Of a stretch of DNA of 64,000 nucleotides, positions 1 to 64,000 are shown in pieces (the first letter of the stretch is position 1; each line of letters opens with the position of its first letter). The position numbers and the translations under genes are program-made. The DNA comes from Sulfitobacter sp. W027 (lineage in GTDB: Bacteria; Pseudomonadota; Alphaproteobacteria; Rhodobacterales; Rhodobacteraceae): assembly GCF_025143985.1 (NCBI RefSeq), contig NZ_CP083564.1, forward strand, positions 248,001-312,000, read 5' to 3'. The notes under the pieces were generated by a model. That model ran no database searches and was not told the DNA's origin. It saw only the letters and a program-made list of their open reading frames with translations.

Positions 1-580
1 CTTCGGGGGTGGCCAGCACCTCATAGACTTCTTCGGGGGCGACGCCGTCAGCCAGCAGCGCCCATTCCATGTTCACCTGAGGCCGCTTGCGCAGACCGCG
101 TTTGCCGGGGAACTTCTCGGTGTCAAAGAAGTCTTCGATGGTCTTGGGGCCTTCGCCGTTCTCGGTGTTCACGGCAAAGACGACGGACCAAACGATATTG
201 CCCACACCGCATTCATTGGCCAGCGCATCTTCGATGAAGTCATCCGCCGCCGGAGTGCCATCATCGCCATCGGGCAGAACGGATTGGTCGATCACTTCGA
301 GATAACCTTCGGCGCAGGCGCGCTCGAGGTCGATCACTTCGATGTCGACCACATCCCACAGGATATTACCGGCCTCGACCTGTGCCTTCATCTCAGCAAC
401 GCCGCCGCCGTAGTCTTCGAACAGGACGTTGGTACCGGATTCCTTCATGTAGGGCTCGATCATGTGCTCCATCTGTGCCGCGCCATAAGCGCCGCCGAAG
501 GACGTCACCGTCAAATCCTCGGCCAGAACGGGGCTGGCAAGCAGCGCCGTCGTGGCCAGATACGTCAGATGTTTCTTCAT
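1..580 (-). CDS. ABC transporter substrate-binding protein, polyamine type (C-terminus outside window)
   Basis: Periplasmic solute-binding protein of the PotD/PotF (spermidine/putrescine) kind; only the first 193 codons are inside the window and the 3' end lies beyond base 1. The start gives MKKHLTYLATTALLASPVLA, a clear Sec signal peptide, followed by a mature part with SFGGAYGAAQ, typical of extracellular solute-binding family 1. It lies 60 bp downstream of the ATPase gene at 641-1732 on the same strand, so the two form one transport operon with the permease genes presumably further left. The substrate is inferred from family resemblance only; other amines or organic cations are possible. 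Confidence 0.85.
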   Translation of the reverse strand, partial: MKKHLTYLATTALLASPVLAEDLTVTSFGGAYGAAQMEHMIEPYMKESGTNVLFEDYGGGVAEMKAQVEAGNILWDVVDIEVIDLERACAEGYLEVIDQSVLPDGDDGTPAADDFIEDALANECGVGNIVWSVVFAVNTENGEGPKTIEDFFDTEKFPGKRGLRKRPQVNMEWALLADGVAPEEVYEVLATPE

Positions 581-640
581 CGGGTCTCTCCTTGTCATGT
601 CCAGGTTTTATGCAGGGCCCCGGTTTGCCCCCGGTCGCCC

Positions 641-1732
641 TTAATTGGCAAAGGCGATGCAATCTTTCGTCAGGGACAACAGCTGTGCGGTTGCGCCGTC
701 TTCGAACTCTGGCGCGGACAGGTCATTGAGCACTTTGACGATAATGTCGGTGCCGTCTGGCAGGCGGAAATAATAGCGGATGAAATCGCCCACATAGATC
801 CGCGTGACAAAGGTCGCCGTCAGCGCGTTGTCATGCGCATGGGTCGTGGGGTGAATGAACAGTTTCTCGGGCCGGATTGAGACGCGGCAGGCGGCCCCTT
901 CGGTCAGCCCTTCGGAGGTTTGGGTCGTGATGGTGCCAGTGTCAGTCTCGACCTTGGCGATCTCACCTTCGATCTTGCTGACCTTGCCCTGCACGAAGTT
1001 ATTCTCACCGATGAACTCAGCCACAAAGGCGTTCACGGGGCGCTCGTAAAGTTCCGCCGGGGGCGCGCATTGCTGCACTACGCCATCGTTGAAAACGGCG
1101 ATCCGGTCCGACATCGAGAGTGCCTCGGTCTGGTCGTGGGTGACGTAGATGACGGTAAAGCCGATCTGCTTGTGCAGGCGCGTGATCTCAAACTGCATTT
1201 GTTCGCGCAGGTTCTTGTCGAGCGCGCCCAAGGGTTCGTCCATCAGGATCAGCGTCGGCTGGAAGATCATCGCACGGGCCAGTGCCACGCGCTGCCGCTG
1301 GCCGCCCGACAGTTGGCCGGGGCGGCGGTCGCCGAAGGCCGACAGTTCGACCAATGCCAGATACTCCGCCACACGCTCTTTGATATCCGCCTTGGACATT
1401 TTGCGCACGCTCAGTGGATAGGCGAGGTTTTCGGCCACCGTCATATGCGGGAATAGCGCATAGTTCTGGAACACCATGCCGATGTTGCGCTTGTTCGGCG
1501 CGGTCTTGTTGATCGATTTACCGTTAATTGCGATATCGCCCGAAGTGACGCTCTCAAACCCCGCCAACATCATCAGAACGGTGGTTTTGCCCGACCCGGA
1601 GGGGCCAAGAAGGGTGATGAACTCCCCCTCCTGCACATCCATGTCGAAGCTTTTAACGACGAGGTTTTCCTGATCGTAGCTCTTCTTTACGTTATCAAAA
1701 CGCAGAAAAGTCTCTGCTTTGGTGTCTTTCAT
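641..1732 (-). CDS. ABC transporter ATP-binding protein (PotA-like)
   Basis: Cytoplasmic ATPase subunit of the import system whose binding protein is the next gene downstream. The 363-residue product has Walker A GPSGSGKT near residue 44, the signature [14 protein letters not shown] near 142, Walker [13 protein letters not shown] near 162 and the H-loop [14 protein letters not shown]. About 120 C-terminal residues form a TOBE-type regulatory domain, as in PotA, UgpC and FbpC. The length is normal for the MOI/CUT1/POPT importer class. It is first in its minus-strand unit and divergent from the oxidoreductase at 1987; the shared 254-bp gap must hold both promoters. Confidence 0.92.
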
Positions 1733-1986
1733 TGTGCCGCGGCTCTCCCTGTCGCTGGGGGGAGTTAAACAGGTGCGATGATTCTAAACAATATGTTGTA
1801 TCGCTTAAGAGAATCGCGTCCGCTCTTCAGGTGCCTATCCTGCGCGCATGTGACCGCTTTTGTGGCAATGGGGATGGGATTTGTACGGGCGCAGCGGGAA
1901 ATCTTGGAAAGAGTGCCTATGTCGGTACCTAACTGCATGGGGCACGCGCACCCTAAATCTGACAGGACCAGAAGGAGACGGCACCG

Positions 1987-3069
1987 ATGGGCAAACGTAT
2001 CGCAATCGTAGGGGGCGGATATCTCGGCGCTGAGCTTGCTAAGGTCATGGATGACATTGCCGATGTCACCCTGATCGAACAGCGCAGTCATTTTGTACAT
2101 GCCCCGGCGATGATCCGCGCCTTGGTGCAACCGAGTTTGGTTGAGGAATCGCTGATCCCTTATGGCCGTTTACTGAAACGCGGTCGCGTGGTCGCGGCGC
2201 GGGCGAAGGAGATCGATGGGGACGGTGTCACCCTAGATGACGGCACGCGGGTTGAAGCGGATTACATCATCGTTGCCACGGGGTCGGAGTATGCGGCCCC
2301 GTTCAAGCCCAAAGGTGCAGACGTCGACGGGCTGCGGGCCGCGAACCAAGAGACGCGCGAAAAGCTGTCATCGGCAAAGACCGTGGGCATCATCGGCGCG
2401 GGGGCAGTGGGTGTTGAACTTGCCGGTGAGATTGCCCATGCCATGCCGGATAAGAAAATCACCGTGATTACAATGGACGACAAGCTCTTTGCGGCAAAGC
2501 CCGAAAGTCTTGGGTCTGCGCTGAGCCGAAAGTTGAAGACCGGTGGGGTTGAGCTCATACTCGGTGAAAAGGCCGAAGGGCTTGCCTCAAAAACCGAGCC
2601 GCATGCGGGCAGTGTCACCTTTGGCGATGGAACTGAGCGGGCGTTTGATCTGATCTTTCCCGTTCTCGGGGCACGGGCCTGCTCTGACCTGCTGAAAGGC
2701 CTGCCGGGCGCAGAGGTGACTGTGGCAGAGCGGATCAAGACTGACGGCTATCTGCGCCCGTCGACCCTGCCGAATGTCTTTGCCGCCGGGGATGTGGCGG
2801 ACCCCGGTGACAATATGACTATCGTCGCGGTCAGCCGCCAATTGCCGTGGTTGAAAAGGACGCTCACGGGGCTGATCACGGGGCGCAAGCTGGTAGATAT
2901 GAAAACCTATCGTCCATGGGGATCCGAAGCGCCAATCTTACTGCCCTTGGGGCCGGAGCGTGGTAATAGCTTTCTGCTGCTGTTCACCGTTGGCGATTGG
3001 ATCACGCAAAAGATGAAAGGCGCGCATCTTTTTGTGTCGAAGTACCAAAAGCTGCTCAACCGCCCCTAA
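1987..3069 (+). CDS. FAD-dependent pyridine nucleotide-disulphide oxidoreductase (AIF/FSP1/NDH-2-like)
   Basis: Flavoprotein of 360 residues built from two Rossmann folds. The FAD-binding motif GGGYLGAELA sits at about residue 8, the ATG motif IIVATGSEYAAPF near 95, the NAD(P)H motif GIIGAGAVGVELAGEIA near 135, and the second FAD motif NVFAAGDVAD near 260. This order matches the family of NDH-2, AIFM2/FSP1 and related NADH:quinone or ferredoxin reductases. No membrane segment is evident, although the C-terminal 50 residues carry an amphipathic stretch (SFLLLFTVGDWI) that could touch a membrane. The start is preceded by AAGGAG. Electron acceptor unknown. Confidence 0.82.
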   Translation: MGKRIAIVGGGYLGAELAKVMDDIADVTLIEQRSHFVHAPAMIRALVQPSLVEESLIPYGRLLKRGRVVAARAKEIDGDGVTLDDGTRVEADYIIVATGSEYAAPFKPKGADVDGLRAANQETREKLSSAKTVGIIGAGAVGVELAGEIAHAMPDKKITVITMDDKLFAAKPESLGSALSRKLKTGGVELILGEKAEGLASKTEPHAGSVTFGDGTERAFDLIFPVLGARACSDLLKGLPGAEVTVAERIKTDGYLRPSTLPNVFAAGDVADPGDNMTIVAVSRQLPWLKRTLTGLITGRKLVDMKTYRPWGSEAPILLPLGPERGNSFLLLFTVGDWITQKMKGAHLFVSKYQKLLNRP

Positions 3070-3197
3070 TTGGACGGGGCGGCGGTCTGGAAGGGGCCCC
3101 GCATATACCGAAGAATAGAGCTGTTATCCCGAAGCCAGCAGGCATTGTTCGGTGACTTGTGTGAAGGTTGAAGCAGTTCAACTTAGGAGCATAAGTC

Positions 3198-3377
3198 ATG
3201 TCCATCCAGTTCAGCAGCATCTTCGAAGCCGCCAAAGGCGCGACAGAGATTACATCAATCACAGCCTGCGTCAGCATGGGGAAATACGCCACCGCGCAGG
3301 GCGAGCTTGTCTGGCAAAAGGGCGATATCGCCTGCGTGCGGGCCGCATCTGCACTCTTTGTCGGTAAACGCATCTAG
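3198..3377 (+). CDS. small protein of 59 residues, function unknown
   Basis: An open frame of 59 codons with AGGAG at 3185-3189, eight bases before the ATG. The predicted product begins MSIQFSSIFEAAKGATEITS, contains one Cys in TACVSMGKYATA and one in DIACVRAAS, and ends FVGKRI. No signal peptide or membrane helix is evident. It stands alone between the oxidoreductase and the response regulator, all on the plus strand. I recognise no family. The good ribosome site and coding-like composition argue for a real gene; the short length argues for caution. Confidence 0.5.
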   Translation: MSIQFSSIFEAAKGATEITSITACVSMGKYATAQGELVWQKGDIACVRAASALFVGKRI

Positions 3378-3452
3378 GGGTTTACGCCAAATTAGCTTTC
3401 TCACCCCTACTGTGAGCCTCGGGGTTTGATCCAGCGTGGAAGGCTTGGGAAG

Positions 3453-3848
3453 ATGACTTGGAACGCTATCGTTATCGACGACTCAGACATCGCGCGGCAG
3501 TTCATTCAAGCGTCCCTCGCCGAGGTCGGATTTTCTTGTGTGGCGGACTATGAGTGCCCGGTCCAAGCTTTGCAGGATATGATAAACGAGCGGATTGTAG
3601 CGGACGTCATTATCACAGATTTTATGATGCCAGCGATGGACGGGCTTGAGTTTTGTAGCCAAGTCAGAGGTCTGTCGTTCTACGACGATACCCCTGTCGT
3701 CATGATATCGTCCCGGAAAGACGCTGATCTCTTGCGCCGTGCCTTGGCGGCGGGGGCAAGTGACTGTTTGAAAAAGCCTTTTAGTTTGCCTGAACTTGGG
3801 CGACGGCTGCGTCTATCGATGCAAAAGACGAGGATCACCGTTCAATAG
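3453..3848 (+). CDS. single-domain response regulator (CheY-like receiver)
   Basis: Stand-alone receiver of 131 residues. The acidic pair D9-D10 (VIDDSD), the phospho-acceptor D56 in ITDFMMPAMDG, the conserved Ser in VVMISSRKD and the Lys in CLKKPF are all present, so phosphotransfer should be intact. There is no output domain, so it must act by protein contact, as in chemotaxis or phosphorelays. A start at 3426 is possible in frame, but the ATG at 3453 has GGGAAG just upstream and begins directly at the first beta strand. No histidine kinase is nearby; the partner is unknown. It is the last core gene before the island. Confidence 0.88.
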   Translation: MTWNAIVIDDSDIARQFIQASLAEVGFSCVADYECPVQALQDMINERIVADVIITDFMMPAMDGLEFCSQVRGLSFYDDTPVVMISSRKDADLLRRALAAGASDCLKKPFSLPELGRRLRLSMQKTRITVQ

Positions 3849-3953
3849 GGAAGGGTGCCTGCGTGCGGATTGGTTGCGTGAAGCCTTGTTGGGCCATTCA
3901 GCGATGGGTTTGGTTAAAACCCTGTTTTCCGTCAATCATTTGTCGGGGAATAT

Positions 3954-3970
3954 TGGTGCCCAGGAGAGGA
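3954..3970. repeat. attachment site attL (duplicate of tRNA-Leu 3' end)
   Basis: The 17 bases TGGTGCCCAGGAGAGGA are identical to 14672-14688, the last bases of tRNA-Leu including CCA. On this side the match stops abruptly after GAGGA and no tRNA body follows, as expected for the copy left at the far end after site-specific integration. Confidence 0.88.
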
Positions 3971-4014
3971 GCTCCCGTCTCTTGTAATGCATTATATATC
4001 AATTGCTTAACTGG

Positions 4015-4050
4015 GTGTACCCCGTGACTGTGGACCCGTTTGTGGACCTA
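4015..4050 (+). promoter_or_regulatory. left arm-type recombinase/excisionase repeats
   Basis: Three same-orientation copies of a 9-mer: GTGTACCCC (4015-4023), GTGGACCCG (4030-4038) and GTGGACCTA (4042-4050). The same motif occurs three times at 14584-14615 by the other end. Position about 45-80 bp inside attL fits arm-binding sites for the integrase N-terminal domain or an excisionase. The role is inferred. Confidence 0.55.
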
Positions 4051-4321
4051 TTTTCTTGATTTAGGCTGAGAATCCCACCTCCTCCGCCAGCGAGTGGTTG
4101 ATATAATTTCTCCATCAATATTAGATAGTTAGGCGGTCATCCAGTTGCTCGACCACACACACTTACCACACACGCTGGCCGTTTGTTTACCCGCCTTGTG
4201 TCAAGCACCTTCCGGCCAGAATAGATAAATGCCAAATACAGCTTCCGGAATGGCTTCTGCTGCCCCTTCTAAGGTTTGGTTGAGGTCTTCTTGAGGGATG
4301 CCCATTAGAGAGCTCCCGACG

Positions 4322-4732
4322 TCATCCAGCATGTGGAGCATGGGGGGGCATCAGATGGCCCTGTGTACCGCTCTCGGTAAGCCTAAGCCGCTTCCTTGGC
4401 CTTAGGGAGACTGCGTCGATAAAGCCAGCGCACCAATCCATTGCGATCGCGTCTCCTTCTGGCGCTAACCAGAAGATGGGTTTCACGAATGGTGGATCGT
4501 TCTGCAGTTTTTGAAGTATGTTCCCGAACAACGCGCCAATCGTTTGTTTGACCCATTCAGGCACCTCCACCAGCGTTCCACCGAGAGCCAGTGCCATCCA
4601 CTCGGGCTCTGGGATCACCTCAGGCGAGCATGCAATCCCGGTCAGATAGCCGTCCAAATCAGAAAGCATCATGCAGTCATCAGGGCTCTCATCTGAGCTG
4701 AGAAAGGTGTCTAAATTCGCAAGCTCTTTCAT
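4322..4732 (-). CDS. UPF0149 (YecA/YgfB) family protein, short C-terminus
   Basis: The product of 136 residues (MKELANLDTFLSSDESPDD...) carries the family hallmark DDCMMLSDLDGYLTGIACSP followed by PEPEWMALALGG, as in YgfB/YecA proteins. The usual family length is about 180-220 residues, often with a C-terminal SEC-C zinc motif; here the frame ends in HLMPPHAPHAG without it, so the 3' end may be truncated or shifted. An in-frame start at 4771 exists, but homology begins at the 4732 start. A five-codon reading frame (MSCFE) preceded by AAGGAG ends in a 4-base overlap with this start and could couple translation. Island cargo; role unknown. Confidence 0.72.
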   Translation of the reverse strand: MKELANLDTFLSSDESPDDCMMLSDLDGYLTGIACSPEVIPEPEWMALALGGTLVEVPEWVKQTIGALFGNILQKLQNDPPFVKPIFWLAPEGDAIAMDWCAGFIDAVSLRPRKRLRLTESGTQGHLMPPHAPHAG

Positions 4733-4843
4733 TCGAAGCAGCTCATGAGTGCACTCCTTTATAAAAAGCAAAAGGCTGGCTGCAGTAATGCTTTAGGAGC
4801 ATTCAGTCTCCATATCAGAAAACGAAGTGCAGAGACATAGAAC

Positions 4844-4877
4844 CAAAAGAAAAACCGCAGGTTATGCGCCTGCGGTT
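4844..4877 (-). terminator. hairpin with T-tract, minus-strand terminator
   Basis: AACCGCAGG (4853-4861) and CCTGCGGTT (4869-4877) form a perfect 9-bp stem with a 7-base loop. Read on the minus strand it is followed by TTTTTCTTTT, a standard Rho-independent terminator. It would end leftward transcripts starting in 4880-5000, where no minus-strand protein gene is seen, so an antisense or small RNA may end here. Confidence 0.6.
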
Positions 4878-4934
4878 CGAGTAACTTTCTGGTTGTATGA
4901 AATGTTACATCTGTGCACCTTGAGTTTGAGTGTT

Positions 4935-4965
4935 CCGCAGGTCCGTCAAGCACGTGCGGTTTTTC
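4935..4965 (+). terminator. hairpin with T-tract, plus-strand terminator or attenuator
   Basis: CCGCA at 4935-4939 pairs with TGCGG at 4955-4959 (with an inner GT/AC pair) and is followed by TTTTTC. It sits about 35 bp before the preferred start of the TIR-ATPase gene, so it could either end a short upstream RNA or attenuate that gene. Confidence 0.45.
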
Positions 4966-4997
4966 ATCACAGATTTATAGTAGCACAGGTTCTAATT

Positions 4998-7313
4998 TTG
5001 TCTAACTCGTCAGAAGTTTTTGTCGCATATGCCTCCACCCCACCGGAAGTTAGGAGGAAAATTGAAGAAGGTTGCGAGATAGCTAGCAAGTTCAACGATA
5101 GACCGCAGTTCAAGACTTGGGCTCAGAATGACATTGTGGGGCTAGATCTTGTGCAGCCCATCATCGAAGGGATAGAGGCCGCTCCATACGTCGTTGCTGA
5201 CATCACGTCGCTTAACGTCAACGTGGTGTACGAGATTGGATACGCAATTGGGCTAGGTAAGCGGGTAATTATCGTTCGCAACGCCGAATCGGACGTAACC
5301 TCCACGGAACTTAACAAGATTGGGATTTTCGATACTCTTGGCTATGATACTTACAGTACGGCCTTCGAGTTTGCCAGCAAAGTTACTGCTGACTTGTCTA
5401 ACCGAAAGCTAGAGATCAACTATGAGAAGAATAAAAGTCAGCCTCTGTATGTGGTTGGATGCGCGAGACCAAATGAAACGTCGCAACGGATAACATCAAG
5501 GATCAAAAAAAGTAGGCTTGTTTTCCGTAGTTTTAGCCCCTCTGAAGAGATCAGGCTATCTGCGCCAGCTGCTATTGAAAACATCGCGAGCTCACTGGGG
5601 GTGGTGCTTGAGTGGCGGGGTGAAGATGAGGAGTTTGCTACGCGGCACAATGTCAGAACTGCTTTCTGCGCTGGACTAGCTCATGCCCTTCGTATTGCAA
5701 CGGTAATATTCGCCCCGACGGGTGTATTAGTGCCGCTTGATTTTCGCAATTCGACGATTCAGGTGGCACGACCGGAGGACATCGATGATGGCATGGTTGA
5801 TTTCGTACCGTGCGTGGCTGAAGCCCTTCAGGAAATCCGACAAGTCAGTCCACGAAAGCCGAACAAGGTTGCCGAAATTGATTTAGGCGATCCGGCTGCC
5901 GAAAACGAAATGCGGTCATTGAACCGATACTTTCTTCAATCAGCAACATTTTCGGCTGCGATGAAAGGCGACGTCAGAACAATTGTTGGGCGGAAGGGGT
6001 CGGGGAAGACGGCTATTTGGGCCAGAATAAGGAATTCTGTAAGGAGCAATAAAAAAGCGACAGTTGTTGATCTTAAACCAGAGGGCTACCAGTTGGTGAA
6101 GCTTAGGGAAGATGTGCTGGTGCACCTCTCAACAGGTCAGGGTCTACATGTTGCAATGGCCTTCTGGGAATACTTGCTGCTACTAGAGGTTGCGACAAAG
6201 GTCGTGGAAAATGACAGGAAGCTGTACTCCCGAGATCAACGCCTAACTGAAGGTTATGAGGCTTTATCAGAACTGGTAGCCGAGTATAGCGACCTTGGGG
6301 ATTCCGACTTCAGCGAAAGGTTGCATAAATTCTCGGTGGGCTTGGCCGGTTCGCTTTCCACAGACCGCGATTTCATGACCGGTGGCTTTAAAGGTAACGA
6401 GCTAACCAACAAGATTTACGCTGTAGACATTAAGCGTTTCAGAGCATGCTTGTTCGACTATCTGAAAAATAAAGAGGATACATGGGTTCTCTTTGATAAT
6501 CTCGATAGGGGCTGGCCTACGCATGGACTCGAAGACGTAGATTTCACTATTCTACGTTCGCTTATTGACGCTGCCCGAAAGCTAGGACGATCGTTTGACC
6601 GAGCCCAGTTAAATCTTAATACCATAGTATTTATTAGAGATGATATTTACACAGAACTGGTATCGCGAACCAGCGACTTTGGAAAGGAGCAACCTAATCG
6701 AATTGACTGGCAGGACCCAGATCAATTGCGGGAAATGCTAAGGCTGCGCTTGGTTGATAATCCTAGCTTGGAAAATATGAACTTTGAAGACGCTTGGGCG
6801 TCTCTGTTCTGCTCGCATTACTTCGGCGAGGAGACATCGGAGTTCGTTATTGGGAGGTCGATGATGCGGCCAAGAAATCTCCTCAACCTGATAAATCATT
6901 GCCGCAGTGTGGCTATCAACCGTCAGCATGTGCGTATCGAAGAAGACGATTTGACGAAGGGCTTGGAGTCGTACTCGACCGATCTTCTTGTTGAGTTGTC
7001 GAGAGAGATGGAAGACGTACTTCCTGCGTATGACACACTTTTGTGGGACTTCGTTCACTCTAAGCAAAAGTTGACTACATCAGACCTGTATGAAGTGCTT
7101 GATCGGTCGGGCGTTAGACATGATGAGCGCGAGAGGGTCGTGGAAAGGTTAATTTATTACGGTTTCTTAGGCATTGTAGTCATGCAAGAGGAAAAGTATA
7201 TCTTTGATTACAGTTACGAAATCCGATTAATGCTCGCTCATATCCGAAAAACCGGTTCTCAGACGACTTTCTCTATTCATCCTGCATTCAGAAGTTCACT
7301 TACACTGATGTAG
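4998..7313 (+). CDS. TIR/nucleoside-deoxyribosyltransferase-like + P-loop ATPase protein, probable antiphage effector
   Basis: A 771-residue multidomain protein. Residues 5-95 (EVFVAYAS, GLDLVQPIIEGI, VVADITSLNVNVVYEIGYA) form a TIR/deoxyribosyltransferase-like fold with the ADIT and YE(I/L)GYA signatures; the Glu of YEIGYA matches the catalytic position. Residues 150-280 look like a second, degenerate copy (HNVRTAFCAGLAHAL). Residues 300-560 form a P-loop ATPase of the Sll1717 type with Walker A GRKGSGKT (331-338) and Walker B TWVLFDNLD (near 500). The C-terminus resembles a winged helix (VVERLIYYGFLGIV). The frame is open from 4827, but hairpins at 4853-4965 suggest the TTG at 4998. Such fusions typify abortive-infection proteins (NAD or nucleotide depletion), which is inference here. 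It stands alone in the island and converges on the resolvase. Confidence 0.78.
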   Translation: MSNSSEVFVAYASTPPEVRRKIEEGCEIASKFNDRPQFKTWAQNDIVGLDLVQPIIEGIEAAPYVVADITSLNVNVVYEIGYAIGLGKRVIIVRNAESDVTSTELNKIGIFDTLGYDTYSTAFEFASKVTADLSNRKLEINYEKNKSQPLYVVGCARPNETSQRITSRIKKSRLVFRSFSPSEEIRLSAPAAIENIASSLGVVLEWRGEDEEFATRHNVRTAFCAGLAHALRIATVIFAPTGVLVPLDFRNSTIQVARPEDIDDGMVDFVPCVAEALQEIRQVSPRKPNKVAEIDLGDPAAENEMRSLNRYFLQSATFSAAMKGDVRTIVGRKGSGKTAIWARIRNSVRSNKKATVVDLKPEGYQLVKLREDVLVHLSTGQGLHVAMAFWEYLLLLEVATKVVENDRKLYSRDQRLTEGYEALSELVAEYSDLGDSDFSERLHKFSVGLAGSLSTDRDFMTGGFKGNELTNKIYAVDIKRFRACLFDYLKNKEDTWVLFDNLDRGWPTHGLEDVDFTILRSLIDAARKLGRSFDRAQLNLNTIVFIRDDIYTELVSRTSDFGKEQPNRIDWQDPDQLREMLRLRLVDNPSLENMNFEDAWASLFCSHYFGEETSEFVIGRSMMRPRNLLNLINHCRSVAINRQHVRIEEDDLTKGLESYSTDLLVELSREMEDVLPAYDTLLWDFVHSKQKLTTSDLYEVLDRSGVRHDERERVVERLIYYGFLGIVVMQEEKYIFDYSYEIRLMLAHIRKTGSQTTFSIHPAFRSSLTLM

Positions 7314-7368
7314 ATCGTGGATGCTCTCCATGTGACGGACGTTGTTTTCCTTTGATTGCTCATAGTTC

Positions 7369-7402
7369 AGGCCAAAGGGCGTTAAGGATTCCCCTTTGGC
7401 CT
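7369..7402. terminator. perfect inverted repeat between convergent genes
   Basis: AGGCCAAAGGG (7369-7379) and CCCTTTGGCCT (7392-7402) form an 11-bp perfect stem with a 12-base loop, placed between the ends of the TIR-ATPase gene and the resolvase gene. There is no strong T-tract on either side, so it may be a weak bidirectional terminator or an RNA stabiliser. Confidence 0.5.
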
Positions 7403-7430
7403 AGTTGGTGAAATACATCGCTGTACGGGA

Positions 7431-7997
7431 TTAGCTTGGTCTTGTCTGTTTAGTTCGCTCGACAATCCGATGTACTGACCTTTCTGAGATGGATAGTTCT
7501 TTCGCTACCTGTCGTTTAGTCAACCCTCTCCGAAGCAGTTCTTCAGCTTGGGAACTTTTCGCCATTGCAGTAGGCATCCGTCCCTTGTACTTGCCTTCCC
7601 TTTTTGCCTTGGCGATGCCTTCTTTCTGACGTTCCAACATCATCTCACGCTCGAATTGAGCGACTGAACCAAGAACATTAAGCATCAGCTTTCCAGTCGC
7701 TCTCGTTGTATCCAAGCCTAGGTCTAAGACTTTCAGGTCGACGCCCTTATGTTCGAGTTCCTCAACGATCTCCCCAAGGTGTCTTACGGACCTAGCCAAG
7801 CGATCCAGCTTGGTCACAACGAAGATGTCACCCTCCCGACAGAAGCTGATGGCCTCTGAGAGCGCCTCACGAGGTCCTACAGAGCTCCTTTGCTCTTCCC
7901 ATACCCTGTTACACCCAACAGCCTCCAATGCCTCTCTCTGAGAATCGAATCCTGCTTTCTGTTCGAGTGTCGACGTACGTGCATATCCTACAAGCAT
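7431..7997 (-). CDS. serine recombinase (resolvase/invertase, Pin/TnpR type)
   Basis: The 188-residue product has the catalytic serine in GYARTSTLEQ (Ser9), the arginine-rich active-site block KLDRLARSVRHL, the GLDTTRATGKLMLNVLGSVAQFERE core of small resolvases, and a C-terminal helix-turn-helix (GLTKRQVAKELSISERSVHRIV). The length fits the resolvase/invertase subgroup rather than large serine integrases. No transposase or obvious paired crossover sites lie nearby. It could resolve dimers of the excised island or be left from an older transposon. Confidence 0.9.
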   Translation of the reverse strand: MLVGYARTSTLEQKAGFDSQREALEAVGCNRVWEEQRSSVGPREALSEAISFCREGDIFVVTKLDRLARSVRHLGEIVEELEHKGVDLKVLDLGLDTTRATGKLMLNVLGSVAQFEREMMLERQKEGIAKAKREGKYKGRMPTAMAKSSQAEELLRRGLTKRQVAKELSISERSVHRIVERTKQTRPS

Positions 7998-8389
7998 CTT
8001 GTGCCCTCCTTGTCTGCCAATGATGTCTACGAAGTTGCGGCAGAGTGTCTGCCAAAAGCCGAAATCGACTTCATTGTCTGCCTATTCCGATACATCGTTG
8101 GTCTGACACGTGGGCAAGGCCTATTGGCATGTGGGAGTTAATAGTCGGGGGCACGCTTAAACCCGTCGCATTTCTTTTACGGATTCGAGGGGGTAGGGGC
8201 TGTTTTAGGGTAAGTTCAAAAAAACGGGGGTTTATTGCTGTTATTGTTTCCGAATTTTTTAGTGCGTCATTAAAAACTTCGGTCGCCGATATTGGGGGTT
8301 TGGTATGTTGCGGCCATTCAATTTAGTGAAGGTCTGCTTCGAGCCCATTCGAGACGCTCAAAATATGAACTTTGCAGATCGAAGCCTAG
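7998..8389. other. no gene recognised
   Basis: About 390 bp of A+T-rich island DNA between the resolvase start and the end of the Rap1a/Tai-like gene. Short frames on the plus strand lack ribosome sites and any recognisable family. The promoter of the resolvase must lie at the left end; nothing else can be supported. Confidence 0.5.
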
Positions 8390-8794
8390 TCAATTCTCGC
8401 ATGGAAATTGAGAACTTATTGCTTCGTATACTCCAACTTGGCGTGGATCGGACCATCTACTAGGATTCTCATCAGCCCAATTAAGGAAACCCTGGGAAAT
8501 CGCTCTCAAGGTGTGGTTTGGATCAGCCTTAAGCGTTGGCGGAACAGTCCCTTTATCTGACAGACATATGGTCATCATTAGTTCGGATACACCTTTCAGG
8601 AAACTAGCACAGTCGGTGGACTGAATCATTTCTTGTCTGTCTAACTCTTCCCATTTTTGGTTTACAAACTGGCAGTTTGCCCTCAAATCGCCAATCGTTT
8701 TATACCCTACCTCTCCGGCACCGCGATCCGGAGAAAAGGCAACTATTACGAAAGCAGCACAAAGAATAGAAGTGCTCTTTATCGCTGGTTTCAT
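8390..8794 (-). CDS. secreted Rap1a/Tai-like small protein
   Basis: The 134-residue product starts with a signal peptide (MKPAIKSTSILCAAFVIVAF) and has a mature domain with the pattern LRANCQ, TDCASFLKGVSELMMTIC, a central PTL..NHTLRAISQGFLNWADENP and a final SQFPC. The spaced cysteines, central helix before a hydrophobic YL/FL-hP block and terminal fPC agree with the Rap1a/Tai domain first known from type VI amidase immunity proteins. Many members are orphans of unknown role, and no effector is adjacent, so immunity is not claimed. It should act in the periplasm. Confidence 0.65.
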   Translation of the reverse strand: MKPAIKSTSILCAAFVIVAFSPDRGAGEVGYKTIGDLRANCQFVNQKWEELDRQEMIQSTDCASFLKGVSELMMTICLSDKGTVPPTLKADPNHTLRAISQGFLNWADENPSRWSDPRQVGVYEAISSQFPCEN

Positions 8795-9427
8795 CCGAAA
8801 ATCCTTATATGGCTAGTCTGCTGAGGAAATGTAGGGTCGCAGCAGTGCGAGAAACAAGCCAGTTTTCCGGGTGGTGCCCATTTTCTTGCTCGACCAGTGC
8901 ACTCTGCAAAGGGTTTCTAGTTTCAATTTCGCCATGCGTCAGCGTCCAGTAAACAGCGCTGAGGTCCGACGACATCAGGAATGGTCGCTTTGTCCACACA
9001 GGGGATGATCCTGCGATGCGCAGCTAGCGACCGCTTTAGGCCCAATTTACTGGATACCGCACTGCGTACGGACGCTCGCTAAGTCGAACCTAGCCAAAAC
9101 CTGGCAGCACGTGCGGAGATTTCGGCAAGAACTTGTGACACCGTAATATTTGAGTATCTTCAACAGGAAGCGACTAATTGCAAAAAATGAGTGGATCGGC
9201 GAGAGGCAGCGCACCCTAGCCATGTCGGTGATCTTTCTTGAGGTCCTGTATAGTCGCATATACTCCGAACTTGTATCCTGCTGCATTGTGGCGGGTCGTC
9301 AGCATAGCGTGCTTTGGGTTTTAGAGAGCTGGCGGGTTGACAGTATGAATAAGTCGTGAATGAAATAATCGTTGCTAGCAAGTAAGTAACTGGATGAAGA
9401 ATTCGAATTTATAGATGGTGCATTTCT
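8795..9427. other. 633 bp without a recognisable gene
   Basis: Short frames occur on both strands (for example 8805-8999 and 9047-9286, minus) but none has a convincing ribosome site, signal or family motif, and none continues into a neighbour. The segment may be decayed cargo. The promoter for the GSCFA/SGNH pair is expected at its right end. Confidence 0.45.
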
Positions 9428-10516
9428 TTGACACATCCCTACCACAAGCAACCCGACAGTGCGTTTTGGAGAAAAACTATTTCTTCGGTTCCTTCAGCAC
9501 ACATTAGGAGCTGGTACTCAAAGCGCTTTGAAATTGCAGAAAGTAAGATCGCGACTGCGGGGAGTTGTTTCGCTCAACATATTGGCCGTAATCTACGCGA
9601 AAAGAAATTTAACTATCTTGATGCCGAACCCGCGCCGAATATGCTTTCGGAAAAGATGCGGTATGACTTCGGCTATGATATGTACTCGGCGCGGTATGGA
9701 AACGTTTATACGTCGCGGCAGCTTTTGCAGCTGTTTAAGCGTGCGTTTGGTATGTTTTCGCCGGTCGAATGTGTCTGGCGTAGGGGTGATGGCGTCGTAG
9801 ATCCATTCCGCCCGACTATCGAACCCGAGCCATTTTCCACTGTTCGAGAACTGGAGGCTCAGCGTGCCTACCATCTTGACTGCGTAGCGCAAATGTTTCG
9901 CTCCGCAGAGGTGTTCGTGTTTACGCTTGGTCTGACTGAGTCTTGGTCTGGGCGGGAAGATGGGGCAAATTTTCCGCTTTGCCCGGGCACAGCAGGGGGT
10001 AGCTATGATCCACAAAAACATGTTTTTGAGAATCTTTCAGTTTCTGCGGTGCTCGAGGATATGCACACGTTTTTCAGCTTGGCCCGTGAGATCAATCCGA
10101 CATTGAAGTTTTTGCTCACAGTCAGTCCGGTGCCCTTGGCTGCAACTGCGACCGGCCATCAGGTTGCCGTAGCGACCGCGCATTCGAAAGCGATCCTGCG
10201 CGCGGCGGCAGGGGAACTCTATGACGTCTACGATTACGTGGACTATTTCCCTTCGTTCGAAATTATTACTTCGCCGTTCATGCAGGGATCATTCTTTGAT
10301 GCAGATTGGCGCGGGGTAACCACAGAGGGTGTAGCCCAAGTAATGCAGACTTTTTTTTCTCAGCACGTACCGCCCGCCCATGAGTACGTCGGAAAGCAAC
10401 CGCTAGCCTCTAATACATCGCTTTCACATATAGCTAAGGTGGAAGCTGCACAGAAGGCGGAAAATATTCGGTGTGACGAAGAACTCCTGGGGTCATATGC
10501 TGGAGGTCGGTCGTGA
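9428..10516 (+). CDS. GSCFA domain protein
   Basis: The 362-residue product has the family-naming motif TAGSCFAQHIGRNL near residue 43, then FNYLDAEPAPN, FVFTLGLTESW near 160 and FLLTVSPVPL near 230, all standard for GSCFA (a branch of the SGNH-hydrolase fold found near polysaccharide genes). Translation must start at the TTG at 9428 to include the N-terminal conserved part; no in-frame ATG fits. It overlaps the next gene by 4 bases (GTGA), so the two are co-translated. The likely job is esterase or acyl transfer on a surface glycan, which is inference. Island cargo. Confidence 0.85.
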   Translation: MTHPYHKQPDSAFWRKTISSVPSAHIRSWYSKRFEIAESKIATAGSCFAQHIGRNLREKKFNYLDAEPAPNMLSEKMRYDFGYDMYSARYGNVYTSRQLLQLFKRAFGMFSPVECVWRRGDGVVDPFRPTIEPEPFSTVRELEAQRAYHLDCVAQMFRSAEVFVFTLGLTESWSGREDGANFPLCPGTAGGSYDPQKHVFENLSVSAVLEDMHTFFSLAREINPTLKFLLTVSPVPLAATATGHQVAVATAHSKAILRAAAGELYDVYDYVDYFPSFEIITSPFMQGSFFDADWRGVTTEGVAQVMQTFFSQHVPPAHEYVGKQPLASNTSLSHIAKVEAAQKAENIRCDEELLGSYAGGRS

Positions 10517-11340
10517 ATGCGCTTTTGATCGGGGACTCTCACATTACGGCACTTTTGCAAGCGCATCGCGCTATGCAGGCGCGCGGTGAACTAGCTCAGG
10601 ACGTGACTATTGCTCTGAAGCGTTTGGGAGGAGGGCACATTCTGCCAACTCCATTCTTCTCCAATGAAGGTGACTTTGCAAAAATTACCAATTCTGAATA
10701 CAAGTTAGCGTTCAGGCAGTTACCGCCCAAGGCGCGTCGTTTCGGGACCTTGGGATTATCCATGCCCTTGTGGCCCCTTAGAGTAATGTATCAACTCGTT
10801 GCACAGAAAATTAGCCTAGAAACCTCTGTGGACGGATTACGCCCGATGTCCTTGGCACTTTTTGAGCGTCTCGTTCTTGAAGACCAGAAATACGTTATAG
10901 AGCTTATAGAAATACTCCATCGCAGTGGGACGCGCGTTATCGCGGTTGCTCCGCCTTCGTTGTTTCGCGATCATCCGATAATGTCATTTCATCCTGCTAA
11001 TGACGCGTTGAAAATGTTTGCAACCTATCAGAAAATCATGACCACTGTGATGGAGAGAAGCAATGTGCATGTTATCCAGGTGCCTGAAAGGTGTTTGGAT
11101 GCAGAGGGTTTTATGCTTGCGAAATACCGTCACAAGGACCCTAAGGACTCCCATCATGCAAACGCAGTGTTCGGAAAAATAATGATCCGAGAAGTCGAAA
11201 TGTGGTTACGGACTCGGCCCGCTGAGGCAGACGAATGGCTGGAAATGCAAGCGGAAAAAAGAGCAGCTTATCTTCTGCAGAATAGCTCTTTGGCATTTCA
11301 TCAGAGATTGATACGTAAATTTCGACAACTGGTCCGGTAG
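10513..11340 (+). CDS. SGNH/GDSL-type hydrolase-like protein
   Basis: The product of 275 residues begins MNALLIGDSHITALLQ, placing a GDSH block I right at the N-terminus, and has DPKDSHHANAVFG near 213, which supplies the block V Asp-x-x-His. The GTG start has GGAGG seven bases upstream and overlaps the stop of the GSCFA gene as GTGA. No signal peptide is present, so it acts in the cytoplasm. As a partner of a GSCFA protein it may modify a polysaccharide precursor. The rest of the protein is not assignable; the C-terminus is basic (LIRKFRQLVR). Confidence 0.72.
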   Translation: MNALLIGDSHITALLQAHRAMQARGELAQDVTIALKRLGGGHILPTPFFSNEGDFAKITNSEYKLAFRQLPPKARRFGTLGLSMPLWPLRVMYQLVAQKISLETSVDGLRPMSLALFERLVLEDQKYVIELIEILHRSGTRVIAVAPPSLFRDHPIMSFHPANDALKMFATYQKIMTTVMERSNVHVIQVPERCLDAEGFMLAKYRHKDPKDSHHANAVFGKIMIREVEMWLRTRPAEADEWLEMQAEKRAAYLLQNSSLAFHQRLIRKFRQLVR

Positions 11341-11781
11341 GGACACTATCGGGTTAAAGGGTTAGTTTTGGTAGCAAGCGACACGATCCGCTGAACACTT
11401 GATCTGAAAGAGTTCCCATGTCGCAAAGCTTGAACGAGAATCCTTTTCCTGGGTAGCTTTGGCTTACCCTTTTTCACGTTCCGCATGGCGCCGTCGAGGG
11501 TGCAAAAGAGACCTCTTTTTACAGTGCTATCTCCCATAGCGACCATTGGCGCAAGCGCTGCAGAATGGGCTATGTCCGCTCAGCGGACATCAGAACTTTT
11601 GCAATACCCGTGCTCCGATGGGTACGCCCCTGTTATCGTACAAAGTAATGCATCAGAGAGCGTTAAGGATTGTCTTGGATACTACGTACTGACCACCATC
11701 TTCAAATGACCATTCAACATAGGGTGCTTCAATAAACCATAGTTTTTTGAAGAAATAGGGGGAACTTTATCTTTTGCTGGG
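11341..11781. other. no gene recognised
   Basis: About 440 bp between the ends of the SGNH gene and the polymerase-like gene (convergent). It contains a perfect palindrome at 11572-11590 and a plus-strand frame at 11485-11709 with no family match and no clear ribosome site. Confidence 0.45.
11572..11590. repeat. perfect 19-bp palindrome
   Basis: ATGTCCGCT C AGCGGACAT is a perfect dyad with a single central base. It is too short and lacks the T-tract for a terminator; it could be an operator or a recombinase crossover site. No adjacent promoter can be assigned. Confidence 0.4.
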
Positions 11782-13128
11782 TTAGATGAGAGGGGCTACC
11801 CCAATTTGATCAATGTAGGCCTTAGTTAAGAGTTCCTTAGTTAGTCCAGCTTTCGATTTGGGGACAATTAGGCTGTCATGGACAGGGAGGCTTGGTACCT
11901 GATGCTCATTCATAAGTTTCAGCATCACTGACAGAAACGCTTCCGATTCCAGAAACTGGAGCTTTGACCAATCCATACCACTTCCCTTGAGGCACTTGAA
12001 GGATGGGTACTTATCTATCAGGGCATCAACCACCAGTCGCACCTTAGGTACTTCGCTTAACGCTATTCCATCGGCTTCAGCGATGATGTCCTTCACTCCT
12101 CTTCCCCATCTAGTCGGAAGCTCCCCCCGACCAAAGGCAGCAAGAACTACTTGCTTGATACATGTTCGCGAAAAGCCCATCACACTGTACAGGTCTCGCG
12201 AAACCCTGACCAACTTCCCAACCTGCGCAAGGTAGATCGACAGATGGCTTGCGCTCACGTCGAGTTCTAAGGTCTCCTCGCCGTTGATCAGTATTCCTTT
12301 GCGCTTCTCCATTTTCATGTTTTGGTAATTGTCGTTACCAACAGCATATATCCTGCCCCCTCGGTCCCAGCTGAAATTTTGATCGTCCACATTGTTGAAG
12401 ACGCGTTTCAGCCGAGGTTGGGTAGGTAAATTGAATGTCTGTTGGTCCAAAAAGGTGTTGAGCGTGATTAAGGGTTCAGCCAACAAGATCAGGTTCTTGT
12501 TCTGCTTTGTGGCTATTGTCTGGCCTGCTTCGGGACGACCGTTCTTCGACTTCTTTCGCTTCTTCAAGACAACAGGTAAGCTGGCCGCATGGACATATTC
12601 AACGTGGTCGGAGATGTTCGAAGGAGTAATACCGTGTCTGGCAGCTTGTTCTAATAATGCTGGCGTTGCCCTGATGCGTTGGGCTCGGTAGGCGCTCACA
12701 GGTCCTACGATTTTCTCGCCCTCAAAGCCCTGACTGGGTCTGTACCCTGGAATAACCTCGATTAGACCTTCTCTGATACAAAACTCTCTGACAGCTTCGA
12801 TCTGGCGACGCTCAACTAAGGTGCCGTCGTATCCCTCCTGTTTCGTTGAGCGGTAACAAAAGCCCAAGGCGTCTTTGTTGCCCGCGTGCTTGACCAAGTC
12901 CGCCCAGTAGGCTGCTAGGCTCGCTAGCATATTTTTGTGGGCCTGTACGCTTCTCCTACGCGTTCTAAGGCCGTGTCTGAGTTCTAGAGTGGTGAGCTGT
13001 TGAGCAAGGTCGTTCGTGAACGCCTTCGCTGCTTCGGATTTGGGGCGGTAGAGGAGTTCTGCCATGTCGGCTTCTAACAGGATATTCCTCTTTTCATCGG
13101 TGTCGTAGGGGAGCGGTAGAAAGTGCAA
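11782..13128 (-). CDS. single-subunit polymerase-like protein (PolA/T7 RNA polymerase superfamily motifs)
   Basis: A 448-residue protein starting at a TTG with GGAGG just upstream. The C-terminal half has, in order, GGRIYAVGN (257-265), ELDVSASHLSIYL with candidate metal ligand D290 (motif A), RTCIKQVVLAAFG with R321 and K325 (motif B) and LPVHDSLIVP with H417-D418 (motif C). The same order and spacing logic occurs in family A DNA polymerases (DxSxxE, R..K, VHDE) and T7-like RNA polymerases (RGRVYAV, IHDSFG). The N-terminal 240 residues are not recognised and no exonuclease domain is seen. It may be a replication or priming enzyme of the island. The assignment is by eye from motifs; a replication protein of another fold cannot be ruled out. 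Confidence 0.6.
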   Translation of the reverse strand: MHFLPLPYDTDEKRNILLEADMAELLYRPKSEAAKAFTNDLAQQLTTLELRHGLRTRRRSVQAHKNMLASLAAYWADLVKHAGNKDALGFCYRSTKQEGYDGTLVERRQIEAVREFCIREGLIEVIPGYRPSQGFEGEKIVGPVSAYRAQRIRATPALLEQAARHGITPSNISDHVEYVHAASLPVVLKKRKKSKNGRPEAGQTIATKQNKNLILLAEPLITLNTFLDQQTFNLPTQPRLKRVFNNVDDQNFSWDRGGRIYAVGNDNYQNMKMEKRKGILINGEETLELDVSASHLSIYLAQVGKLVRVSRDLYSVMGFSRTCIKQVVLAAFGRGELPTRWGRGVKDIIAEADGIALSEVPKVRLVVDALIDKYPSFKCLKGSGMDWSKLQFLESEAFLSVMLKLMNEHQVPSLPVHDSLIVPKSKAGLTKELLTKAYIDQIGVAPLI

Positions 13129-13229
13129 AATGCCTCCGTCTGGTGTTCGACATTTAATCTAGCTGTAATGATCATTGGACCTAGTCCAAGGGAGAACTTT
13201 CAGTCCAAGGGAGGGATGGCATCGATCAA

Positions 13230-14579
13230 TCAATCGGTGCAGACCGACAGCAATGCATCATACTTTTTCTGAAGACTGTATCCTGAGCCATAGTTAGCTT
13301 GAGCACCCGATCCAAGGCTGTGCCCAAGTATGGCATTCTGGAGCTCTAAGGGGATGTCTTTAGCTCTGAGAGCGTCTTTCATGTTGTGACGTAAGGAATA
13401 GACCCCGTGCCTTCGGTCGGACGTGAAGCGTCGTAGTATCCTCATGAGTTGGTTGCTGAAGTTATCGTGGCTCCGAGGCTTGGCGAACTTCGGGAACGCT
13501 TCACCTAATCCAGTTTCGCGTGCCCTAATATCTTTGGCTACCTTCAATGCACGATTGCCGACGAGGGGTACCTTCCTTATTCGCGCGGAATCCTTAACGC
13601 CTCGGGAAGAATTCGGCTTAATATGGATGTATGGGACTTCATCTCCTACGCTAATTTCATCCATGTGAAGACCGAGTATTTCTGCATTTTGTGCCCCGGT
13701 ATGATGCATCAACGTCCAAATTTCCAAGAGTGTAGAATGGGATTGCAAAGCTTCATACATGTTGTCGATGATATCGGTTGGAAGCGGCTCACGAAGGTCC
13801 CTGGGAGCAGTCGAAGCTTCAGGGTACTCAAGGCTTCTGAAGCAAGTACACTCAGCAAGATCGTATTCACGTGCGGCATAATTGATGGCCGCTTTGATGT
13901 TATTGATCTGCCGTCGTGCGGAAGCTGGCTTCATCCTCTTAAGCAACCTGTCTCGGAGAGCTCTTGCGTGCGAGCGTTTGATCTTTGTAATCGGTAGATT
14001 GGACCCGAAGGCGACTAGCGCATGATCTTCAACGCGTCTGAAGTTGTTCACGTTTTTCCGCTGCTTGAAGGGGTCAGGGTTCTTTTTCTCTTTTAGGTAC
14101 AGGTTAAAGGCGTCGGTGACAGTTGGTTCGCTTTGGACTGTATCAACGCCTAGCCTGAGGGCGGCAACCAACCTGCTGTCTGCTTCTGAAACGCCTTCAT
14201 AGGTTCCGGTTTCTTCAATTAGAGGATACTTATTGAGTATCTCTTCTGAATATTCGCGTCTTGCGGTTTTCTCATCTGTGGTAGCACCTGGGCCATCTTG
14301 GGCGAGGCCGTTAAGCCTGAAGAAAGATTTTATGTGCTCTTGATGTTCTAGGGGGGTGGTAATCTCCCCCGTTGAGTTCACCAGTGCAATCTGTCGCTCA
14401 ACATCACGATGATACTCGCCGTAGGCTAAAGTGGCCTCTCGTTCTGAGATGCCCAGCACCTTGGAAAACTCTGACTTTCCCAGTGCCCTGTGAAGTGACT
14501 TGGGGACTCTTCGCCTGTAGCGGAAACGCCCGTTCTCATCGAGTTTAACGTATTTAAGTTTTAGCGCTGGGCGGGCCAT
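13230..14579 (-). CDS. tyrosine recombinase (island integrase) with altered first catalytic arginine
   Basis: The 449-residue product belongs to the phage-integrase superfamily. The N-terminus (LKLKYVKLDENGRFRYRRRVPKSL) is the arm/DUF6538-like part, then a SAM-like core-binding domain (about 150-240), then the catalytic domain with YSLRHNMKDALR (box II), AILGHS (His) and a Tyr in NYGSGYSL. The position of the first catalytic Arg reads HHTGAQNAEILGL, with CAA (Gln) where TGxRxxE is expected; box II begins with Tyr instead of His. Direct placement beside tRNA-Leu and the attR repeat identify it as the island integrase. It starts right beside the right arm sites, which suggests autoregulation. 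Confidence 0.9.
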   Translation of the reverse strand: MARPALKLKYVKLDENGRFRYRRRVPKSLHRALGKSEFSKVLGISEREATLAYGEYHRDVERQIALVNSTGEITTPLEHQEHIKSFFRLNGLAQDGPGATTDEKTARREYSEEILNKYPLIEETGTYEGVSEADSRLVAALRLGVDTVQSEPTVTDAFNLYLKEKKNPDPFKQRKNVNNFRRVEDHALVAFGSNLPITKIKRSHARALRDRLLKRMKPASARRQINNIKAAINYAAREYDLAECTCFRSLEYPEASTAPRDLREPLPTDIIDNMYEALQSHSTLLEIWTLMHHTGAQNAEILGLHMDEISVGDEVPYIHIKPNSSRGVKDSARIRKVPLVGNRALKVAKDIRARETGLGEAFPKFAKPRSHDNFSNQLMRILRRFTSDRRHGVYSLRHNMKDALRAKDIPLELQNAILGHSLGSGAQANYGSGYSLQKKYDALLSVCTD

Positions 14580-14583
14580 AGAT

Positions 14584-14615
14584 GTGTACCTAATGTGGAC
14601 CTAAAAGTGGACCTA
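14584..14615 (+). promoter_or_regulatory. right arm-type repeats in the integrase promoter
   Basis: Three same-orientation 9-mers: GTGTACCTA (14584-14592), GTGGACCTA (14595-14603) and GTGGACCTA (14607-14615). They match the triplet near attL and lie immediately upstream of the integrase start, so binding there could both build the recombination complex and repress int. Confidence 0.58.
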
Positions 14616-14671
14616 AGTAGGGTAACAAACCTGATAAGGTGAATAAACCCAAAGCCTTAGCTGAGTTTATA

Positions 14672-14688
14672 TGGTGCCCAGGAGAGGA
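14672..14688. repeat. attachment site attR (3' end of tRNA-Leu)
   Basis: Seventeen bases identical to 3954-3970. Here they are part of the intact tRNA-Leu gene: CCA, discriminator, acceptor strand and part of the T-stem. Integration therefore restored the tRNA. Confidence 0.88.
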
Positions 14689-14757
14689 CTCGAACCTCCA
14701 CACCGTTGCCAGTACTAGCACCTGAAGCTAGCGCGTCTACCATTCCGCCACCTGGGC
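14672..14757 (-). tRNA. tRNA-Leu(CAG)
   Basis: The minus strand folds as a class II tRNA of 86 nt: acceptor GCCCAGG pairs with CCTGGGC, D-arm GGCGGAATGGTAGACGCG, anticodon stem CTAGC/GCTAG with loop TTCAGGT (anticodon CAG), a long variable arm and the T-arm GGAGGTTCGAGTCCTCT... ending in encoded CCA. It serves as integration target of the island. Confidence 0.96.
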
Positions 14758-14925
14758 ACGTATCGTGTGGGGTGCTCTAAGGCTCGGTTGGGTGACTGTC
14801 AATCGCAATCTGAGCGAAAAACCGAAAATCCTGTGCGATGGCCTCTGCAACCGGGGGTTTGGCCTTGTGACAGGGGCGGCGCGCAGGTACATCCTGTCAG
14901 AGAATTTATCTACAGGAGCGGCAGA

Positions 14926-15912
14926 ATGTCTAAGCTGGTCACGATTTATGGCGGTTCGGGGTTTGTCGGACGCTATATCGCGTATCGCATGGCCAGAGCT
15001 GGTTGGCGGGTGCGGGTGGCGATGCGTCACCCAAACGAGGCGCTCTTTGTGCGGACCTATGGTGTGGTAGGCCAAGTCGAACCGGTTTTGTGTAACATTC
15101 GCGATGACGGCTCCGTGCGCGAGGCGTTGCGCGGGGCAGATGCGGTCGTTAACTGCGTCGGCATTCTGGTTGAGACCGGCAAGAACAGCTTTGATGCAGT
15201 GCAATCCGAAGGGGCCGAGCGTATCGCCCGTATGGCTGCGGGCGAGGGTGTTGAGCGCTTTGTACATGTCTCGGCCATCGGTGCGGATATGGAGGCCGAC
15301 AGCGATTATGCCCGCACCAAGGGCGAAGGCGAAGCAGCTGTGCTTAAACATATGCCTCATGCCGTTATTCTGCGCCCCTCCATCATGTTCGGTGCCGAGG
15401 ACGAATTCTTTAACCGTTTTGCTGGCATGACCCGCACCGGCCCGATCCTCCCTGTCGCCGGTGCCTCGACCCGTTTCCAGCCGGTCTTTGTCGATGACGT
15501 GGCCAAGGCTGCCGAAAAGGCGCTGGAAGGAGCGGCACCTTCGGGTGTCTATGAGCTAGGCGGCCCGGACGTGGATACGTTCCGTGGCTTGATGCAGCGC
15601 ATGCTTGACGTGATCCATCGCCGCCGCTTGGTGCTAAACTTGCCGTGGTTCGTTGCTCGGATGATGGCTTTCGGCTTTGACATGGTTCAGGCGGTCACAT
15701 TTGGGCTGTTCACCAACAAAATGCTGACCCGCGATCAGGTTAAGAACCTGCGGAATGACAACGTCGTGTCCGACGGCGCGCGCGGTTTTACCGAGCTTGG
15801 TATCACGCCCACCGCAATGGATGCAGTGCTTCCGGATTATCTGTGGCGGTTCCGTCCTTCGGGGCAATATGACGCCATCAAAGCATCGGCACGTAATCTG
15901 CGGCAGGGATAA
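14926..15912 (+). CDS. complex I NDUFA9-type NAD(P)-binding protein
   Basis: The 328-residue product starts [20 protein letters not shown], an extended-SDR nucleotide-binding motif, continues with [18 protein letters not shown] and [21 protein letters not shown] (a Tyr-Lys-like position), and ends in a helical tail. This matches the NDUFA9/39-kDa complex I accessory-type proteins of alphaproteobacteria, which bind NADPH and stabilise complex I or act in lipid or quinone metabolism. AGGAG at 14914-14918 selects this start over longer frames. Its stop overlaps the uppP start (TAATG), so the two are translationally coupled. Confidence 0.85.
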
Positions 15913-16718
15913 TGGAACAGTCGACCACTCTGATCGCTGCTTTTTTGGGTTTGCTGGAGGGGCTGACAGAGTTCATCCCCGTATCCTCGACCGGACACCT
16001 TTTGACGGCTGGGTATTTTTTAGGGTTCCACAGCGCGGGACGGACCTTTGAGGTCGTGATCCAACTTGGCGCCGTGTTGGCGATCCTGACGGTCTATTCT
16101 GCACGGCTTTGGGCGGTCTTCTCTGCCGCGCCCCATGACCCGCAAGCGCGGCGGTTCATCTGGTCGGTGCTTCTGGCCTTTCTGCCTGCGGTCGTGATCG
16201 GCGTTTTGGCGCACGACTTTATTAAAACGGTCCTGTTTGAAACGCCGATGCTGATCGCCATCATGTTGGTGCTGGGTGGGGTGGTGCTTTTAGTAGTGGA
16301 TCGCATCGCCCCCGCGCCGACTTATTCCGACGCGACCAAATTCCCGCCTTCGATGGCTTTCAAGATCGGTGTGATTCAATGCCTCGCTATGGTGCCTGGC
16401 ACGTCGCGGTCGGGTGCGACCATTGTCGGGGCCTTGTTGCTGGGGTCTAGCAAACGTGCTGCGGCGGAATTTTCGTTCTTCCTGTCGATGCCGACCATGG
16501 CGGGGGCCTTCGCCTATGACCTTTATCAAAACCGTGATGTGCTTGATGCCTCTGCCATGGGTGAAATCGCCGTAGGCTTTGCCATGGCCTTTATCTCTGC
16601 CGTGATCGTGGTGCGTTGGGTGCTCGATTACGTGAGCCGCTATGGCTACGCACTCTTCGGTTGGTGGCGAATCCTAGTTGGCGGGGTCGTTATCCTCGCG
16701 TTATGGGCGGGCATGTAG
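15912..16718 (+). CDS. uppP: undecaprenyl-diphosphate phosphatase
   Basis: Integral membrane enzyme that recycles undecaprenyl pyrophosphate to the monophosphate carrier of peptidoglycan and glycan synthesis. The 268-residue product has the first signature [16 protein letters not shown] near residue 17 and the second [17 protein letters not shown] near 160, both with their catalytic Glu, Ser and Arg residues, and about eight hydrophobic segments. The length is typical (BacA family). The ATG shares bases with the upstream TAA. Because several glycan genes lie in this window the enzyme supports both wall and capsule carriers, but it is a general housekeeping gene. Confidence 0.96.
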
Positions 16719-16878
16719 GCAGATAGGTCCACATCGGACCTTAAATGATGCATAAAATTGTTATCCGGGTGCCTTAATTGCTCGGAAAGAGGTAAATAGG
16801 TCATCACTGCTGTCTTTTATTTACTTTGCCGCTCTTGTATTTGAGCCTTCTGACGGAATTTGTCGAAGGAACGGGTAT

Positions 16879-18312
16879 ATGGCGAAGCAGGTCATGCTGA
16901 AATTTACAGACGTCGCACGGGATATGCCCGAAAAGCGCCCGCCCAATTTGCGCAGGACGGATTTCGACGAGATCTATGCCGAATACGCGGATGCCAAGGC
17001 CGCCGAGCAGTCGAGCCGCTGCAGCCAATGCGGCGTGCCCTACTGCCAGACCCATTGTCCGCTACACAACAACATCCCAGACTGGCTGCGCTTGACCGCC
17101 GAAGGGCGTCTGCAAGAGGCCTATGAGATCAGTCAGGCCACGAATACTTTTCCCGAGATCTGTGGCCGCATCTGCCCGCAGGACCGCCTGTGCGAAGGCA
17201 ACTGCGTGATCGAGCAGTCGGGCCATGGCACCGTCACCATCGGCTCGATCGAGAAATACATAACCGACACTGCGTGGGAGCAGGGCTGGGTCAAACCCGC
17301 CGCCCCGCGCGAAGAGCGCCCCGAGAGCGTCGGCATCATCGGCGCGGGCCCCGGCGGTCTGGCGGCGGCAGATATGCTGCGCCGCGCAGGCGTGCAGGTC
17401 ACCATCTATGACCGCTACGATCGGGCGGGCGGGTTGCTGACCTATGGCATCCCCGGCTTCAAGCTGGAGAAAGACGTGGTCGAGCGCCGCAATGCACAGC
17501 TCGCCGAGGGTGGGGTGACCTTTGAATTGAACTGCAACGTCGGCACCGACATCAGCTTTGGCGCGATCCGGGGCAAGCATGACGCGGTGATCATTGCCAC
17601 AGGCGTTTACAAAACGCGTGAGATCGAAGTCCCCGGTGTGGGTGGGTTCGGTGTGGAGCGGGCGATTGACTTTCTGACCGCCTCCAACCGCAAAAGCTTT
17701 GGCGACACGGTCGAAGAATTCGAGAATGGCCGTCTGAATGCCGCTGGCAAAAAGGTCGTTGTGATCGGCGGCGGTGACACGGCGATGGACTGCGTGCGCA
17801 CCTCGATCCGTCAGGGTGCGGAGAGCGTGAAATGTCTCTACCGTCGGGACCGGGCCAATATGCCGGGCAGCCAGCGCGAAGTGCAAAACGCCGAGGAAGA
17901 AGGCGTGATTTTTGAATGGCTGAGCGCGCCCAAGGGTTTTGTCGGCGATCCCGTGACCGGCGTGATGGTACAGAAGATGCGGCTTGGTGCGCCCGATGTG
18001 ACTGGCCGTCAGGCGCCCGAGGTCATCGAAGGTGCGGATTACGTCGAAGAGGCCGATCTGGTCATCATGGCTCTGGGCTTTGAACCCGAAGACCTGCCGA
18101 CCCTTTGGAACGAGCCGGACCTGCCGGTGAACCGCTGGGGCACGATCAAAGCCGACTATGTCACCGGAGCCACCACGCTTGATGGCGTCTATGCCGTAGG
18201 CGACATCGTGCGCGGTGCGAGCCTTGTAGTCTGGGCGATTAAAGATGGCCGCGACTGCGCCGAAGCGATCCTTAACGATTTCAATGGGGCGCAGCGCATC
18301 GCTGCGGAATGA
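16879..18312 (+). CDS. gltD: glutamate synthase small subunit
   Basis: Beta subunit of NADPH-dependent glutamate synthase; it passes electrons from NADPH via FAD to the iron-sulphur clusters and the large subunit. The 477-residue product has the N-terminal cluster motif CSQCGVPYCQTHCPLHNNIP (near 50), further cysteines in CGRICPQDRLCEGNC, the FAD motif GIIGAGPGGLAAADMLR (near 150), the NADPH motif VVIGGGDTAMDCVR (near 290) and the C-terminal GDIVRGASLVVWAI. AAGGA precedes the ATG. It heads a tight operon with two GFA proteins and gltB. Confidence 0.96.
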   Translation: MAKQVMLKFTDVARDMPEKRPPNLRRTDFDEIYAEYADAKAAEQSSRCSQCGVPYCQTHCPLHNNIPDWLRLTAEGRLQEAYEISQATNTFPEICGRICPQDRLCEGNCVIEQSGHGTVTIGSIEKYITDTAWEQGWVKPAAPREERPESVGIIGAGPGGLAAADMLRRAGVQVTIYDRYDRAGGLLTYGIPGFKLEKDVVERRNAQLAEGGVTFELNCNVGTDISFGAIRGKHDAVIIATGVYKTREIEVPGVGGFGVERAIDFLTASNRKSFGDTVEEFENGRLNAAGKKVVVIGGGDTAMDCVRTSIRQGAESVKCLYRRDRANMPGSQREVQNAEEEGVIFEWLSAPKGFVGDPVTGVMVQKMRLGAPDVTGRQAPEVIEGADYVEEADLVIMALGFEPEDLPTLWNEPDLPVNRWGTIKADYVTGATTLDGVYAVGDIVRGASLVVWAIKDGRDCAEAILNDFNGAQRIAAE

Positions 18313-18313
18313 G

Positions 18314-18787
18314 ATGAGTGCAGGTGCAGCCATCAAAACAGATAATATCATAGGTGACAAACATCACCACGGCCATTGTCTGTGCGGCGCGGTCACGGTG
18401 GATGTGACCGGGCCGTTGGCTGCGATTTCGGCCTGTCATTGTGACCTCTGCACCCGGTGGAGCGGTTCTGTCCAAATGGGGATCGAAGTGCCCCGCGCGC
18501 GGGTTTCCTATAAGGGGCCGATCCGGACCTATGCCTCCTCCACCTTTGCCGAGCGGGCGTGGTGCGAGACCTGCGGCACGGCGGTTTGGTTTGCCGATAC
18601 CGAAGGCGAGAATGCGGGTCTGCTGGAGCTGGCTCCGGGGCTCTTCGATGGCTTCGGCGGCGCAAAGCTGGCGCGCGTGGTCTATGCCGACCGCGCCCCA
18701 AGCAACTTTGCCTTGGCCGGGGAACTGGAGCGCGTGAGCAAAGCCGACTACGAGGCCCGCACCCAGCATGTGGAGGACGAGCGATGA
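18314..18787 (+). CDS. GFA family protein (first of two)
   Basis: The 157-residue zinc protein of the Gfa/CENP-V fold has HGHCLCGAVTVDV, ACHCDLCTRWSGS and AERAWCETCGTAVWF, which give the conserved Cys pairs for structural and catalytic zinc. The ATG lies one base after the gltD stop, and its own stop overlaps the next ATG (ATGA). The family includes a glutathione-hydroxymethyl synthase in Paracoccus, but most members have no proven reaction. It shares clear sequence with the next gene, pointing to tandem duplication. Confidence 0.88.
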   Translation: MSAGAAIKTDNIIGDKHHHGHCLCGAVTVDVTGPLAAISACHCDLCTRWSGSVQMGIEVPRARVSYKGPIRTYASSTFAERAWCETCGTAVWFADTEGENAGLLELAPGLFDGFGGAKLARVVYADRAPSNFALAGELERVSKADYEARTQHVEDER

Positions 18788-19214
18788 GCCTTTTGAATGG
18801 TCATTGCCTCTGCGGGGCGGTCACGGTCAGCTTTGAACCGTTGAAAGACGGGCTTGGCGCGTGCCACTGCGAGATGTGCCGTCGTTGGACCGGCAGCGCT
18901 TTCCTTGAGATCGACGCCAAACCGGGCAGCCTGACCTATGACGGCCCGGTGAAATCCTATGCCTCTTCGGACTGGGCCGAGCGGGCGTGGTGCGACAGTT
19001 GCGGCAGCACGCTTTGGTATCACCTCACGCTGCCGGGGCATGACTATTACTCACTCTCTGCCGGGTTGGTGGAGAATGCGGGCGGCCTGCCGCTCAAGAC
19101 CGAGATTTACATAGATGTGAAGCCCGACGGCTATGCCTTTGCCGGGGACCACGAGATCAAAACCAAGGCCGAAGTCGAAGCAGGATTTGCGGCGTTTGTG
19201 GAAGGAACCAAGCC

Positions 19215-19218
<4 letters not shown>
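18784..19218 (+). CDS. GFA family protein (second of two)
   Basis: The 144-residue paralogue of the preceding gene has NGHCLCGAVTVSF, ACHCEMCRRWTGS, SYASSDWAERAWCDSCGS; all zinc cysteines are kept. It starts inside the stop of the first copy and its stop overlaps the gltB start (ATGA), so the four genes gltD-GFA-GFA-gltB are one translation-coupled unit. The placement inside the glutamate synthase operon suggests co-expression with ammonium assimilation; the substrate is unknown. Confidence 0.88.
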
Positions 19219-23747
<4,529 letters not shown>

Positions 23748-23754
23748 TGAGGGC

Positions 23755-23925
23755 GATCGCCTGCCCGCGGGTGGGCGATCCTCCGTGGCCTCATGCCACT
23801 TTATGGTTCAGCCGTGATGTGCGTTCTCAATGTCACGCCCAGCCTCACCAAATCGCCTACCCGGTGGGGCGGGCAGGCGATGGCCCGGCGCCTGCGGCTT
23901 GATTCCGGGCTGGGGTGGTAGATAT
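23755..23925 (+). repeat. dispersed palindromic intergenic repeat, copy 1
   Basis: Contains the 13-bp inverted pair ATCGCCTGCCCGC (23756-23768) and GCGGGCAGGCGAT (23869-23881), with shared internal blocks CATGCCACTTTATGGT and AATCGCCTACCCGGT and the downstream block GCCTGCGGCTTGA. A second copy lies inverted at 31245-31458. It sits right after gltB and may act as a transcript end structure. Confidence 0.75.
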
Positions 23926-23964
23926 TGTCGGATGCACTACCTCAACCGTCTTACAGGAGGCGGT

Positions 23965-24669
23965 ATGCGGAAAATCTTGATCATCTTGGCCCTGTTCACA
24001 GGCCTCAACGCCTGCACCGATACCGCCCCACGGGGCGGGGGGGACATCCTCGTGCTGGGCGATTCCATCATGGCATGGAACGGCAATGCCGCGATCCCCG
24101 ACGTTATCTCAAGCGCAACGGGCCGCAGCGTCATCAGCCGCGCCGTGCCGGGCGCGCAGTTCGACAATGGCTCGACCATCGCCTCAGCCGTCGGCTTTGA
24201 TATCCAACAACAGTTCCCCGGTGGACGCTGGAACTGGGTGGTGGTCAATGGCGGGGCCAACGATCTGAGCGCCGATTGCGGCTGCGGTGCCTGTGGGGCA
24301 TCGGTGAATGCGCTGATCGGACCGGATAGCCAAAGTGGCAGCATCCCAGCGTTCCTAAGTAAACTTCGCGCCCAAACCGGGGCGCAGGTCATGTGGATGG
24401 GCTATTACGCAGGCTCCGGCTCTGGCTCCTTTGCGGGGTGCCGCGATGATCTGGTAGAGATCGAGTCCCGCATCGCAAGTTTCGCCGCAAGCCGCCCCGG
24501 CATCCATTTTGTCGATTCCGAAGACGTGATCGATCGGGGGGACCGCGGGCTCTTTGCAGGCGATAATGTGCATCCCTCTGCCCGCGGCTCGGCTCGGATC
24601 GGCAGTTACCTCGCCTCTGAAATCACAGCGCGCGAGAGCCGTTCACAAAACCGCGTAGGCGGCCTATAG
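23965..24669 (+). CDS. SGNH/GDSL hydrolase lipoprotein
   Basis: The product of 234 residues begins MRKILIILALFTGLNAC, a lipoprotein signal with lipobox LNAC, then ILVLGDSIMAW (block I GDS with catalytic Ser), VVNGGANDLS (block III) and DNVHPSARG (block V Asp-x-x-His). It is therefore an exported lipid-anchored esterase or lipase of the SGNH family (TesA/arylesterase kind). AGGAGG at 23955-23960 fixes the start. It runs 7 bp into mtgA, so it may be co-transcribed with a wall enzyme; the substrate could be a peptidoglycan or glycan acetyl group, which is inference. Confidence 0.83.
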   Translation: MRKILIILALFTGLNACTDTAPRGGGDILVLGDSIMAWNGNAAIPDVISSATGRSVISRAVPGAQFDNGSTIASAVGFDIQQQFPGGRWNWVVVNGGANDLSADCGCGACGASVNALIGPDSQSGSIPAFLSKLRAQTGAQVMWMGYYAGSGSGSFAGCRDDLVEIESRIASFAASRPGIHFVDSEDVIDRGDRGLFAGDNVHPSARGSARIGSYLASEITARESRSQNRVGGL

Positions 24670-24676
24670 CTAAGTC

Positions 24677-25405
24677 ATGGCGACACGTAAAAAGACCGCC
24701 CCCAAGGGCAAGAAATCGAGCAAGGCTGCCCCCCCGTTGAAAAAGCGTGCGGGCCGTTGGATGCTGCGCGCGGTGGCGTTTGCCTGCCTCTTCGTCGTGC
24801 TGCTGGTGCTGCTGTTCCGCTTCGTCAACCCGCCCACCGGTCTCTACATGCTCTCGGAATCACGCCGTTTAGGCGGAGTGCAGCGCGACTGGGTGCCGCT
24901 GGAACAGATCGCCCCTGTCATGGCTCGCGCTGCCGTGGCGGCGGAGGATGCGAATTTCTGCAATCATTGGGGTTTTGACATGCAGGCGATCCGGACCGCG
25001 ATTGAAAACGGCTCCGCCCGTGGGGCCTCTACGATCAGCCAGCAGACGGTCAAGAATGTGTACCTCTGGCATGGCCGCTCTTGGCTGCGCAAGGCGCTCG
25101 AGGCTGGGATGACCCCGCTGGTCGAGACGCTTTGGCCCAAGCGTCGGATCATTGAGGTCTATCTGAATGTGGCGGAGTTCGATGAGGGTGTCTTTGGCGT
25201 CGGCGCAGCGGCTCCGCATTACTTTGGCGTCGCGGCAGCAGACCTTAGCCCCACGCAGGCGGCTCGGCTCGCGGCGATCCTGCCCGACCCAAAAGAGCGT
25301 TCCGCTTCTCGCCCCGGAGACTTTACCCGCAAGCGCACCGCGCAGATCATGGACGGGGCGGCGACCATCCGCGCGGATGGCCGTGCCGCCTGTTTCGACA
25401 GTTGA
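24677..25405 (+). CDS. mtgA: monofunctional peptidoglycan transglycosylase
   Basis: Inner-membrane glycosyltransferase (GT51) that polymerises lipid II without a transpeptidase domain. The product of 242 residues has a basic N-terminus, one membrane helix (about 31-50), the catalytic Glu90 in AAEDANFCNHWGFD, the GASTISQQTVKN block near 117, and the WPKRRIIEVYLNVAEF block near 155. All five GT51 motifs are in place and the size matches MtgA. It follows the SGNH lipoprotein closely. Confidence 0.94.
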   Translation: MATRKKTAPKGKKSSKAAPPLKKRAGRWMLRAVAFACLFVVLLVLLFRFVNPPTGLYMLSESRRLGGVQRDWVPLEQIAPVMARAAVAAEDANFCNHWGFDMQAIRTAIENGSARGASTISQQTVKNVYLWHGRSWLRKALEAGMTPLVETLWPKRRIIEVYLNVAEFDEGVFGVGAAAPHYFGVAAADLSPTQAARLAAILPDPKERSASRPGDFTRKRTAQIMDGAATIRADGRAACFDS

Positions 25406-25463
25406 AAATCCCTTCGCCAGCAGGCATGGAAGAGTGCAATCCCTTTAAACACACGGACTTTAT

Positions 25464-26132
25464 ATGACGGCTCGCTTGTTTCACGTTCCCTTGTCCCCCT
25501 TCTGTCGCAAGGTGCGGCTTAGCCTTGGGGAGAAGAAGATCGAGGTGGAATTGGTCGAGGAGCGTTACTGGGAGCAAGACCCGGATTTTCTGCGCCGCAA
25601 TCCGGCCGGCAAGGTGCCTGTGCTGCGGCTCGACGGCATCATGATGTCCGAAAGCGCCGCGATCTGCGAATATATCGAAGAGACCCGGCCCGAGGCATCA
25701 CTGCTGCCCAGCGACCCCGTACAACGGCTTGAAGTGCGCCGATTGGTGAACTGGTTCGATGATAAGTTCCATCATGAGGTCACCTCCAAGCTGCTGTATG
25801 AACGGGTGAACAAGAAAGTCACTAAACAGGGCTATCCGGACAGTAAAAACGTCAAAGCCGGGGCTAAGGCGATCAAGTATCATCTGGATTACATGACATG
25901 GTTGCTCGACCATCGGCGTTGGCTGGCGGGTGATGTGATGACACTGGCCGACTTTGCAGCTGCCGCACATCTGTCTTCGCTCGACTATATCTCGGATGTC
26001 GATTGGAATCGCTCTGACGTGGTTAAGGATTGGTACGCCAAGATCAAATCGCGGCCGGCCTTCCGCTCAATCCTTGCCGATCAGGTGCCGGGCTTCCCGC
26101 CGCCCAGACAATACAACAACCTAGATTTCTGA
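25464..26132 (+). CDS. glutathione S-transferase family protein
   Basis: The 222-residue cytosolic protein has a thioredoxin-fold N-terminal domain ([33 protein letters not shown] and the glutathione gamma-Glu contact [12 protein letters not shown]) and an all-helical C-terminal domain ([24 protein letters not shown]). The SPFC(R/K)KVR start is typical of bacterial GSTs near the beta/zeta groups. The substrate is unknown. It lies between mtgA and queG on the same strand with short gaps. Confidence 0.88.
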
Positions 26133-26154
26133 TGGCGGCCGAGGCGCCAAAAGG

Positions 26155-27201
26155 GTGACCGGGGACAGCGATGACCTAAAGGCGCGTGTGGTCGCACGGG
26201 CGCTGGAAGAAGGGTTTGTCGCCTGCCGTATCTGCCGTCCCGACGCTCTGCCCGAAGTGCCCGAACGCCTCGCCCGATTTGTCGAGGCAGGCTATCACGG
26301 GCAGATGGGCTGGATGGAAGAGCGGATGCACTGGCGCGGCAATCCCGCAGCGCTCTGGCCCGAGGCGCGGTCGGTCATCATGCTGGCCGAAAGCTATACC
26401 CCTGACCATGATCCCCGCGCGGTGTTGGAACATCCCGACATGGGGGCAATCTCGGTCTATGCACAGGGGCGAGATTACCACGATATCGTCAAGAAACGAC
26501 TGAAGCGGCTGGCGCGCTGGCTGATGGAAGAGGCGCGCGCGGCAGAGCCTGAGGTGAAGGTTTTCGTCGATACCGCCCCGGTGCCCGAAAAAGCCTTGGC
26601 GCAGGCGGCGGGATTGGGCTGGCAGGGCAAGCACACCAACTTGCTGAGCCGGAAATTTGGAAACTGGGCCTTTTTAGGGTCGGTTTTCACCACCCTCGAC
26701 CTCACGCCTGATCCACGAGAGATAGACCACTGCGGCTCTTGCCGTGCCTGCCTTGATGTCTGCCCGACGGAGGCCTTCCCCGCACCCTACCAACTCGACG
26801 CGCGGCGCTGCATTTCCTATCTGACGATTGAGCATAAAGGGCCGGTCGATCTGGAATTGCGCGAGAAGATGGGCAATCGGATCTATGGCTGTGACGATTG
26901 CCTTGCCGCCTGCCCATGGAACAAGTTTGCCGTGACGGCGAGCGATATGCGCTATCACGGCCCTGCGGTGCAGCCCGCGGATCTGGCTGAGCTTGCAATG
27001 CTGGACGACACCACTTTTCGCGCGCGCTATTCCGGTTCCCCGATCAAGCGGATCGGACGGGATCGTTTTGTGCGCAACGTACTCTATGCCATCGGCAATT
27101 CCGGACTGGCGCCGCTACGCCCTGTGGCGCAATCTCTGACCGAAGACGCCGACCCCGCCGTTGCAGATGCAGCGCGTTGGGCGGTAGAGCGGTTGGCATA
27201 G
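26155..27201 (+). CDS. queG: epoxyqueuosine reductase
   Basis: Cobalamin and 4Fe-4S dependent enzyme reducing epoxyqueuosine to queuosine in tRNA, the last step of the pathway. The product of 348 residues has the N-terminal [12 protein letters not shown] and cobalamin-side [25 protein letters not shown] (conserved DTAPVlER-type segment) and two ferredoxin-type cluster motifs [16 protein letters not shown] and [13 protein letters not shown]. The start is GTG, as the nearby ATG is out of frame. The pathway partner queF lies at the right edge of the window. Confidence 0.94.
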
Positions 27202-27212
27202 GGGGCGCGCCA

Positions 27213-29219
27213 TTGGCGGTTTTATTGGGCGTAGACACGGGCGGCACCTATACGGATGCGGTACTGATCCGGGATGAGACCGAGGTCATCGCCTCTGCCA
27301 AGGCTTTGACGACGCGAACCGATCTGGCGATTGGTGTGGGCAATGCGGTCACGGCGGTACTTGCGCAATCCGGCATACCGGCAGGTGAAATCGCCATGGC
27401 GTCGCTATCCACAACCCTCGCCACCAATGCGCTGGTTGAAGGGCAGGGCGGGCGTGTGGCTCTGATCTACGTCGGGTTTCGCGCCAGCGATCTTGAGGCG
27501 CACGGACTTATTGAGGCGCTTCGGGGGGATCCCAGCCTGCTGCTGACCGGAGGTCACGATCACGCGGGTGCAGAGGTTGCACCGCTGGACGAAGCGGCCC
27601 TGATCCCCTTTTTAGAGACACTTAAAGAGGATGTAAGCGGCTTTGCCGTGGCCAGCCAGTTTGCCACGCGCAACCCGGCCCATGAGCTGCGGGCGGCGGA
27701 ATTGGTGGCGCAGATCACCGGGCGTCCTGTCTCGGCCTCTCATAACCTATCGGCCAAATTGAACGGCCCCAAGCGGGCGCTGACGGCCCTTTTGAACGCG
27801 CGGCTGATCGGCATGATCGACCGGCTGATTGGCCGGGCAGAGGACCAACTGCGCGCCTTGGGGATCGACGCTCCGATGATGGTGGTACGCGGCGATGGCG
27901 CGCTGATGTCGAGCGCGCAGGCCCGTGAGCGACCGATTGAGACGATCCTCAGCGGCCCCGCCGCGTCACTGGTCGGGGCACGCTGGCTCACCCGGGCGGA
28001 AACGGCGCTGGTGTCGGACATCGGTGGGACGACGACAGATGTGGCACTGCTGCGCGATGGTCGTCCGGCGATTGATCCGGCGGGCGCGCAGGTTGGCCCC
28101 TATCGAACCATGGTCGAAGCGGTGGCGATGCGCACCCATGGGCTAGGCGGTGACAGCGAGGTGCATTTCGTCTCCGAAGGTTTGACGGCGGGCGTCACCC
28201 TTGGGCCGAAGCGGCTGCTGCCGGTGTCTCTGATCGCAGTCGACGCGCCAGAGGTGGTGCATAATGCCTTGGACGCACAACTGCGGCGCAGCGTGGCGGG
28301 GGAGCATGATGGCCGTTTCCTGCGTGCCGTGCCGGGGCAGGAGGGCGAGGGACTCGCCCCGCGCGATTTGGCTTTGCTGGAACGGATCGGCGGCGCGGTC
28401 TGGCCTTTGGGCGAAATCCTGCGGAACCGGGTAGAACAGGGTGCATTGACGCGGCTGGTGGCGCGCGGGCTGGTGCAGGTGGCGGGGGTCACCCCTTCGG
28501 ATGCGAGCCATGTGGCGGGTCATTTAACGGCATGGGACAGTGACGCCGCGCGCAAGGCGCTTGAGTTGTTCGGGCGCAAGCGCGGCGGTTCGGGGCTGCG
28601 GTTTTGCCCCGATGCTGATGCGCTGGCCCAGATCATTATCAACCGGCTGACTCATCAGACGAGCCTGACTTTGTTAGAGACTGCTTTTGCAGAAGAGGAG
28701 CCGGGTTTCGGCCTCTCGCCCGAGGTTTTGGCCCGTCACGTACTGATGCAGCGTGGCCTGTCCGGGCATCGCGGGGTGGTGCGGATTGACGCAGGTTTGA
28801 ACCTGCCTGTCGTCGGCCTCGGCGCATCTGCCGCGACCTATTACCCCGCAGTTGGAGAGGTGCTGGGGACAGAGATGATCCTGCCAGAGCACGCGCATGT
28901 CGCCAATGCCATCGGCGCAGTGGTGGGGCGGGTTATCATGCGCGAAAGCGGCACCATCACCGCCCCGCGCGAGGGGGTGTTTCGAGTGCATTTGGCCCAT
29001 GGGCCACAGGATTTCCCGGATGCAGAGCGTGCGTTGTCTCAGCTAGAGACTGTATTGACCCAAGCCGCCCGTGCCCGTGCGCAGTCTGCCGGGGCGGCGG
29101 AAATTGAATGCCAAGTGACGCGCGATATCCGCACGGCGGGAGTCGAGGGGCGGGAGGTTTTCGTTGAGGCAGAGCTTACCGTCGAAGCCTCGGGGCGGCC
29201 ACGCGTGGCCGTGGGCTAA
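27213..29219 (+). CDS. hydantoinase/oxoprolinase family protein, HyuA-type
   Basis: A protein of 668 residues with the ASKHA ATPase features of the hydantoinase/oxoprolinase A subunit: GVDTGGTYTDAVLI at the start, STTLATNALVEG near 65, and SDIGGTTTDVALLRDG near 265. It starts at a TTG preceded by AGGGGG, 11 bases after queG; a longer frame from 27177 has no ribosome site. The family covers ATP-dependent 5-oxoprolinase, N-methylhydantoinase and acetone carboxylase subunits. No B subunit gene follows, so the reaction cannot be assigned. Confidence 0.82.
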   Translation: MAVLLGVDTGGTYTDAVLIRDETEVIASAKALTTRTDLAIGVGNAVTAVLAQSGIPAGEIAMASLSTTLATNALVEGQGGRVALIYVGFRASDLEAHGLIEALRGDPSLLLTGGHDHAGAEVAPLDEAALIPFLETLKEDVSGFAVASQFATRNPAHELRAAELVAQITGRPVSASHNLSAKLNGPKRALTALLNARLIGMIDRLIGRAEDQLRALGIDAPMMVVRGDGALMSSAQARERPIETILSGPAASLVGARWLTRAETALVSDIGGTTTDVALLRDGRPAIDPAGAQVGPYRTMVEAVAMRTHGLGGDSEVHFVSEGLTAGVTLGPKRLLPVSLIAVDAPEVVHNALDAQLRRSVAGEHDGRFLRAVPGQEGEGLAPRDLALLERIGGAVWPLGEILRNRVEQGALTRLVARGLVQVAGVTPSDASHVAGHLTAWDSDAARKALELFGRKRGGSGLRFCPDADALAQIIINRLTHQTSLTLLETAFAEEEPGFGLSPEVLARHVLMQRGLSGHRGVVRIDAGLNLPVVGLGASAATYYPAVGEVLGTEMILPEHAHVANAIGAVVGRVIMRESGTITAPREGVFRVHLAHGPQDFPDAERALSQLETVLTQAARARAQSAGAAEIECQVTRDIRTAGVEGREVFVEAELTVEASGRPRVAVG

Positions 29220-29240
29220 CCCCCGGCGCGGGGCCGGGGG
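29220..29240. terminator. GC hairpin between convergent genes
   Basis: CCCCCGGC (29220-29227) and GCCGGGGG (29233-29240) form a perfect 8-bp stem with a 5-base loop directly after the stop of the hydantoinase gene and just before the 3' end of msrA. No long T-tract follows, so it is a likely bidirectional but imperfect terminator. Confidence 0.5.
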
Positions 29241-29248
29241 CTGCTGTG

Positions 29249-29758
29249 TTACTCGGCTGCTTCGCGCTTGGGCAGCACCCAATCCGCGCGGGGGAAGTGG
29301 CAGGTGTAGCCGTTGGGCAGACGTTCAAGATAGTCCTGATGCTCCGGCTCCGCTTCCCAAAAATCACCGACCGGCTCGACTTCGGTCACCACTTTGCCCG
29401 GCCAGAGGCCGGAGGCTTCCACATCCGCGATGGTGTCTTCGGCCACGGCTTTTTGGTCGTCGTTGGTGTAGTAGATCGCAGAGCGATAGCTCATACCGAC
29501 ATCATTGCCTTGGCGGTTCGCCGTGGTGGGGTCATGGATTTGAAAGAAGAACTCCAGCAGCTCACGGTAGGAGGTCTTTTCGGGGTCAAAGTTAATTTCG
29601 ATCCCCTCAGCATGGGTGCCGTGGTTGCGATAGGTTGCATTGGGCACGTCGCCGCCGGTATAGCCGACGCGTGTCGAGACCACGCCGGGGCGCCGGCGGA
29701 TCAGGTCCTGCATGCCCCAGAAACAGCCACCGGCCAATACTGCACGTTCGGTTGTCAT
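29249..29758 (-). CDS. msrA: peptide methionine-S-sulfoxide reductase A
   Basis: Reduces the S epimer of methionine sulfoxide in proteins. The product of 169 residues has the catalytic [10 protein letters not shown] (Cys near residue 12), [27 protein letters not shown] and [21 protein letters not shown], all invariant in MsrA. No signal peptide is present, so it is cytosolic. Its start overlaps the stop of msrB by 4 bases, making msrB-msrA a two-gene unit. Confidence 0.96.
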
Positions 29759-30204
29759 GTCACATTCTCCACTTGGTTAAGGTACTCGCCATAGCCTTCG
29801 GCTTCCATGTCGTCGCGGTGGATGAAGCGCAGGGAGGCGGAGTTGATACAGTAGCGCAGCCCGCCCCGGTCAGGCGGGCCATCGGGAAAGACGTGGCCAA
29901 GGTGGCTATCGCCGTGCTTGCTGCGCACCTCGGTGCGGACCATGCCGAGCGAGGCGTCTTGAAGCTCTTCAACATAGGCGGGCTCGATCGGTTTGGTAAA
30001 GCTCGGCCAGCCGCAGCCGCTCTCGTATTTGTCACCGCTGGCGAACAAGGGCTCGCCTGAGACGATATCGACATAGATGCCCGGCTCTTTGTTGCTCAGG
30101 TATTTGCCGGTCCCGGGGCGTTCGGTGCCGCTGCGTTGGGTGACGTGAAATTCTTCGGGGCTCAGCGCATCAAGCGCTTCGTTGGTTTTTTCGTAGCGGG
30201 GCAT
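29755..30204 (-). CDS. msrB: peptide methionine-R-sulfoxide reductase B
   Basis: Reduces the R epimer of methionine sulfoxide. The product of 149 residues has the selenocysteine-position Cys in [12 protein letters not shown], plus [12 protein letters not shown] and [13 protein letters not shown]. The usual zinc pair CxxC before LF.S is replaced by [11 protein letters not shown], so this is the zinc-free form, with the Cys of SGCGWPSF as possible resolving residue. The second ATG (30204) is preferred because the first codons contain its GGAGGA ribosome site. Confidence 0.95.
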
Positions 30205-30299
30205 GGCGTCCTCCATTCATGGGCTTGGCCTATTAGATGGGGTGTAGCGGGGAAATTCAAAGGGTTTGCGCGGGCGCGGTAACAGCGGCGTGAGGCGGC

Positions 30300-31169
30300 T
30301 CACCGCTTTCGTTGACGCGAGATCTGCACCGCAAGGATGCCGCCCGCGATGATCGCAACGCCAAGGATGTCACGCGGCCCCAGCGTTTCGCCCAGCAGGA
30401 GGGCCGCGATGGCAACCCCAAAGAACGGGTTGAGGAAGTGAAAGGTCGCCGCCCGCGTCGCCCCGATGCGGTTGACCAGCCAGAACCAGACCACAGTGGC
30501 GGCAAGGCCGGGGACGAGGCAGGTATAGGCGAAGGCGAGAGTGAGGCGCAGGCTAGGGTCGATGCGGGGGGTCTCGAACAAAAGGGTCGCGATGGAGAGG
30601 GCCACGCAGCCGACAAGCATTTGCAAGCCGACGACCATGAGGAAGTTGCCGCCTGAGGTAGCGCCACGTACCAACAGGGTGGCGGCGGTGAGGGCCACAA
30701 CGCCGATGGCGCAGAGCGCGAGGCCATAAAGGTCCACCGTGCCGCCCAAACGCGCACCCATGATGATGGCGACTCCCACGACACCAGCGAAAAGGCCCGC
30801 GATGCCCAAGGGGCGCAGCTTTTCGCCCAAGAACGCCCAAGCGGCGAAGCCGACGAGCAGCGGCATGGTGGAGGCGATGATTGCGGCGAGGGAGGCTTCG
30901 ATTGTCTGCATGGCGATGAAATTGAGGCCGAGGTAGACCGCGTTTTGCAGCACGCCAAAGATGATTGTCGCCCGCCACTGTGCGGGGGTGAGCCGCCAGC
31001 TTTGCCCCAAGGTCAGCGCGATGCCGACGCCGATGAGGCCAGAGATCAGATAGCGCAGCGACAGGGCCAGTAGAGGCGAAGCGTCCATGACGATGATCCG
31101 CGCAGAGGTGAAGGCCGAGGACCACATCACAGCAAAGGCCAGACCCATGAGAATTGCGCGGATGTCCAT
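30300..31169 (-). CDS. DMT/EamA family exporter
   Basis: The 289-residue inner-membrane protein has about ten hydrophobic helices in two EamA repeats, typical of the RhaT/EamA drug/metabolite group. It begins MDIRAILMGLAFAVMWSSAF; repeat blocks are FVAMQTIEASLAAIIASTMPLL-like and FHFLNPFFGVAIAALLLGE. The family exports amino acids, metabolites or toxins; the substrate cannot be read from sequence. It is a single gene between msrB and the dispersed repeat. Confidence 0.88.
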   Translation of the reverse strand: MDIRAILMGLAFAVMWSSAFTSARIIVMDASPLLALSLRYLISGLIGVGIALTLGQSWRLTPAQWRATIIFGVLQNAVYLGLNFIAMQTIEASLAAIIASTMPLLVGFAAWAFLGEKLRPLGIAGLFAGVVGVAIIMGARLGGTVDLYGLALCAIGVVALTAATLLVRGATSGGNFLMVVGLQMLVGCVALSIATLLFETPRIDPSLRLTLAFAYTCLVPGLAATVVWFWLVNRIGATRAATFHFLNPFFGVAIAALLLGETLGPRDILGVAIIAGGILAVQISRQRKR

Positions 31170-31244
31170 GAGATGCCTCCTGTGCTGAACTTGCTAAGCA
31201 ATGGCGGGTTTGCGGGAGGAGGACAAGGTGGGAAGACGGTAGAA

Positions 31245-31458
31245 AATACCACCCTAGCCCGGAGTCAAGCCGCAGGCCCCGGGCCATCGCCTGCCCGCCC
31301 GTCACGCTAAAAGCGTGCCTATTTAGTTTAGGCGCACCTTTGGTGCGACCGGGTAGGCGATTGAGCGAGGCTGGGTGGAGCTTCGCGCAGCAATCACATG
31401 GCTGCACCATAAAGTGGCATGAAGCGACGTCGGATCGCCAACCCGCGGGCAGGCGCTG
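31245..31458 (-). repeat. dispersed palindromic intergenic repeat, copy 2 (inverted)
   Basis: Reverse complement of the element at 23755-23925, sharing the blocks around GCCTGCCCGCGGGT, CATGCCACTTTATGGT, AATCGCCTACCCGGT and GCCTGCGGCTTGA. The inverted pair here is ATCGCCTGCCCGC (31286-31298) and GCGGGCAGGCG (31445-31455). Compared with copy 1 it carries a longer central part with its own hairpins (CACGCTAAAAGCGTG and GGCGCACCTTTGGTGCG). Confidence 0.75.
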
Positions 31459-31563
31459 GCCCTCGGATCACTAATTCACGGGATGATAGAGATGCAGTAC
31501 TACGATTGCGACCGCCGCTGAGTTTGGTATCAAGCCGTAGGTGCTTTCCCTCACCACCCTTAA

Positions 31564-31592
31564 CAAAAAAGGGCCGCCCGAGGGCGACCCTT
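31564..31592 (-). terminator. Rho-independent terminator of the HU gene
   Basis: On the minus strand AAGGGTCGCCC pairs with GGGCGGCCCTT (one G-T pair) around a 2-base loop and runs into TTTTTTG. It lies 22 bp after the HU stop codon. Confidence 0.8.
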
Positions 31593-31614
31593 TCGCAAAC
31601 AGTCAGCCAAAGGC

Positions 31615-31902
31615 TCACTCGTTCACGCTGTCCTTCAGCGCCTTCGCGATGGTCATCTTGACCACTTTGTCGGCGTCTTTCTTGAACTGCTCGCCCGTGG
31701 CGGGGTTGCGGACCATCCGCTCGGGGCGCTCACGGCAATAGATTTTGCCAACGCCCGGCAGGGTCACGGCACCGCCGGCGGACACTTCACGGGTGATCAG
31801 GTTGCAAACGGCGTCGAGCGCTGCGCCTGCGGATTTCTTGTCTGTGTCCATCTCTTCTGCCAGAGCAGCAACGAGCTGGGTCTTGGTCATCGGTTTTGCC
31901 AT
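31615..31902 (-). CDS. HU family DNA-binding protein
   Basis: Nucleoid-associated histone-like protein of 95 residues. The helical dimer part (MTKTQLVAALAEEMDTDKKSAGAALDAV) precedes the DNA arm with GGAVTLPGVGKIYCRERPERMVRNPATGE, which keeps the GxGxF-like turn and RxxRNPxTGE motif. The C-terminus KVVKMTIAKALKDSV is typical. It has its own terminator and promoter region and the good ribosome site AAGGAG. Confidence 0.95.
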   Translation of the reverse strand: MAKPMTKTQLVAALAEEMDTDKKSAGAALDAVCNLITREVSAGGAVTLPGVGKIYCRERPERMVRNPATGEQFKKDADKVVKMTIAKALKDSVNE

Positions 31903-31958
31903 TTTATTCTCCTTAGACTGCCCGCTTTTAGGGCCTCATGGCCGGAATGTAACGGTAT

Positions 31959-31976
31959 GTTGTGGGATAACACAAC
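31959..31976. promoter_or_regulatory. inverted repeat upstream of the HU gene
   Basis: GTTGTG (31959-31964) and CACAAC (31971-31976) flank six bases in the 126-bp gap between HU and amn, about 57 bp before the HU start. It could be an operator or the end structure of the amn transcript. Confidence 0.3.
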
Positions 31977-32028
31977 GAATTGTGGCGCACTAAACGTGAA
32001 AACATGCGATTTTCCGCTGTTTTCGGCC

Positions 32029-33492
32029 TTACAGGAACGCCGTTTCGTCGAAAGACCGCAGTTTTCGGCTGTGGATCCGCTCCAATGGCATGCGGCGTAG
32101 CAACTCCATAGCCCGAATTCCGATCATCAGATGACGTGCAACTTGGGTTTTATAGAAGTCCGAGGCCATGCCGGGCAGCTTCAACTCTCCATGCAGTGGT
32201 TTATCCGAAACGCAAAGCAGCGTGCCATAGGGCACCCGGAAGCGGTAGCCATTGGCGGCGATGGTCGCGCTTTCCATATCCAGTGCCACGGCGCGGGACT
32301 GGCTGAGGCGTTGCACTGGGCCGGATTGATCGCGCAATTCCCAGTTGCGGTTGTCGATCGTGGCGACGGTGCCGGTACGCATGATGCGCTTCAGCTCATA
32401 GCCTTCGAGCTGGGTGACCTGCGCCACAGACTGTTCCAGCGCAATCTGAATCTCGGCCAGCGCCGGGATCGGCACCCAGACCGGCAGGTCGTCATCCAGA
32501 ACGTGGTCCTCGCGCAAGTAGCCATGCGCCAGCACGAAATCGCCCAAAGCCTGCGTATTGCGCAGCCCGGCACAGTGGCCGACCATCAACCACGCATGGG
32601 GGCGCAGCACGGCGATATGGTCCGTGGCCGTTTTCGCGTTCGACGGGCCAACGCCGATATTCACCAGCGTGATGCCCGACCCATCCGCCCGCTTCAGGTG
32701 ATAGGTCGGCATCTGCGGGGTCTTCAGCGTTTCGGGCAGCGGCGCGTCGTGATCCGTAATCTCGGCATTGCCGGTCGAGACAAAGGCGGTATAGCCGCTG
32801 TCGGGATCGCGCAGCATCTCGCGGGCGTATTGTTCGAACTCCGTCACATAGAACTGGTAGTTGGTGAAGAGCACATGGGTCTGGAAATGCTCCGGGTCCG
32901 TGGCGGTATAATGCGCCAGCCTAGCGAGCGAATAATCGACCCGTTGCGCGGTGAAGGGCGCCAGCGGGCGCACGTCGTCTTCGGGGACATAGGTGCCGTT
33001 GACGATGTCATCATTAGTGGTGCTGAGGTCAGGCACATCGAAAACATCGCGCAGGGTGAAATCGGCGGCCCCTTCTTGCGGCACGTTCAGCGCGTTGTCC
33101 CCGGACATGGCAAAATGCACCGGGATCGGCGTTGTGGAGGGACCGACGATTATCGGCTGGTCGTGGTTCTCGATCAGCAGGCCGATTTGTTGGATCAGGT
33201 AGTTCCGAAAGAGATCAGGCCGGGTGATCGTCGCCGCGAAGGTACCGGGCGACGACACATGTCCGAAAGACAGCCGTGTATCGACATGGGCATAAGAGGA
33301 GGTGCGAAACCGCAGCTCTGGATAAAATGCGCGCACGCGGGCGTCGGGGGCCGAAGTCTCCATCGCCTTGGCGAAAGCGTCATGCAGGAAGGTCGTGGCC
33401 TGCTCATAAAGTTCGGTCAGGCGGTCCACGGCGGCGGTCGCATCGCGGAAGCTTTCCGGGTTCGGGGTATCCGGGGTCAGGATCGTGGTCAT
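32029..33492 (-). CDS. amn: AMP nucleosidase
   Basis: Hydrolyses AMP to adenine and ribose 5-phosphate. The product of 487 residues has the Amn N-terminal domain (FYPELRFRTSSYAHVDTRLSFGHVS) and the C-terminal phosphorylase-like domain (GITLVNIGVGPSNAKTATDHIAVLRPHAWLMVGHCAGLR, then VALDMESATIAANGYRFRVPYGTLLCVSDKPLHGE). These are standard for bacterial AMP nucleosidase and the length is normal. It overlaps the upstream ade gene by 4 bases, so adenine released here feeds the adenine deaminase. Confidence 0.95.
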   Translation of the reverse strand: MTTILTPDTPNPESFRDATAAVDRLTELYEQATTFLHDAFAKAMETSAPDARVRAFYPELRFRTSSYAHVDTRLSFGHVSSPGTFAATITRPDLFRNYLIQQIGLLIENHDQPIIVGPSTTPIPVHFAMSGDNALNVPQEGAADFTLRDVFDVPDLSTTNDDIVNGTYVPEDDVRPLAPFTAQRVDYSLARLAHYTATDPEHFQTHVLFTNYQFYVTEFEQYAREMLRDPDSGYTAFVSTGNAEITDHDAPLPETLKTPQMPTYHLKRADGSGITLVNIGVGPSNAKTATDHIAVLRPHAWLMVGHCAGLRNTQALGDFVLAHGYLREDHVLDDDLPVWVPIPALAEIQIALEQSVAQVTQLEGYELKRIMRTGTVATIDNRNWELRDQSGPVQRLSQSRAVALDMESATIAANGYRFRVPYGTLLCVSDKPLHGELKLPGMASDFYKTQVARHLMIGIRAMELLRRMPLERIHSRKLRSFDETAFL

Positions 33493-35291
33493 GTTTGCGG
33501 CTCTAACAATGGAATAATTTCAAACTTCTGCACATCGATCAGCCCAAGGTCCGAGATCCGCAGTTCCGGGATCACCACAAGGGCCAAGAGCGAGTGCTGC
33601 ATATAGGCGTTGTTCAGCTTGCAGCCACAGTCGATCATCGCCTGCACAAGTGCTTCCGCATCGGCGGCGACCTCAGCGGCGGGGCGGTCCGACATGAGCC
33701 CGGCGATGGGCAGGGCGACAAGCGCCAATTCTTCGCCGTCTCGGAAAATGGTGATGCCGCCGCCAACCTCGCGCAGCCGGTTGGCGGCCAGCGCCATCTG
33801 CTCGGCATCGGTGCCCACCACGATCATATGGTGGCTGTCATGCGCCACGGTGGAGGCCATGGCCATACGGCATTCATAGCCAAAGCCTGAAACGAAAGCG
33901 TTGGTGACTGTGCCGGTAGCGCGGTGGCGTTCGACCAGCGCGATCTGGCAGACCTCGCCTGTGGCCTGCACCCGGCCTTCGGTGACCGGCAGTTCAAACT
34001 TCAACGCGCGTGTGGGGGCTTGGTTTTCGACTACACCGATGACATTGGCGGTGACGGCGTTTGCGCCTTCGGGGGCGGGGATGTCGAAGTCATCGGCGCT
34101 TAGGTCGCGTGCCATGTTCACAGTGTTGCGAGCCATGTCAGGCCAGTCGTAATGCGGGCAATCGACGAGGCATCTGCCGTCTTCGGCCACCACTTCGCCC
34201 CGCGCAACAACAGTCTCTATGGGGAGGGTTTTGAGGTCGGAGGTCAGGATCACATCAGCGCGACGGCCGGGGGTGAGCGAGCCGATCTCACGCTCCAACC
34301 CGAAGTGGGTGGCGGTGTTGATCGTCGCCATTTGCAGCGCGACCAGTGGGTCGCAGCCGCAGTCGATGGCATGGCGGACCACGCGGTTCATATGACCCTC
34401 GCTCGTGATGGTGCCGGAGTGGCTGTCATCAGTGCAGAGGATCATATTGCGCGAGTCGAGACCCTTTTCGGTGATCGCGGTGATTTGGGTTTTGACGTCA
34501 TACCACGCCGATCCCAGCCGGATCATCGACCGCATCCCCTGCCGCATCCGCGCCACGGCGTCCGCTTCGCAGGTGCCTTCGTGGTCATCTGCCGGCCCGC
34601 CCGACACATAGGCGGCAAAGGCGGGGCCGAGGTCGGGCGAGGCATAGTGGCCCCCCACCGTTTTACCTGCACGCTGGGTCGCGGCGATCTCGGCCAGCAT
34701 CTGCGGGTCGGCGTTGCTGACGCCGGGAAAATTCATCATCTCGCCCAAGCCGATAATACCGGGCCATGCCATGGCTTCGGCCACATCCTCGGCGGTGATC
34801 TCGAAGCCTGTCGTCTCAAGCCCCGGTGCAGAGGGGGCGCAAGAGGGCATCTGAGTGAAGATGTTGATCGGCTGCATCAGCGCTTCATCATGCATCATGC
34901 GCACGCCGTTCAGACCCAGCACATTGGCGATCTCATGCGGGTCGGTGAAGGCCGATGTCGTGCCATGCGGGATCACGGCGCGGGCGAACTCGGCGGGGGT
35001 GAGCATCGTGCTTTCGATATGCATATGCCCGTCGCAGAGGCCGGGGACCATATAGCGGCCCCGTGCCTCAATGATCTGGGTGTTGTCGCCACGGCAATGG
35101 CTTGCGTCCGGCCCGACAAAAGCGATGCGCCCGGCGGCAATGGCGATGTCATGATCGGGCAGGCATTCGCGGGTGTGGACATTCACCCAGATGCCGCCCG
35201 TAATGATCGTATCAGCGGGGTGCCGCCCGGCAGCGACCTCGACCAGTTGCGCGGCCACGTCGGGCCAAGAGGGAAACGTTTTATCTGTCAT
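33489..35291 (-). CDS. ade: adenine deaminase
   Basis: Amidohydrolase converting adenine to hypoxanthine. The 600-residue product has VPGLCDGHMHIESTMLTP (HxH metal ligands), HGTTSAFTDPHEIANVLG, a downstream LCTDDSHSGTITSEGHMNRVVRHAI and a C-terminal beta domain with TVAHDSHHMIVVGTD, as in Ade/AdeC. An in-frame start 15 bases further left in transcription (35306) exists; neither has a strong ribosome site, and the family alignment favours MTDKTFPSWPD. Genes ade and amn together form an AMP to hypoxanthine salvage route. Confidence 0.94.
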   Translation of the reverse strand: MTDKTFPSWPDVAAQLVEVAAGRHPADTIITGGIWVNVHTRECLPDHDIAIAAGRIAFVGPDASHCRGDNTQIIEARGRYMVPGLCDGHMHIESTMLTPAEFARAVIPHGTTSAFTDPHEIANVLGLNGVRMMHDEALMQPINIFTQMPSCAPSAPGLETTGFEITAEDVAEAMAWPGIIGLGEMMNFPGVSNADPQMLAEIAATQRAGKTVGGHYASPDLGPAFAAYVSGGPADDHEGTCEADAVARMRQGMRSMIRLGSAWYDVKTQITAITEKGLDSRNMILCTDDSHSGTITSEGHMNRVVRHAIDCGCDPLVALQMATINTATHFGLEREIGSLTPGRRADVILTSDLKTLPIETVVARGEVVAEDGRCLVDCPHYDWPDMARNTVNMARDLSADDFDIPAPEGANAVTANVIGVVENQAPTRALKFELPVTEGRVQATGEVCQIALVERHRATGTVTNAFVSGFGYECRMAMASTVAHDSHHMIVVGTDAEQMALAANRLREVGGGITIFRDGEELALVALPIAGLMSDRPAAEVAADAEALVQAMIDCGCKLNNAYMQHSLLALVVIPELRISDLGLIDVQKFEIIPLLEPQT

Positions 35292-35414
35292 GTCCAAAGG
35301 TGCCATAGGGGCGGGGGAGGTTCAAGCGGGCGGGCAGAATGAAAAGGCGCTGGATATTGCCAGAGCGCGCCAGATACGGCTAACTGTGGTTCAAGCTAAT
35401 GACGGGGCGGTCGG

Positions 35415-36659
35415 ATGAATTTTCTCTTTGTGCATCAGAACATGCCCGGTCAGTACCGAGAATTGGTGCAATGGCTGGCCCAAGTCGGCGGACATCGCAT
35501 CTATTTCCTGACCCAACGGCAGAATGCACCTAAATTGCCGGGAGTTGAAACCCGCATCTACCGTCCCCATCACTTGCCCACCAAGAAAGCCTATGGCCTC
35601 TCCAAGGTCTGGGAAGAGGCCGCAGGCAGTGGCTTCGGTGCCGTCGACGCGGCCCAGCAGATCGAAAAGCAAGATGGCTTTCGACCCGATATCATTATCG
35701 GCCATGTCGGTTGGGGAGAGCTGAGCTTTTTCAAACAGCTTTGGCCCGATGTGCCGATCATTGGGTATTTTGAGTATTACTATAATATGACTGGCGGCAT
35801 GGTGGGCTTTGACCCTGCTGAGAAAATCTCGACCCATGCGCCCTACCTCAACCATGCGCGCAACCTTGTGCCGCTGGCGAATATCGAAACTGTCGATCTT
35901 GGCCACTGCCCGACCTATTGGCAACGCGACCGTTTCCCAAAGAGCTTTCACCGCAAGCTTTACGTCTGTCACGATGGTATTCGCACAGATCAGTTGCTGC
36001 CGGACCCGAATGTCAGTGTGCGCTTGGGGCGCCTGGCGCGCCCCGTGACGCGCGATGATGAGATCATAACCTATGTGGCGCGCAATCTGGAGAAGACGCG
36101 CGGGTTTCACACGATGATGCGCGCCCTCCCGCGTATCTTGGCCGAGCGGCCCAAGGCGCGGGTGGTCATCGTCGGTGGCAATGACGTGTCTTACGGCAAA
36201 CAAAGTGATCATCCCGGCGGGCTGCGCGGCGAGATGACAGCAGAGCTGGGCGATAGGGTCGATTGGGAGCGGGTGCATTTCGTCGGTAAGGTGCCTTACC
36301 CTGATTTCATGAAACTGGTGCAGATCAGCCGCTGCCACATCTACTTGACGATGCCCTTCGTGCTGTCTTGGTCCCTGCTTGAGGCCATGTCGATGCAGGC
36401 GACGATTGTAGCCTCGGATGTGGCTCCGGTCCGCGAAGCGGTGACCCATGGAGAGACCGGGCTGCTGGTCGATTTCTTCGACCCCGATGCGCTTGCCGCA
36501 CAGGTGGTTGAAGTGCTGGCCAATCCGCAAGACCACGCGCATCTGGGTCCCGCCGCACGGGCGCATGCAGTTGAAAAATACGATTTTCTCACCCGCTGCC
36601 TGCCCGAGCACCTCGCGCGGATCAATGCGCTCGTGCCCGAGGGCAAACGGATCAGCTAG
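35415..36659 (+). CDS. glycosyltransferase family 4 protein
   Basis: The 414-residue GT-B enzyme starts MNFLFVHQNMPGQYRELVQWLAQ, a short GT4 form common in exopolysaccharide loci. The second Rossmann domain has YVARNLEKTRGFHTMMRALPRIL, ARVVIVGGNDVSYG, VHFVGKVPYPDF and the nucleotide-sugar contact PFVLSWSLLEAMSMQATIVASDVAPVREAV with its E-x7-E-like pattern. The donor and acceptor are unknown. It faces the Wza-like gene, with only 6 bp between stops, and opens the polysaccharide region. Confidence 0.9.
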   Translation: MNFLFVHQNMPGQYRELVQWLAQVGGHRIYFLTQRQNAPKLPGVETRIYRPHHLPTKKAYGLSKVWEEAAGSGFGAVDAAQQIEKQDGFRPDIIIGHVGWGELSFFKQLWPDVPIIGYFEYYYNMTGGMVGFDPAEKISTHAPYLNHARNLVPLANIETVDLGHCPTYWQRDRFPKSFHRKLYVCHDGIRTDQLLPDPNVSVRLGRLARPVTRDDEIITYVARNLEKTRGFHTMMRALPRILAERPKARVVIVGGNDVSYGKQSDHPGGLRGEMTAELGDRVDWERVHFVGKVPYPDFMKLVQISRCHIYLTMPFVLSWSLLEAMSMQATIVASDVAPVREAVTHGETGLLVDFFDPDALAAQVVEVLANPQDHAHLGPAARAHAVEKYDFLTRCLPEHLARINALVPEGKRIS

Positions 36660-36665
36660 CCCGGA

Positions 36666-37784
36666 TCAATTGGCGAGATTTCCAGCCGTGTTCACAAGAC
36701 CAAAGACCGATCCAACAAGACCGAGAATGGTGCGTGTATCCGACAACGGACTTTCGGTCGCGAGCACCAAATCACCCGATTGAATGTGGAAATTCCGCGC
36801 TGAGAACAGCCCGTCAGAGGTTGTAAGGTCCAACGTGAACACCACCCGCGTGCGGCGGGGGCCGCGCACACCCGCGCTGACCGCGCTTGCCGGGTATTCG
36901 CGCAGGATCAGGATGCCCTCCGGGTCGGCGCGGGATTCATTCACCCCGCCGATGGTCGCCAGCGCATCCAATGCTGAGACTTCATCGCGGTTGAATGGAA
37001 ACTGCGCTTCGCGCCCCGCAGCGCCCAGCGACAGAAAGTAGCGGCGATCCTTCTCGATAATCAGCTTGTCACCACCGATCAGCCGGGTGTCGAGGCTGGG
37101 ATTCTCATAAAGCCGGTTGATCGAGGTCGTATAGATGTTCGCACCCCGGACCAGTTTGACCTGCGGGTTTTCGATACTGTTTTGCACCCCGCCGCCCGCC
37201 GAGATCGCCGCCAGAACGGTGAAGTTGTTGTCTGGCATCAGGATGTTTCCGGGGCTGTTCACACCGCCCACAAGATCGATGGAGTTGCCGCGCCCTTCGG
37301 TCATGGCCAGTTGGACCTGTGCCGATGGAACGATGGCCTCAAGCCGCCGCTGCAACAGTTGCCGCGCCGAATCCGGGGTCCGGCCAGAGACCTGAACCTT
37401 GCCGATATAGGGCATGAAGATCGTCCCGCTTTCCGAGACACGAATTCCCGGAAGGGTGGCGACCTGTTGGCTTGGCGATGTCAGCAGCGAGTTGTCACCG
37501 CTGTCCCAAACCAGAATGTCCAGCCGATCGCCGGGGCGGATGACTTGGGCATTCGAACCCCGGCTGGCGCCTATCCAGCCATGACGCCTTTCGCCGGTGC
37601 GGGGCCATTGTGCGACGCTGGGCAGGAAGGCGCGGGTGACGGGGTAAACGGCGATATCAGCATCTGGTGTTGCTGCCTCTTGCGTGACCTCTTTTTGAAT
37701 GGCCGCGCCGCGGGGAAGGTTGCCACAGGCTGCCAGCGAAAGGGCCAGCAGGGCTGAGAGGAAAAGCTTGCTCAGGTGCTTCAT
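36666..37784 (-). CDS. polysaccharide export outer-membrane lipoprotein (Wza/OPX-like)
   Basis: A lipoprotein of 372 residues: signal MKHLSKLFLSALLALSLAAC with lipobox. The poly_export domain shows PGDRLDILVWDS near 82, SESGTIFMPYIGKVQVSGRTPDSARQLLQ near 115 and SLRB-type segments (NSPGNILMPDNNFTVLAAISAGGG and the later FSLD... block). It should form the outer-membrane channel for a capsule or exopolysaccharide. It is on the opposite strand to the other glycan genes, with its own promoter in 37785-37926. No Wzc-type kinase is seen nearby. Confidence 0.92.
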   Translation of the reverse strand: MKHLSKLFLSALLALSLAACGNLPRGAAIQKEVTQEAATPDADIAVYPVTRAFLPSVAQWPRTGERRHGWIGASRGSNAQVIRPGDRLDILVWDSGDNSLLTSPSQQVATLPGIRVSESGTIFMPYIGKVQVSGRTPDSARQLLQRRLEAIVPSAQVQLAMTEGRGNSIDLVGGVNSPGNILMPDNNFTVLAAISAGGGVQNSIENPQVKLVRGANIYTTSINRLYENPSLDTRLIGGDKLIIEKDRRYFLSLGAAGREAQFPFNRDEVSALDALATIGGVNESRADPEGILILREYPASAVSAGVRGPRRTRVVFTLDLTTSDGLFSARNFHIQSGDLVLATESPLSDTRTILGLVGSVFGLVNTAGNLAN

Positions 37785-37926
37785 AAGATGCGCAATCGCC
37801 TTCTGGTGTTTCGCCGTCGAACCGGGGTACTTGTGCCTATATGCAGCGTAAATTGGCGGGTTGCAAAGGATGTTGTAAACCCCGCCCGATCTGAAATTCT
37901 AGTCCGTCAGGATAGAGGCAGAACCT

Positions 37927-38820
37927 ATGACGTCAATGATTTCAAAAGGGAGTGCAGTTCCGAGTGGCGCTGTGGCATTTGACGGCGTTCTCCTGCTGGG
38001 GGCGACAGGGCGTTTGGGTGGCATGCTCCGCCGTCACTGGCCTGAAGCGCAGTCGCTGCGCAGCCAGTCGCGGCAGCCTCAGCCTGAGTTTCATCAATTT
38101 GACCTGCCGGCTATCGGCCAGCGGCCAAGCGATGCGGCCATCGCTGCCGCCCGTGGCGCGCGGGCGATTATCTGCTTATCGGGGATAACCCCGGCGCGGG
38201 CAGGGGCAAGCGGGGCCAACCTGAGTGAGAATGTGGACATCGCCCTCGGCGCGCTAAACTTGGCAGTTGCTGCTGCTGTCCCTCGGATATTCGCAGCCTC
38301 TTCGGCGGCAGTCTATGGCGCGGGGGCAGGCCCACTGACGGAGGATGTGCGATGCGCGCCGCTTTCGGACTACGGCAAAGAAAAGCTTGCGATGGAGCAG
38401 GCGATGTTGAAAACGCGGGCCGGCGTGGCGGTTACCCTGCTGCGGATCGGCAATGTCGCCGGAGCTGATGCGATTCTTGGTGGCTGGCAGCGGGGCATGC
38501 AGATTGATCAGTTCCCCGACGGCCGCACGCCAAGCCGCAGCTATATCGGGCCGGTCACACTTGCGCGGGTGCTGCATCAGCTTTGTTCGGCAGACAACCT
38601 GCCGCCAGTTTTAAATATCGCGGCCCCGGGCGCGGTGCAGATGGGCGCGTTGCTTGACGCAGCAGGTCTGGAATGGCAGCCCAAACCGGCACCGGCTGCG
38701 GCCATTCCTGAGGTGCAGCTTGATACAAGCGCGCTTGAACGTCACGTCGATTTTGCGCCAGAAGCCCAAACGCCCGCCGGTTTGGTAAGGGAATGGCAGC
38801 AGGATATGAAGAAACTATGA
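37927..38820 (+). CDS. NAD-dependent epimerase/dehydratase (extended SDR)
   Basis: The 297-residue product has GVLLLGATGRLGGMLRRHW (nucleotide-binding loop near 24), AIICLSGITPARAG, FAASSAAVYGAG and LSDYGKEKLAMEQ, giving the Ser and Tyr-x3-Lys catalytic set of nucleotide-sugar epimerases. It is divergent from the OPX gene and 10 bp upstream of the sugar transferase, pointing to a sugar-nucleotide step for the glycan. The exact sugar is not readable. Confidence 0.85.
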   Translation: MTSMISKGSAVPSGAVAFDGVLLLGATGRLGGMLRRHWPEAQSLRSQSRQPQPEFHQFDLPAIGQRPSDAAIAAARGARAIICLSGITPARAGASGANLSENVDIALGALNLAVAAAVPRIFAASSAAVYGAGAGPLTEDVRCAPLSDYGKEKLAMEQAMLKTRAGVAVTLLRIGNVAGADAILGGWQRGMQIDQFPDGRTPSRSYIGPVTLARVLHQLCSADNLPPVLNIAAPGAVQMGALLDAAGLEWQPKPAPAAAIPEVQLDTSALERHVDFAPEAQTPAGLVREWQQDMKKL

Positions 38821-38830
38821 AGGCCCTCCT

Positions 38831-39442
38831 ATGACCTGGCGCAAGCGCATCTTCGACCTGTTCTTTGCCAGTCTGCTTGTCATCATCCTTGGGCCGATCC
38901 TGCTCGGATTGCTGATCTGGTTGCTGCTCAAAGAAGGGCGACCCCTGTTTCACGTGGCCGAGCGGATGAAAACGCCTCAGCAGAGTTTTAGCTTGTGGAA
39001 GCTGCGCACAATGACCGTGGTGGACGATGACCAAGGCGTATCTGGCGGGAACAAGAGCGCGCGGATCACCCCCACTGGCGCATGGCTTCGGGCACGGCGT
39101 CTTGATGAGTTTCCGCAGCTTTGGAACATATTGCGCGGCGATCTGAGCTTTGTCGGTCCCCGCCCACCGCTGCGCGAATATGTAGAGCGTTTTCCCGCGA
39201 TCTATGCCGAAGTCCTGAAATCTAGGCCCGGCGTGACCGGTCTTGCGACGATCCGCTTTCACAAACATGAAGAGCGGCTGCTGTCGCGCTGTGACACGCC
39301 CGAAGAGACCGACAGGGTCTATTGTCGCATTTGCGTTCCGCGAAAGGCGCAGCTTGATCTGATTTACCAACGCCATCAAAGCACCTGCTACGACTTTGAT
39401 TTGGTATTTCAGACGATTGGAAACCTCTTTCGCCGTAGCTAG
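38831..39442 (+). CDS. initiating sugar-phosphate transferase (WcaJ/PglC-like)
   Basis: Membrane enzyme of the bacterial sugar transferase family, which loads the first sugar phosphate onto undecaprenyl phosphate. The product of 203 residues has one N-terminal hydrophobic hairpin (FDLFFASLLVIILGPILLGLL), then FSLWKLRTMTV, RITPTGAWLRARRLDEFPQLWNILRGD and FVGPRPPLREYV, the core motifs with the catalytic Asp-Glu pair (LDEFPQ). The short form lacks the CoA-binding-like N-terminal domain and resembles PglC. Directly coupled to the epimerase upstream. Confidence 0.93.
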   Translation: MTWRKRIFDLFFASLLVIILGPILLGLLIWLLLKEGRPLFHVAERMKTPQQSFSLWKLRTMTVVDDDQGVSGGNKSARITPTGAWLRARRLDEFPQLWNILRGDLSFVGPRPPLREYVERFPAIYAEVLKSRPGVTGLATIRFHKHEERLLSRCDTPEETDRVYCRICVPRKAQLDLIYQRHQSTCYDFDLVFQTIGNLFRRS

Positions 39443-39686
39443 AGACTGCGGCGGGTAGGCGGGGGGCCGCTTGGGGGATTCGTGAATAATTGGTCTTTTA
39501 ATGAAACCATGGCATTGTTTGCTGCATATTTAGGCAAATGTAGATTCGGATGGCTATGTATTGCGCGCGGTTGACTGTTTTTGCGTTTGATGGTGCCCAT
39601 CAAGGCCTGCATGGACGAAAGAGGGTTATTAGTACGCTCTGGGCGCAATGCGGTCGAGAATACAGTCGAACACAAGGGAACGGCGC

Positions 39687-41570
39687 ATGCTGAGCATTAT
39701 CAAGTCGCTGACCAAACGGCAAAAGCGCGTGATTATGCTAACGCTCGATTCCCTTCTGATCGTTGTCGCAACGATTTCCGCCTTAGCGGTACGCGGACTG
39801 CCTGAACACTTCCTCGAAACATTGATCAGCTACGCCCCTGTTTTGCCTTTCACTCTGATTGCCGGGGTATTTATCTCGATCTGCCTGGGTGTCTGCAGCA
39901 CTCAGTTAAACGCCTATGAGACCGCAGCGGTGGGAAGTACCGCAATTTTGGCGACCGCCCTCGCCGCCCTTTCCTTGATCGCAGCGTCTCTTCTGAGGCT
40001 TGATTTCCCAATGGGCGTGCACGTCATGTTTGGGGCAATCTTCTTTTCGCTGGTCGTGCTTTCTCGCGTGATTTTGCTGCATATCGTGCTGCGGCTCTAC
40101 CGTTTTGGCGACGCGCGCTGCCGGGTCTTGATCTATGGCGCGGGCACCACGGGAACGCAGCTGGTCTCAGCGCTTCGCGGGCATGAAACGATTGAGCCTA
40201 TTGCCTTTGTGGATGACAATATCGCGTTGCAGGGTCTTAAGGTTTCAAGACTTCCAGTTTATTCTCCATTGGGCATTGCAGAATTGGCTATGGAAAAGCA
40301 AATCGACCGTGTGTTGTTGGCTGTGCCATCGCTCAGCACCCCTAAGCAGGCGCAGATCGCGCGGCGGTTGGAGAAACTGGGGCTTGAGGTGCAAACCCTC
40401 CCCTCCTTCGCGCAGTTGATCGGCGAAGAGGCTTTGGTCGACAAGCTCTCCCCCGTCTCGCCGCGCCGCTTCCTGAACCGGGATGAGATTGCCCCCCAGA
40501 TCGGTGAGGGGGTAATCAGCTATGCAGGTAAGGTGGTTCTAGTGTCCGGCGCGGGCGGTTCCATCGGCTCGGAACTTTGTCGTCAGGTCATGCTCTGCCG
40601 CCCTACGAAACTGGTGCTTTTCGAGCTGAGTGAACTTGCTCTTTATAACGCCGACATGGAGATGCGGCAGTTGGCCGAGGGCACCGATATCGAGATCATA
40701 TCGGTCTTGGGCACAGTGACCGACACCCGGCAACTGCGCAAAGTACTGTCTCTGCATGAGGTCAATGTGATCCTCCACGCCGCCGCCTATAAACATGTCC
40801 CATTGGTAGAGGCGAACCCGCTTTCGGGATTGGTAAACAACGTTCTGGGTACGCAGGCTTTGGCCGAACAGGCAGCGCGGGCGGGTGTGGAGCGGTTCAT
40901 CCTTATCTCAACCGATAAGGCCGTGCGTCCCACCAATATCATGGGCGGGTCCAAGCGGCTTGCCGAACTTGTCATTCAGGACATGGCCCGCAAATACGGT
41001 GGCGAGGGCGGTGTGATCTTCTCGATGGTCCGCTTTGGGAATGTCTTGGGGTCCTCCGGGTCTGTCGTGCCCCTGTTCCAAGAACAGGTCAGCCGCGGCG
41101 GGCCATTGACGGTGACCGATCGTGGCGTCGCGCGATACTTCATGACCGTCGAAGAAGCTGTGCGGCTTGTGTTGCAGGCGGGGTCTCTGGCCCAAGGGGG
41201 GGAGGTTTTCGTTCTCGACATGGGCAAGCCTGTGCCAATTCTCAAGTTAGCGCGGCAGGTTATTGAGACGGCAGGGTACACCGTGCGGGATGAAGACAAC
41301 CCAGACGGCGATATTGAGATTGAGATCACTGGCCTGCGCCCCGGCGAGAAGATGACCGAAGAGCTGACGCTGAGCGGAGTGCTTATCAAGACGGCCCACT
41401 CCAAGATCTATTCCGCCCGCGAAGACGGGTTGAACGAACTGGAAATCGCCTCGGTTCTGCGGGACCTGCGCGAAGCACTTGTGGCCAATGATGAGGATTT
41501 GGCCCGTCAGGTGGTTTATCGCTGGGTAGAGGGCTTTGCCCCGCCAGAGGCCCTGAGGAAATCTTCCTGA
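39687..41570 (+). CDS. nucleoside-diphosphate sugar dehydratase/epimerase (CapD/WbpM-like)
   Basis: The 627-residue membrane protein has four N-terminal hydrophobic helices, a first Rossmann region (VLIYGAGTTGTQLVSAL near 160) and a large SDR domain (VLVSGAGGSIGSELCRQV near 290, HAAAYKHVPLVEANP, LISTDKAVRPTNIMGGSKR and MVRFGNVLGSSGSVVPLF). This is the FlaA1/CapD/WbpM 4,6-dehydratase plan; the catalytic TDK variant (STDKAV) is present. It makes 6-deoxy amino sugars such as bacillosamine or FucNAc precursors. The ATG at 39687 with AGGGA upstream is preferred over the longer frame. Confidence 0.92.
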   Translation: MLSIIKSLTKRQKRVIMLTLDSLLIVVATISALAVRGLPEHFLETLISYAPVLPFTLIAGVFISICLGVCSTQLNAYETAAVGSTAILATALAALSLIAASLLRLDFPMGVHVMFGAIFFSLVVLSRVILLHIVLRLYRFGDARCRVLIYGAGTTGTQLVSALRGHETIEPIAFVDDNIALQGLKVSRLPVYSPLGIAELAMEKQIDRVLLAVPSLSTPKQAQIARRLEKLGLEVQTLPSFAQLIGEEALVDKLSPVSPRRFLNRDEIAPQIGEGVISYAGKVVLVSGAGGSIGSELCRQVMLCRPTKLVLFELSELALYNADMEMRQLAEGTDIEIISVLGTVTDTRQLRKVLSLHEVNVILHAAAYKHVPLVEANPLSGLVNNVLGTQALAEQAARAGVERFILISTDKAVRPTNIMGGSKRLAELVIQDMARKYGGEGGVIFSMVRFGNVLGSSGSVVPLFQEQVSRGGPLTVTDRGVARYFMTVEEAVRLVLQAGSLAQGGEVFVLDMGKPVPILKLARQVIETAGYTVRDEDNPDGDIEIEITGLRPGEKMTEELTLSGVLIKTAHSKIYSAREDGLNELEIASVLRDLREALVANDEDLARQVVYRWVEGFAPPEALRKSS

Positions 41571-41657
41571 TCCAGGCGGCATATGTCGCGATATTGCTGC
41601 GATTGAATCGCGCGGCCGAACGGCGACAGGACAGAGATTGATTTGCAGGTCCCGTCC

Positions 41658-43892
41658 ATGCCAAATCAGGATAACAATAATACGGTTGAGAGGCAGGTCG
41701 TGGATCAGCGAACGAAATTTAAAACGCGTCAGCTGTGCCGGGGCCCTGTGGTGTCTTTGCTGTTGGCAGGCGTGGCGCTGCCCGGCGCCGTGCTGGCCGA
41801 CCCGACCTACCATATATTCGAGACCCCGGACCGCCCCTCATTGAACTTTTACGGCTCGCCGGGTCTGGTGGATATGCCGACCGCCCATGCGCTGCCGGAT
41901 GGGCAGCTTACCATAGGCATTTCAAACTTTGCGGGCATGACCCGGAGCACACTGACCTTTCAGGCAACGCCGCGTCTGTCGGCCAGCTTTCGTTATGTTG
42001 GCCTTCGTGATTGGAACGACGTTGTTCCCAGCAAATTTGACACCTACCGCGACCGCAGCTTTGACGTGCGCTACCTATTAAAAAAGGAAGACGACTTTTG
42101 GCCTGCGGTCACTGTGGGTTTGCAGGACTTTGCGGGCACGGGGATCTACGCCGGCGAATATGTCGTGGCCACCAAAACTTTTGACAACACGCTACTGCCC
42201 GGTCGCGTGAAGGTTACGGGCGGTCTGGGCTGGGGCCGTTTGGGAAGTCACGGCAGCATCGGCACACCTTTCGGAGGCAACCGCGGGGCATTCGATGCGG
42301 GCGACACGGGGGGCGAGCCATCATTCGACCAATGGTTTCGCGGGCCTGCTGCCCCCTTTGCCGGTGTTGAATGGGCGGTAAACGACCGTTGGACCGTCAA
42401 GGCGGAATACAGTTCCGACGCCTATGAGACCGAAGATGCCTCACGCGAAATCTTCACCCGTAAATCGCAGTTCAACTTCGGGACGGAGTATCAATATTCT
42501 GACGGGCTACGCTTGGGTGCCTATTATCTCTATGGGGCGGAAATCGGGGTAAACCTGCAATACCAGCTAAACCCCCGCAAACCACTTACCCCTGTTGCAA
42601 TTACCCCGGTCGCACCGCTGAAGGTCCGGCCCAGTCGCACCACCTCACCGGCGGCTTGGGATACGCAATGGGCTGCCAGCACCAACCAGCAACACAGCCT
42701 GCGTGATCAGGTTAAGGACGTGTTATCCGCCAGCGGCCTCTCCCTCGTCGCGCTGAAACTCGATTCCGCAAATGCTGAGTTGCGCCTGCGCAATGACCGG
42801 TATCAAGCTCCGGCAGTCGCGGTTGGTCGCGGCGCGCGCGCGCTGGCGTGGGTGTTGCCCGCCTCGGTCGAGACCTTCCGCATCGTTCTAGTGGAAGAGG
42901 GGCTCGCGCAATCGGCCGTGACCCTGCGCCGCTCTGACCTAGAAGCTTTAGAGTTTGACCCCCAAGCCGCCGATGCGCTTTTGGCGGTGGCTGGCATTGG
43001 CGAAGCCGCCCCACGCCTGCGCGGCGCGATGGAGAACGACGATCTCTACCCTGATTTCGCGTGGTCAATCGGCCCCTATCTGTCGCCCAGCTATTTTGAT
43101 CCGGACGAGCCCGTTCGGCTGGATGGCGGAGTGGAGCTTAAGGGCCGCTATCGCCCCGCGCCGGGCTGGATCGTCGCCGGCAGTATGAAACACCGCCTGT
43201 TCGGCAACGTGGGCGATAAGACGACGCCGAGCAATTCTAGGTTGCCCAAAGTCCGCACCGAAGGGCCGCGTTATGCCCGCGAAGGGGAGACGGTCATCGA
43301 CAACGCCTATGTCAGCAAGCAGTGGAAGGCTGGCAATGACCTCTATGCGCGGGTCACGGCGGGTTACCTTGAACGGATGTTCGGGGGCGTCTCGGCAGAG
43401 CTGTTGTGGAAACCTGTGAGCAGCAACCTCGCCCTTGGAGTCGAAGCCAATTATGTCAAAAAGCGCGACTATGACGGTGCTTTGGGCTTTCTCGACTACA
43501 GTGTCGCGACCGGCCATGTCTCGGCCTATTACGCGTTCGGCGGTGGCTATCACGGGCAAGTAGACGTGGGCCGCTATCTGGCGGGCGATGTCGGGGCGAC
43601 CGTGACCCTGACGCGGGAATTTGCCAATGGATGGAAGGTCGGCGGCTTCTTCACGATCACGGATGTCTCGGCTGAGGAATTTGGCGAAGGCTCCTTTGAC
43701 AAGGGTATCAACCTGACGATCCCGGTCGGTTGGTTCTTAGGCGAGCCGGACAAGCGCAGCGTGTCCACCACGATCCGGCCCATCCAACGTGATGGCGGGG
43801 CGCGGCTTCAGGTGCCGGGCCGTCTTTATGAACAGGTGCGCAGTGGTCACCGCAACTCACTGGAAGATCAATGGTCGAGGGTCTGGGAATGA
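41658..43892 (+). CDS. YjbH-type outer-membrane exopolysaccharide protein
   Basis: The 744-residue product has a signal peptide (LLLAGVALPGAVLADP) and the YjbH start NFYGSPGLVDMPTAHALPDG, followed by beta-rich outer-membrane-like segments (FGTEYQYSDGLRLGAYYLYG, ARVTAGYLERMFGGVSAELLW) and a final GWFLGEPDKRS block. YjbH/GfcD proteins are thought to form an outer-membrane pore for exopolysaccharide. A TTG start 15 bases earlier is possible. The stop overlaps the YjbF gene by 4 bases (ATGA). Confidence 0.88.
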   Translation: MPNQDNNNTVERQVVDQRTKFKTRQLCRGPVVSLLLAGVALPGAVLADPTYHIFETPDRPSLNFYGSPGLVDMPTAHALPDGQLTIGISNFAGMTRSTLTFQATPRLSASFRYVGLRDWNDVVPSKFDTYRDRSFDVRYLLKKEDDFWPAVTVGLQDFAGTGIYAGEYVVATKTFDNTLLPGRVKVTGGLGWGRLGSHGSIGTPFGGNRGAFDAGDTGGEPSFDQWFRGPAAPFAGVEWAVNDRWTVKAEYSSDAYETEDASREIFTRKSQFNFGTEYQYSDGLRLGAYYLYGAEIGVNLQYQLNPRKPLTPVAITPVAPLKVRPSRTTSPAAWDTQWAASTNQQHSLRDQVKDVLSASGLSLVALKLDSANAELRLRNDRYQAPAVAVGRGARALAWVLPASVETFRIVLVEEGLAQSAVTLRRSDLEALEFDPQAADALLAVAGIGEAAPRLRGAMENDDLYPDFAWSIGPYLSPSYFDPDEPVRLDGGVELKGRYRPAPGWIVAGSMKHRLFGNVGDKTTPSNSRLPKVRTEGPRYAREGETVIDNAYVSKQWKAGNDLYARVTAGYLERMFGGVSAELLWKPVSSNLALGVEANYVKKRDYDGALGFLDYSVATGHVSAYYAFGGGYHGQVDVGRYLAGDVGATVTLTREFANGWKVGGFFTITDVSAEEFGEGSFDKGINLTIPVGWFLGEPDKRSVSTTIRPIQRDGGARLQVPGRLYEQVRSGHRNSLEDQWSRVWE

Positions 43893-44587
43893 AGCGTGTT
43901 GCAACCGGTCTCCTGTTGATCGCCAGCGTGGCTTTAAGCGCCTGCGCCGGTGGCGGTCGCGAAGAGGAACGCAGCCCGCTGCTCAGCGCAGGCAGCACAT
44001 TGTTCAGTATCCTCAAAGACCGCACCGGGCCGGAGGCGCCCGCCAAAGGGCGGGTTACCGTGACCCGTGCGCTGCTTGACAAGACGCCCGGCGCGGTCTT
44101 GCAGGTGGTGCCGGAGAACACTGGCTTGCAGGATTTTCTAAAGCGGGTCGCCCGGCGGTCCGATAGCACACCGGGGATGGTTGAAGTCTGGCAGTCGACG
44201 GATCAGGCCCAGATTGTTCTGCGAGAAGGTGTGCTGGTCGGGACCAAGGGACTGGGCGGTGATATGCGCTCGGCTCAGGCCCAGACGATGATCGCGGCCT
44301 TGGACGGGCGGGGCGGCGGGGGCGAAAGGCTCATCACGCTGGCGCGGCTTGATGGCACGGCACAGGCGGTGCCCTTTGCCTGTGACGTAACCCATTTGGG
44401 GCCTGAGACGATCCAGATCGTCGACCGCCGCCTGTCGGTACGCCACATCCGCGAGGTCTGCGTTTATGACACGACGAGCTTCACCAACGACTATTGGGCC
44501 GAAGTTGGAACCGGCAAGATCCGCCGATCGCGGCAATGGGCTGGGCCGCAGTTCGGCTATATGACGATCGACCTGTTGAAAGACTGA
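43889..44587 (+). CDS. YjbF/GfcB-type lipoprotein
   Basis: A lipoprotein of 232 residues (MKRVATGLLLIASVALSAC lipobox) with the YjbF block FACDVTHLGPETIQIVDRR and the C-terminal YDTTSFTNDYWAEVGTGKIRRSRQWAGPQFGYMTIDLLK (quoted in pieces: TNDYWAE, GKIRRSRQW, GYMTIDLLK). E. coli yjbEFGH encodes a secreted glycan locus in which YjbF and YjbH are partners. It is coupled to yjbH by the overlap, with GAGGG upstream. No yjbE or yjbG is seen here. Confidence 0.85.
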   Translation: MKRVATGLLLIASVALSACAGGGREEERSPLLSAGSTLFSILKDRTGPEAPAKGRVTVTRALLDKTPGAVLQVVPENTGLQDFLKRVARRSDSTPGMVEVWQSTDQAQIVLREGVLVGTKGLGGDMRSAQAQTMIAALDGRGGGGERLITLARLDGTAQAVPFACDVTHLGPETIQIVDRRLSVRHIREVCVYDTTSFTNDYWAEVGTGKIRRSRQWAGPQFGYMTIDLLKD

Positions 44588-44638
44588 ATTCACTGCTTGG
44601 CGCTTGTGATCGCGGCGCGCGCGGGCCAGTTTGGCGGT

Positions 44639-45493
44639 ATGGATAAAACGCTTCTTTCTCTCGGGCATGGCTATAGCGCCCGCGCGCTGGCCGCGCGGCT
44701 GATCCCGCAAGGCTGGCGGATCATCGGCACTACCCGAAGCGCCGAAAAACTCGATGAAATCGCCGCAACGGGGGTGGAGCCGATGCTCTGGCCGGGCAGC
44801 GATCTGACCGCGCTTTTGCAAGAGGTGCCGAACCTTCTGGTCTCTGCCGGGCCGGGGCCGGACGGCGATCCGGTGTTGCATGCCCTGCATAATAAGATCG
44901 CCGCCGCAGCCCCGGACCTGCGGTGGGTCGGCTACCTGTCTACCACCGGCGTTTACGGTGACCACGGTGGCGATTGGGTGGATGAGACCACGCCCCTCGC
45001 GCCCTCTACCCGCCGTGGCGTAGCGCGGGTGAAGGCCGAGGCCGCATGGGGCGCGATCCCAGACCTGCCGCTGCATATCTTTCGGCTCGCGGGCATCTAC
45101 GGCCCCGGTCGGGGCCCGTTTGCCAAGGTGCGCAAAGGCACGGCGCGGCGGATCATCAAGCAGGGTCAGGTCTTTTCGCGCATCCATGTGGAAGACATCG
45201 CCCAAGCGTTGGAACTGTCGCTGGCCACTCCGCAACCGGGCGCGGTCTACAACCTCTGCGACGACGACCCGGCTCCGCCGCAGGATGTGATCGGCCATGC
45301 CGCCGACCTCTTGGGCCTGCCCTTGCCCCCGGCGGTGGATTTCGACGAGGCCGAGATGACCCCCATGGCGCGCAGTTTCTATGCGGAGAGCAAGAAGGTC
45401 CGGAACGATCACGCTAAGGCGGCGTTGGGCTGGCGACCGATCTACCCTGACTACCGCTCTGGTCTGGCCGCGCTTTTGGGGTCGGATGACTGA
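44639..45493 (+). CDS. SDR-family NAD(P)-binding protein (YeeZ-like epimerase)
   Basis: The 284-residue product starts MDKTLLSLGHGYSARALAARL, a GxGxxA-type nucleotide-binding loop (GHGYSA), and has YLSTTGVYGDHGGDWVDET, RLAGIYGPGRGPFAKVRKG and FSRIHVEDIAQALELSL, typical of the atypical YeeZ/YbjT SDR group rather than of sugar epimerases. The 44639 start removes 14 residues with no similarity. It lies between yjbF and exoD, but its link to glycan synthesis is only positional. Confidence 0.82.
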   Translation: MDKTLLSLGHGYSARALAARLIPQGWRIIGTTRSAEKLDEIAATGVEPMLWPGSDLTALLQEVPNLLVSAGPGPDGDPVLHALHNKIAAAAPDLRWVGYLSTTGVYGDHGGDWVDETTPLAPSTRRGVARVKAEAAWGAIPDLPLHIFRLAGIYGPGRGPFAKVRKGTARRIIKQGQVFSRIHVEDIAQALELSLATPQPGAVYNLCDDDPAPPQDVIGHAADLLGLPLPPAVDFDEAEMTPMARSFYAESKKVRNDHAKAALGWRPIYPDYRSGLAALLGSDD

Positions 45494-45507
45494 ACCCGAG
45501 GCTTTGC

Positions 45508-46101
45508 ATGCGTCAAGACGAACACACCTTGGCCTATCTGCTCGATAGTATGGAGCGCGCGGCGGAAAAGGAAGCGGTGTCGATCAACGATGTATTGCAC
45601 GAGATCGGCGACCGTTCCATCACGCCGTTGATCCTGATTGTCGCCTTGTTGCTGGTCTCGCCCCTGTCGGGCATTCCCGGTGTCTCGACCCTCGCGGCGG
45701 TGACGATCATCCTGCTGGCAGTGCAGGCCGTGACCGGGCGGCGCAGGCTGTGGATGCCGCAGTTTCTGTTGCGTCGTGAGGTGGCGGGCCATCGGTTGAG
45801 CGGCTGCGTGCGCTTTTTGCGTCGTCCCTGCGCCTTCGTCGACGGGCGCTGCAAACCACGGCTGCAATTCCTCACCACCGGGGCGATGCGATTCATCACG
45901 CTTATCGTGGTCACAATCATTCCGCTCGGCTGGCCCTTCATGGAGGTGCTGCCGATGATGTCATCCCTCGGCGCTGGTACCGTGGCGCTGTTGGTCTTCG
46001 GCCTGTTCACCCGCGATGGGCTCTTCGTGCTTTTGGGCTATCTTTGCGTGGCGATCACGCTGGTCGCAGGCGGCCTGCTGGTGCTGACCGCCACCAGTTA
46101 G
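45508..46101 (+). CDS. exoD: exopolysaccharide synthesis protein ExoD
   Basis: The 197-residue membrane protein has the ExoD pattern: cytoplasmic N-terminus [27 protein letters not shown], then [39 protein letters not shown] and three further hydrophobic helices. ExoD of Sinorhizobium is needed for normal exopolysaccharide and for nodule invasion; the biochemical role is unknown. Its stop shares bases with the convergent dxs stop (TTAG). Confidence 0.9.
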
Positions 46102-46118
46102 GCGCGCTGCGCGCCTAA
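46098..46118. terminator. palindrome containing both convergent stops
   Basis: TTAGGCGCG CTG CGCGCCTAA is a perfect 9-bp stem with 3-base loop. It carries the TAG stop of exoD and the TAA stop of dxs and would form a hairpin at both transcript ends. Confidence 0.5.
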
Positions 46119-48026
46119 ATCAGCGACGCCGAGCACGTCGAGCACCTTGGCAGTGATCTGTTCAGCGTTCATCCCCGCCACGGCGTACATATCCGCCGGG
46201 CTGGCCTGATCGATGAAGGTATCGGGCAGCACCATGGAGCGGAACTTAAGCCCCTTATCAAAGACCGCCTCATCGGCAAGCAGTTGCGCCACATGGCTGC
46301 CAAAGCCGCCTACGGCACCCTCTTCGATGGTGATCAGTGCTTCGTGGTCTTGAGCCAGTTTCAGAATCATCTCGCGGTCGAGCGGCTTGGCAAAGCGCGC
46401 ATCGGCAATGGTGGGAGTGATGCCCTTGGCGCTAAGCTGCTCAGCGGCTTTCTCGACTTCTTCGAGCCGCGTGCCAAAGGACAAGAGCGCAACCTTGCTG
46501 CCTTCCCGGATCATCCGGCCCTTGCCGATTTCCAGTGGCGTGCCGCGCTCTGGCATCTCAACGCCCCGACCTTCGCCACGCGGATAGCGGAAGGCGATAG
46601 GCCCATCGTTATGTGCAGCGGCGGTGGCGACCATATGGCGCAACTCGGCCTCATCGGCGGCGGCCATCACCACGAAACCCGGCAGATTGGCGAGGAAAGC
46701 CACATCAAATGCGCCTGCGTGGGTTGGCCCGTCAGCGCCGACCAATCCGGCGCGGTCGATGGCGAAGCGCACGGGCAGACGCTGGATCGCGACGTCATGC
46801 ACGACCTGATCGTAGCCGCGCTGCAAGAATGTCGAATACATGGCGCAGAAGGGTTTCATCCCCGCCGCCGCAAGCCCCGCGCAGAAGGTCACGCCATGTT
46901 GCTCGGCAATGCCCACGTCGAAGCAGCGGCTGGGGTAGCGTTCGGCGAAAAGATCAAGGCCGGTGCCGTCGGGCATGGCGGCTGTCACGGCGCAGATCTT
47001 GTCGTCCTCGGCGGCCTCAGTCAGCAGGCTGTCGGCAAAAACGCGGGTGTAGCTGGGTGCATTGGAGGGGGCCTTCTTTTGCTCGCCCGTTACCACGTTG
47101 AACTTGGCCGTGGCATGGCCGCGATCCCGCGCGGCTTCGGCGGGGCCATAGCCCTTGCCCTTTTGGGTCTGGATGTGGATCAGGATCGGCCCCGTCGCGC
47201 GCTGGCGCACGGTGCGCAGTACAGGAAGCAGCTGATCCATATCGTGCCCGTTGATCGGCCCGAGGTAGGAAAACCCGAGGTTCTCGAACAGCGTCCCGCC
47301 AACGGCCATACCCTTGAGCATGTCCTTGGCGCGTTTGGCACCCTCGCGGAACGGTTCGGGCAGCAGGCTCACCGCGCCCTTGGCGGCGGCTTTGAAATCT
47401 TGGAACGGCGCTTCGGCGTAGAGGCGGCTGAGGTAGCTCGACATCGCGCCCACGGGCGGGGCGATGGACATCTCATTGTCATTCAGGATGACGATCAGCC
47501 GTTTCTTCAGATCGCCCGCGTTGTTAAGCGCCTCATAGGCCATGCCTGCGCTCATCGCGCCGTCCCCGATCACGGCAATCGCGTCGCCTAGCCCTTCGGG
47601 GATCACACCGCCCAGATCGCGGCCCACGGCAAAACCGAGCGCGGCCGAGATCGAGGTCGAGCTATGCGCCGCGCCAAACGGGTCATAGGGAGATTCGCTG
47701 CGTTTGGTGAAGCCCGACAGCCCGTCCTTCATGCGCAGGCTGCGGATGCGGTCGCGGCGTTCGGTCAGGATTTTGTGCGGGTAGCACTGGTGGCTGACGT
47801 CCCAGATGATTTTGTCGCGCGGGGTATCAAAGACCGCGTGCAGCGCCACGGTCAGCTCCACCACACCAAGGCCCGCGCCGAGGTGTCCGCCAGTTTCAGA
47901 TACCGCCGAAATCGTCTCGGTCCGCAATTCACGGGCGACTTGGATCAGCTGGGCATCAGACAGGTGTTTCAGGTCCGCGGGGCGGGTCACCTGATCAAGC
48001 AGGGGGGTGGCGGGTTTGTCACTCAT
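46098..48026 (-). CDS. dxs: 1-deoxy-D-xylulose-5-phosphate synthase
   Basis: First enzyme of the MEP isoprenoid pathway (thiamine-diphosphate dependent). The product of 642 residues has [47 protein letters not shown] (ThDP motif), [15 protein letters not shown], and the transketolase-like middle [18 protein letters not shown] and [16 protein letters not shown]. The length is typical. The start MSDKPATP is preceded by GAGAGG. It follows ispA in the same direction, so MEP entry and prenyl elongation are coexpressed, useful for quinones and carotenoids. Confidence 0.97.
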
Positions 48027-48067
48027 CGGGGCCTCTCTGGTGCCGCATTGGCGCATGTGCCGCCCGG

Positions 48068-48952
48068 CTAGCTGTCGCGGGCAATAACGAAGGCGGCAGC
48101 CGCTCGCAAGCTCTGCGCCTCTGATCCATAGTCAGATAGGGCGTCACAGGCCATGTCCACCAATTCGGCGGCACGGGTCTTGGCCCCGGCCAGCCCAAGG
48201 TGGGACACAAAGGTCGCTTTGCCCGCTGCGTCGTCTTTGCCCACGGCTTTGCCCACGGTCTCGGCGTCGCCTTCAACGTCAAGGATGTCATCGGCGATCT
48301 GGAACGCAAGGCCAAGGTGTTTGGCGTAAGCCCCAAGCGCCGTGGCATCGGCTCCGGCCATGCGTGGGCCAGCCATGGCCGACCATTCAATCAGCGCGCC
48401 GGTCTTGCCTGCCTGAAGCGCCGTAATCTCGGCCAGCGACAATGGGGCGGGCGCGGTTTCGGCGGCGATGTCCAGCGCTTGACCGCCGACCATACCGCCC
48501 ACGCCTGCCGCTTGGGCAAGGCTCGTCATTAGGATCAGACGCGCCTCTGCAGGGCAGGCGAGTTGCCCGAGTAGTTCAAAGGCCAGCGTTTGCAGCGCAT
48601 CTCCGGCCAGAACGGCGGTGGCCTCATCCCATTTGCGGTGCACGGTCGGCTGGCCCCGGCGCAGGTCGTCGTCGTCCATGCAGGGCAGATCGTCATGCAC
48701 CAGCGAATAGGCATGCAGCGCCTCAATCGCGCCCGCTGCCGGGGCGGCCATGCCGGAGGCGATGCCGTGCAGCCGGGCGGATTCGATCACCAGAAAACCA
48801 CGCAGCCCCTTGCCGCCCGTGCAGGCATAGAGCATCGCCTCGGCCACCGGGCCTTTATGTGCGCTCAGCGCCGCTTCGATCTGCGCCTGTGCCAAATCAC
48901 AGGCATGGGCAAGCGCCGCTGCCAAGGGAAGGGGGGTGGACTGTAAGGTCAT
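48068..48952 (-). CDS. ispA: polyprenyl synthetase (farnesyl/geranyl diphosphate synthase)
   Basis: Trans-prenyl transferase of 294 residues with the first Asp-rich motif [20 protein letters not shown] (DDxxxxD form) near 84 and the second [13 protein letters not shown] near 222, and the GGKGLRGFL block near 50. The DDx4D form is typical of bacterial FPP/GGPP synthases. A TTG start 12 bases earlier overlaps the xseB stop; the ATG is preferred. The xseB-ispA-dxs order is common in proteobacteria. Confidence 0.93.
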
Positions 48953-48960
48953 GCAGCCGG

Positions 48961-49203
48961 TCAAAGCCCTTCGACGGGTTTCAGCCCATTGGGGTTGCCA
49001 TCGCCATCAAGGGTGATCGCAGCGACCTTTTCCTCGGCTTCTTTCAACTTGGCCTCGCAACGCGCTTTGAGCTTGGCCCCGCGTTCATATAGCGCGATGC
49101 TTTCGTCCAGCGCGACATTGCCGTTTTCAAGCTGGCTCAGCACTTTTTCAAGCTCGGCCATGGCGGTCTCAAAGTTCATCTCTTCTACAGGTGTGTCAGA
49201 CAT
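48961..49203 (-). CDS. xseB: exodeoxyribonuclease VII small subunit
   Basis: A helical protein of 80 residues with NFETAMAELEKVLSQLENGNVALDESIALYERG, the conserved XseB coiled segment, followed by KLKARCEAKLKEAEEKVAAI. Partner of XseA (not in this window) in degrading single-stranded DNA. The Met at 49203 is preferred over an upstream frame of 18 extra residues. Confidence 0.94.
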   Translation of the reverse strand: MSDTPVEEMNFETAMAELEKVLSQLENGNVALDESIALYERGAKLKARCEAKLKEAEEKVAAITLDGDGNPNGLKPVEGL

Positions 49204-49311
49204 TACGCGCCTCATTGGTCGGAATTTCGCGCGACAATAGAACTTCGCGCCGCGCATTGCCAGCAGGCTGGCCGCATGAATTTTACCTATCTGTTTCGCT
49301 GAAGGGCCGGG

Positions 49312-50013
49312 TCAGTCCGGCGCCAGCATATAGCCCGCGCCGCGCACGGTTTGCAGGTATTGCGGCTGTTTCGGATCGCTCTCGATCTTGCGGCGCAGGC
49401 GGGTGATTTGAACGTCCACCGCGCGCTCCTGCGCTTGACCCCGGTCGCGGCCCAATTCTTCGACCAGTTTGGACCGGCTGAGCGCGACACCGGGCTGCGC
49501 GGCGAAAATCTTCATCAGGTGCACTTCGGTCGCGGTGAGACGTACCAGATCGTCACCCTGCCACATCTCGCCCCGCTCCATGTCATAGCGGATCACACCG
49601 AGCGACAGCACCTTCGGCGCAGCATCGGCGGCAGAGGTATCGGGCATACGGCGCAGGATCGCATTGATGCGCAGCAACAGTTCTTTGGGTTCAAAAGGTT
49701 TGGGCAGGTAATCATCCGCCCCGGCCTCCAACCCTTCGATACGGTTGTCGGTCTCGCCCTTGGCGGTCAGCAGCAAGATCGGCGTTTGCAGGCTTTCGCG
49801 CAGGGATCGGGTCAGCGCCATGCCATCTTCGCCCGGCATCATCACGTCGAGCACGATAAGATCAAACTCCAACCCCGCCAGCACCCGGCGGGCATGGGCG
49901 GCATCGCGGGCGGTGCTGACCAGAAAGCCGTGCCGCATCAGGAATTTCTTCAACAGGCTACGGATGCGCTCATCGTCGTCAACAACCAGCAGGTGCGCGT
50001 CAAGTTCGTTCAT
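49312..50013 (-). CDS. petR: OmpR-family response regulator PetR
   Basis: The 233-residue product has a receiver domain (LLVVDDDERIRSLLKKFL, phospho-Asp in LIVLDVMMPGEDG, Lys in YLPKPFEP) and a winged-helix output domain (VRLTATEVHLMKIFAAQPGVALSRSKLVEELG and RAVDVQITRLRRKIE). In Rhodobacter capsulatus PetR acts with PetP in control of cytochrome bc1 and oxidase genes. Its start overlaps the petP stop by 4 bases. The name rests on this gene pair. Confidence 0.9.
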   Translation of the reverse strand: MNELDAHLLVVDDDERIRSLLKKFLMRHGFLVSTARDAAHARRVLAGLEFDLIVLDVMMPGEDGMALTRSLRESLQTPILLLTAKGETDNRIEGLEAGADDYLPKPFEPKELLLRINAILRRMPDTSAADAAPKVLSLGVIRYDMERGEMWQGDDLVRLTATEVHLMKIFAAQPGVALSRSKLVEELGRDRGQAQERAVDVQITRLRRKIESDPKQPQYLQTVRGAGYMLAPD

Positions 50014-50522
50014 GGGGCGCTTTCGCGGAGCCGGTCAAAGCTTTGGCGCATTTCGGGGTCCATCATGGCCTCCAATACCGTTCTGAAGCCGGCCACAGCT
50101 TCGGGGCCGGCGGTGCGAAAGGCCAGCCGCATGCGCGCGCGCTGAGCATCCGATAGCTCCTGTTCCAGCTTGCGACCCTCGTCGGTCAGGAACAGATGCC
50201 GCTCGCGCTTGTCATTGCGGCCAACCTTGCTTTGCACCAGACCATCGGCGATCAACGTGCGCAAGACACGGTTGAGCGATTGTTTGGTGACCCCAAGGAT
50301 ATTGAGCAGGTTGTTTACGGTCGTGCCGGGAGCGCGGTTGATAAAGTGTATGGCGCGGTGATGGGCGCGGCCATAGGCCATATCGGCCAGAATCCGGTCA
50401 GGGTCCGCGGTGAAACCACGATAGGCAAAGAACATCGCCTCGATCCCCTGCCGCAGTTGTTCGTCGGTCAAAAACAGCAGGCTGTCGCCACTGCTTGGGG
50501 CCATCATCCGCCCGTCAGCCAT
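50010..50522 (-). CDS. petP: MarR-family regulator PetP
   Basis: The 170-residue product has a MarR winged helix (HHRAIHFINRAPGTTVNNLLNILGVTKQSLNRVLRTLIADGLV) with the wing GRNDKRERHLFLTDEGR and flanking dimer helices. Gene order and 4-base overlap with petR match the petPR pair of Rhodobacter. The M at 50522 is preferred. The promoter lies in 50523-50693, shared with the divergent ilvE. Confidence 0.88.
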   Translation of the reverse strand: MADGRMMAPSSGDSLLFLTDEQLRQGIEAMFFAYRGFTADPDRILADMAYGRAHHRAIHFINRAPGTTVNNLLNILGVTKQSLNRVLRTLIADGLVQSKVGRNDKRERHLFLTDEGRKLEQELSDAQRARMRLAFRTAGPEAVAGFRTVLEAMMDPEMRQSFDRLRESAP

Positions 50523-50693
50523 AGTATGTCTCAATCTCTCTCACGCCTGATGTAGATCAGTTTACGTCAGCCTTGTTGACATTCCAATAGTGAAAGGCTA
50601 TCGAATCCCGTGTTTTGCGCAATTAAATGTCTGCATATGCTGATTTTTGCGCAATTTTTGAAAAGATAGCGGGTCATTTGGGAGGGAAATACC

Positions 50694-51563
50694 ATGGCAG
50701 GCGGATATGACAACCGAGACGGGCACATCTGGATGGATGGCAAAATGGTGGACTGGCGCGAGGCCAATGTCCACATCCTTACCCATGCGATGCACTACGC
50801 CTCCTCGGTTTTCGAGGGCGAGCGCGCCTATAACGGCAAAATCTTCAAAAGCCGCGAGCATTCGGAGCGTCTGAAGCGCTCGGCCGCAATGATCGACTTC
50901 GAGATCCCCTACACCATTGACCAGATCGAAGCCGCCAAGGCCGAAGTCCTCGCCGCCTCTGGCCTGCAAGACGCCTATGTGCGCGCGGTCGCATGGCGCG
51001 GTGTGGGCGAAGACATGGGTGTCGCCTCGGCCCGCAACCCGGTGCGCTTGGCTATCGCGGCATGGGAATGGGGTGCCTATTACGGTGACGCCAAGATGAA
51101 GGGTGCCAAGCTCGACATCTCCAAATGGAAGCGCCCCAGCCCTGAGACGATCCCGAGCCATGCCAAGGCGGCGGGTCTCTATATGATCTGCACCATGTCC
51201 AAACATGCGGCCGAGGCGAAGGGCTGTTCGGACGCGATGATGTACGACTACCGCGGCTATGTGGCCGAGGCGACAGGCGCGAATATCTTCTTCGTCAAGG
51301 ACGGCGAAGTGCACACGCCGACGCCCGATTGCTTCCTCAACGGCATCACTCGCCAGACCGTGATCGGCATGCTGAAGGACAAGGGCATCACCGTCCACGA
51401 GCGCCACATCATGCCCGAGGAGCTCGAAGGTTTCGAGCAATGCTGGCTCACCGGCACCGCCGCCGAGGTGACCCCGGTGGGGCAGATCGGCGACTGGAAG
51501 TTTGAGGTCGGCGCGCTGACCCGTGACATCGCCACCGACTATGAAAAGCTGGTGCGCAGCTAA
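50694..51563 (+). CDS. ilvE: branched-chain amino acid aminotransferase
   Basis: PLP enzyme of fold type IV. The 289-residue product has HAMHYASSVFEGERAY, the Lys-bearing SHAKAAGLY, and DAMMYDYRGYVAEATGANIFFV followed by GITRQTVIGML and EGFEQCWLTGTAAEVTPV, all typical of IlvE. GGGAGGG precedes the ATG. It converges on pxpA with a 4-base stop overlap. The substrate class is firm; the exact range (Leu, Ile, Val) is by family. Confidence 0.93.
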   Translation: MAGGYDNRDGHIWMDGKMVDWREANVHILTHAMHYASSVFEGERAYNGKIFKSREHSERLKRSAAMIDFEIPYTIDQIEAAKAEVLAASGLQDAYVRAVAWRGVGEDMGVASARNPVRLAIAAWEWGAYYGDAKMKGAKLDISKWKRPSPETIPSHAKAAGLYMICTMSKHAAEAKGCSDAMMYDYRGYVAEATGANIFFVKDGEVHTPTPDCFLNGITRQTVIGMLKDKGITVHERHIMPEELEGFEQCWLTGTAAEVTPVGQIGDWKFEVGALTRDIATDYEKLVRS

Positions 51564-52327
51564 ACGCTGCCACTGAACTTTGCCAAAGTCACGCCGCCGT
51601 CCTGCAAACCCTTGCGGACGGCGGTTGCGATTTGAACGGCCTCTGCCGTATCGCCATGCAAGCAGATCGTGTCGATCCGCGTGGGGATATGCTTGCCGCT
51701 CTCGGTGATGATCGCGCCGACCCTGACCATCTCGACCATCCGCGCGGCGGCATGATCGGCGTCATGGATCACCGCGCCGGGCTTGCTGCGGTCGACCAAA
51801 GTGGCGTCATCGTTGTAGGCGCGGTCGGCGAAGATTTCTCCGGCCCATTTGCAGCCCAGTGATTTCACCGCCCGTTCCTGCGCCGTGGCGGCCAGCACCA
51901 TGACGATGAGGTCAGGGGCTACGCTGAGCGCCGCTTCATAGAGATCGCGGGCCAGTGCCTCATCCTCAGACGCCATATTCGCCAGCGCCCCGTGCAGTTT
52001 CAGATGCCGCACTTCGGCCCCGACGCTCCGCGCCATGCCGACGCTTGCCGCGACTTGATAACGGATTTGGTTCCGCAAGGTGCCGCGCGGCACCGCCATG
52101 CGGTTGCGCCCGAAGCCCGCGAGATCCATGAAGCCCGGATGCGCGCCGATGCCGACGCCGTTTTCATGCGCCATGCGCATCGTCGCGGCCATCACGTCTG
52201 CGTCGCCCGCGTGCCCGCCGCAGGCGACATTGGCCGAGGTCACGACGCGCAGAAGCGCCGCGTCGTCGCCCATTTTCCATGGGCCAAAGCTCTCGCCCAT
52301 GTCGGCGTTGAGATCGACGGTGGTCAT
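51560..52327 (-). CDS. pxpA: 5-oxoprolinase subunit A
   Basis: LamB/YcsF protein of 255 residues: DLNADMGESFGPW at the start, SANVACGGHAGDADVM, GAHPGFMDLAGFGRN, RHLKLHGALANMA and the final ICLHGDTAEAV. With PxpB and PxpC it hydrolyses 5-oxoproline (pyroglutamate) to glutamate using ATP. It is the last gene of the run and overlaps pxpC by 4 bases. Confidence 0.95.
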   Translation of the reverse strand: MTTVDLNADMGESFGPWKMGDDAALLRVVTSANVACGGHAGDADVMAATMRMAHENGVGIGAHPGFMDLAGFGRNRMAVPRGTLRNQIRYQVAASVGMARSVGAEVRHLKLHGALANMASEDEALARDLYEAALSVAPDLIVMVLAATAQERAVKSLGCKWAGEIFADRAYNDDATLVDRSKPGAVIHDADHAAARMVEMVRVGAIITESGKHIPTRIDTICLHGDTAEAVQIATAVRKGLQDGGVTLAKFSGSV

Positions 52328-53355
52328 GTCTTGTCCTTCTCGAAGGGGTCGGCGGTGGCCGAGACCACGCCAGAGATCAGTTGATAGCCCAAGAGATCGC
52401 GGATGCGCGCGGGATCGCGCAAAAGGGGCTGGCGGCGCTTGGGCAGGGCGGCAAGGTCGGCGCGGTGGCGCGTCTCGGCGGCCAGCGCTTCGTCGAGGTC
52501 GATGAACGCGAATTGCAGCGCAGCACCCGGCTGGGCCTGCGCGACGATCGGCAGGTCACAGGGGATCACCGTGCCAATGCGGGGGTAGCCACCAGTGGTC
52601 TGACATTCACACAGCAGCACAAAGGGCGCGCCATCGCCGGTGATCTGGATGTCGCCGGGGGTGATGACTTCGGACACGATGGTCAACTGCCCGCCGGTCG
52701 CGAAACCTTCGCCGTCGTGATCCATCCGCGCGCCCATGCGGTTAGCGCGGGCATCGCGGCGAAAGGTGGTTTCGGTAAAGCGCGCGCGGGTAGCATCGTC
52801 AAAGGCGTCGGTCTGCATGGAGGCGACGATACGCACGCGATCTGCGCCAAAGCGGTCGTCACGGGGGAGGGTCAGGTTCGTCTCTCCGCCCTTGTCTGCC
52901 CCCAGCGGCAGGGTCTCCCCGCTCTGCAGCAGGGCACCGATGCCAGCGGCCAGATGGCTGGAACGGGACTCCATCACCGGCTCAATATTAAAGCCGCCGC
53001 CCACATGCAGGTAGCCGTAAGCCCCATCACGCGCGCCGCCGATGGTCAGTTTGGCCCCGGCAAGCAGTAGGTGGCTGGCGTTCCATGCAATCGCTTCGCC
53101 GTCGATGTTCACCTGCATCTGCGCCCCGGTCAGGGCGATGCGGGTGTCCTGATCGGCCTCGAAACTGCCGCCGCTCCCGGCCATCTCCAGCGCCGCGCAA
53201 TTCGGGTCTTGGCCCAGCAAGGCGGCCCCTTCGTGCAGGGCGGTCGGATCCGCCGCGCCGCCATGGGTCAGGCCGAGCGCGCGGTAGCCGGGGCGGCCAA
53301 GGTCTTGGATGGTCATGGCCGGACCGGCTTGAAGGATGGTCAACGTGGCACTCAT
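52324..53355 (-). CDS. pxpC: 5-oxoprolinase subunit C
   Basis: A 343-residue protein of the KipA/allophanate hydrolase subunit 2 type: LQAGPAMTIQDLGRPGYRALGLTHGGAADP at the start (quoted parts TIQDLGRPGYR and THGGAADP), then GAYGYLHVGGGF, NRMGARMDHDGE, GDIQITGDGAPFVLLCECQTTGGYPRIGTV (parts QTTGGYPRIGTV). Forms the oxoprolinase complex with PxpB. Overlaps its neighbours on both sides by 4 bases. Confidence 0.94.
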   Translation of the reverse strand: MSATLTILQAGPAMTIQDLGRPGYRALGLTHGGAADPTALHEGAALLGQDPNCAALEMAGSGGSFEADQDTRIALTGAQMQVNIDGEAIAWNASHLLLAGAKLTIGGARDGAYGYLHVGGGFNIEPVMESRSSHLAAGIGALLQSGETLPLGADKGGETNLTLPRDDRFGADRVRIVASMQTDAFDDATRARFTETTFRRDARANRMGARMDHDGEGFATGGQLTIVSEVITPGDIQITGDGAPFVLLCECQTTGGYPRIGTVIPCDLPIVAQAQPGAALQFAFIDLDEALAAETRHRADLAALPKRRQPLLRDPARIRDLLGYQLISGVVSATADPFEKDKT

Positions 53356-54080
53356 GTCAGCGCCTCCCGCTCGGCACCGCCGGTGGGGTCATCAGCGATG
53401 CGGTCGAACTCTTGCCGGGGGATCGACGGGAAGATCAGCTCATCGCCCGGCGACAGCGGAAAGGGCATGGCGCTGCCCGGGCGGAAGGTGCGAAAGGCGG
53501 TTTGCCCGATATGCCGCCAGCCGGTGGGGGAGGCATTGGTGAAGATGATCAACTGCCGAATGGCCACGACCAGCGAGCCCGGCGGCACCGATTTCGTCAG
53601 CCCCTGCTGGCGCGGGATGTCCCAGTGCGGGGGCAGTTCACCCATATAGGGCTGGCCGGGGGCGAAGCCGATGGTCAGCACCCGCACCCGCGCCTGCGAC
53701 AGTTCTGCGATCGCCACATCGGGGTCGAGGCCCGCAGCCTCGGCGGCCTCCTCCAACTGCGGGGCGAGGTCGGTGCCATAGACCGTGGGCACATGCCACA
53801 GGCTGCGCCCGGCGGGGAGGGCTTCGGCGAACCAGTCGCGGGTTTCGAGTAATCCGCGCAGGCGGTCGGTCATCGTGGTGATGGCCTCTTGGGATACCTC
53901 GAATTGCACGAAGGTCGACACCAACGAGGTGCTGGTCTCGCTCACTTCGGACCAGTCCTGCTCCTCCACCGCCGCGCGAAAGGCGAGGGCGGCGCGGTTG
54001 GCGGGTTCGGACATCTTCTCGGCAAAGGTGACCAATAGGCCGGAGAGGCCGACGCTGCGGATGCGGGGCCAGTCAGTCAT
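53352..54080 (-). CDS. pxpB: 5-oxoprolinase subunit B
   Basis: A 242-residue protein of the KipI/allophanate hydrolase subunit 1 type with GLSGLLVTFAE, the central VPTVYGTDLAPQLEEAAE (family HYG/YG.DL motif) and FAPGQPYMGELP, then PPGSLVVAIRQ and GWRHIGQTAFRTF. Partner of PxpC. Its start overlaps the stop of the upstream permease gene by 8 bases, tying the catabolic enzymes to transport. Confidence 0.92.
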   Translation of the reverse strand: MTDWPRIRSVGLSGLLVTFAEKMSEPANRAALAFRAAVEEQDWSEVSETSTSLVSTFVQFEVSQEAITTMTDRLRGLLETRDWFAEALPAGRSLWHVPTVYGTDLAPQLEEAAEAAGLDPDVAIAELSQARVRVLTIGFAPGQPYMGELPPHWDIPRQQGLTKSVPPGSLVVAIRQLIIFTNASPTGWRHIGQTAFRTFRPGSAMPFPLSPGDELIFPSIPRQEFDRIADDPTGGAEREALT

Positions 54081-55008
54081 TGCGGAGCATCCTTTCGTAA
54101 AGGCGCGGCAGCAGCACCGGGGTCAGATACATCGGCAGTTGCCAGCAGCCGATAAAGATCATCAAGGGCGCCACCACATCTGCAGGCAGCGCCACGAGAA
54201 ACAGCGCGATATTGCGGTTGCCTGCGCCGATCGCCAGTGGTCCGGCGACGGGATGCAACGGGCCACGGCGCAGGACCAGCAAAGCCCCCGCTTGCAAGAG
54301 ATAGCTTAGGGCGAAGGCCAGCAGCGTCCAGCCCGCCACGGCCCATGGATCGCTGCGCAACGCAGGGTTCAGCGCGGCCATCAGCCCCACCACGATGACC
54401 GAGAAGGCGAGTACGGATGCGCCATCCAGCGCCTCGGTCTGGCGCGGGGTGGGATGGGGCAGGAAGACATGGCGCAGGGCAAAGCCCAGCCCCGTCGCGC
54501 CAAGGATCACCGCCAAGAGCCGCAGGGCGGCGAGGGCGATTTCCGAGGCTGGACCGAGTTGCGGCAGGGCCGCCAGCACCGGAAGAACGGTCAGCGGAAA
54601 GGCGGCGGTGCCCAGCACCATCAGTTGCATCATCCGCCCCGCGTCGAGGCGCATCAGCAGGGCGAGGTTCACACTGCCCGTCAACGCCGGGGCCGCAGCG
54701 GCAAGGGTCACGGCCAGTGCCGCGGGCGACTGTCCCAGCCCTGCCAGCATGAAGCCCCCCAGCAGCAGCAGGGGCAGCACCGTCTGCAAGGCCAGCACCG
54801 AGGCCAGCCCCCAAATGAGATCGCGCACTGCTCCAAGCGCCGCGCGATGCCCGATTCTGAGCGCGGTGATCGTCAGAAGCGCGGCCACCATCTGCGGCAA
54901 CCAATCGGCCAGCATCGCGGCCAGCGCGGGCAGAGCCAAACCTGCCAGCAACCCGACGATCAGGCAGGCCCGCGCATGGCGCGAAGCCAGTCTGAGGATA
55001 TGCCGCAT
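54073..55008 (-). CDS. BASS/SBF-like transporter
   Basis: An inner-membrane protein of 311 residues with about nine hydrophobic helices, no signal peptide, and motifs such as AAPALTGSVNLALLMRLDAGRMM and GAGNRNIALFLVALP (parts GNRNIALFL), which resemble the bile acid:sodium symporter fold with its GNRN-like crossing helix. It lies between the TRAP large permease and pxpB, so it may carry a related substrate or release a product. It could also be an orphan of the same superfamily. Confidence 0.7.
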   Translation of the reverse strand: MRHILRLASRHARACLIVGLLAGLALPALAAMLADWLPQMVAALLTITALRIGHRAALGAVRDLIWGLASVLALQTVLPLLLLGGFMLAGLGQSPAALAVTLAAAAPALTGSVNLALLMRLDAGRMMQLMVLGTAAFPLTVLPVLAALPQLGPASEIALAALRLLAVILGATGLGFALRHVFLPHPTPRQTEALDGASVLAFSVIVVGLMAALNPALRSDPWAVAGWTLLAFALSYLLQAGALLVLRRGPLHPVAGPLAIGAGNRNIALFLVALPADVVAPLMIFIGCWQLPMYLTPVLLPRLYERMLRND

Positions 55009-55014
55009 CTAGGG

Positions 55015-56331
55015 TCACCCCGAGGCCGGGCCGCTGCGCAGGTTCTCGGGCAGCCATGTCGCCACTTCGGGAAACCAGATCAGCACGAAGACCATAAAGA
55101 CCATGATCGCAAACATCGGCAGGGCGGCCTTGGTGATATAGCCCATTTCGTGATTGGTCATGCCTTGCAGCACAAAGAGGTTAAACCCGATCGGCGGCGT
55201 GATCTGCGCCATCTCGACCACGACCACAACGAAGATGCCGAACCAGATCAGATCGATGCCTGCACCGCGCACCATCGGCTCAACCACGGCCATGGTCAGC
55301 ACGACCGAAGAGATACCATCAAGGAACATGCCCAGCACAATGTAGAAGACCAAGAGCGCCATCAGCAGCTCGAACCGCGACAGTTCCATCGCCGCGATCC
55401 CATCGGCCAGTGCGCGGGGCAGGCCGGTGAAGCCCATCGACAGTTTCAGGAAGGCCGCGCCCGCGAGGATCAGCGCGATCATGGCGGAGGTCCGCATCGC
55501 CCCCATTAGGCTTTCGCGGAAGCTGTGCCAGTTCAGCGAGCCTTGGAACAGCGCCAATGTCAGCGAGCCAATCACGCCGATCGCGGCAGCTTCGGTTGCT
55601 GTGGCAAAGCCGAGGTACATCGACCCAATCACAACCGAGATCAGCGCGAAGACCGGCAATAAGAAACGCGAGTTGCGCAGTTTGTCGGCAAAGCTCATGT
55701 CGGTCTCGATATCGGGGTTCCAGTCTTTTGACAGCTTACTGGTGATCGCGACATAACCCATGAACATCAGCGCCAGCAGCAGGCCGGGCATGACGCCCGC
55801 GAAGAACAGCTTGGTGATGCTTTCGTTCACCGTCACGCCATAAACGATCAGCGCCAGCGAAGGCGGGATCATCAAGCCCAGCGTGGCCGCGCCCGCCAAT
55901 GTGCCGATGATCATCTTCTCAGGATAGTTGCGCGCCCGAAGCTCCGGGATCGACATCTTACCGACGGTTGTCAGTGTCGCGGCAGAGGAGCCGGAAACAG
56001 CAGCAAAGACCGTGCAGCCGACGATATTCGTATGCACCAGCCCGCCCGGCAGTTTGGCGAGCCACGGCGACAGGCCCTTGAACATGTCTTGAGACAGGCG
56101 CGTCCGGTAGAGGATCTCGCCCATCCAGACGAAAAGCGGCAAGGCGGTCAGTGTCCAGCTCGAGGAGCTCGCCCAGATCGTGGTGATCATCGTGTCGCCG
56201 ACGGGGCGGGTGGTGAACAGTTCCATCCCGACCCAGGCAACGCCCATCAGGGCCAAGCCGACCCAGACACCGGTGCCGAGCAGGAAGAACAGAACGATTA
56301 AAAACAGGGTAATGGCGTAAATCTCGGTCAT
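55015..56331 (-). CDS. dctM: TRAP transporter large permease (DctM)
   Basis: The 438-residue product has about twelve membrane helices and the DctM signatures AAVSGSSAATLTTVGKMSIPEL, NYPEKMIIGTLAGAATLGLMIPPS, and VEMAQITPPIGFNLFVLQG. The length is standard. With the next two genes (DctQ, DctP) it forms a sodium-driven high-affinity uptake system. The pxp genes downstream suggest pyroglutamate or a D-amino acid as substrate, which is inference. Confidence 0.93.
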   Translation of the reverse strand: MTEIYAITLFLIVLFFLLGTGVWVGLALMGVAWVGMELFTTRPVGDTMITTIWASSSSWTLTALPLFVWMGEILYRTRLSQDMFKGLSPWLAKLPGGLVHTNIVGCTVFAAVSGSSAATLTTVGKMSIPELRARNYPEKMIIGTLAGAATLGLMIPPSLALIVYGVTVNESITKLFFAGVMPGLLLALMFMGYVAITSKLSKDWNPDIETDMSFADKLRNSRFLLPVFALISVVIGSMYLGFATATEAAAIGVIGSLTLALFQGSLNWHSFRESLMGAMRTSAMIALILAGAAFLKLSMGFTGLPRALADGIAAMELSRFELLMALLVFYIVLGMFLDGISSVVLTMAVVEPMVRGAGIDLIWFGIFVVVVVEMAQITPPIGFNLFVLQGMTNHEMGYITKAALPMFAIMVFMVFVLIWFPEVATWLPENLRSGPASG

Positions 56332-56335
56332 GGCG

Positions 56336-56860
56336 TCATTCCCCGAAGCTTTGATCGACTAGGTCACGGGTGACGCGATGGTCGCCCTTGAAGATGAGAT
56401 GTAGAAGGTTGTCCGTCAGCGCGATGGCCAGAATGCCGCCGCCGATCACCATGACGGATTGTGGTATCCACAGCGCCGTGGCGTCTTGGTCCTGGCTGAC
56501 CTCGTTAAACTTCCACGACCAATAAACGAACCAATAGGCGTAGTAGGTGAAGTACCACGCGACGGCCGCAGCAACGGCGAAACACCAGATATCCAGCAGG
56601 CGTTTTCCACCCGTGCTGAGCGCGTTGAGCAGGATCGACACGCGGATATGCGAGCCACGGTTCAGCGCATTGGCAAAGGCGAGGAAACTTGCCCCAGCCA
56701 TGGCATAGCCCGCGTAGCTCGCCGCACCCGGAAAGACATTGCCAGTCCAGCGGGCGACCATCTGGGCGACGATCAAGGTAAGGATGGCCACCAAACAGAC
56801 CGCCGCCAGCGCCCCCGCCCCGGTGTAAAGCCCGTCCAATATTTTGCGCAGCGTCTTCAT
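56336..56860 (-). CDS. dctQ: TRAP transporter small permease (DctQ)
   Basis: A 174-residue membrane protein with four helices, the first KILDGLYTGAGALAAVCLVAILT, and the conserved VARWTGNVFPGAASYAGYAM and FVYWSWKFNEVSQDQDATALWIPQS (parts). Size and helix pattern fit DctQ. It lies 4 bp before dctM and 71 bp after dctP. Confidence 0.9.
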   Translation of the reverse strand: MKTLRKILDGLYTGAGALAAVCLVAILTLIVAQMVARWTGNVFPGAASYAGYAMAGASFLAFANALNRGSHIRVSILLNALSTGGKRLLDIWCFAVAAAVAWYFTYYAYWFVYWSWKFNEVSQDQDATALWIPQSVMVIGGGILAIALTDNLLHLIFKGDHRVTRDLVDQSFGE

Positions 56861-56931
56861 CCGACCCTCCCTAAATCATGCCCCGGCATGAGAACGGCGG
56901 CCCCGAAACAGGGCCGCCGCAAGTTGTGCGA

Positions 56932-57921
56932 TTATTGCATCGCCTTATAGTCATCGACGATTGCTGCGCCGTCTTCGCCCGCGGCTTCGAGCCATTCTTG
57001 CGTCATGGTGTCACCCACTTCACGCAGGCCGGACATCAGCTCTTCGCTGGCAGGCTCCACGTTCATGCCGCCTTCGCGCAGCCCGTCATAGGTGAACTGG
57101 GTGTAGTCCTTCGACGCTTGCAGGCCACGCTCTTCGGCCTCGGTCGCGCAGGTGGTGATCGCCTCTTTGTTGGCGTCCGAGACATCGGCCCAGACGTCGG
57201 CGTTGATCATCACGTAGTTGCGCGGCAGCCAGGCGTCGACTTCGTAGAAATGCGTGAGGCTTTCCCAGACCTTCTGGTCATAGCCGGTGGCACCCGAAGA
57301 GATCATCGATTCCGCGACGCCGGTGGCGAAGGCTTGGCTGACTTCGGCGGCTTCGATGGTCACCGGCGACATGCCGGTCAGTTCCGCCAGACGCGCGGTT
57401 GTATTGTTGTACGAGCGGAACTTGACGCCCTTCATGTCCTCGACCGAGCCGACTTCCTTTTTGAAGTAGAGACCCTGTGGCGGCCACGGCACGTTATAGA
57501 GAAGGACGAGGTTCTGCTCTTCCAGCACGGCTTCGACCTTGGGCTTAGCGGCTTCCCAAAGCTGCGCGCTGGCCTCGAAGGAGGGTGCGAGGAAGGGGAT
57601 GGAGTCGAACCCGAAGACCGCGTTTTCGTTCTGGTGACCGGAGAGCAGACGCTCGCCCAGTTGAACCTGCCCGGTCTGGATCGCGCGCTTGATGTCGGCA
57701 CCCGCAAAGAGCGCGCCGCCCGGATGCACGGTGATCTCAATCTCGCCGCCGGTGGCTTCGGTCACGCATTCGGCAAACTTTACCCCGTTCTCGGAGTGGA
57801 AGTTCGAGGCCGAATAGGCCATCGGCATATCCCATTTCTCGGCCGCGAAAGCGGGCAGGGCCGCGCCCAGTGTTAGTGCCGTTGTGGCCGCGCCGGCCAA
57901 TAGTTTTGCTGTCAGTGTCAT
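56932..57921 (-). CDS. dctP: TRAP transporter substrate-binding protein (DctP)
   Basis: A periplasmic protein of 329 residues: signal MTLTAKLLAGAATTALTLGA...AFA, then WDMPMAYSASNFHS, FAECVTEATGGEIEITVHPGGALF, KFRSYNNTTARLAELTGMSPVTI with the conserved Arg that binds a carboxylate group. Binds the imported acid and delivers it to DctQM. Follows the DadA-like gene by 39 bp in the same direction. Confidence 0.92.
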   Translation of the reverse strand: MTLTAKLLAGAATTALTLGAALPAFAAEKWDMPMAYSASNFHSENGVKFAECVTEATGGEIEITVHPGGALFAGADIKRAIQTGQVQLGERLLSGHQNENAVFGFDSIPFLAPSFEASAQLWEAAKPKVEAVLEEQNLVLLYNVPWPPQGLYFKKEVGSVEDMKGVKFRSYNNTTARLAELTGMSPVTIEAAEVSQAFATGVAESMISSGATGYDQKVWESLTHFYEVDAWLPRNYVMINADVWADVSDANKEAITTCATEAEERGLQASKDYTQFTYDGLREGGMNVEPASEELMSGLREVGDTMTQEWLEAAGEDGAAIVDDYKAMQ

Positions 57922-57960
57922 ATGGTTTCTCCCTTTGTTGTTAGGTTCCCACGCTTGGCG

Positions 57961-59202
57961 TTATCCGTCGAAGCGCTGGGGGTGATACGGGGTCAGATCC
58001 GTGTTTGGCGGCTGCCCCGTGATCAATCCGGCGATCAGTCGGCCCGTTTTCGGCCCGCCCGTCAACCCGATGTGATGGTGCCCGAAGGCAGTATAGACCC
58101 GGCTCGTCCCGATCTGCCCAATCAGGGGCAGCGAGTCGCTGGGGGCGGGTCGGTGCCCCAGCCATTCGATCTCTTCCTCGGCGGTGAGGTTGGGAAAGGC
58201 GGCCTTGGCCTGACGGCGCAGCAGTGCCAGTGGTGCTTTGGAGGCGCCCGCCTCTAGCCCGCCGAACTCGACGATCCCGGCGCAGCGCAGCCCTTCGGTC
58301 ATGGGCGTGGCGACGAATTTGCCCGCCGCCATCATGGTGGGGCGGGAGGGGCCGCCTTGGGCGTCTTTGAAGACGATATGATAGCCGCGCTCAGACTCCA
58401 GCGGCACGTTGATCCCTAGCTTACGCATCAGCGGTTTCGACCAGACGCCGGTGGCCAGCAGCACGTCGTCGCAGGGCAGGGGGCCTTGATCGGTCAGGAC
58501 CGCTGTGACCTGTTCATCAAGGATCGAGATGTCCTCAACCTCGGCCCGTTTAATTGTGCCGCCCATCCCTTCAAACGCCTTTGCCAAAGCGCGGACATAG
58601 CCGCCGGGGTCGGCGATGAAGCCGTGGTCGGCCAGCCGGGCGACGCAGGTGATCTGCGGGCCGTAAGCTGGGTCGAATTCCTGCACCGCGCTGCCTTCGA
58701 TAATCTCTGGCACAAAGCCCGCCTCCCGGCGCAGCGCCCAAGTGTAGTTCTCAGCTTCGAAGGCAGCGCGGCTGGTATAAGCAAAGCAGTAGTCACTGTC
58801 GTGAACCCAATCCTCCAGCCCCAAATCGGCGCAGAGGGCTTTATGCTGGGCCACGCTGTCGCTGACGATAGCCGCGAGCCCGGCTGATATGCGGCGCGTG
58901 TCGGCATCATTGGCGTGACTCATGTAGCGACGCAACCATGACAGCAAACGCGGGACATAGGGCCAGCGCAGGAAAAGTGGGAACTCAGGATCGCGCAACA
59001 TACCCGGTGCCTTGCGCAGCAGACCCGGCCCGGTCACCGGGGCCACCCCGGCAGCCGCCAGCACGCCACCATTGCCATGCGAAGTGCCACGGCCCGGCTC
59101 GGCCCGGTCCAACAGAGTCACCTGCGCCCCGGCGCGGCGCAGCCAGATCGCGGCAGATACGCCGACAATTCCGGCGCCGATAACGACGACATGCTGGCTC
59201 AT
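57961..59202 (-). CDS. FAD-dependent D-amino acid oxidoreductase (DadA-like)
   Basis: A 413-residue flavoprotein with the N-terminal FAD motif HVVVIGAGIVGVSAAIWLRRAG, the GTSHGNGGVLAAAGVAP block and the C-terminal GHRPAPSDSLPLIGQ and AFGHHHIGLTGGPKTGRLIA, as in DadA/DAO proteins. It should oxidise a D-amino acid to the 2-oxo acid and pass electrons to the respiratory chain. The ATG at 59202 starts at the dinucleotide fold; the longer frame has no similarity. First gene of the oxoprolinase/TRAP run, divergent from the racemase. Confidence 0.88.
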   Translation of the reverse strand: MSQHVVVIGAGIVGVSAAIWLRRAGAQVTLLDRAEPGRGTSHGNGGVLAAAGVAPVTGPGLLRKAPGMLRDPEFPLFLRWPYVPRLLSWLRRYMSHANDADTRRISAGLAAIVSDSVAQHKALCADLGLEDWVHDSDYCFAYTSRAAFEAENYTWALRREAGFVPEIIEGSAVQEFDPAYGPQITCVARLADHGFIADPGGYVRALAKAFEGMGGTIKRAEVEDISILDEQVTAVLTDQGPLPCDDVLLATGVWSKPLMRKLGINVPLESERGYHIVFKDAQGGPSRPTMMAAGKFVATPMTEGLRCAGIVEFGGLEAGASKAPLALLRRQAKAAFPNLTAEEEIEWLGHRPAPSDSLPLIGQIGTSRVYTAFGHHHIGLTGGPKTGRLIAGLITGQPPNTDLTPYHPQRFDG

Positions 59203-59366
59203 GGGTGGCAGCTCTCGATTTTGCGTTGGGTCATGGTTTGGTTCCTTTGGGGCATCTTTTACACAAAAAATCACCACGTCAACAAAATGCTGATAAAATG
59301 TCATCGTTCCGGTTTCGCTTGTCTCGCCCTGCCCGCAAAGGCACCCTGCGTCTAAACGGAGGGCAT

Positions 59367-60062
59367 ATGACAAACGAGACGGGCGCGCGGTTGGGGATAC
59401 TTATGCTCGACACGCGGTTTCCTCGAATTCTGGGTGATGTGGGCAACGCGGGCAGTTGGTCCTTTCCGGTGCGCTATGCAGTGGTGCCGGTGGCCACGCC
59501 TGAGGCGATTGTCTGCGATGACATCGAACCCTTCGTGCAGGCCTTTATCGCCGTGGGGCGAGAGTTAACCGCCAAAGGCTGCACCGGCATCGCGACCACC
59601 TGCGGCTTCTTGGCGCTGATCCGACCCCGTCTGGCCGAGGCGCTGAGCGTGCCCGTCGCTGCCTCGGCGTTGGAGCAGGCGGGGCAGATCGCGGCCTGTC
59701 TGCCGCCGGGGCAAAGGGTGGGGATTTTGACGATCTCTGCCAGCTCCCTCTCACCCGCCCATCTGCGCGCGGCAGGGGTGCCCGAGGGGAGCCGGGTGAT
59801 GGGTTTGGAAGGCAGCGGTTTTGCCCGGTCCATCCTTGGCAATCTGCCCGACCTCGATGTGCCGCAGGCGCGGACCGAGATGGTGCAGGCGGCCCGGCGG
59901 CTGGTGGAGGCCCATGCGGATGTCGGTGCGATCTTGTTGGAATGCACCAATATGGTGCCCTATGCGCCCGATATCGCAGCGGCGACTGGGCGGCCCGTGC
60001 ATTCGATCCATAGTTATCTCAACTGGTTTCACGCAGGGTTGCAGCCGCCCAGCTTCGCCTAG
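59367..60062 (+). CDS. aspartate/glutamate racemase family protein
   Basis: The 231-residue product begins with GARLGILMLDTRFPRILGDVGN and has the two catalytic-cysteine regions TGIATTCGFLALIRP and GAILLECTNMVPYAP of the Asp/Glu/hydantoin racemase superfamily. GGAGGG at 59358-59363 sets the start. It is divergent from the DadA-like gene and probably shares its regulation. It could interconvert Glu (or pyroglutamate-derived) isomers, or act as a maleate isomerase or hydantoin racemase relative. Confidence 0.82.
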   Translation: MTNETGARLGILMLDTRFPRILGDVGNAGSWSFPVRYAVVPVATPEAIVCDDIEPFVQAFIAVGRELTAKGCTGIATTCGFLALIRPRLAEALSVPVAASALEQAGQIAACLPPGQRVGILTISASSLSPAHLRAAGVPEGSRVMGLEGSGFARSILGNLPDLDVPQARTEMVQAARRLVEAHADVGAILLECTNMVPYAPDIAAATGRPVHSIHSYLNWFHAGLQPPSFA

Positions 60063-61273
60063 ACCGGATCGCGCAGCCAGTTGTCGGCAAAACAGACTTG
60101 GCTCACCCCGGCAAGCGGCAGGAGACGTTGCAACTCCGCCTCAAACGCTTCTTGCCGTCCCTTGCCCCAGCGGACGCCACGCTCGGGCCAAAGCGCGGTG
60201 ACGCGCAACTCATCCGCGTCACGATGGGCTTTCATGTCGACGCGGCCCACCAGCCTGTCGCCCTGTAGCAGCGGAAAGACATAGTAGCCGTATCTGCGCT
60301 GCGCCTCTGGCACGAAGACCTCGATCCGATAATCAAAACCGAAGAGCCGTGCCGCGCGTTTGCGATCCCGCAGGGCGGGGTCGAAAGGGCTGAGCACCCT
60401 CAGGCGCTTGGGCGGATCGCGTGTGAGGGCAGGGTCATCGGCCCAGCCGGGGCGGAGGAAGGCGAGGCGCAAACTGCCGTCGGCAGCCTCGATATTTACT
60501 TCCTCTAACCGCCCAGCAGCCAGCTCCGCCGCGCACCATCCGCGCGCCTCGGCGGGGGAAATATGTGCCCAGAAGGCTGCCAACTCTCCCGCCGTGGCAA
60601 AGCCCAAACGCGCCAGTGCTTGGTCGCAGCACCAGTCGATGGTCTGCGCGGTATCGGGGGCATTGGCCGGATCGTGAAGCGCAGCGGGCACCACCCGTTC
60701 GGTCAGATCATAACGCTTGCGAAACCCCTCACGCCCGGCCACGGCCAGCGCACCGCTGCGCCAGAGATATTCAAGCGCGGTTTTCGAGGGATGCCATTCC
60801 CACCAGCCCCCGCTGCTGCGCGGCTCGTCCCGGCCCACATCCGATGAGGTAACGGTGCCCTCTGCGCGGACCTGCGCCAGTACGCTTTGCATCTGCGCCT
60901 CGAAATCATGGCGCTGCCAATCCTTCCAGCGGCCCAAAAGCTTCGCCGCATCGCGGGTCCGGCGCAGGTGCCATTGAGTGTAGAAGTCCATCGGGATGAC
61001 GGCGGCGTCATGGGTCCAATGCTCAAACAGCGCGCGGTCTTTTTCATAGAGCCGTTTCAGTTCAGCAGGGCGGTAGCGCGGGCGGCGGGCAAAGAGGATC
61101 AGATCATGCGCCCGCGCCACCGTATTGATGCTGTCGAGTTGCATAAAGCCCAGATCATGGATCACCTTCAGCAGCGCCGCGCCCTTGGCCAGGCCCTGTG
61201 GCGGCTCAGACAGCAGGTGACGCGCCAGAAACAACCGCCGCGCGGCGGCATTGCCAAGCGTCGGGCGGCTCAC
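60059..61273 (-). CDS. YcaQ/AlkX-type DNA glycosylase
   Basis: A 404-residue winged-helix protein of the AlkZ/YcaQ family (HTH_42): RRLFLARHLL near the start, DLGFMQLDSINTVARAHDLILFAR with the catalytic Q-L-D, YEKDRALFEHWTHDAAVIP and the C-terminal RYGYYVFPLLQGDRLVGRVD. The Q-phi-D form is the YcaQ subgroup, which repairs interstrand crosslinks and N-alkylated bases. The stop shares CTAG with the racemase stop, and the start overlaps the LacI gene by 4 bases. Confidence 0.9.
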   Translation of the reverse strand: MSRPTLGNAAARRLFLARHLLSEPPQGLAKGAALLKVIHDLGFMQLDSINTVARAHDLILFARRPRYRPAELKRLYEKDRALFEHWTHDAAVIPMDFYTQWHLRRTRDAAKLLGRWKDWQRHDFEAQMQSVLAQVRAEGTVTSSDVGRDEPRSSGGWWEWHPSKTALEYLWRSGALAVAGREGFRKRYDLTERVVPAALHDPANAPDTAQTIDWCCDQALARLGFATAGELAAFWAHISPAEARGWCAAELAAGRLEEVNIEAADGSLRLAFLRPGWADDPALTRDPPKRLRVLSPFDPALRDRKRAARLFGFDYRIEVFVPEAQRRYGYYVFPLLQGDRLVGRVDMKAHRDADELRVTALWPERGVRWGKGRQEAFEAELQRLLPLAGVSQVCFADNWLRDPV

Positions 61274-62307
61274 CCCCGACGGCGACGGCGCAGGGTATCG
61301 CCCAGCGACAGCGTCGGGGTCAGGGTGACCTGGGTCTGCATATCGGGGTCGGGTTCGGGTACCGTCTGATTGAGGATGATCCGCGCGGCGGCCTGACCGA
61401 TCTCGTTTCGGCAGGCGTCCATCGTCGCCAATTGAAGCGGCAGACCCTGTAGCAGTTCGACGTTGTTAAACCCGGCAAGGCCAATCTGACCAGGAATGTC
61501 GATGCCTCGGTCGATCAGGTGCAGCAAGCCGCCCGCGCCGATCATATCGTTGGAATAATAGAGAAAATCTAGGTCGGGCGAGCGTTCCAGCATCTCTTGC
61601 GTCATCTCGCGCCCCTTAGCCAGCGCAGAGCCGCCTGAGTAAAAGGCGCGGTCTTCGATCTCCACCCCTGCCTTGGCCAGTCCTTCGGTAAAGCCCTCGA
61701 ACCGTTTTCGCGCGCGGTGATCGAGCGGCATTTTCGTGCCCATGAAACCGATCCGCTCATAGCCTTCGCGCAGGATCGCCTGTGCCATCTCGCGCCCCGC
61801 GCGGCGGTGCGAAATGCCCACCATCGCGTCAATGGGTTTGCCATCGGTGTCCATGATCTCAACCACCGGAATGCCTGCATTGCGCAGCATGGCGCGGGTG
61901 GCCTCCGAATGCTCCAGCCCTGCGATGATGACCCCCGAGGGCCGCCACGAAAGCATCTCGTAAAGCACCCGCTCTTCTTTCTCGGGGAGGTAATCCGTGA
62001 CCCCCACGACCGGCTGGAGCGGTGTATCTTCCAACACCTGATTGATGCCATTAAGCACTTCGGGAAACACCATATTCCCCAAGGACGGGATCACTACGGC
62101 TACAAGGTTGACCCGCTGGCTGGCCAGCGATCCGGCGATCTGGTTGGGCACATAGCCAAGCGCCTTGGCGGCGGCCAGCACACGGTTTCGGGTGGCTTCC
62201 GATACGTCGCCGCGTTTGCGCAGGACACGGCTGACCGTCATCTCGGAAACGCCACAAGCATCGGACACATCGCGCAGGGTCAACGGGCGTTTGGGGGGTG
62301 TGGTCAA
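61270..62307 (-). CDS. LacI-family transcriptional regulator
   Basis: A 345-residue repressor: N-terminal HTH LTLRDVSDACGVSEMTVSRVL with hinge GYVPNQIAGSLASQR, then a periplasmic-binding-type effector domain (VIIAGLEHSEATRAML, DFLYYSNDMIGAGGLLHLIDRGIDIP). The RDVSDACGVSEMTVSRVLRKRG form resembles GntR/IdnR-type gluconate regulators. No sugar operon is adjacent; it overlaps the glycosylase gene downstream by 4 bases, which is unusual. Confidence 0.92.
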   Translation of the reverse strand: MTTPPKRPLTLRDVSDACGVSEMTVSRVLRKRGDVSEATRNRVLAAAKALGYVPNQIAGSLASQRVNLVAVVIPSLGNMVFPEVLNGINQVLEDTPLQPVVGVTDYLPEKEERVLYEMLSWRPSGVIIAGLEHSEATRAMLRNAGIPVVEIMDTDGKPIDAMVGISHRRAGREMAQAILREGYERIGFMGTKMPLDHRARKRFEGFTEGLAKAGVEIEDRAFYSGGSALAKGREMTQEMLERSPDLDFLYYSNDMIGAGGLLHLIDRGIDIPGQIGLAGFNNVELLQGLPLQLATMDACRNEIGQAAARIILNQTVPEPDPDMQTQVTLTPTLSLGDTLRRRRRG

Positions 62308-62453
62308 TTTGGTGTTCCTGTTTGCCTTTCACCTAGTTTGCGCGAAGCGCGTCGCACGATCAAGCACTGCCGCCGACTTGCCGCGTCACCGCGCAGATCG
62401 GTTGCCATTCTGCCGATGACATCGCCCCTCGTTTGCGCTAAACCGCCCCGGTC

Positions 62454-62530
62454 GGCCCCGTGGCTCAACTGGATAGAGCAGCCCCCTCCTAAGGGGCAGG
62501 TTGCAGGTTCGAATCCTGCCGGGGTCACCA
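62454..62530 (+). tRNA. tRNA-Arg(CCT)
   Basis: Cloverleaf of 77 nt: acceptor GGCCCCG pairs with CGGGGTC (one G-U), D-arm GGCTCAACTGGATAGAGC, anticodon loop CTCCTAA with anticodon CCT, T-arm GCAGGTTCGAATCCTGC and encoded ACCA. No integrase lies adjacent. Confidence 0.96.
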
Positions 62531-62640
62531 TTCTCATTTTGCCAGCCGAACCAATCGCCTCAAAAGCCCCCTTGCTGCTTGAAATCCTCACCCGGTCTGT
62601 CAGATTGCCCGCGATATAATCAGGAATGGCAGAGGCTTTG

Positions 62641-62913
62641 ATGAAAACAGGAACTTTTGTGGTCGGAGCGGCTTTGCTGGCCGTGGCTGGCTGTGCGGTA
62701 CCCGCGACAGGGCCGCAGGGCGCGTCAGCGCGGGTTGGCAATCTGCCCGAGTCGGTGGTGAGCCTTGCCGCGCCGAACCAAGACTTGTCCACAGCGCGTT
62801 TGCTGCCCGAGGATGGCTGCTATTGGTATCAGCATAGCGGTCCGGTTGAGACGACGCTGGTGCCGCTGCGCGCGGTGGGCGGCAATCCGATCTGCACCAA
62901 ACGCCAAGCCTAA
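62641..62913 (+). CDS. small lipoprotein, function unknown
   Basis: A product of 90 residues beginning MKTGTFVVGAALLAVAGC, a lipoprotein signal with lipobox VAGC. The mature part has LLPEDGCYWYQHSGPVETTLVPLR and NPICTK, with two cysteines that could form a disulphide. Alphaproteobacterial small secreted proteins with a GCYWY motif are common but unnamed. The ATG at 62641 is chosen over 62626 because the signal begins there. Confidence 0.7.
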   Translation: MKTGTFVVGAALLAVAGCAVPATGPQGASARVGNLPESVVSLAAPNQDLSTARLLPEDGCYWYQHSGPVETTLVPLRAVGGNPICTKRQA

Positions 62914-62914
62914 A

Positions 62915-62948
62915 ATCAAAACGGGGACCGCTGATTGGCGGTCCCCGT
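62915..62948 (-). terminator. Rho-independent terminator of the L,D-transpeptidase gene
   Basis: ACGGGGACCGC (62921-62931) and GCGGTCCCCGT (62938-62948) form an 11-bp perfect stem with a 6-base loop. On the minus strand it is followed by TTTTGATTTT. It also lies just after the stop of the plus-strand lipoprotein gene and can serve both. Confidence 0.85.
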
Positions 62949-62961
62949 CTTACGTCGCGGC

Positions 62962-63627
62962 TTAGCTGCGCGCGACGACGCTTTCTTCTGCCGAATAGAG
63001 ATAGGCTGTCGAGCCAGTCCGCACATTCGGATATAGTTGGTTAATATGCGCCATGATCATCCGCACACAGCCAGAGCTGGCCCGGCCCCCGATGCTCCGC
63101 GGTTCGGGTGTGCCGTGGATGCGCAAATAGGTGTCGCGGTTGCCTTCGAATAGATAAAGCGCCCGCGAGCCGAGCGGGTTTTCCGGGCCGGGGGGCACAC
63201 CGTCTTCCAGACCCGCGTAAAGCTCAGGATCGCGCTTGATCATGTTTTGCGTGGGCGTCCAATGCGGCCATTCGGCTTTGCGTTTGATCGTGTAAGTGCC
63301 GGGCTCATAAAGATTGCCGCGCGCAATCGCGACGCCGTAGCGCATCGCGGTGCCGCCCTCTTCGATGTGGTAGACATAGCGTGCGACGGCATCCACATGC
63401 ACATCGCCGACGCGCAGATTGTCGTTTGCCACAACGCGCTGCGGCAAGAACCGCGGGTGTACGCCCCAAGGGTTGCTGGTCGCCGGATCAAAGCCCGCAG
63501 GCGTGACCCGCGCATCCCATGCGGCTTTTTCTGCCGCGGTTGGGCGGGTGCGTGCCATCAGCGGTGTGGCGATTGCGCCGGAAAACAGCGCCGTGGTTGT
63601 TTGGATGAAATGACGTCTTGTCAGCAT
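62962..63627 (-). CDS. L,D-transpeptidase (YkuD family), Tat-exported
   Basis: A 221-residue product with a twin-arginine-type signal (MLTRRHFIQTTTALFSGAIATPLMA) and a YkuD domain ending in LRIHGTPEPRSIGGRASSGCVRMIMAHI, with the catalytic His and the SxGC(V/I)R Cys. YkuD enzymes crosslink peptidoglycan through L,D bonds or anchor lipoproteins to it. Single gene with its own terminator. Confidence 0.93.
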   Translation of the reverse strand: MLTRRHFIQTTTALFSGAIATPLMARTRPTAAEKAAWDARVTPAGFDPATSNPWGVHPRFLPQRVVANDNLRVGDVHVDAVARYVYHIEEGGTAMRYGVAIARGNLYEPGTYTIKRKAEWPHWTPTQNMIKRDPELYAGLEDGVPPGPENPLGSRALYLFEGNRDTYLRIHGTPEPRSIGGRASSGCVRMIMAHINQLYPNVRTGSTAYLYSAEESVVARS

Positions 63628-63838
63628 GTGGTCGCTCCGTGGTTGACCTGTCTGCGCAAGGCAGGGTCGTATGCGTGTATGAGAGACTAACGGCCTCTCC
63701 CCGCTTGAGGTTCAAGGAAGAAGGCACTTGCTGAAGAGATTGTGATCTAAAACACACGGTTTTCCTGCGGGTCAGGGGCACGACCGCAATGGTGCGCGCC
63801 CCGAATGCTGTGGGTTTGGGCGATTTGCAGTGACTGCG

Positions 63839-64000
63839 TTAGCCACGGCCCCGGTAGGGGGGCACACCTTGGTCGGGGATCCAGATCCCCTCGGGCAGGG
63901 GGCCGGTTTGCCAAAAGACATCGATCGGGATACCGCCGCGCGGATACCAATAGCCGCCGATCCGAAGCCATTGCGGATCAAGGAAATCGGCCAAGCGGCG
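63839..64000 (-). CDS. queF: 7-cyano-7-deazaguanine reductase, C-terminal part
   Basis: The last 53 codons of a gene entering from the right: [20 protein letters not shown], then [13 protein letters not shown] and VPPYRGRG before the stop. The [17 protein letters not shown] segment is the QueF C-terminus; QueF reduces preQ0 to preQ1 with NADPH for queuosine synthesis. Only the end is visible, so domain form is not judged. Confidence 0.82.

Follow-up and report, generated by a model that had tools for sequence, protein, structure and literature searches.

What is the 448-residue protein encoded beside an integrase gene in Sulfitobacter sp. W027, and what would a mobile island do with it? The gene lies in a stretch of 64,000 nucleotides (contig NZ_CP083564.1, positions 248,001 to 312,000), here called the window, from whose first base all our coordinates are counted unless a locus is named. 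By sequence and predicted model the gene belongs to TV-Pol (transposon-virus polymerase), with an A-family-like palm/fingers core behind a winged-helix-like domain. It is a new member of a family known since 2008, and the working mode of this branch remains of interest.

The gene and its conserved residues

The features of the gene are as follows.

11782..13128, minus strand: TV-Pol family polymerase, 448 aa, TTG start, uninterrupted open reading frame; winged-helix-like N-terminal domain and polymerase domain (about residues 178-448)
12610..12960, minus strand: residues 57-173, the part of the N-terminal domain (TV-PolN) that is predicted to be a winged helix
12352..12360, minus strand: beta-hairpin G257-G258-R259 with the conserved Arg, from alignments and profile-profile comparison
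12244..12267, minus strand: motif A, ELDVSASH, residues 288-295, with D290 the presumed metal ligand, from alignments and profile-profile comparison
12154..12168, minus strand: motif B, RTCIK (RxxxK, fingers), residues 321-325, from alignments and profile-profile comparison
11860..11889, minus strand: motif C, LPVHDSLIVP, residues 414-423, with D418 the presumed metal ligand, from alignments and profile-profile comparison

The four motifs cited in a preliminary description of this DNA are all in this frame (GGRIYAVGN at residues 257-265, ELDVSASH at 288-295, RTCIKQ at 321-326, LPVHDSLIVP at 414-423), and its numbering of D290 and D418 is right; the strand, which it did not give, is minus. Three relatives at 71-87% identity have the same start, there with M, and the nearest named homolog is from Sulfitobacter.

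Conservation of the motifs exceeds chance as judged from the aligned sequences. Ten positions are invariant (G258, R259, R276, E288, D290, Y314, R321, K325, H417 and D418) in an alignment, A1, of 36 sequences made up of 35 of 43 homologs and the window protein. A wider alignment, A2, has 78 rows (51 locus reading frames, 26 homologs with 17 omitted, and the window protein) and leaves out the split, cut, fused or redundant L018, L027, L030, L034, L039, L044, L048, L049, L051, L053, L058, L060 and L061; a third, A3, has 61 rows. In A2 both R259 and K325 are kept in 78/78 rows, D290 and D418 in 77/78 each, R321 in 75/78, H417 in 75-78 and the fingers Asp, D312, in 70/78. Since the loci were collected through one motif-C pattern, the sample is biased towards close relatives. 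A second search of protein collections with the A2 profile (8000 candidates scored) gave 28 proteins, 25 of them from the first round and none with a Pfam domain. The source name of one first-round match, P0033, starts "DNA-directed DNA polymerase family A palm", and phrog_4756, to which no function is attached, is a strong match to the window polymerase.

The single row without D290 and the single row without D418 are one and the same sequence, a tandem copy in a Pseudodesulfovibrio MAG (L038), where TV-Pol genes lie at 7692-9032 and 9278-10615. The upstream copy has G and E for the catalytic Asp residues, both of which are retained downstream; the pattern is suggestive of an inactive partner subunit. 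The same copy, together with fragmented copies in related genomes (L027, L030, L034, L044), whatever their cause, could be taken to mean that the window gene too is an inactive, decayed remnant. However, the window frame is intact with every invariant residue, and the entire frame is kept in metagenomic relatives at 71-87% identity, so that decay is very improbable.

Which class of polymerase

A Pfam scan of the protein at E up to 10 gave no match, and the earlier statement that no exonuclease domain is visible is thus correct. No informative match came from searches of Pfam, NCBIfam, PADLOC and PDB sequences with the polymerase or with profiles built from it.

An unguided profile-profile comparison with a broad Pol I profile puts the motifs in register, GGRIY..YQN on TGRLSS..LQN, DVSASHLSI on DYSQIELRI, R-TCI-K on R-RSA-K and VHDSLIV on VHDELVF, with a weak score (P 0.0051 in palm-only local hhalign, HH probability just 7%). 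In the same mode the integrase and resolvase controls gave P 0.19 and 0.31, RNAP gave 0.004 and MAP_030, a protein discussed below, 7.3e-5. The global mode gave P 0.0016 for Pol I, 0.77 for RNAP, 0.011 for MAP_030 and 0.52 and 0.40 for the controls. Whole-length comparisons were not convincing for any of T7 RNAP (P 0.16), the T7 gp5 type (0.034) or MAP_030 (0.0073).

In the predicted model, fold comparison finds a polymerase palm, as the preliminary description had expected, and the matches cover a polymerase part and a winged-helix-like part. The best match among predicted viral structures (BFVD) is a protein of Rheinheimera phage Barba31A named DNA polymerase, a phage also reached by sequence search with the window polymerase. 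A helix at residues 211-228 precedes the beta-hairpin, and the N-terminal domain is modelled with helices and strands at 91-94, 123-130 and 147-154, winged-helix-like by fold comparison.

With regard to DNA polymerase I itself (PF00476), the order of motifs is the same, and motifs A to C are in register together with the TGR..QN hairpin, but the window family is without exonuclease domains and without a PF00476 match, that family being absent both from the Pfam matches of the window protein and from the 12 families listed for 36 members (E up to 1). A PF00476 match is present elsewhere in 80/80 genomes searched, the window's own among them. The family also differs in residues: at the E710-equivalent position (D+5) Glu is found in 0/77 rows and the window has H295, and at the F762-equivalent position (K+4) Phe is found in 1/78 and the window has L329. 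The K+8 position of motif B, which we take to be that of Pol I Y766 and T7 RNAP Y639, is never Tyr in the 78 rows (G 47, N 22, S 6, A 2, Q 1).

The other possibility to be considered here is a T7-like single-subunit RNA polymerase (as T7 gp1 or mitochondrial RNAP), which would transcribe the island genes or make RNA primers only. The HDS form of motif C and, in the model, a palm/fingers fold over about 240 residues are shared with these enzymes. In contrast, T7 gp1 has 883 aa as against 448, and PF00940 is absent from the Pfam matches of the window protein and from the 12 families listed for 36 members (E up to 1). The best Pol I-type row in the fold comparison is merely 0.5 Z lower than the T7-like RNAP, in effect a tie; the alignment to the RNAP profile took in motif C alone; the Tyr639 position is occupied by other residues throughout; and Shewanella phage KASIA has an annotated RNA polymerase and an annotated DNA polymerase I alongside its homolog. 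We consider this reading unlikely.

Assignment to TV-Pol

The TV-Pol family, described by Iyer, Abhiman and Aravind in 2008, comprises minimal polymerases that resemble the A family and are carried by mobile elements; they have a hairpin Arg, an RRM-like palm with two Asp, a fingers Asp and RxxxK, a two-helix coiled-coil thumb and no nuclease (PMC2579912). A subset carries an N-terminal domain, TV-PolN, predicted to be all-helical, and the gene neighbourhoods include a gamma-delta resolvase, a lambda-type integrase or a transposase (PMC2579912). The window family has the hairpin Arg, the two palm Asp, the fingers Asp and RxxxK, and no fused nuclease; its context is that of the TV-PolN type: there is an extra N-terminal domain, the integrase gene begins its spacer 101 bp upstream, and the island also carries a resolvase. 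Common to both are alphaproteobacterial hosts, R. nubinhibens included, and neighbours that encode a lambda-type integrase, a gamma-delta resolvase or both.

There are two differences, the first of them tentative. The 2008 TV-PolN domain was predicted to be all-helical whereas the window model has a winged-helix-like core with strands, and the 2008 paper proposes replicative transposons, its main text being without tRNA targets, whereas the window element is a tRNA-site-specific island (PMC2579912).

Two of the proteins we have compared bear directly on the relation to the original family. The 2008 alignment includes a sequence from Roseovarius nubinhibens (Rnub) (PMC2579912). R. nubinhibens ISM has exactly one family-profile match (L009, 34% identical to the window protein), and as this is the sole match in a listed host we take it to link the window family to the 2008 members, matched by host and not by identifier. 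The second is MAP_030 of phage Ma-LMM01, which adjoins two transposase genes and resembles the family in its hairpin, D, K and HD pattern; its hhalign match to the family (P 7.3e-5) is over 83 columns, from hairpin to motif B, and HMMER gives E 0.018 with A2 and 0.24 with A1. We infer that MAP_030 is the Ma-LMM01 member of the 2008 paper.

It follows that of the proposed new single-subunit polymerase family the enzyme class stands, on motifs and palm fold, and the novelty of the family does not, TV-Pol having been described in 2008 (PMC2579912). Nor is a newly recognised element type borne out.

The island

The polymerase gene is part of a 10.7-kb island inserted in tRNA-Leu(CAG), of which the tyrosine integrase and the polymerase form a two-gene core. 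The other features are as follows.

3954..3970: distal att repeat, at the far end of the island, identical over all 17 bp
4827..7313, plus strand: 828-aa cargo protein, weakly matching P-loop ATPases and TIR / deoxyribosyltransferase-like families (Pfam below curated cut-offs; PADLOC E 0.013 and 0.039)
7431..7997, minus strand: small serine recombinase of gamma-delta resolvase type (PF00239, E 3e-39), the other TV-Pol partner named in 2008
13230..14579, minus strand: tyrosine (lambda-type) integrase (PF00589, E 9.8e-6, 25.9 bits, slightly below the Pfam cut-off of 27.1)
14672..14688: tRNA-side att repeat, at the 3' end of the tRNA gene, TGGTGCCCAGGAGAGGA
14672..14757, minus strand: tRNA-Leu(CAG), the integration target

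Inward from the tRNA the order is integrase, polymerase, a pair on the other strand at 9428-11340 (a GSCFA-family gene first, then one that no Pfam family matches), a Rap1a-like gene, resolvase, the large cargo protein and a UPF0149 protein. The integrase gene immediately precedes that of the polymerase and is read in the same direction, with a spacer of 101 bp (13129-13229), and the 440 bp downstream of the polymerase have no obvious gene. The att repeat is 17 bp long, whereas 200 dinucleotide shuffles gave matches of at most 13. GC content is 0.489 in the island and higher in the flanks (0.571 and 0.617). In a single congener, G298 (locus L275), homologs of window 2851-3833 and of 14665 onwards are 455 bp apart, compared with 10.8 kb in the window, which by sequence comparison is a near-empty site; in the other eight relatives the tRNA-side flank alone was visible in the 1.5 kb examined.

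A search for iterons or an origin found just two-copy repeats and one imperfect palindrome, at 13159-13184 in the integrase-polymerase spacer. By eye the spacer also has two copies of CCCTTGGACT, and these repeats and the palindrome have no obvious counterpart, again by eye, in the spacers of seven relatives. The names tycheposon, PICMI and Charybdis element were considered for the island, and the extracts of the literature on them gave no ground for filing it under any of these.

Neighbourhoods of relatives

We compared 57 loci (L001 and L004-L059), of which 55 come from genomes, one from a plasmid and one from the window. A tyrosine integrase is on the fetched stretch in 36/57 and a serine recombinase in 24/57. 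The integrase is within 400 bp of a tRNA 3' end, or overlaps it, in 25/57, and the window is a 26th case, its tRNA being outside L001. The tRNAs of the 25 loci are for Leu, Arg, Val, Lys, Glu, His, Cys, Pro, Ser, Met, Phe, Gly and Thr. Integrase followed by polymerase on one strand within 350 bp is found in 12/57 loci, and in eight of these (L008, L009, L013, L017, L021, L028, L041, L048) a tRNA for Leu, Arg, Glu, His or Ser also precedes the integrase; L008 and the R. nubinhibens locus L009 use tRNA-Leu(CAG), as does the window. None of the ten neighbour clusters common to at least four loci was recognised as a helicase (by eye, from the first 70 residues).

Among 295 genomes of the window's taxonomic family 41, the window's included, have a family match, several with 2-5 matches, some of which are pieces of one gene; the one other genome of the genus in this sample has none.

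The count of 12 includes Bradyrhizobium japonicum in8p8 (L018:8213-11353, plus strand), where integrase (7-599) and TV-Pol (596-1042) are in one uninterrupted 1046-aa frame, which may reflect either a true gene fusion or an error of assembly; in L017, a relative, there is a 4-bp overlap between the two genes. In Microvirga zambiensis (L014) two oppositely oriented TV-Pol genes, at 9908-11335 (plus) and 16622-17983 (minus), are separated by about 5.3 kb in which a tRNA-Leu(CAG)/integrase pair lies; they may belong to adjacent elements at a single tRNA.

These operons, the single-frame case among them, could mean that the polymerase serves recombination itself, for example by copying an integration or excision intermediate, and not replication of the circle. 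Tyrosine recombination, however, leaves no gaps, which counts against a polymerase serving that reaction, and several homologs are without an integrase on the fetched stretch, phage and phage-plasmid contexts included. We regard this role as distinctly unlikely.

It could also be argued, by analogy with abortive-infection reverse transcriptases, that the polymerase is a defence or conflict enzyme carried as cargo. The window has the protein with weak TIR/ATPase matches close by, by sequence itself a defence-gene candidate, and in L004 Vsr, an HNH endonuclease and a DNA methyltransferase are near the polymerase. However, the polymerase has no PADLOC match, its recurring partners are integrase and resolvase, and homologs are present in phage genomes, all of which makes a defence function improbable.

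Phage and plasmid-like settings

The viral contig L062 has 13,249 bases with ends overlapping by 99 bp (a terminal repeat), and is possibly a circular phage-plasmid to judge by its sequence. Its polymerase is behind an RPA replication initiator and a resolvase, and there are a ParA-type ATPase nearby and matches to a virion structural family. L036 (10,206 bases, 88-bp terminal repeat) has TV-Pol with terminase, portal and head-tail connector genes, 5/11 of its frames of at least 90 aa having been scanned besides the TV-Pol profile match, and is possibly a small circular phage-like genome on the same kind of evidence. In KASIA (L003) the TV-Pol homolog, at 11317-12666, is labelled hypothetical, and with the two annotated polymerases it makes three superfamily members in one genome.

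Proposed role

Primase and DNA polymerase activity were predicted for TV-Pol in 2008, and replicative transposons were proposed (PMC2579912). The titles, abstract openings and passages by which the TV-Pol literature was judged hold no biochemical account of this branch, and a passage of an eLife paper of 2020 states that to its authors' knowledge no TV-Pol but CCPol had been characterised biochemically (PMC7581432).

The nearest comparison is with the CCPol-MP / PolA-SSB primases of SCC and other Bacillota elements, which in the excerpts available also have an A-family core on a recombinase-driven element, and for which primer synthesis has been shown (CCPol-MP) or proposed (PMC7581432, PMC10061031). 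CCPol with its partner MP, a distant family member, is described there as starting new strands in vitro without a primer (PMC10061031). According to the same excerpts these systems have a separate OB-fold protein and generally a helicase, whereas the window protein has a fused winged-helix-like domain and no helicase was recognised on its island; Pol I E710 and F762 are both kept in CCPol and both absent in the window polymerase (PMC7581432, PMC10061031).

We propose that the window protein is probably a TV-Pol member that, in an integrase-coupled tRNA-Leu island, primes or extends DNA on the excised form. The proposal starts from what is read from sequence or predicted model: the family of the polymerase and its palm fold, its operon with the integrase, the att repeats, the resolvase, and a nearly empty site in one congener. 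Replication or priming is the most economical role because an element-borne polymerase is tied to integrase and resolvase, because of the CCPol-MP precedent and because of the L062 context. The L062 context also speaks in the other direction, as the RPA initiator there means that the polymerase is not the sole initiation protein. The integrase would excise the island as a circle, and the winged-helix domain, if it binds DNA, would guide the polymerase to the island or grip the template strand. The polymerase would then prime and/or extend DNA on the excised form with host helicase and replisome parts, presumably copying the island with whichever nucleotides it accepts. The island serine resolvase may resolve multimers, and the integrase would put copies back at tRNA genes.

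A more specific proposal, which we offer tentatively and hold to be rather doubtful, is that this branch is a one-protein initiator-polymerase, with a winged-helix origin or template binder and an A-family core that has lost the residues with which Pol I and T7 RNAP discriminate between sugars. It would be self-priming with rNTPs and/or dNTPs, and with the integrase would replicate helicase-less tRNA islands after excision.

If this last proposal is true, the branch would be a type of primase alongside DnaG and AEP, and distinct from CCPol-MP also. The residue differences from CCPol lead to a sharp prediction on ribonucleotide use, and the window island and its relatives provide a small, intact and well-conserved test case for whether A-family polymerases can be stand-alone primases for integrative elements.
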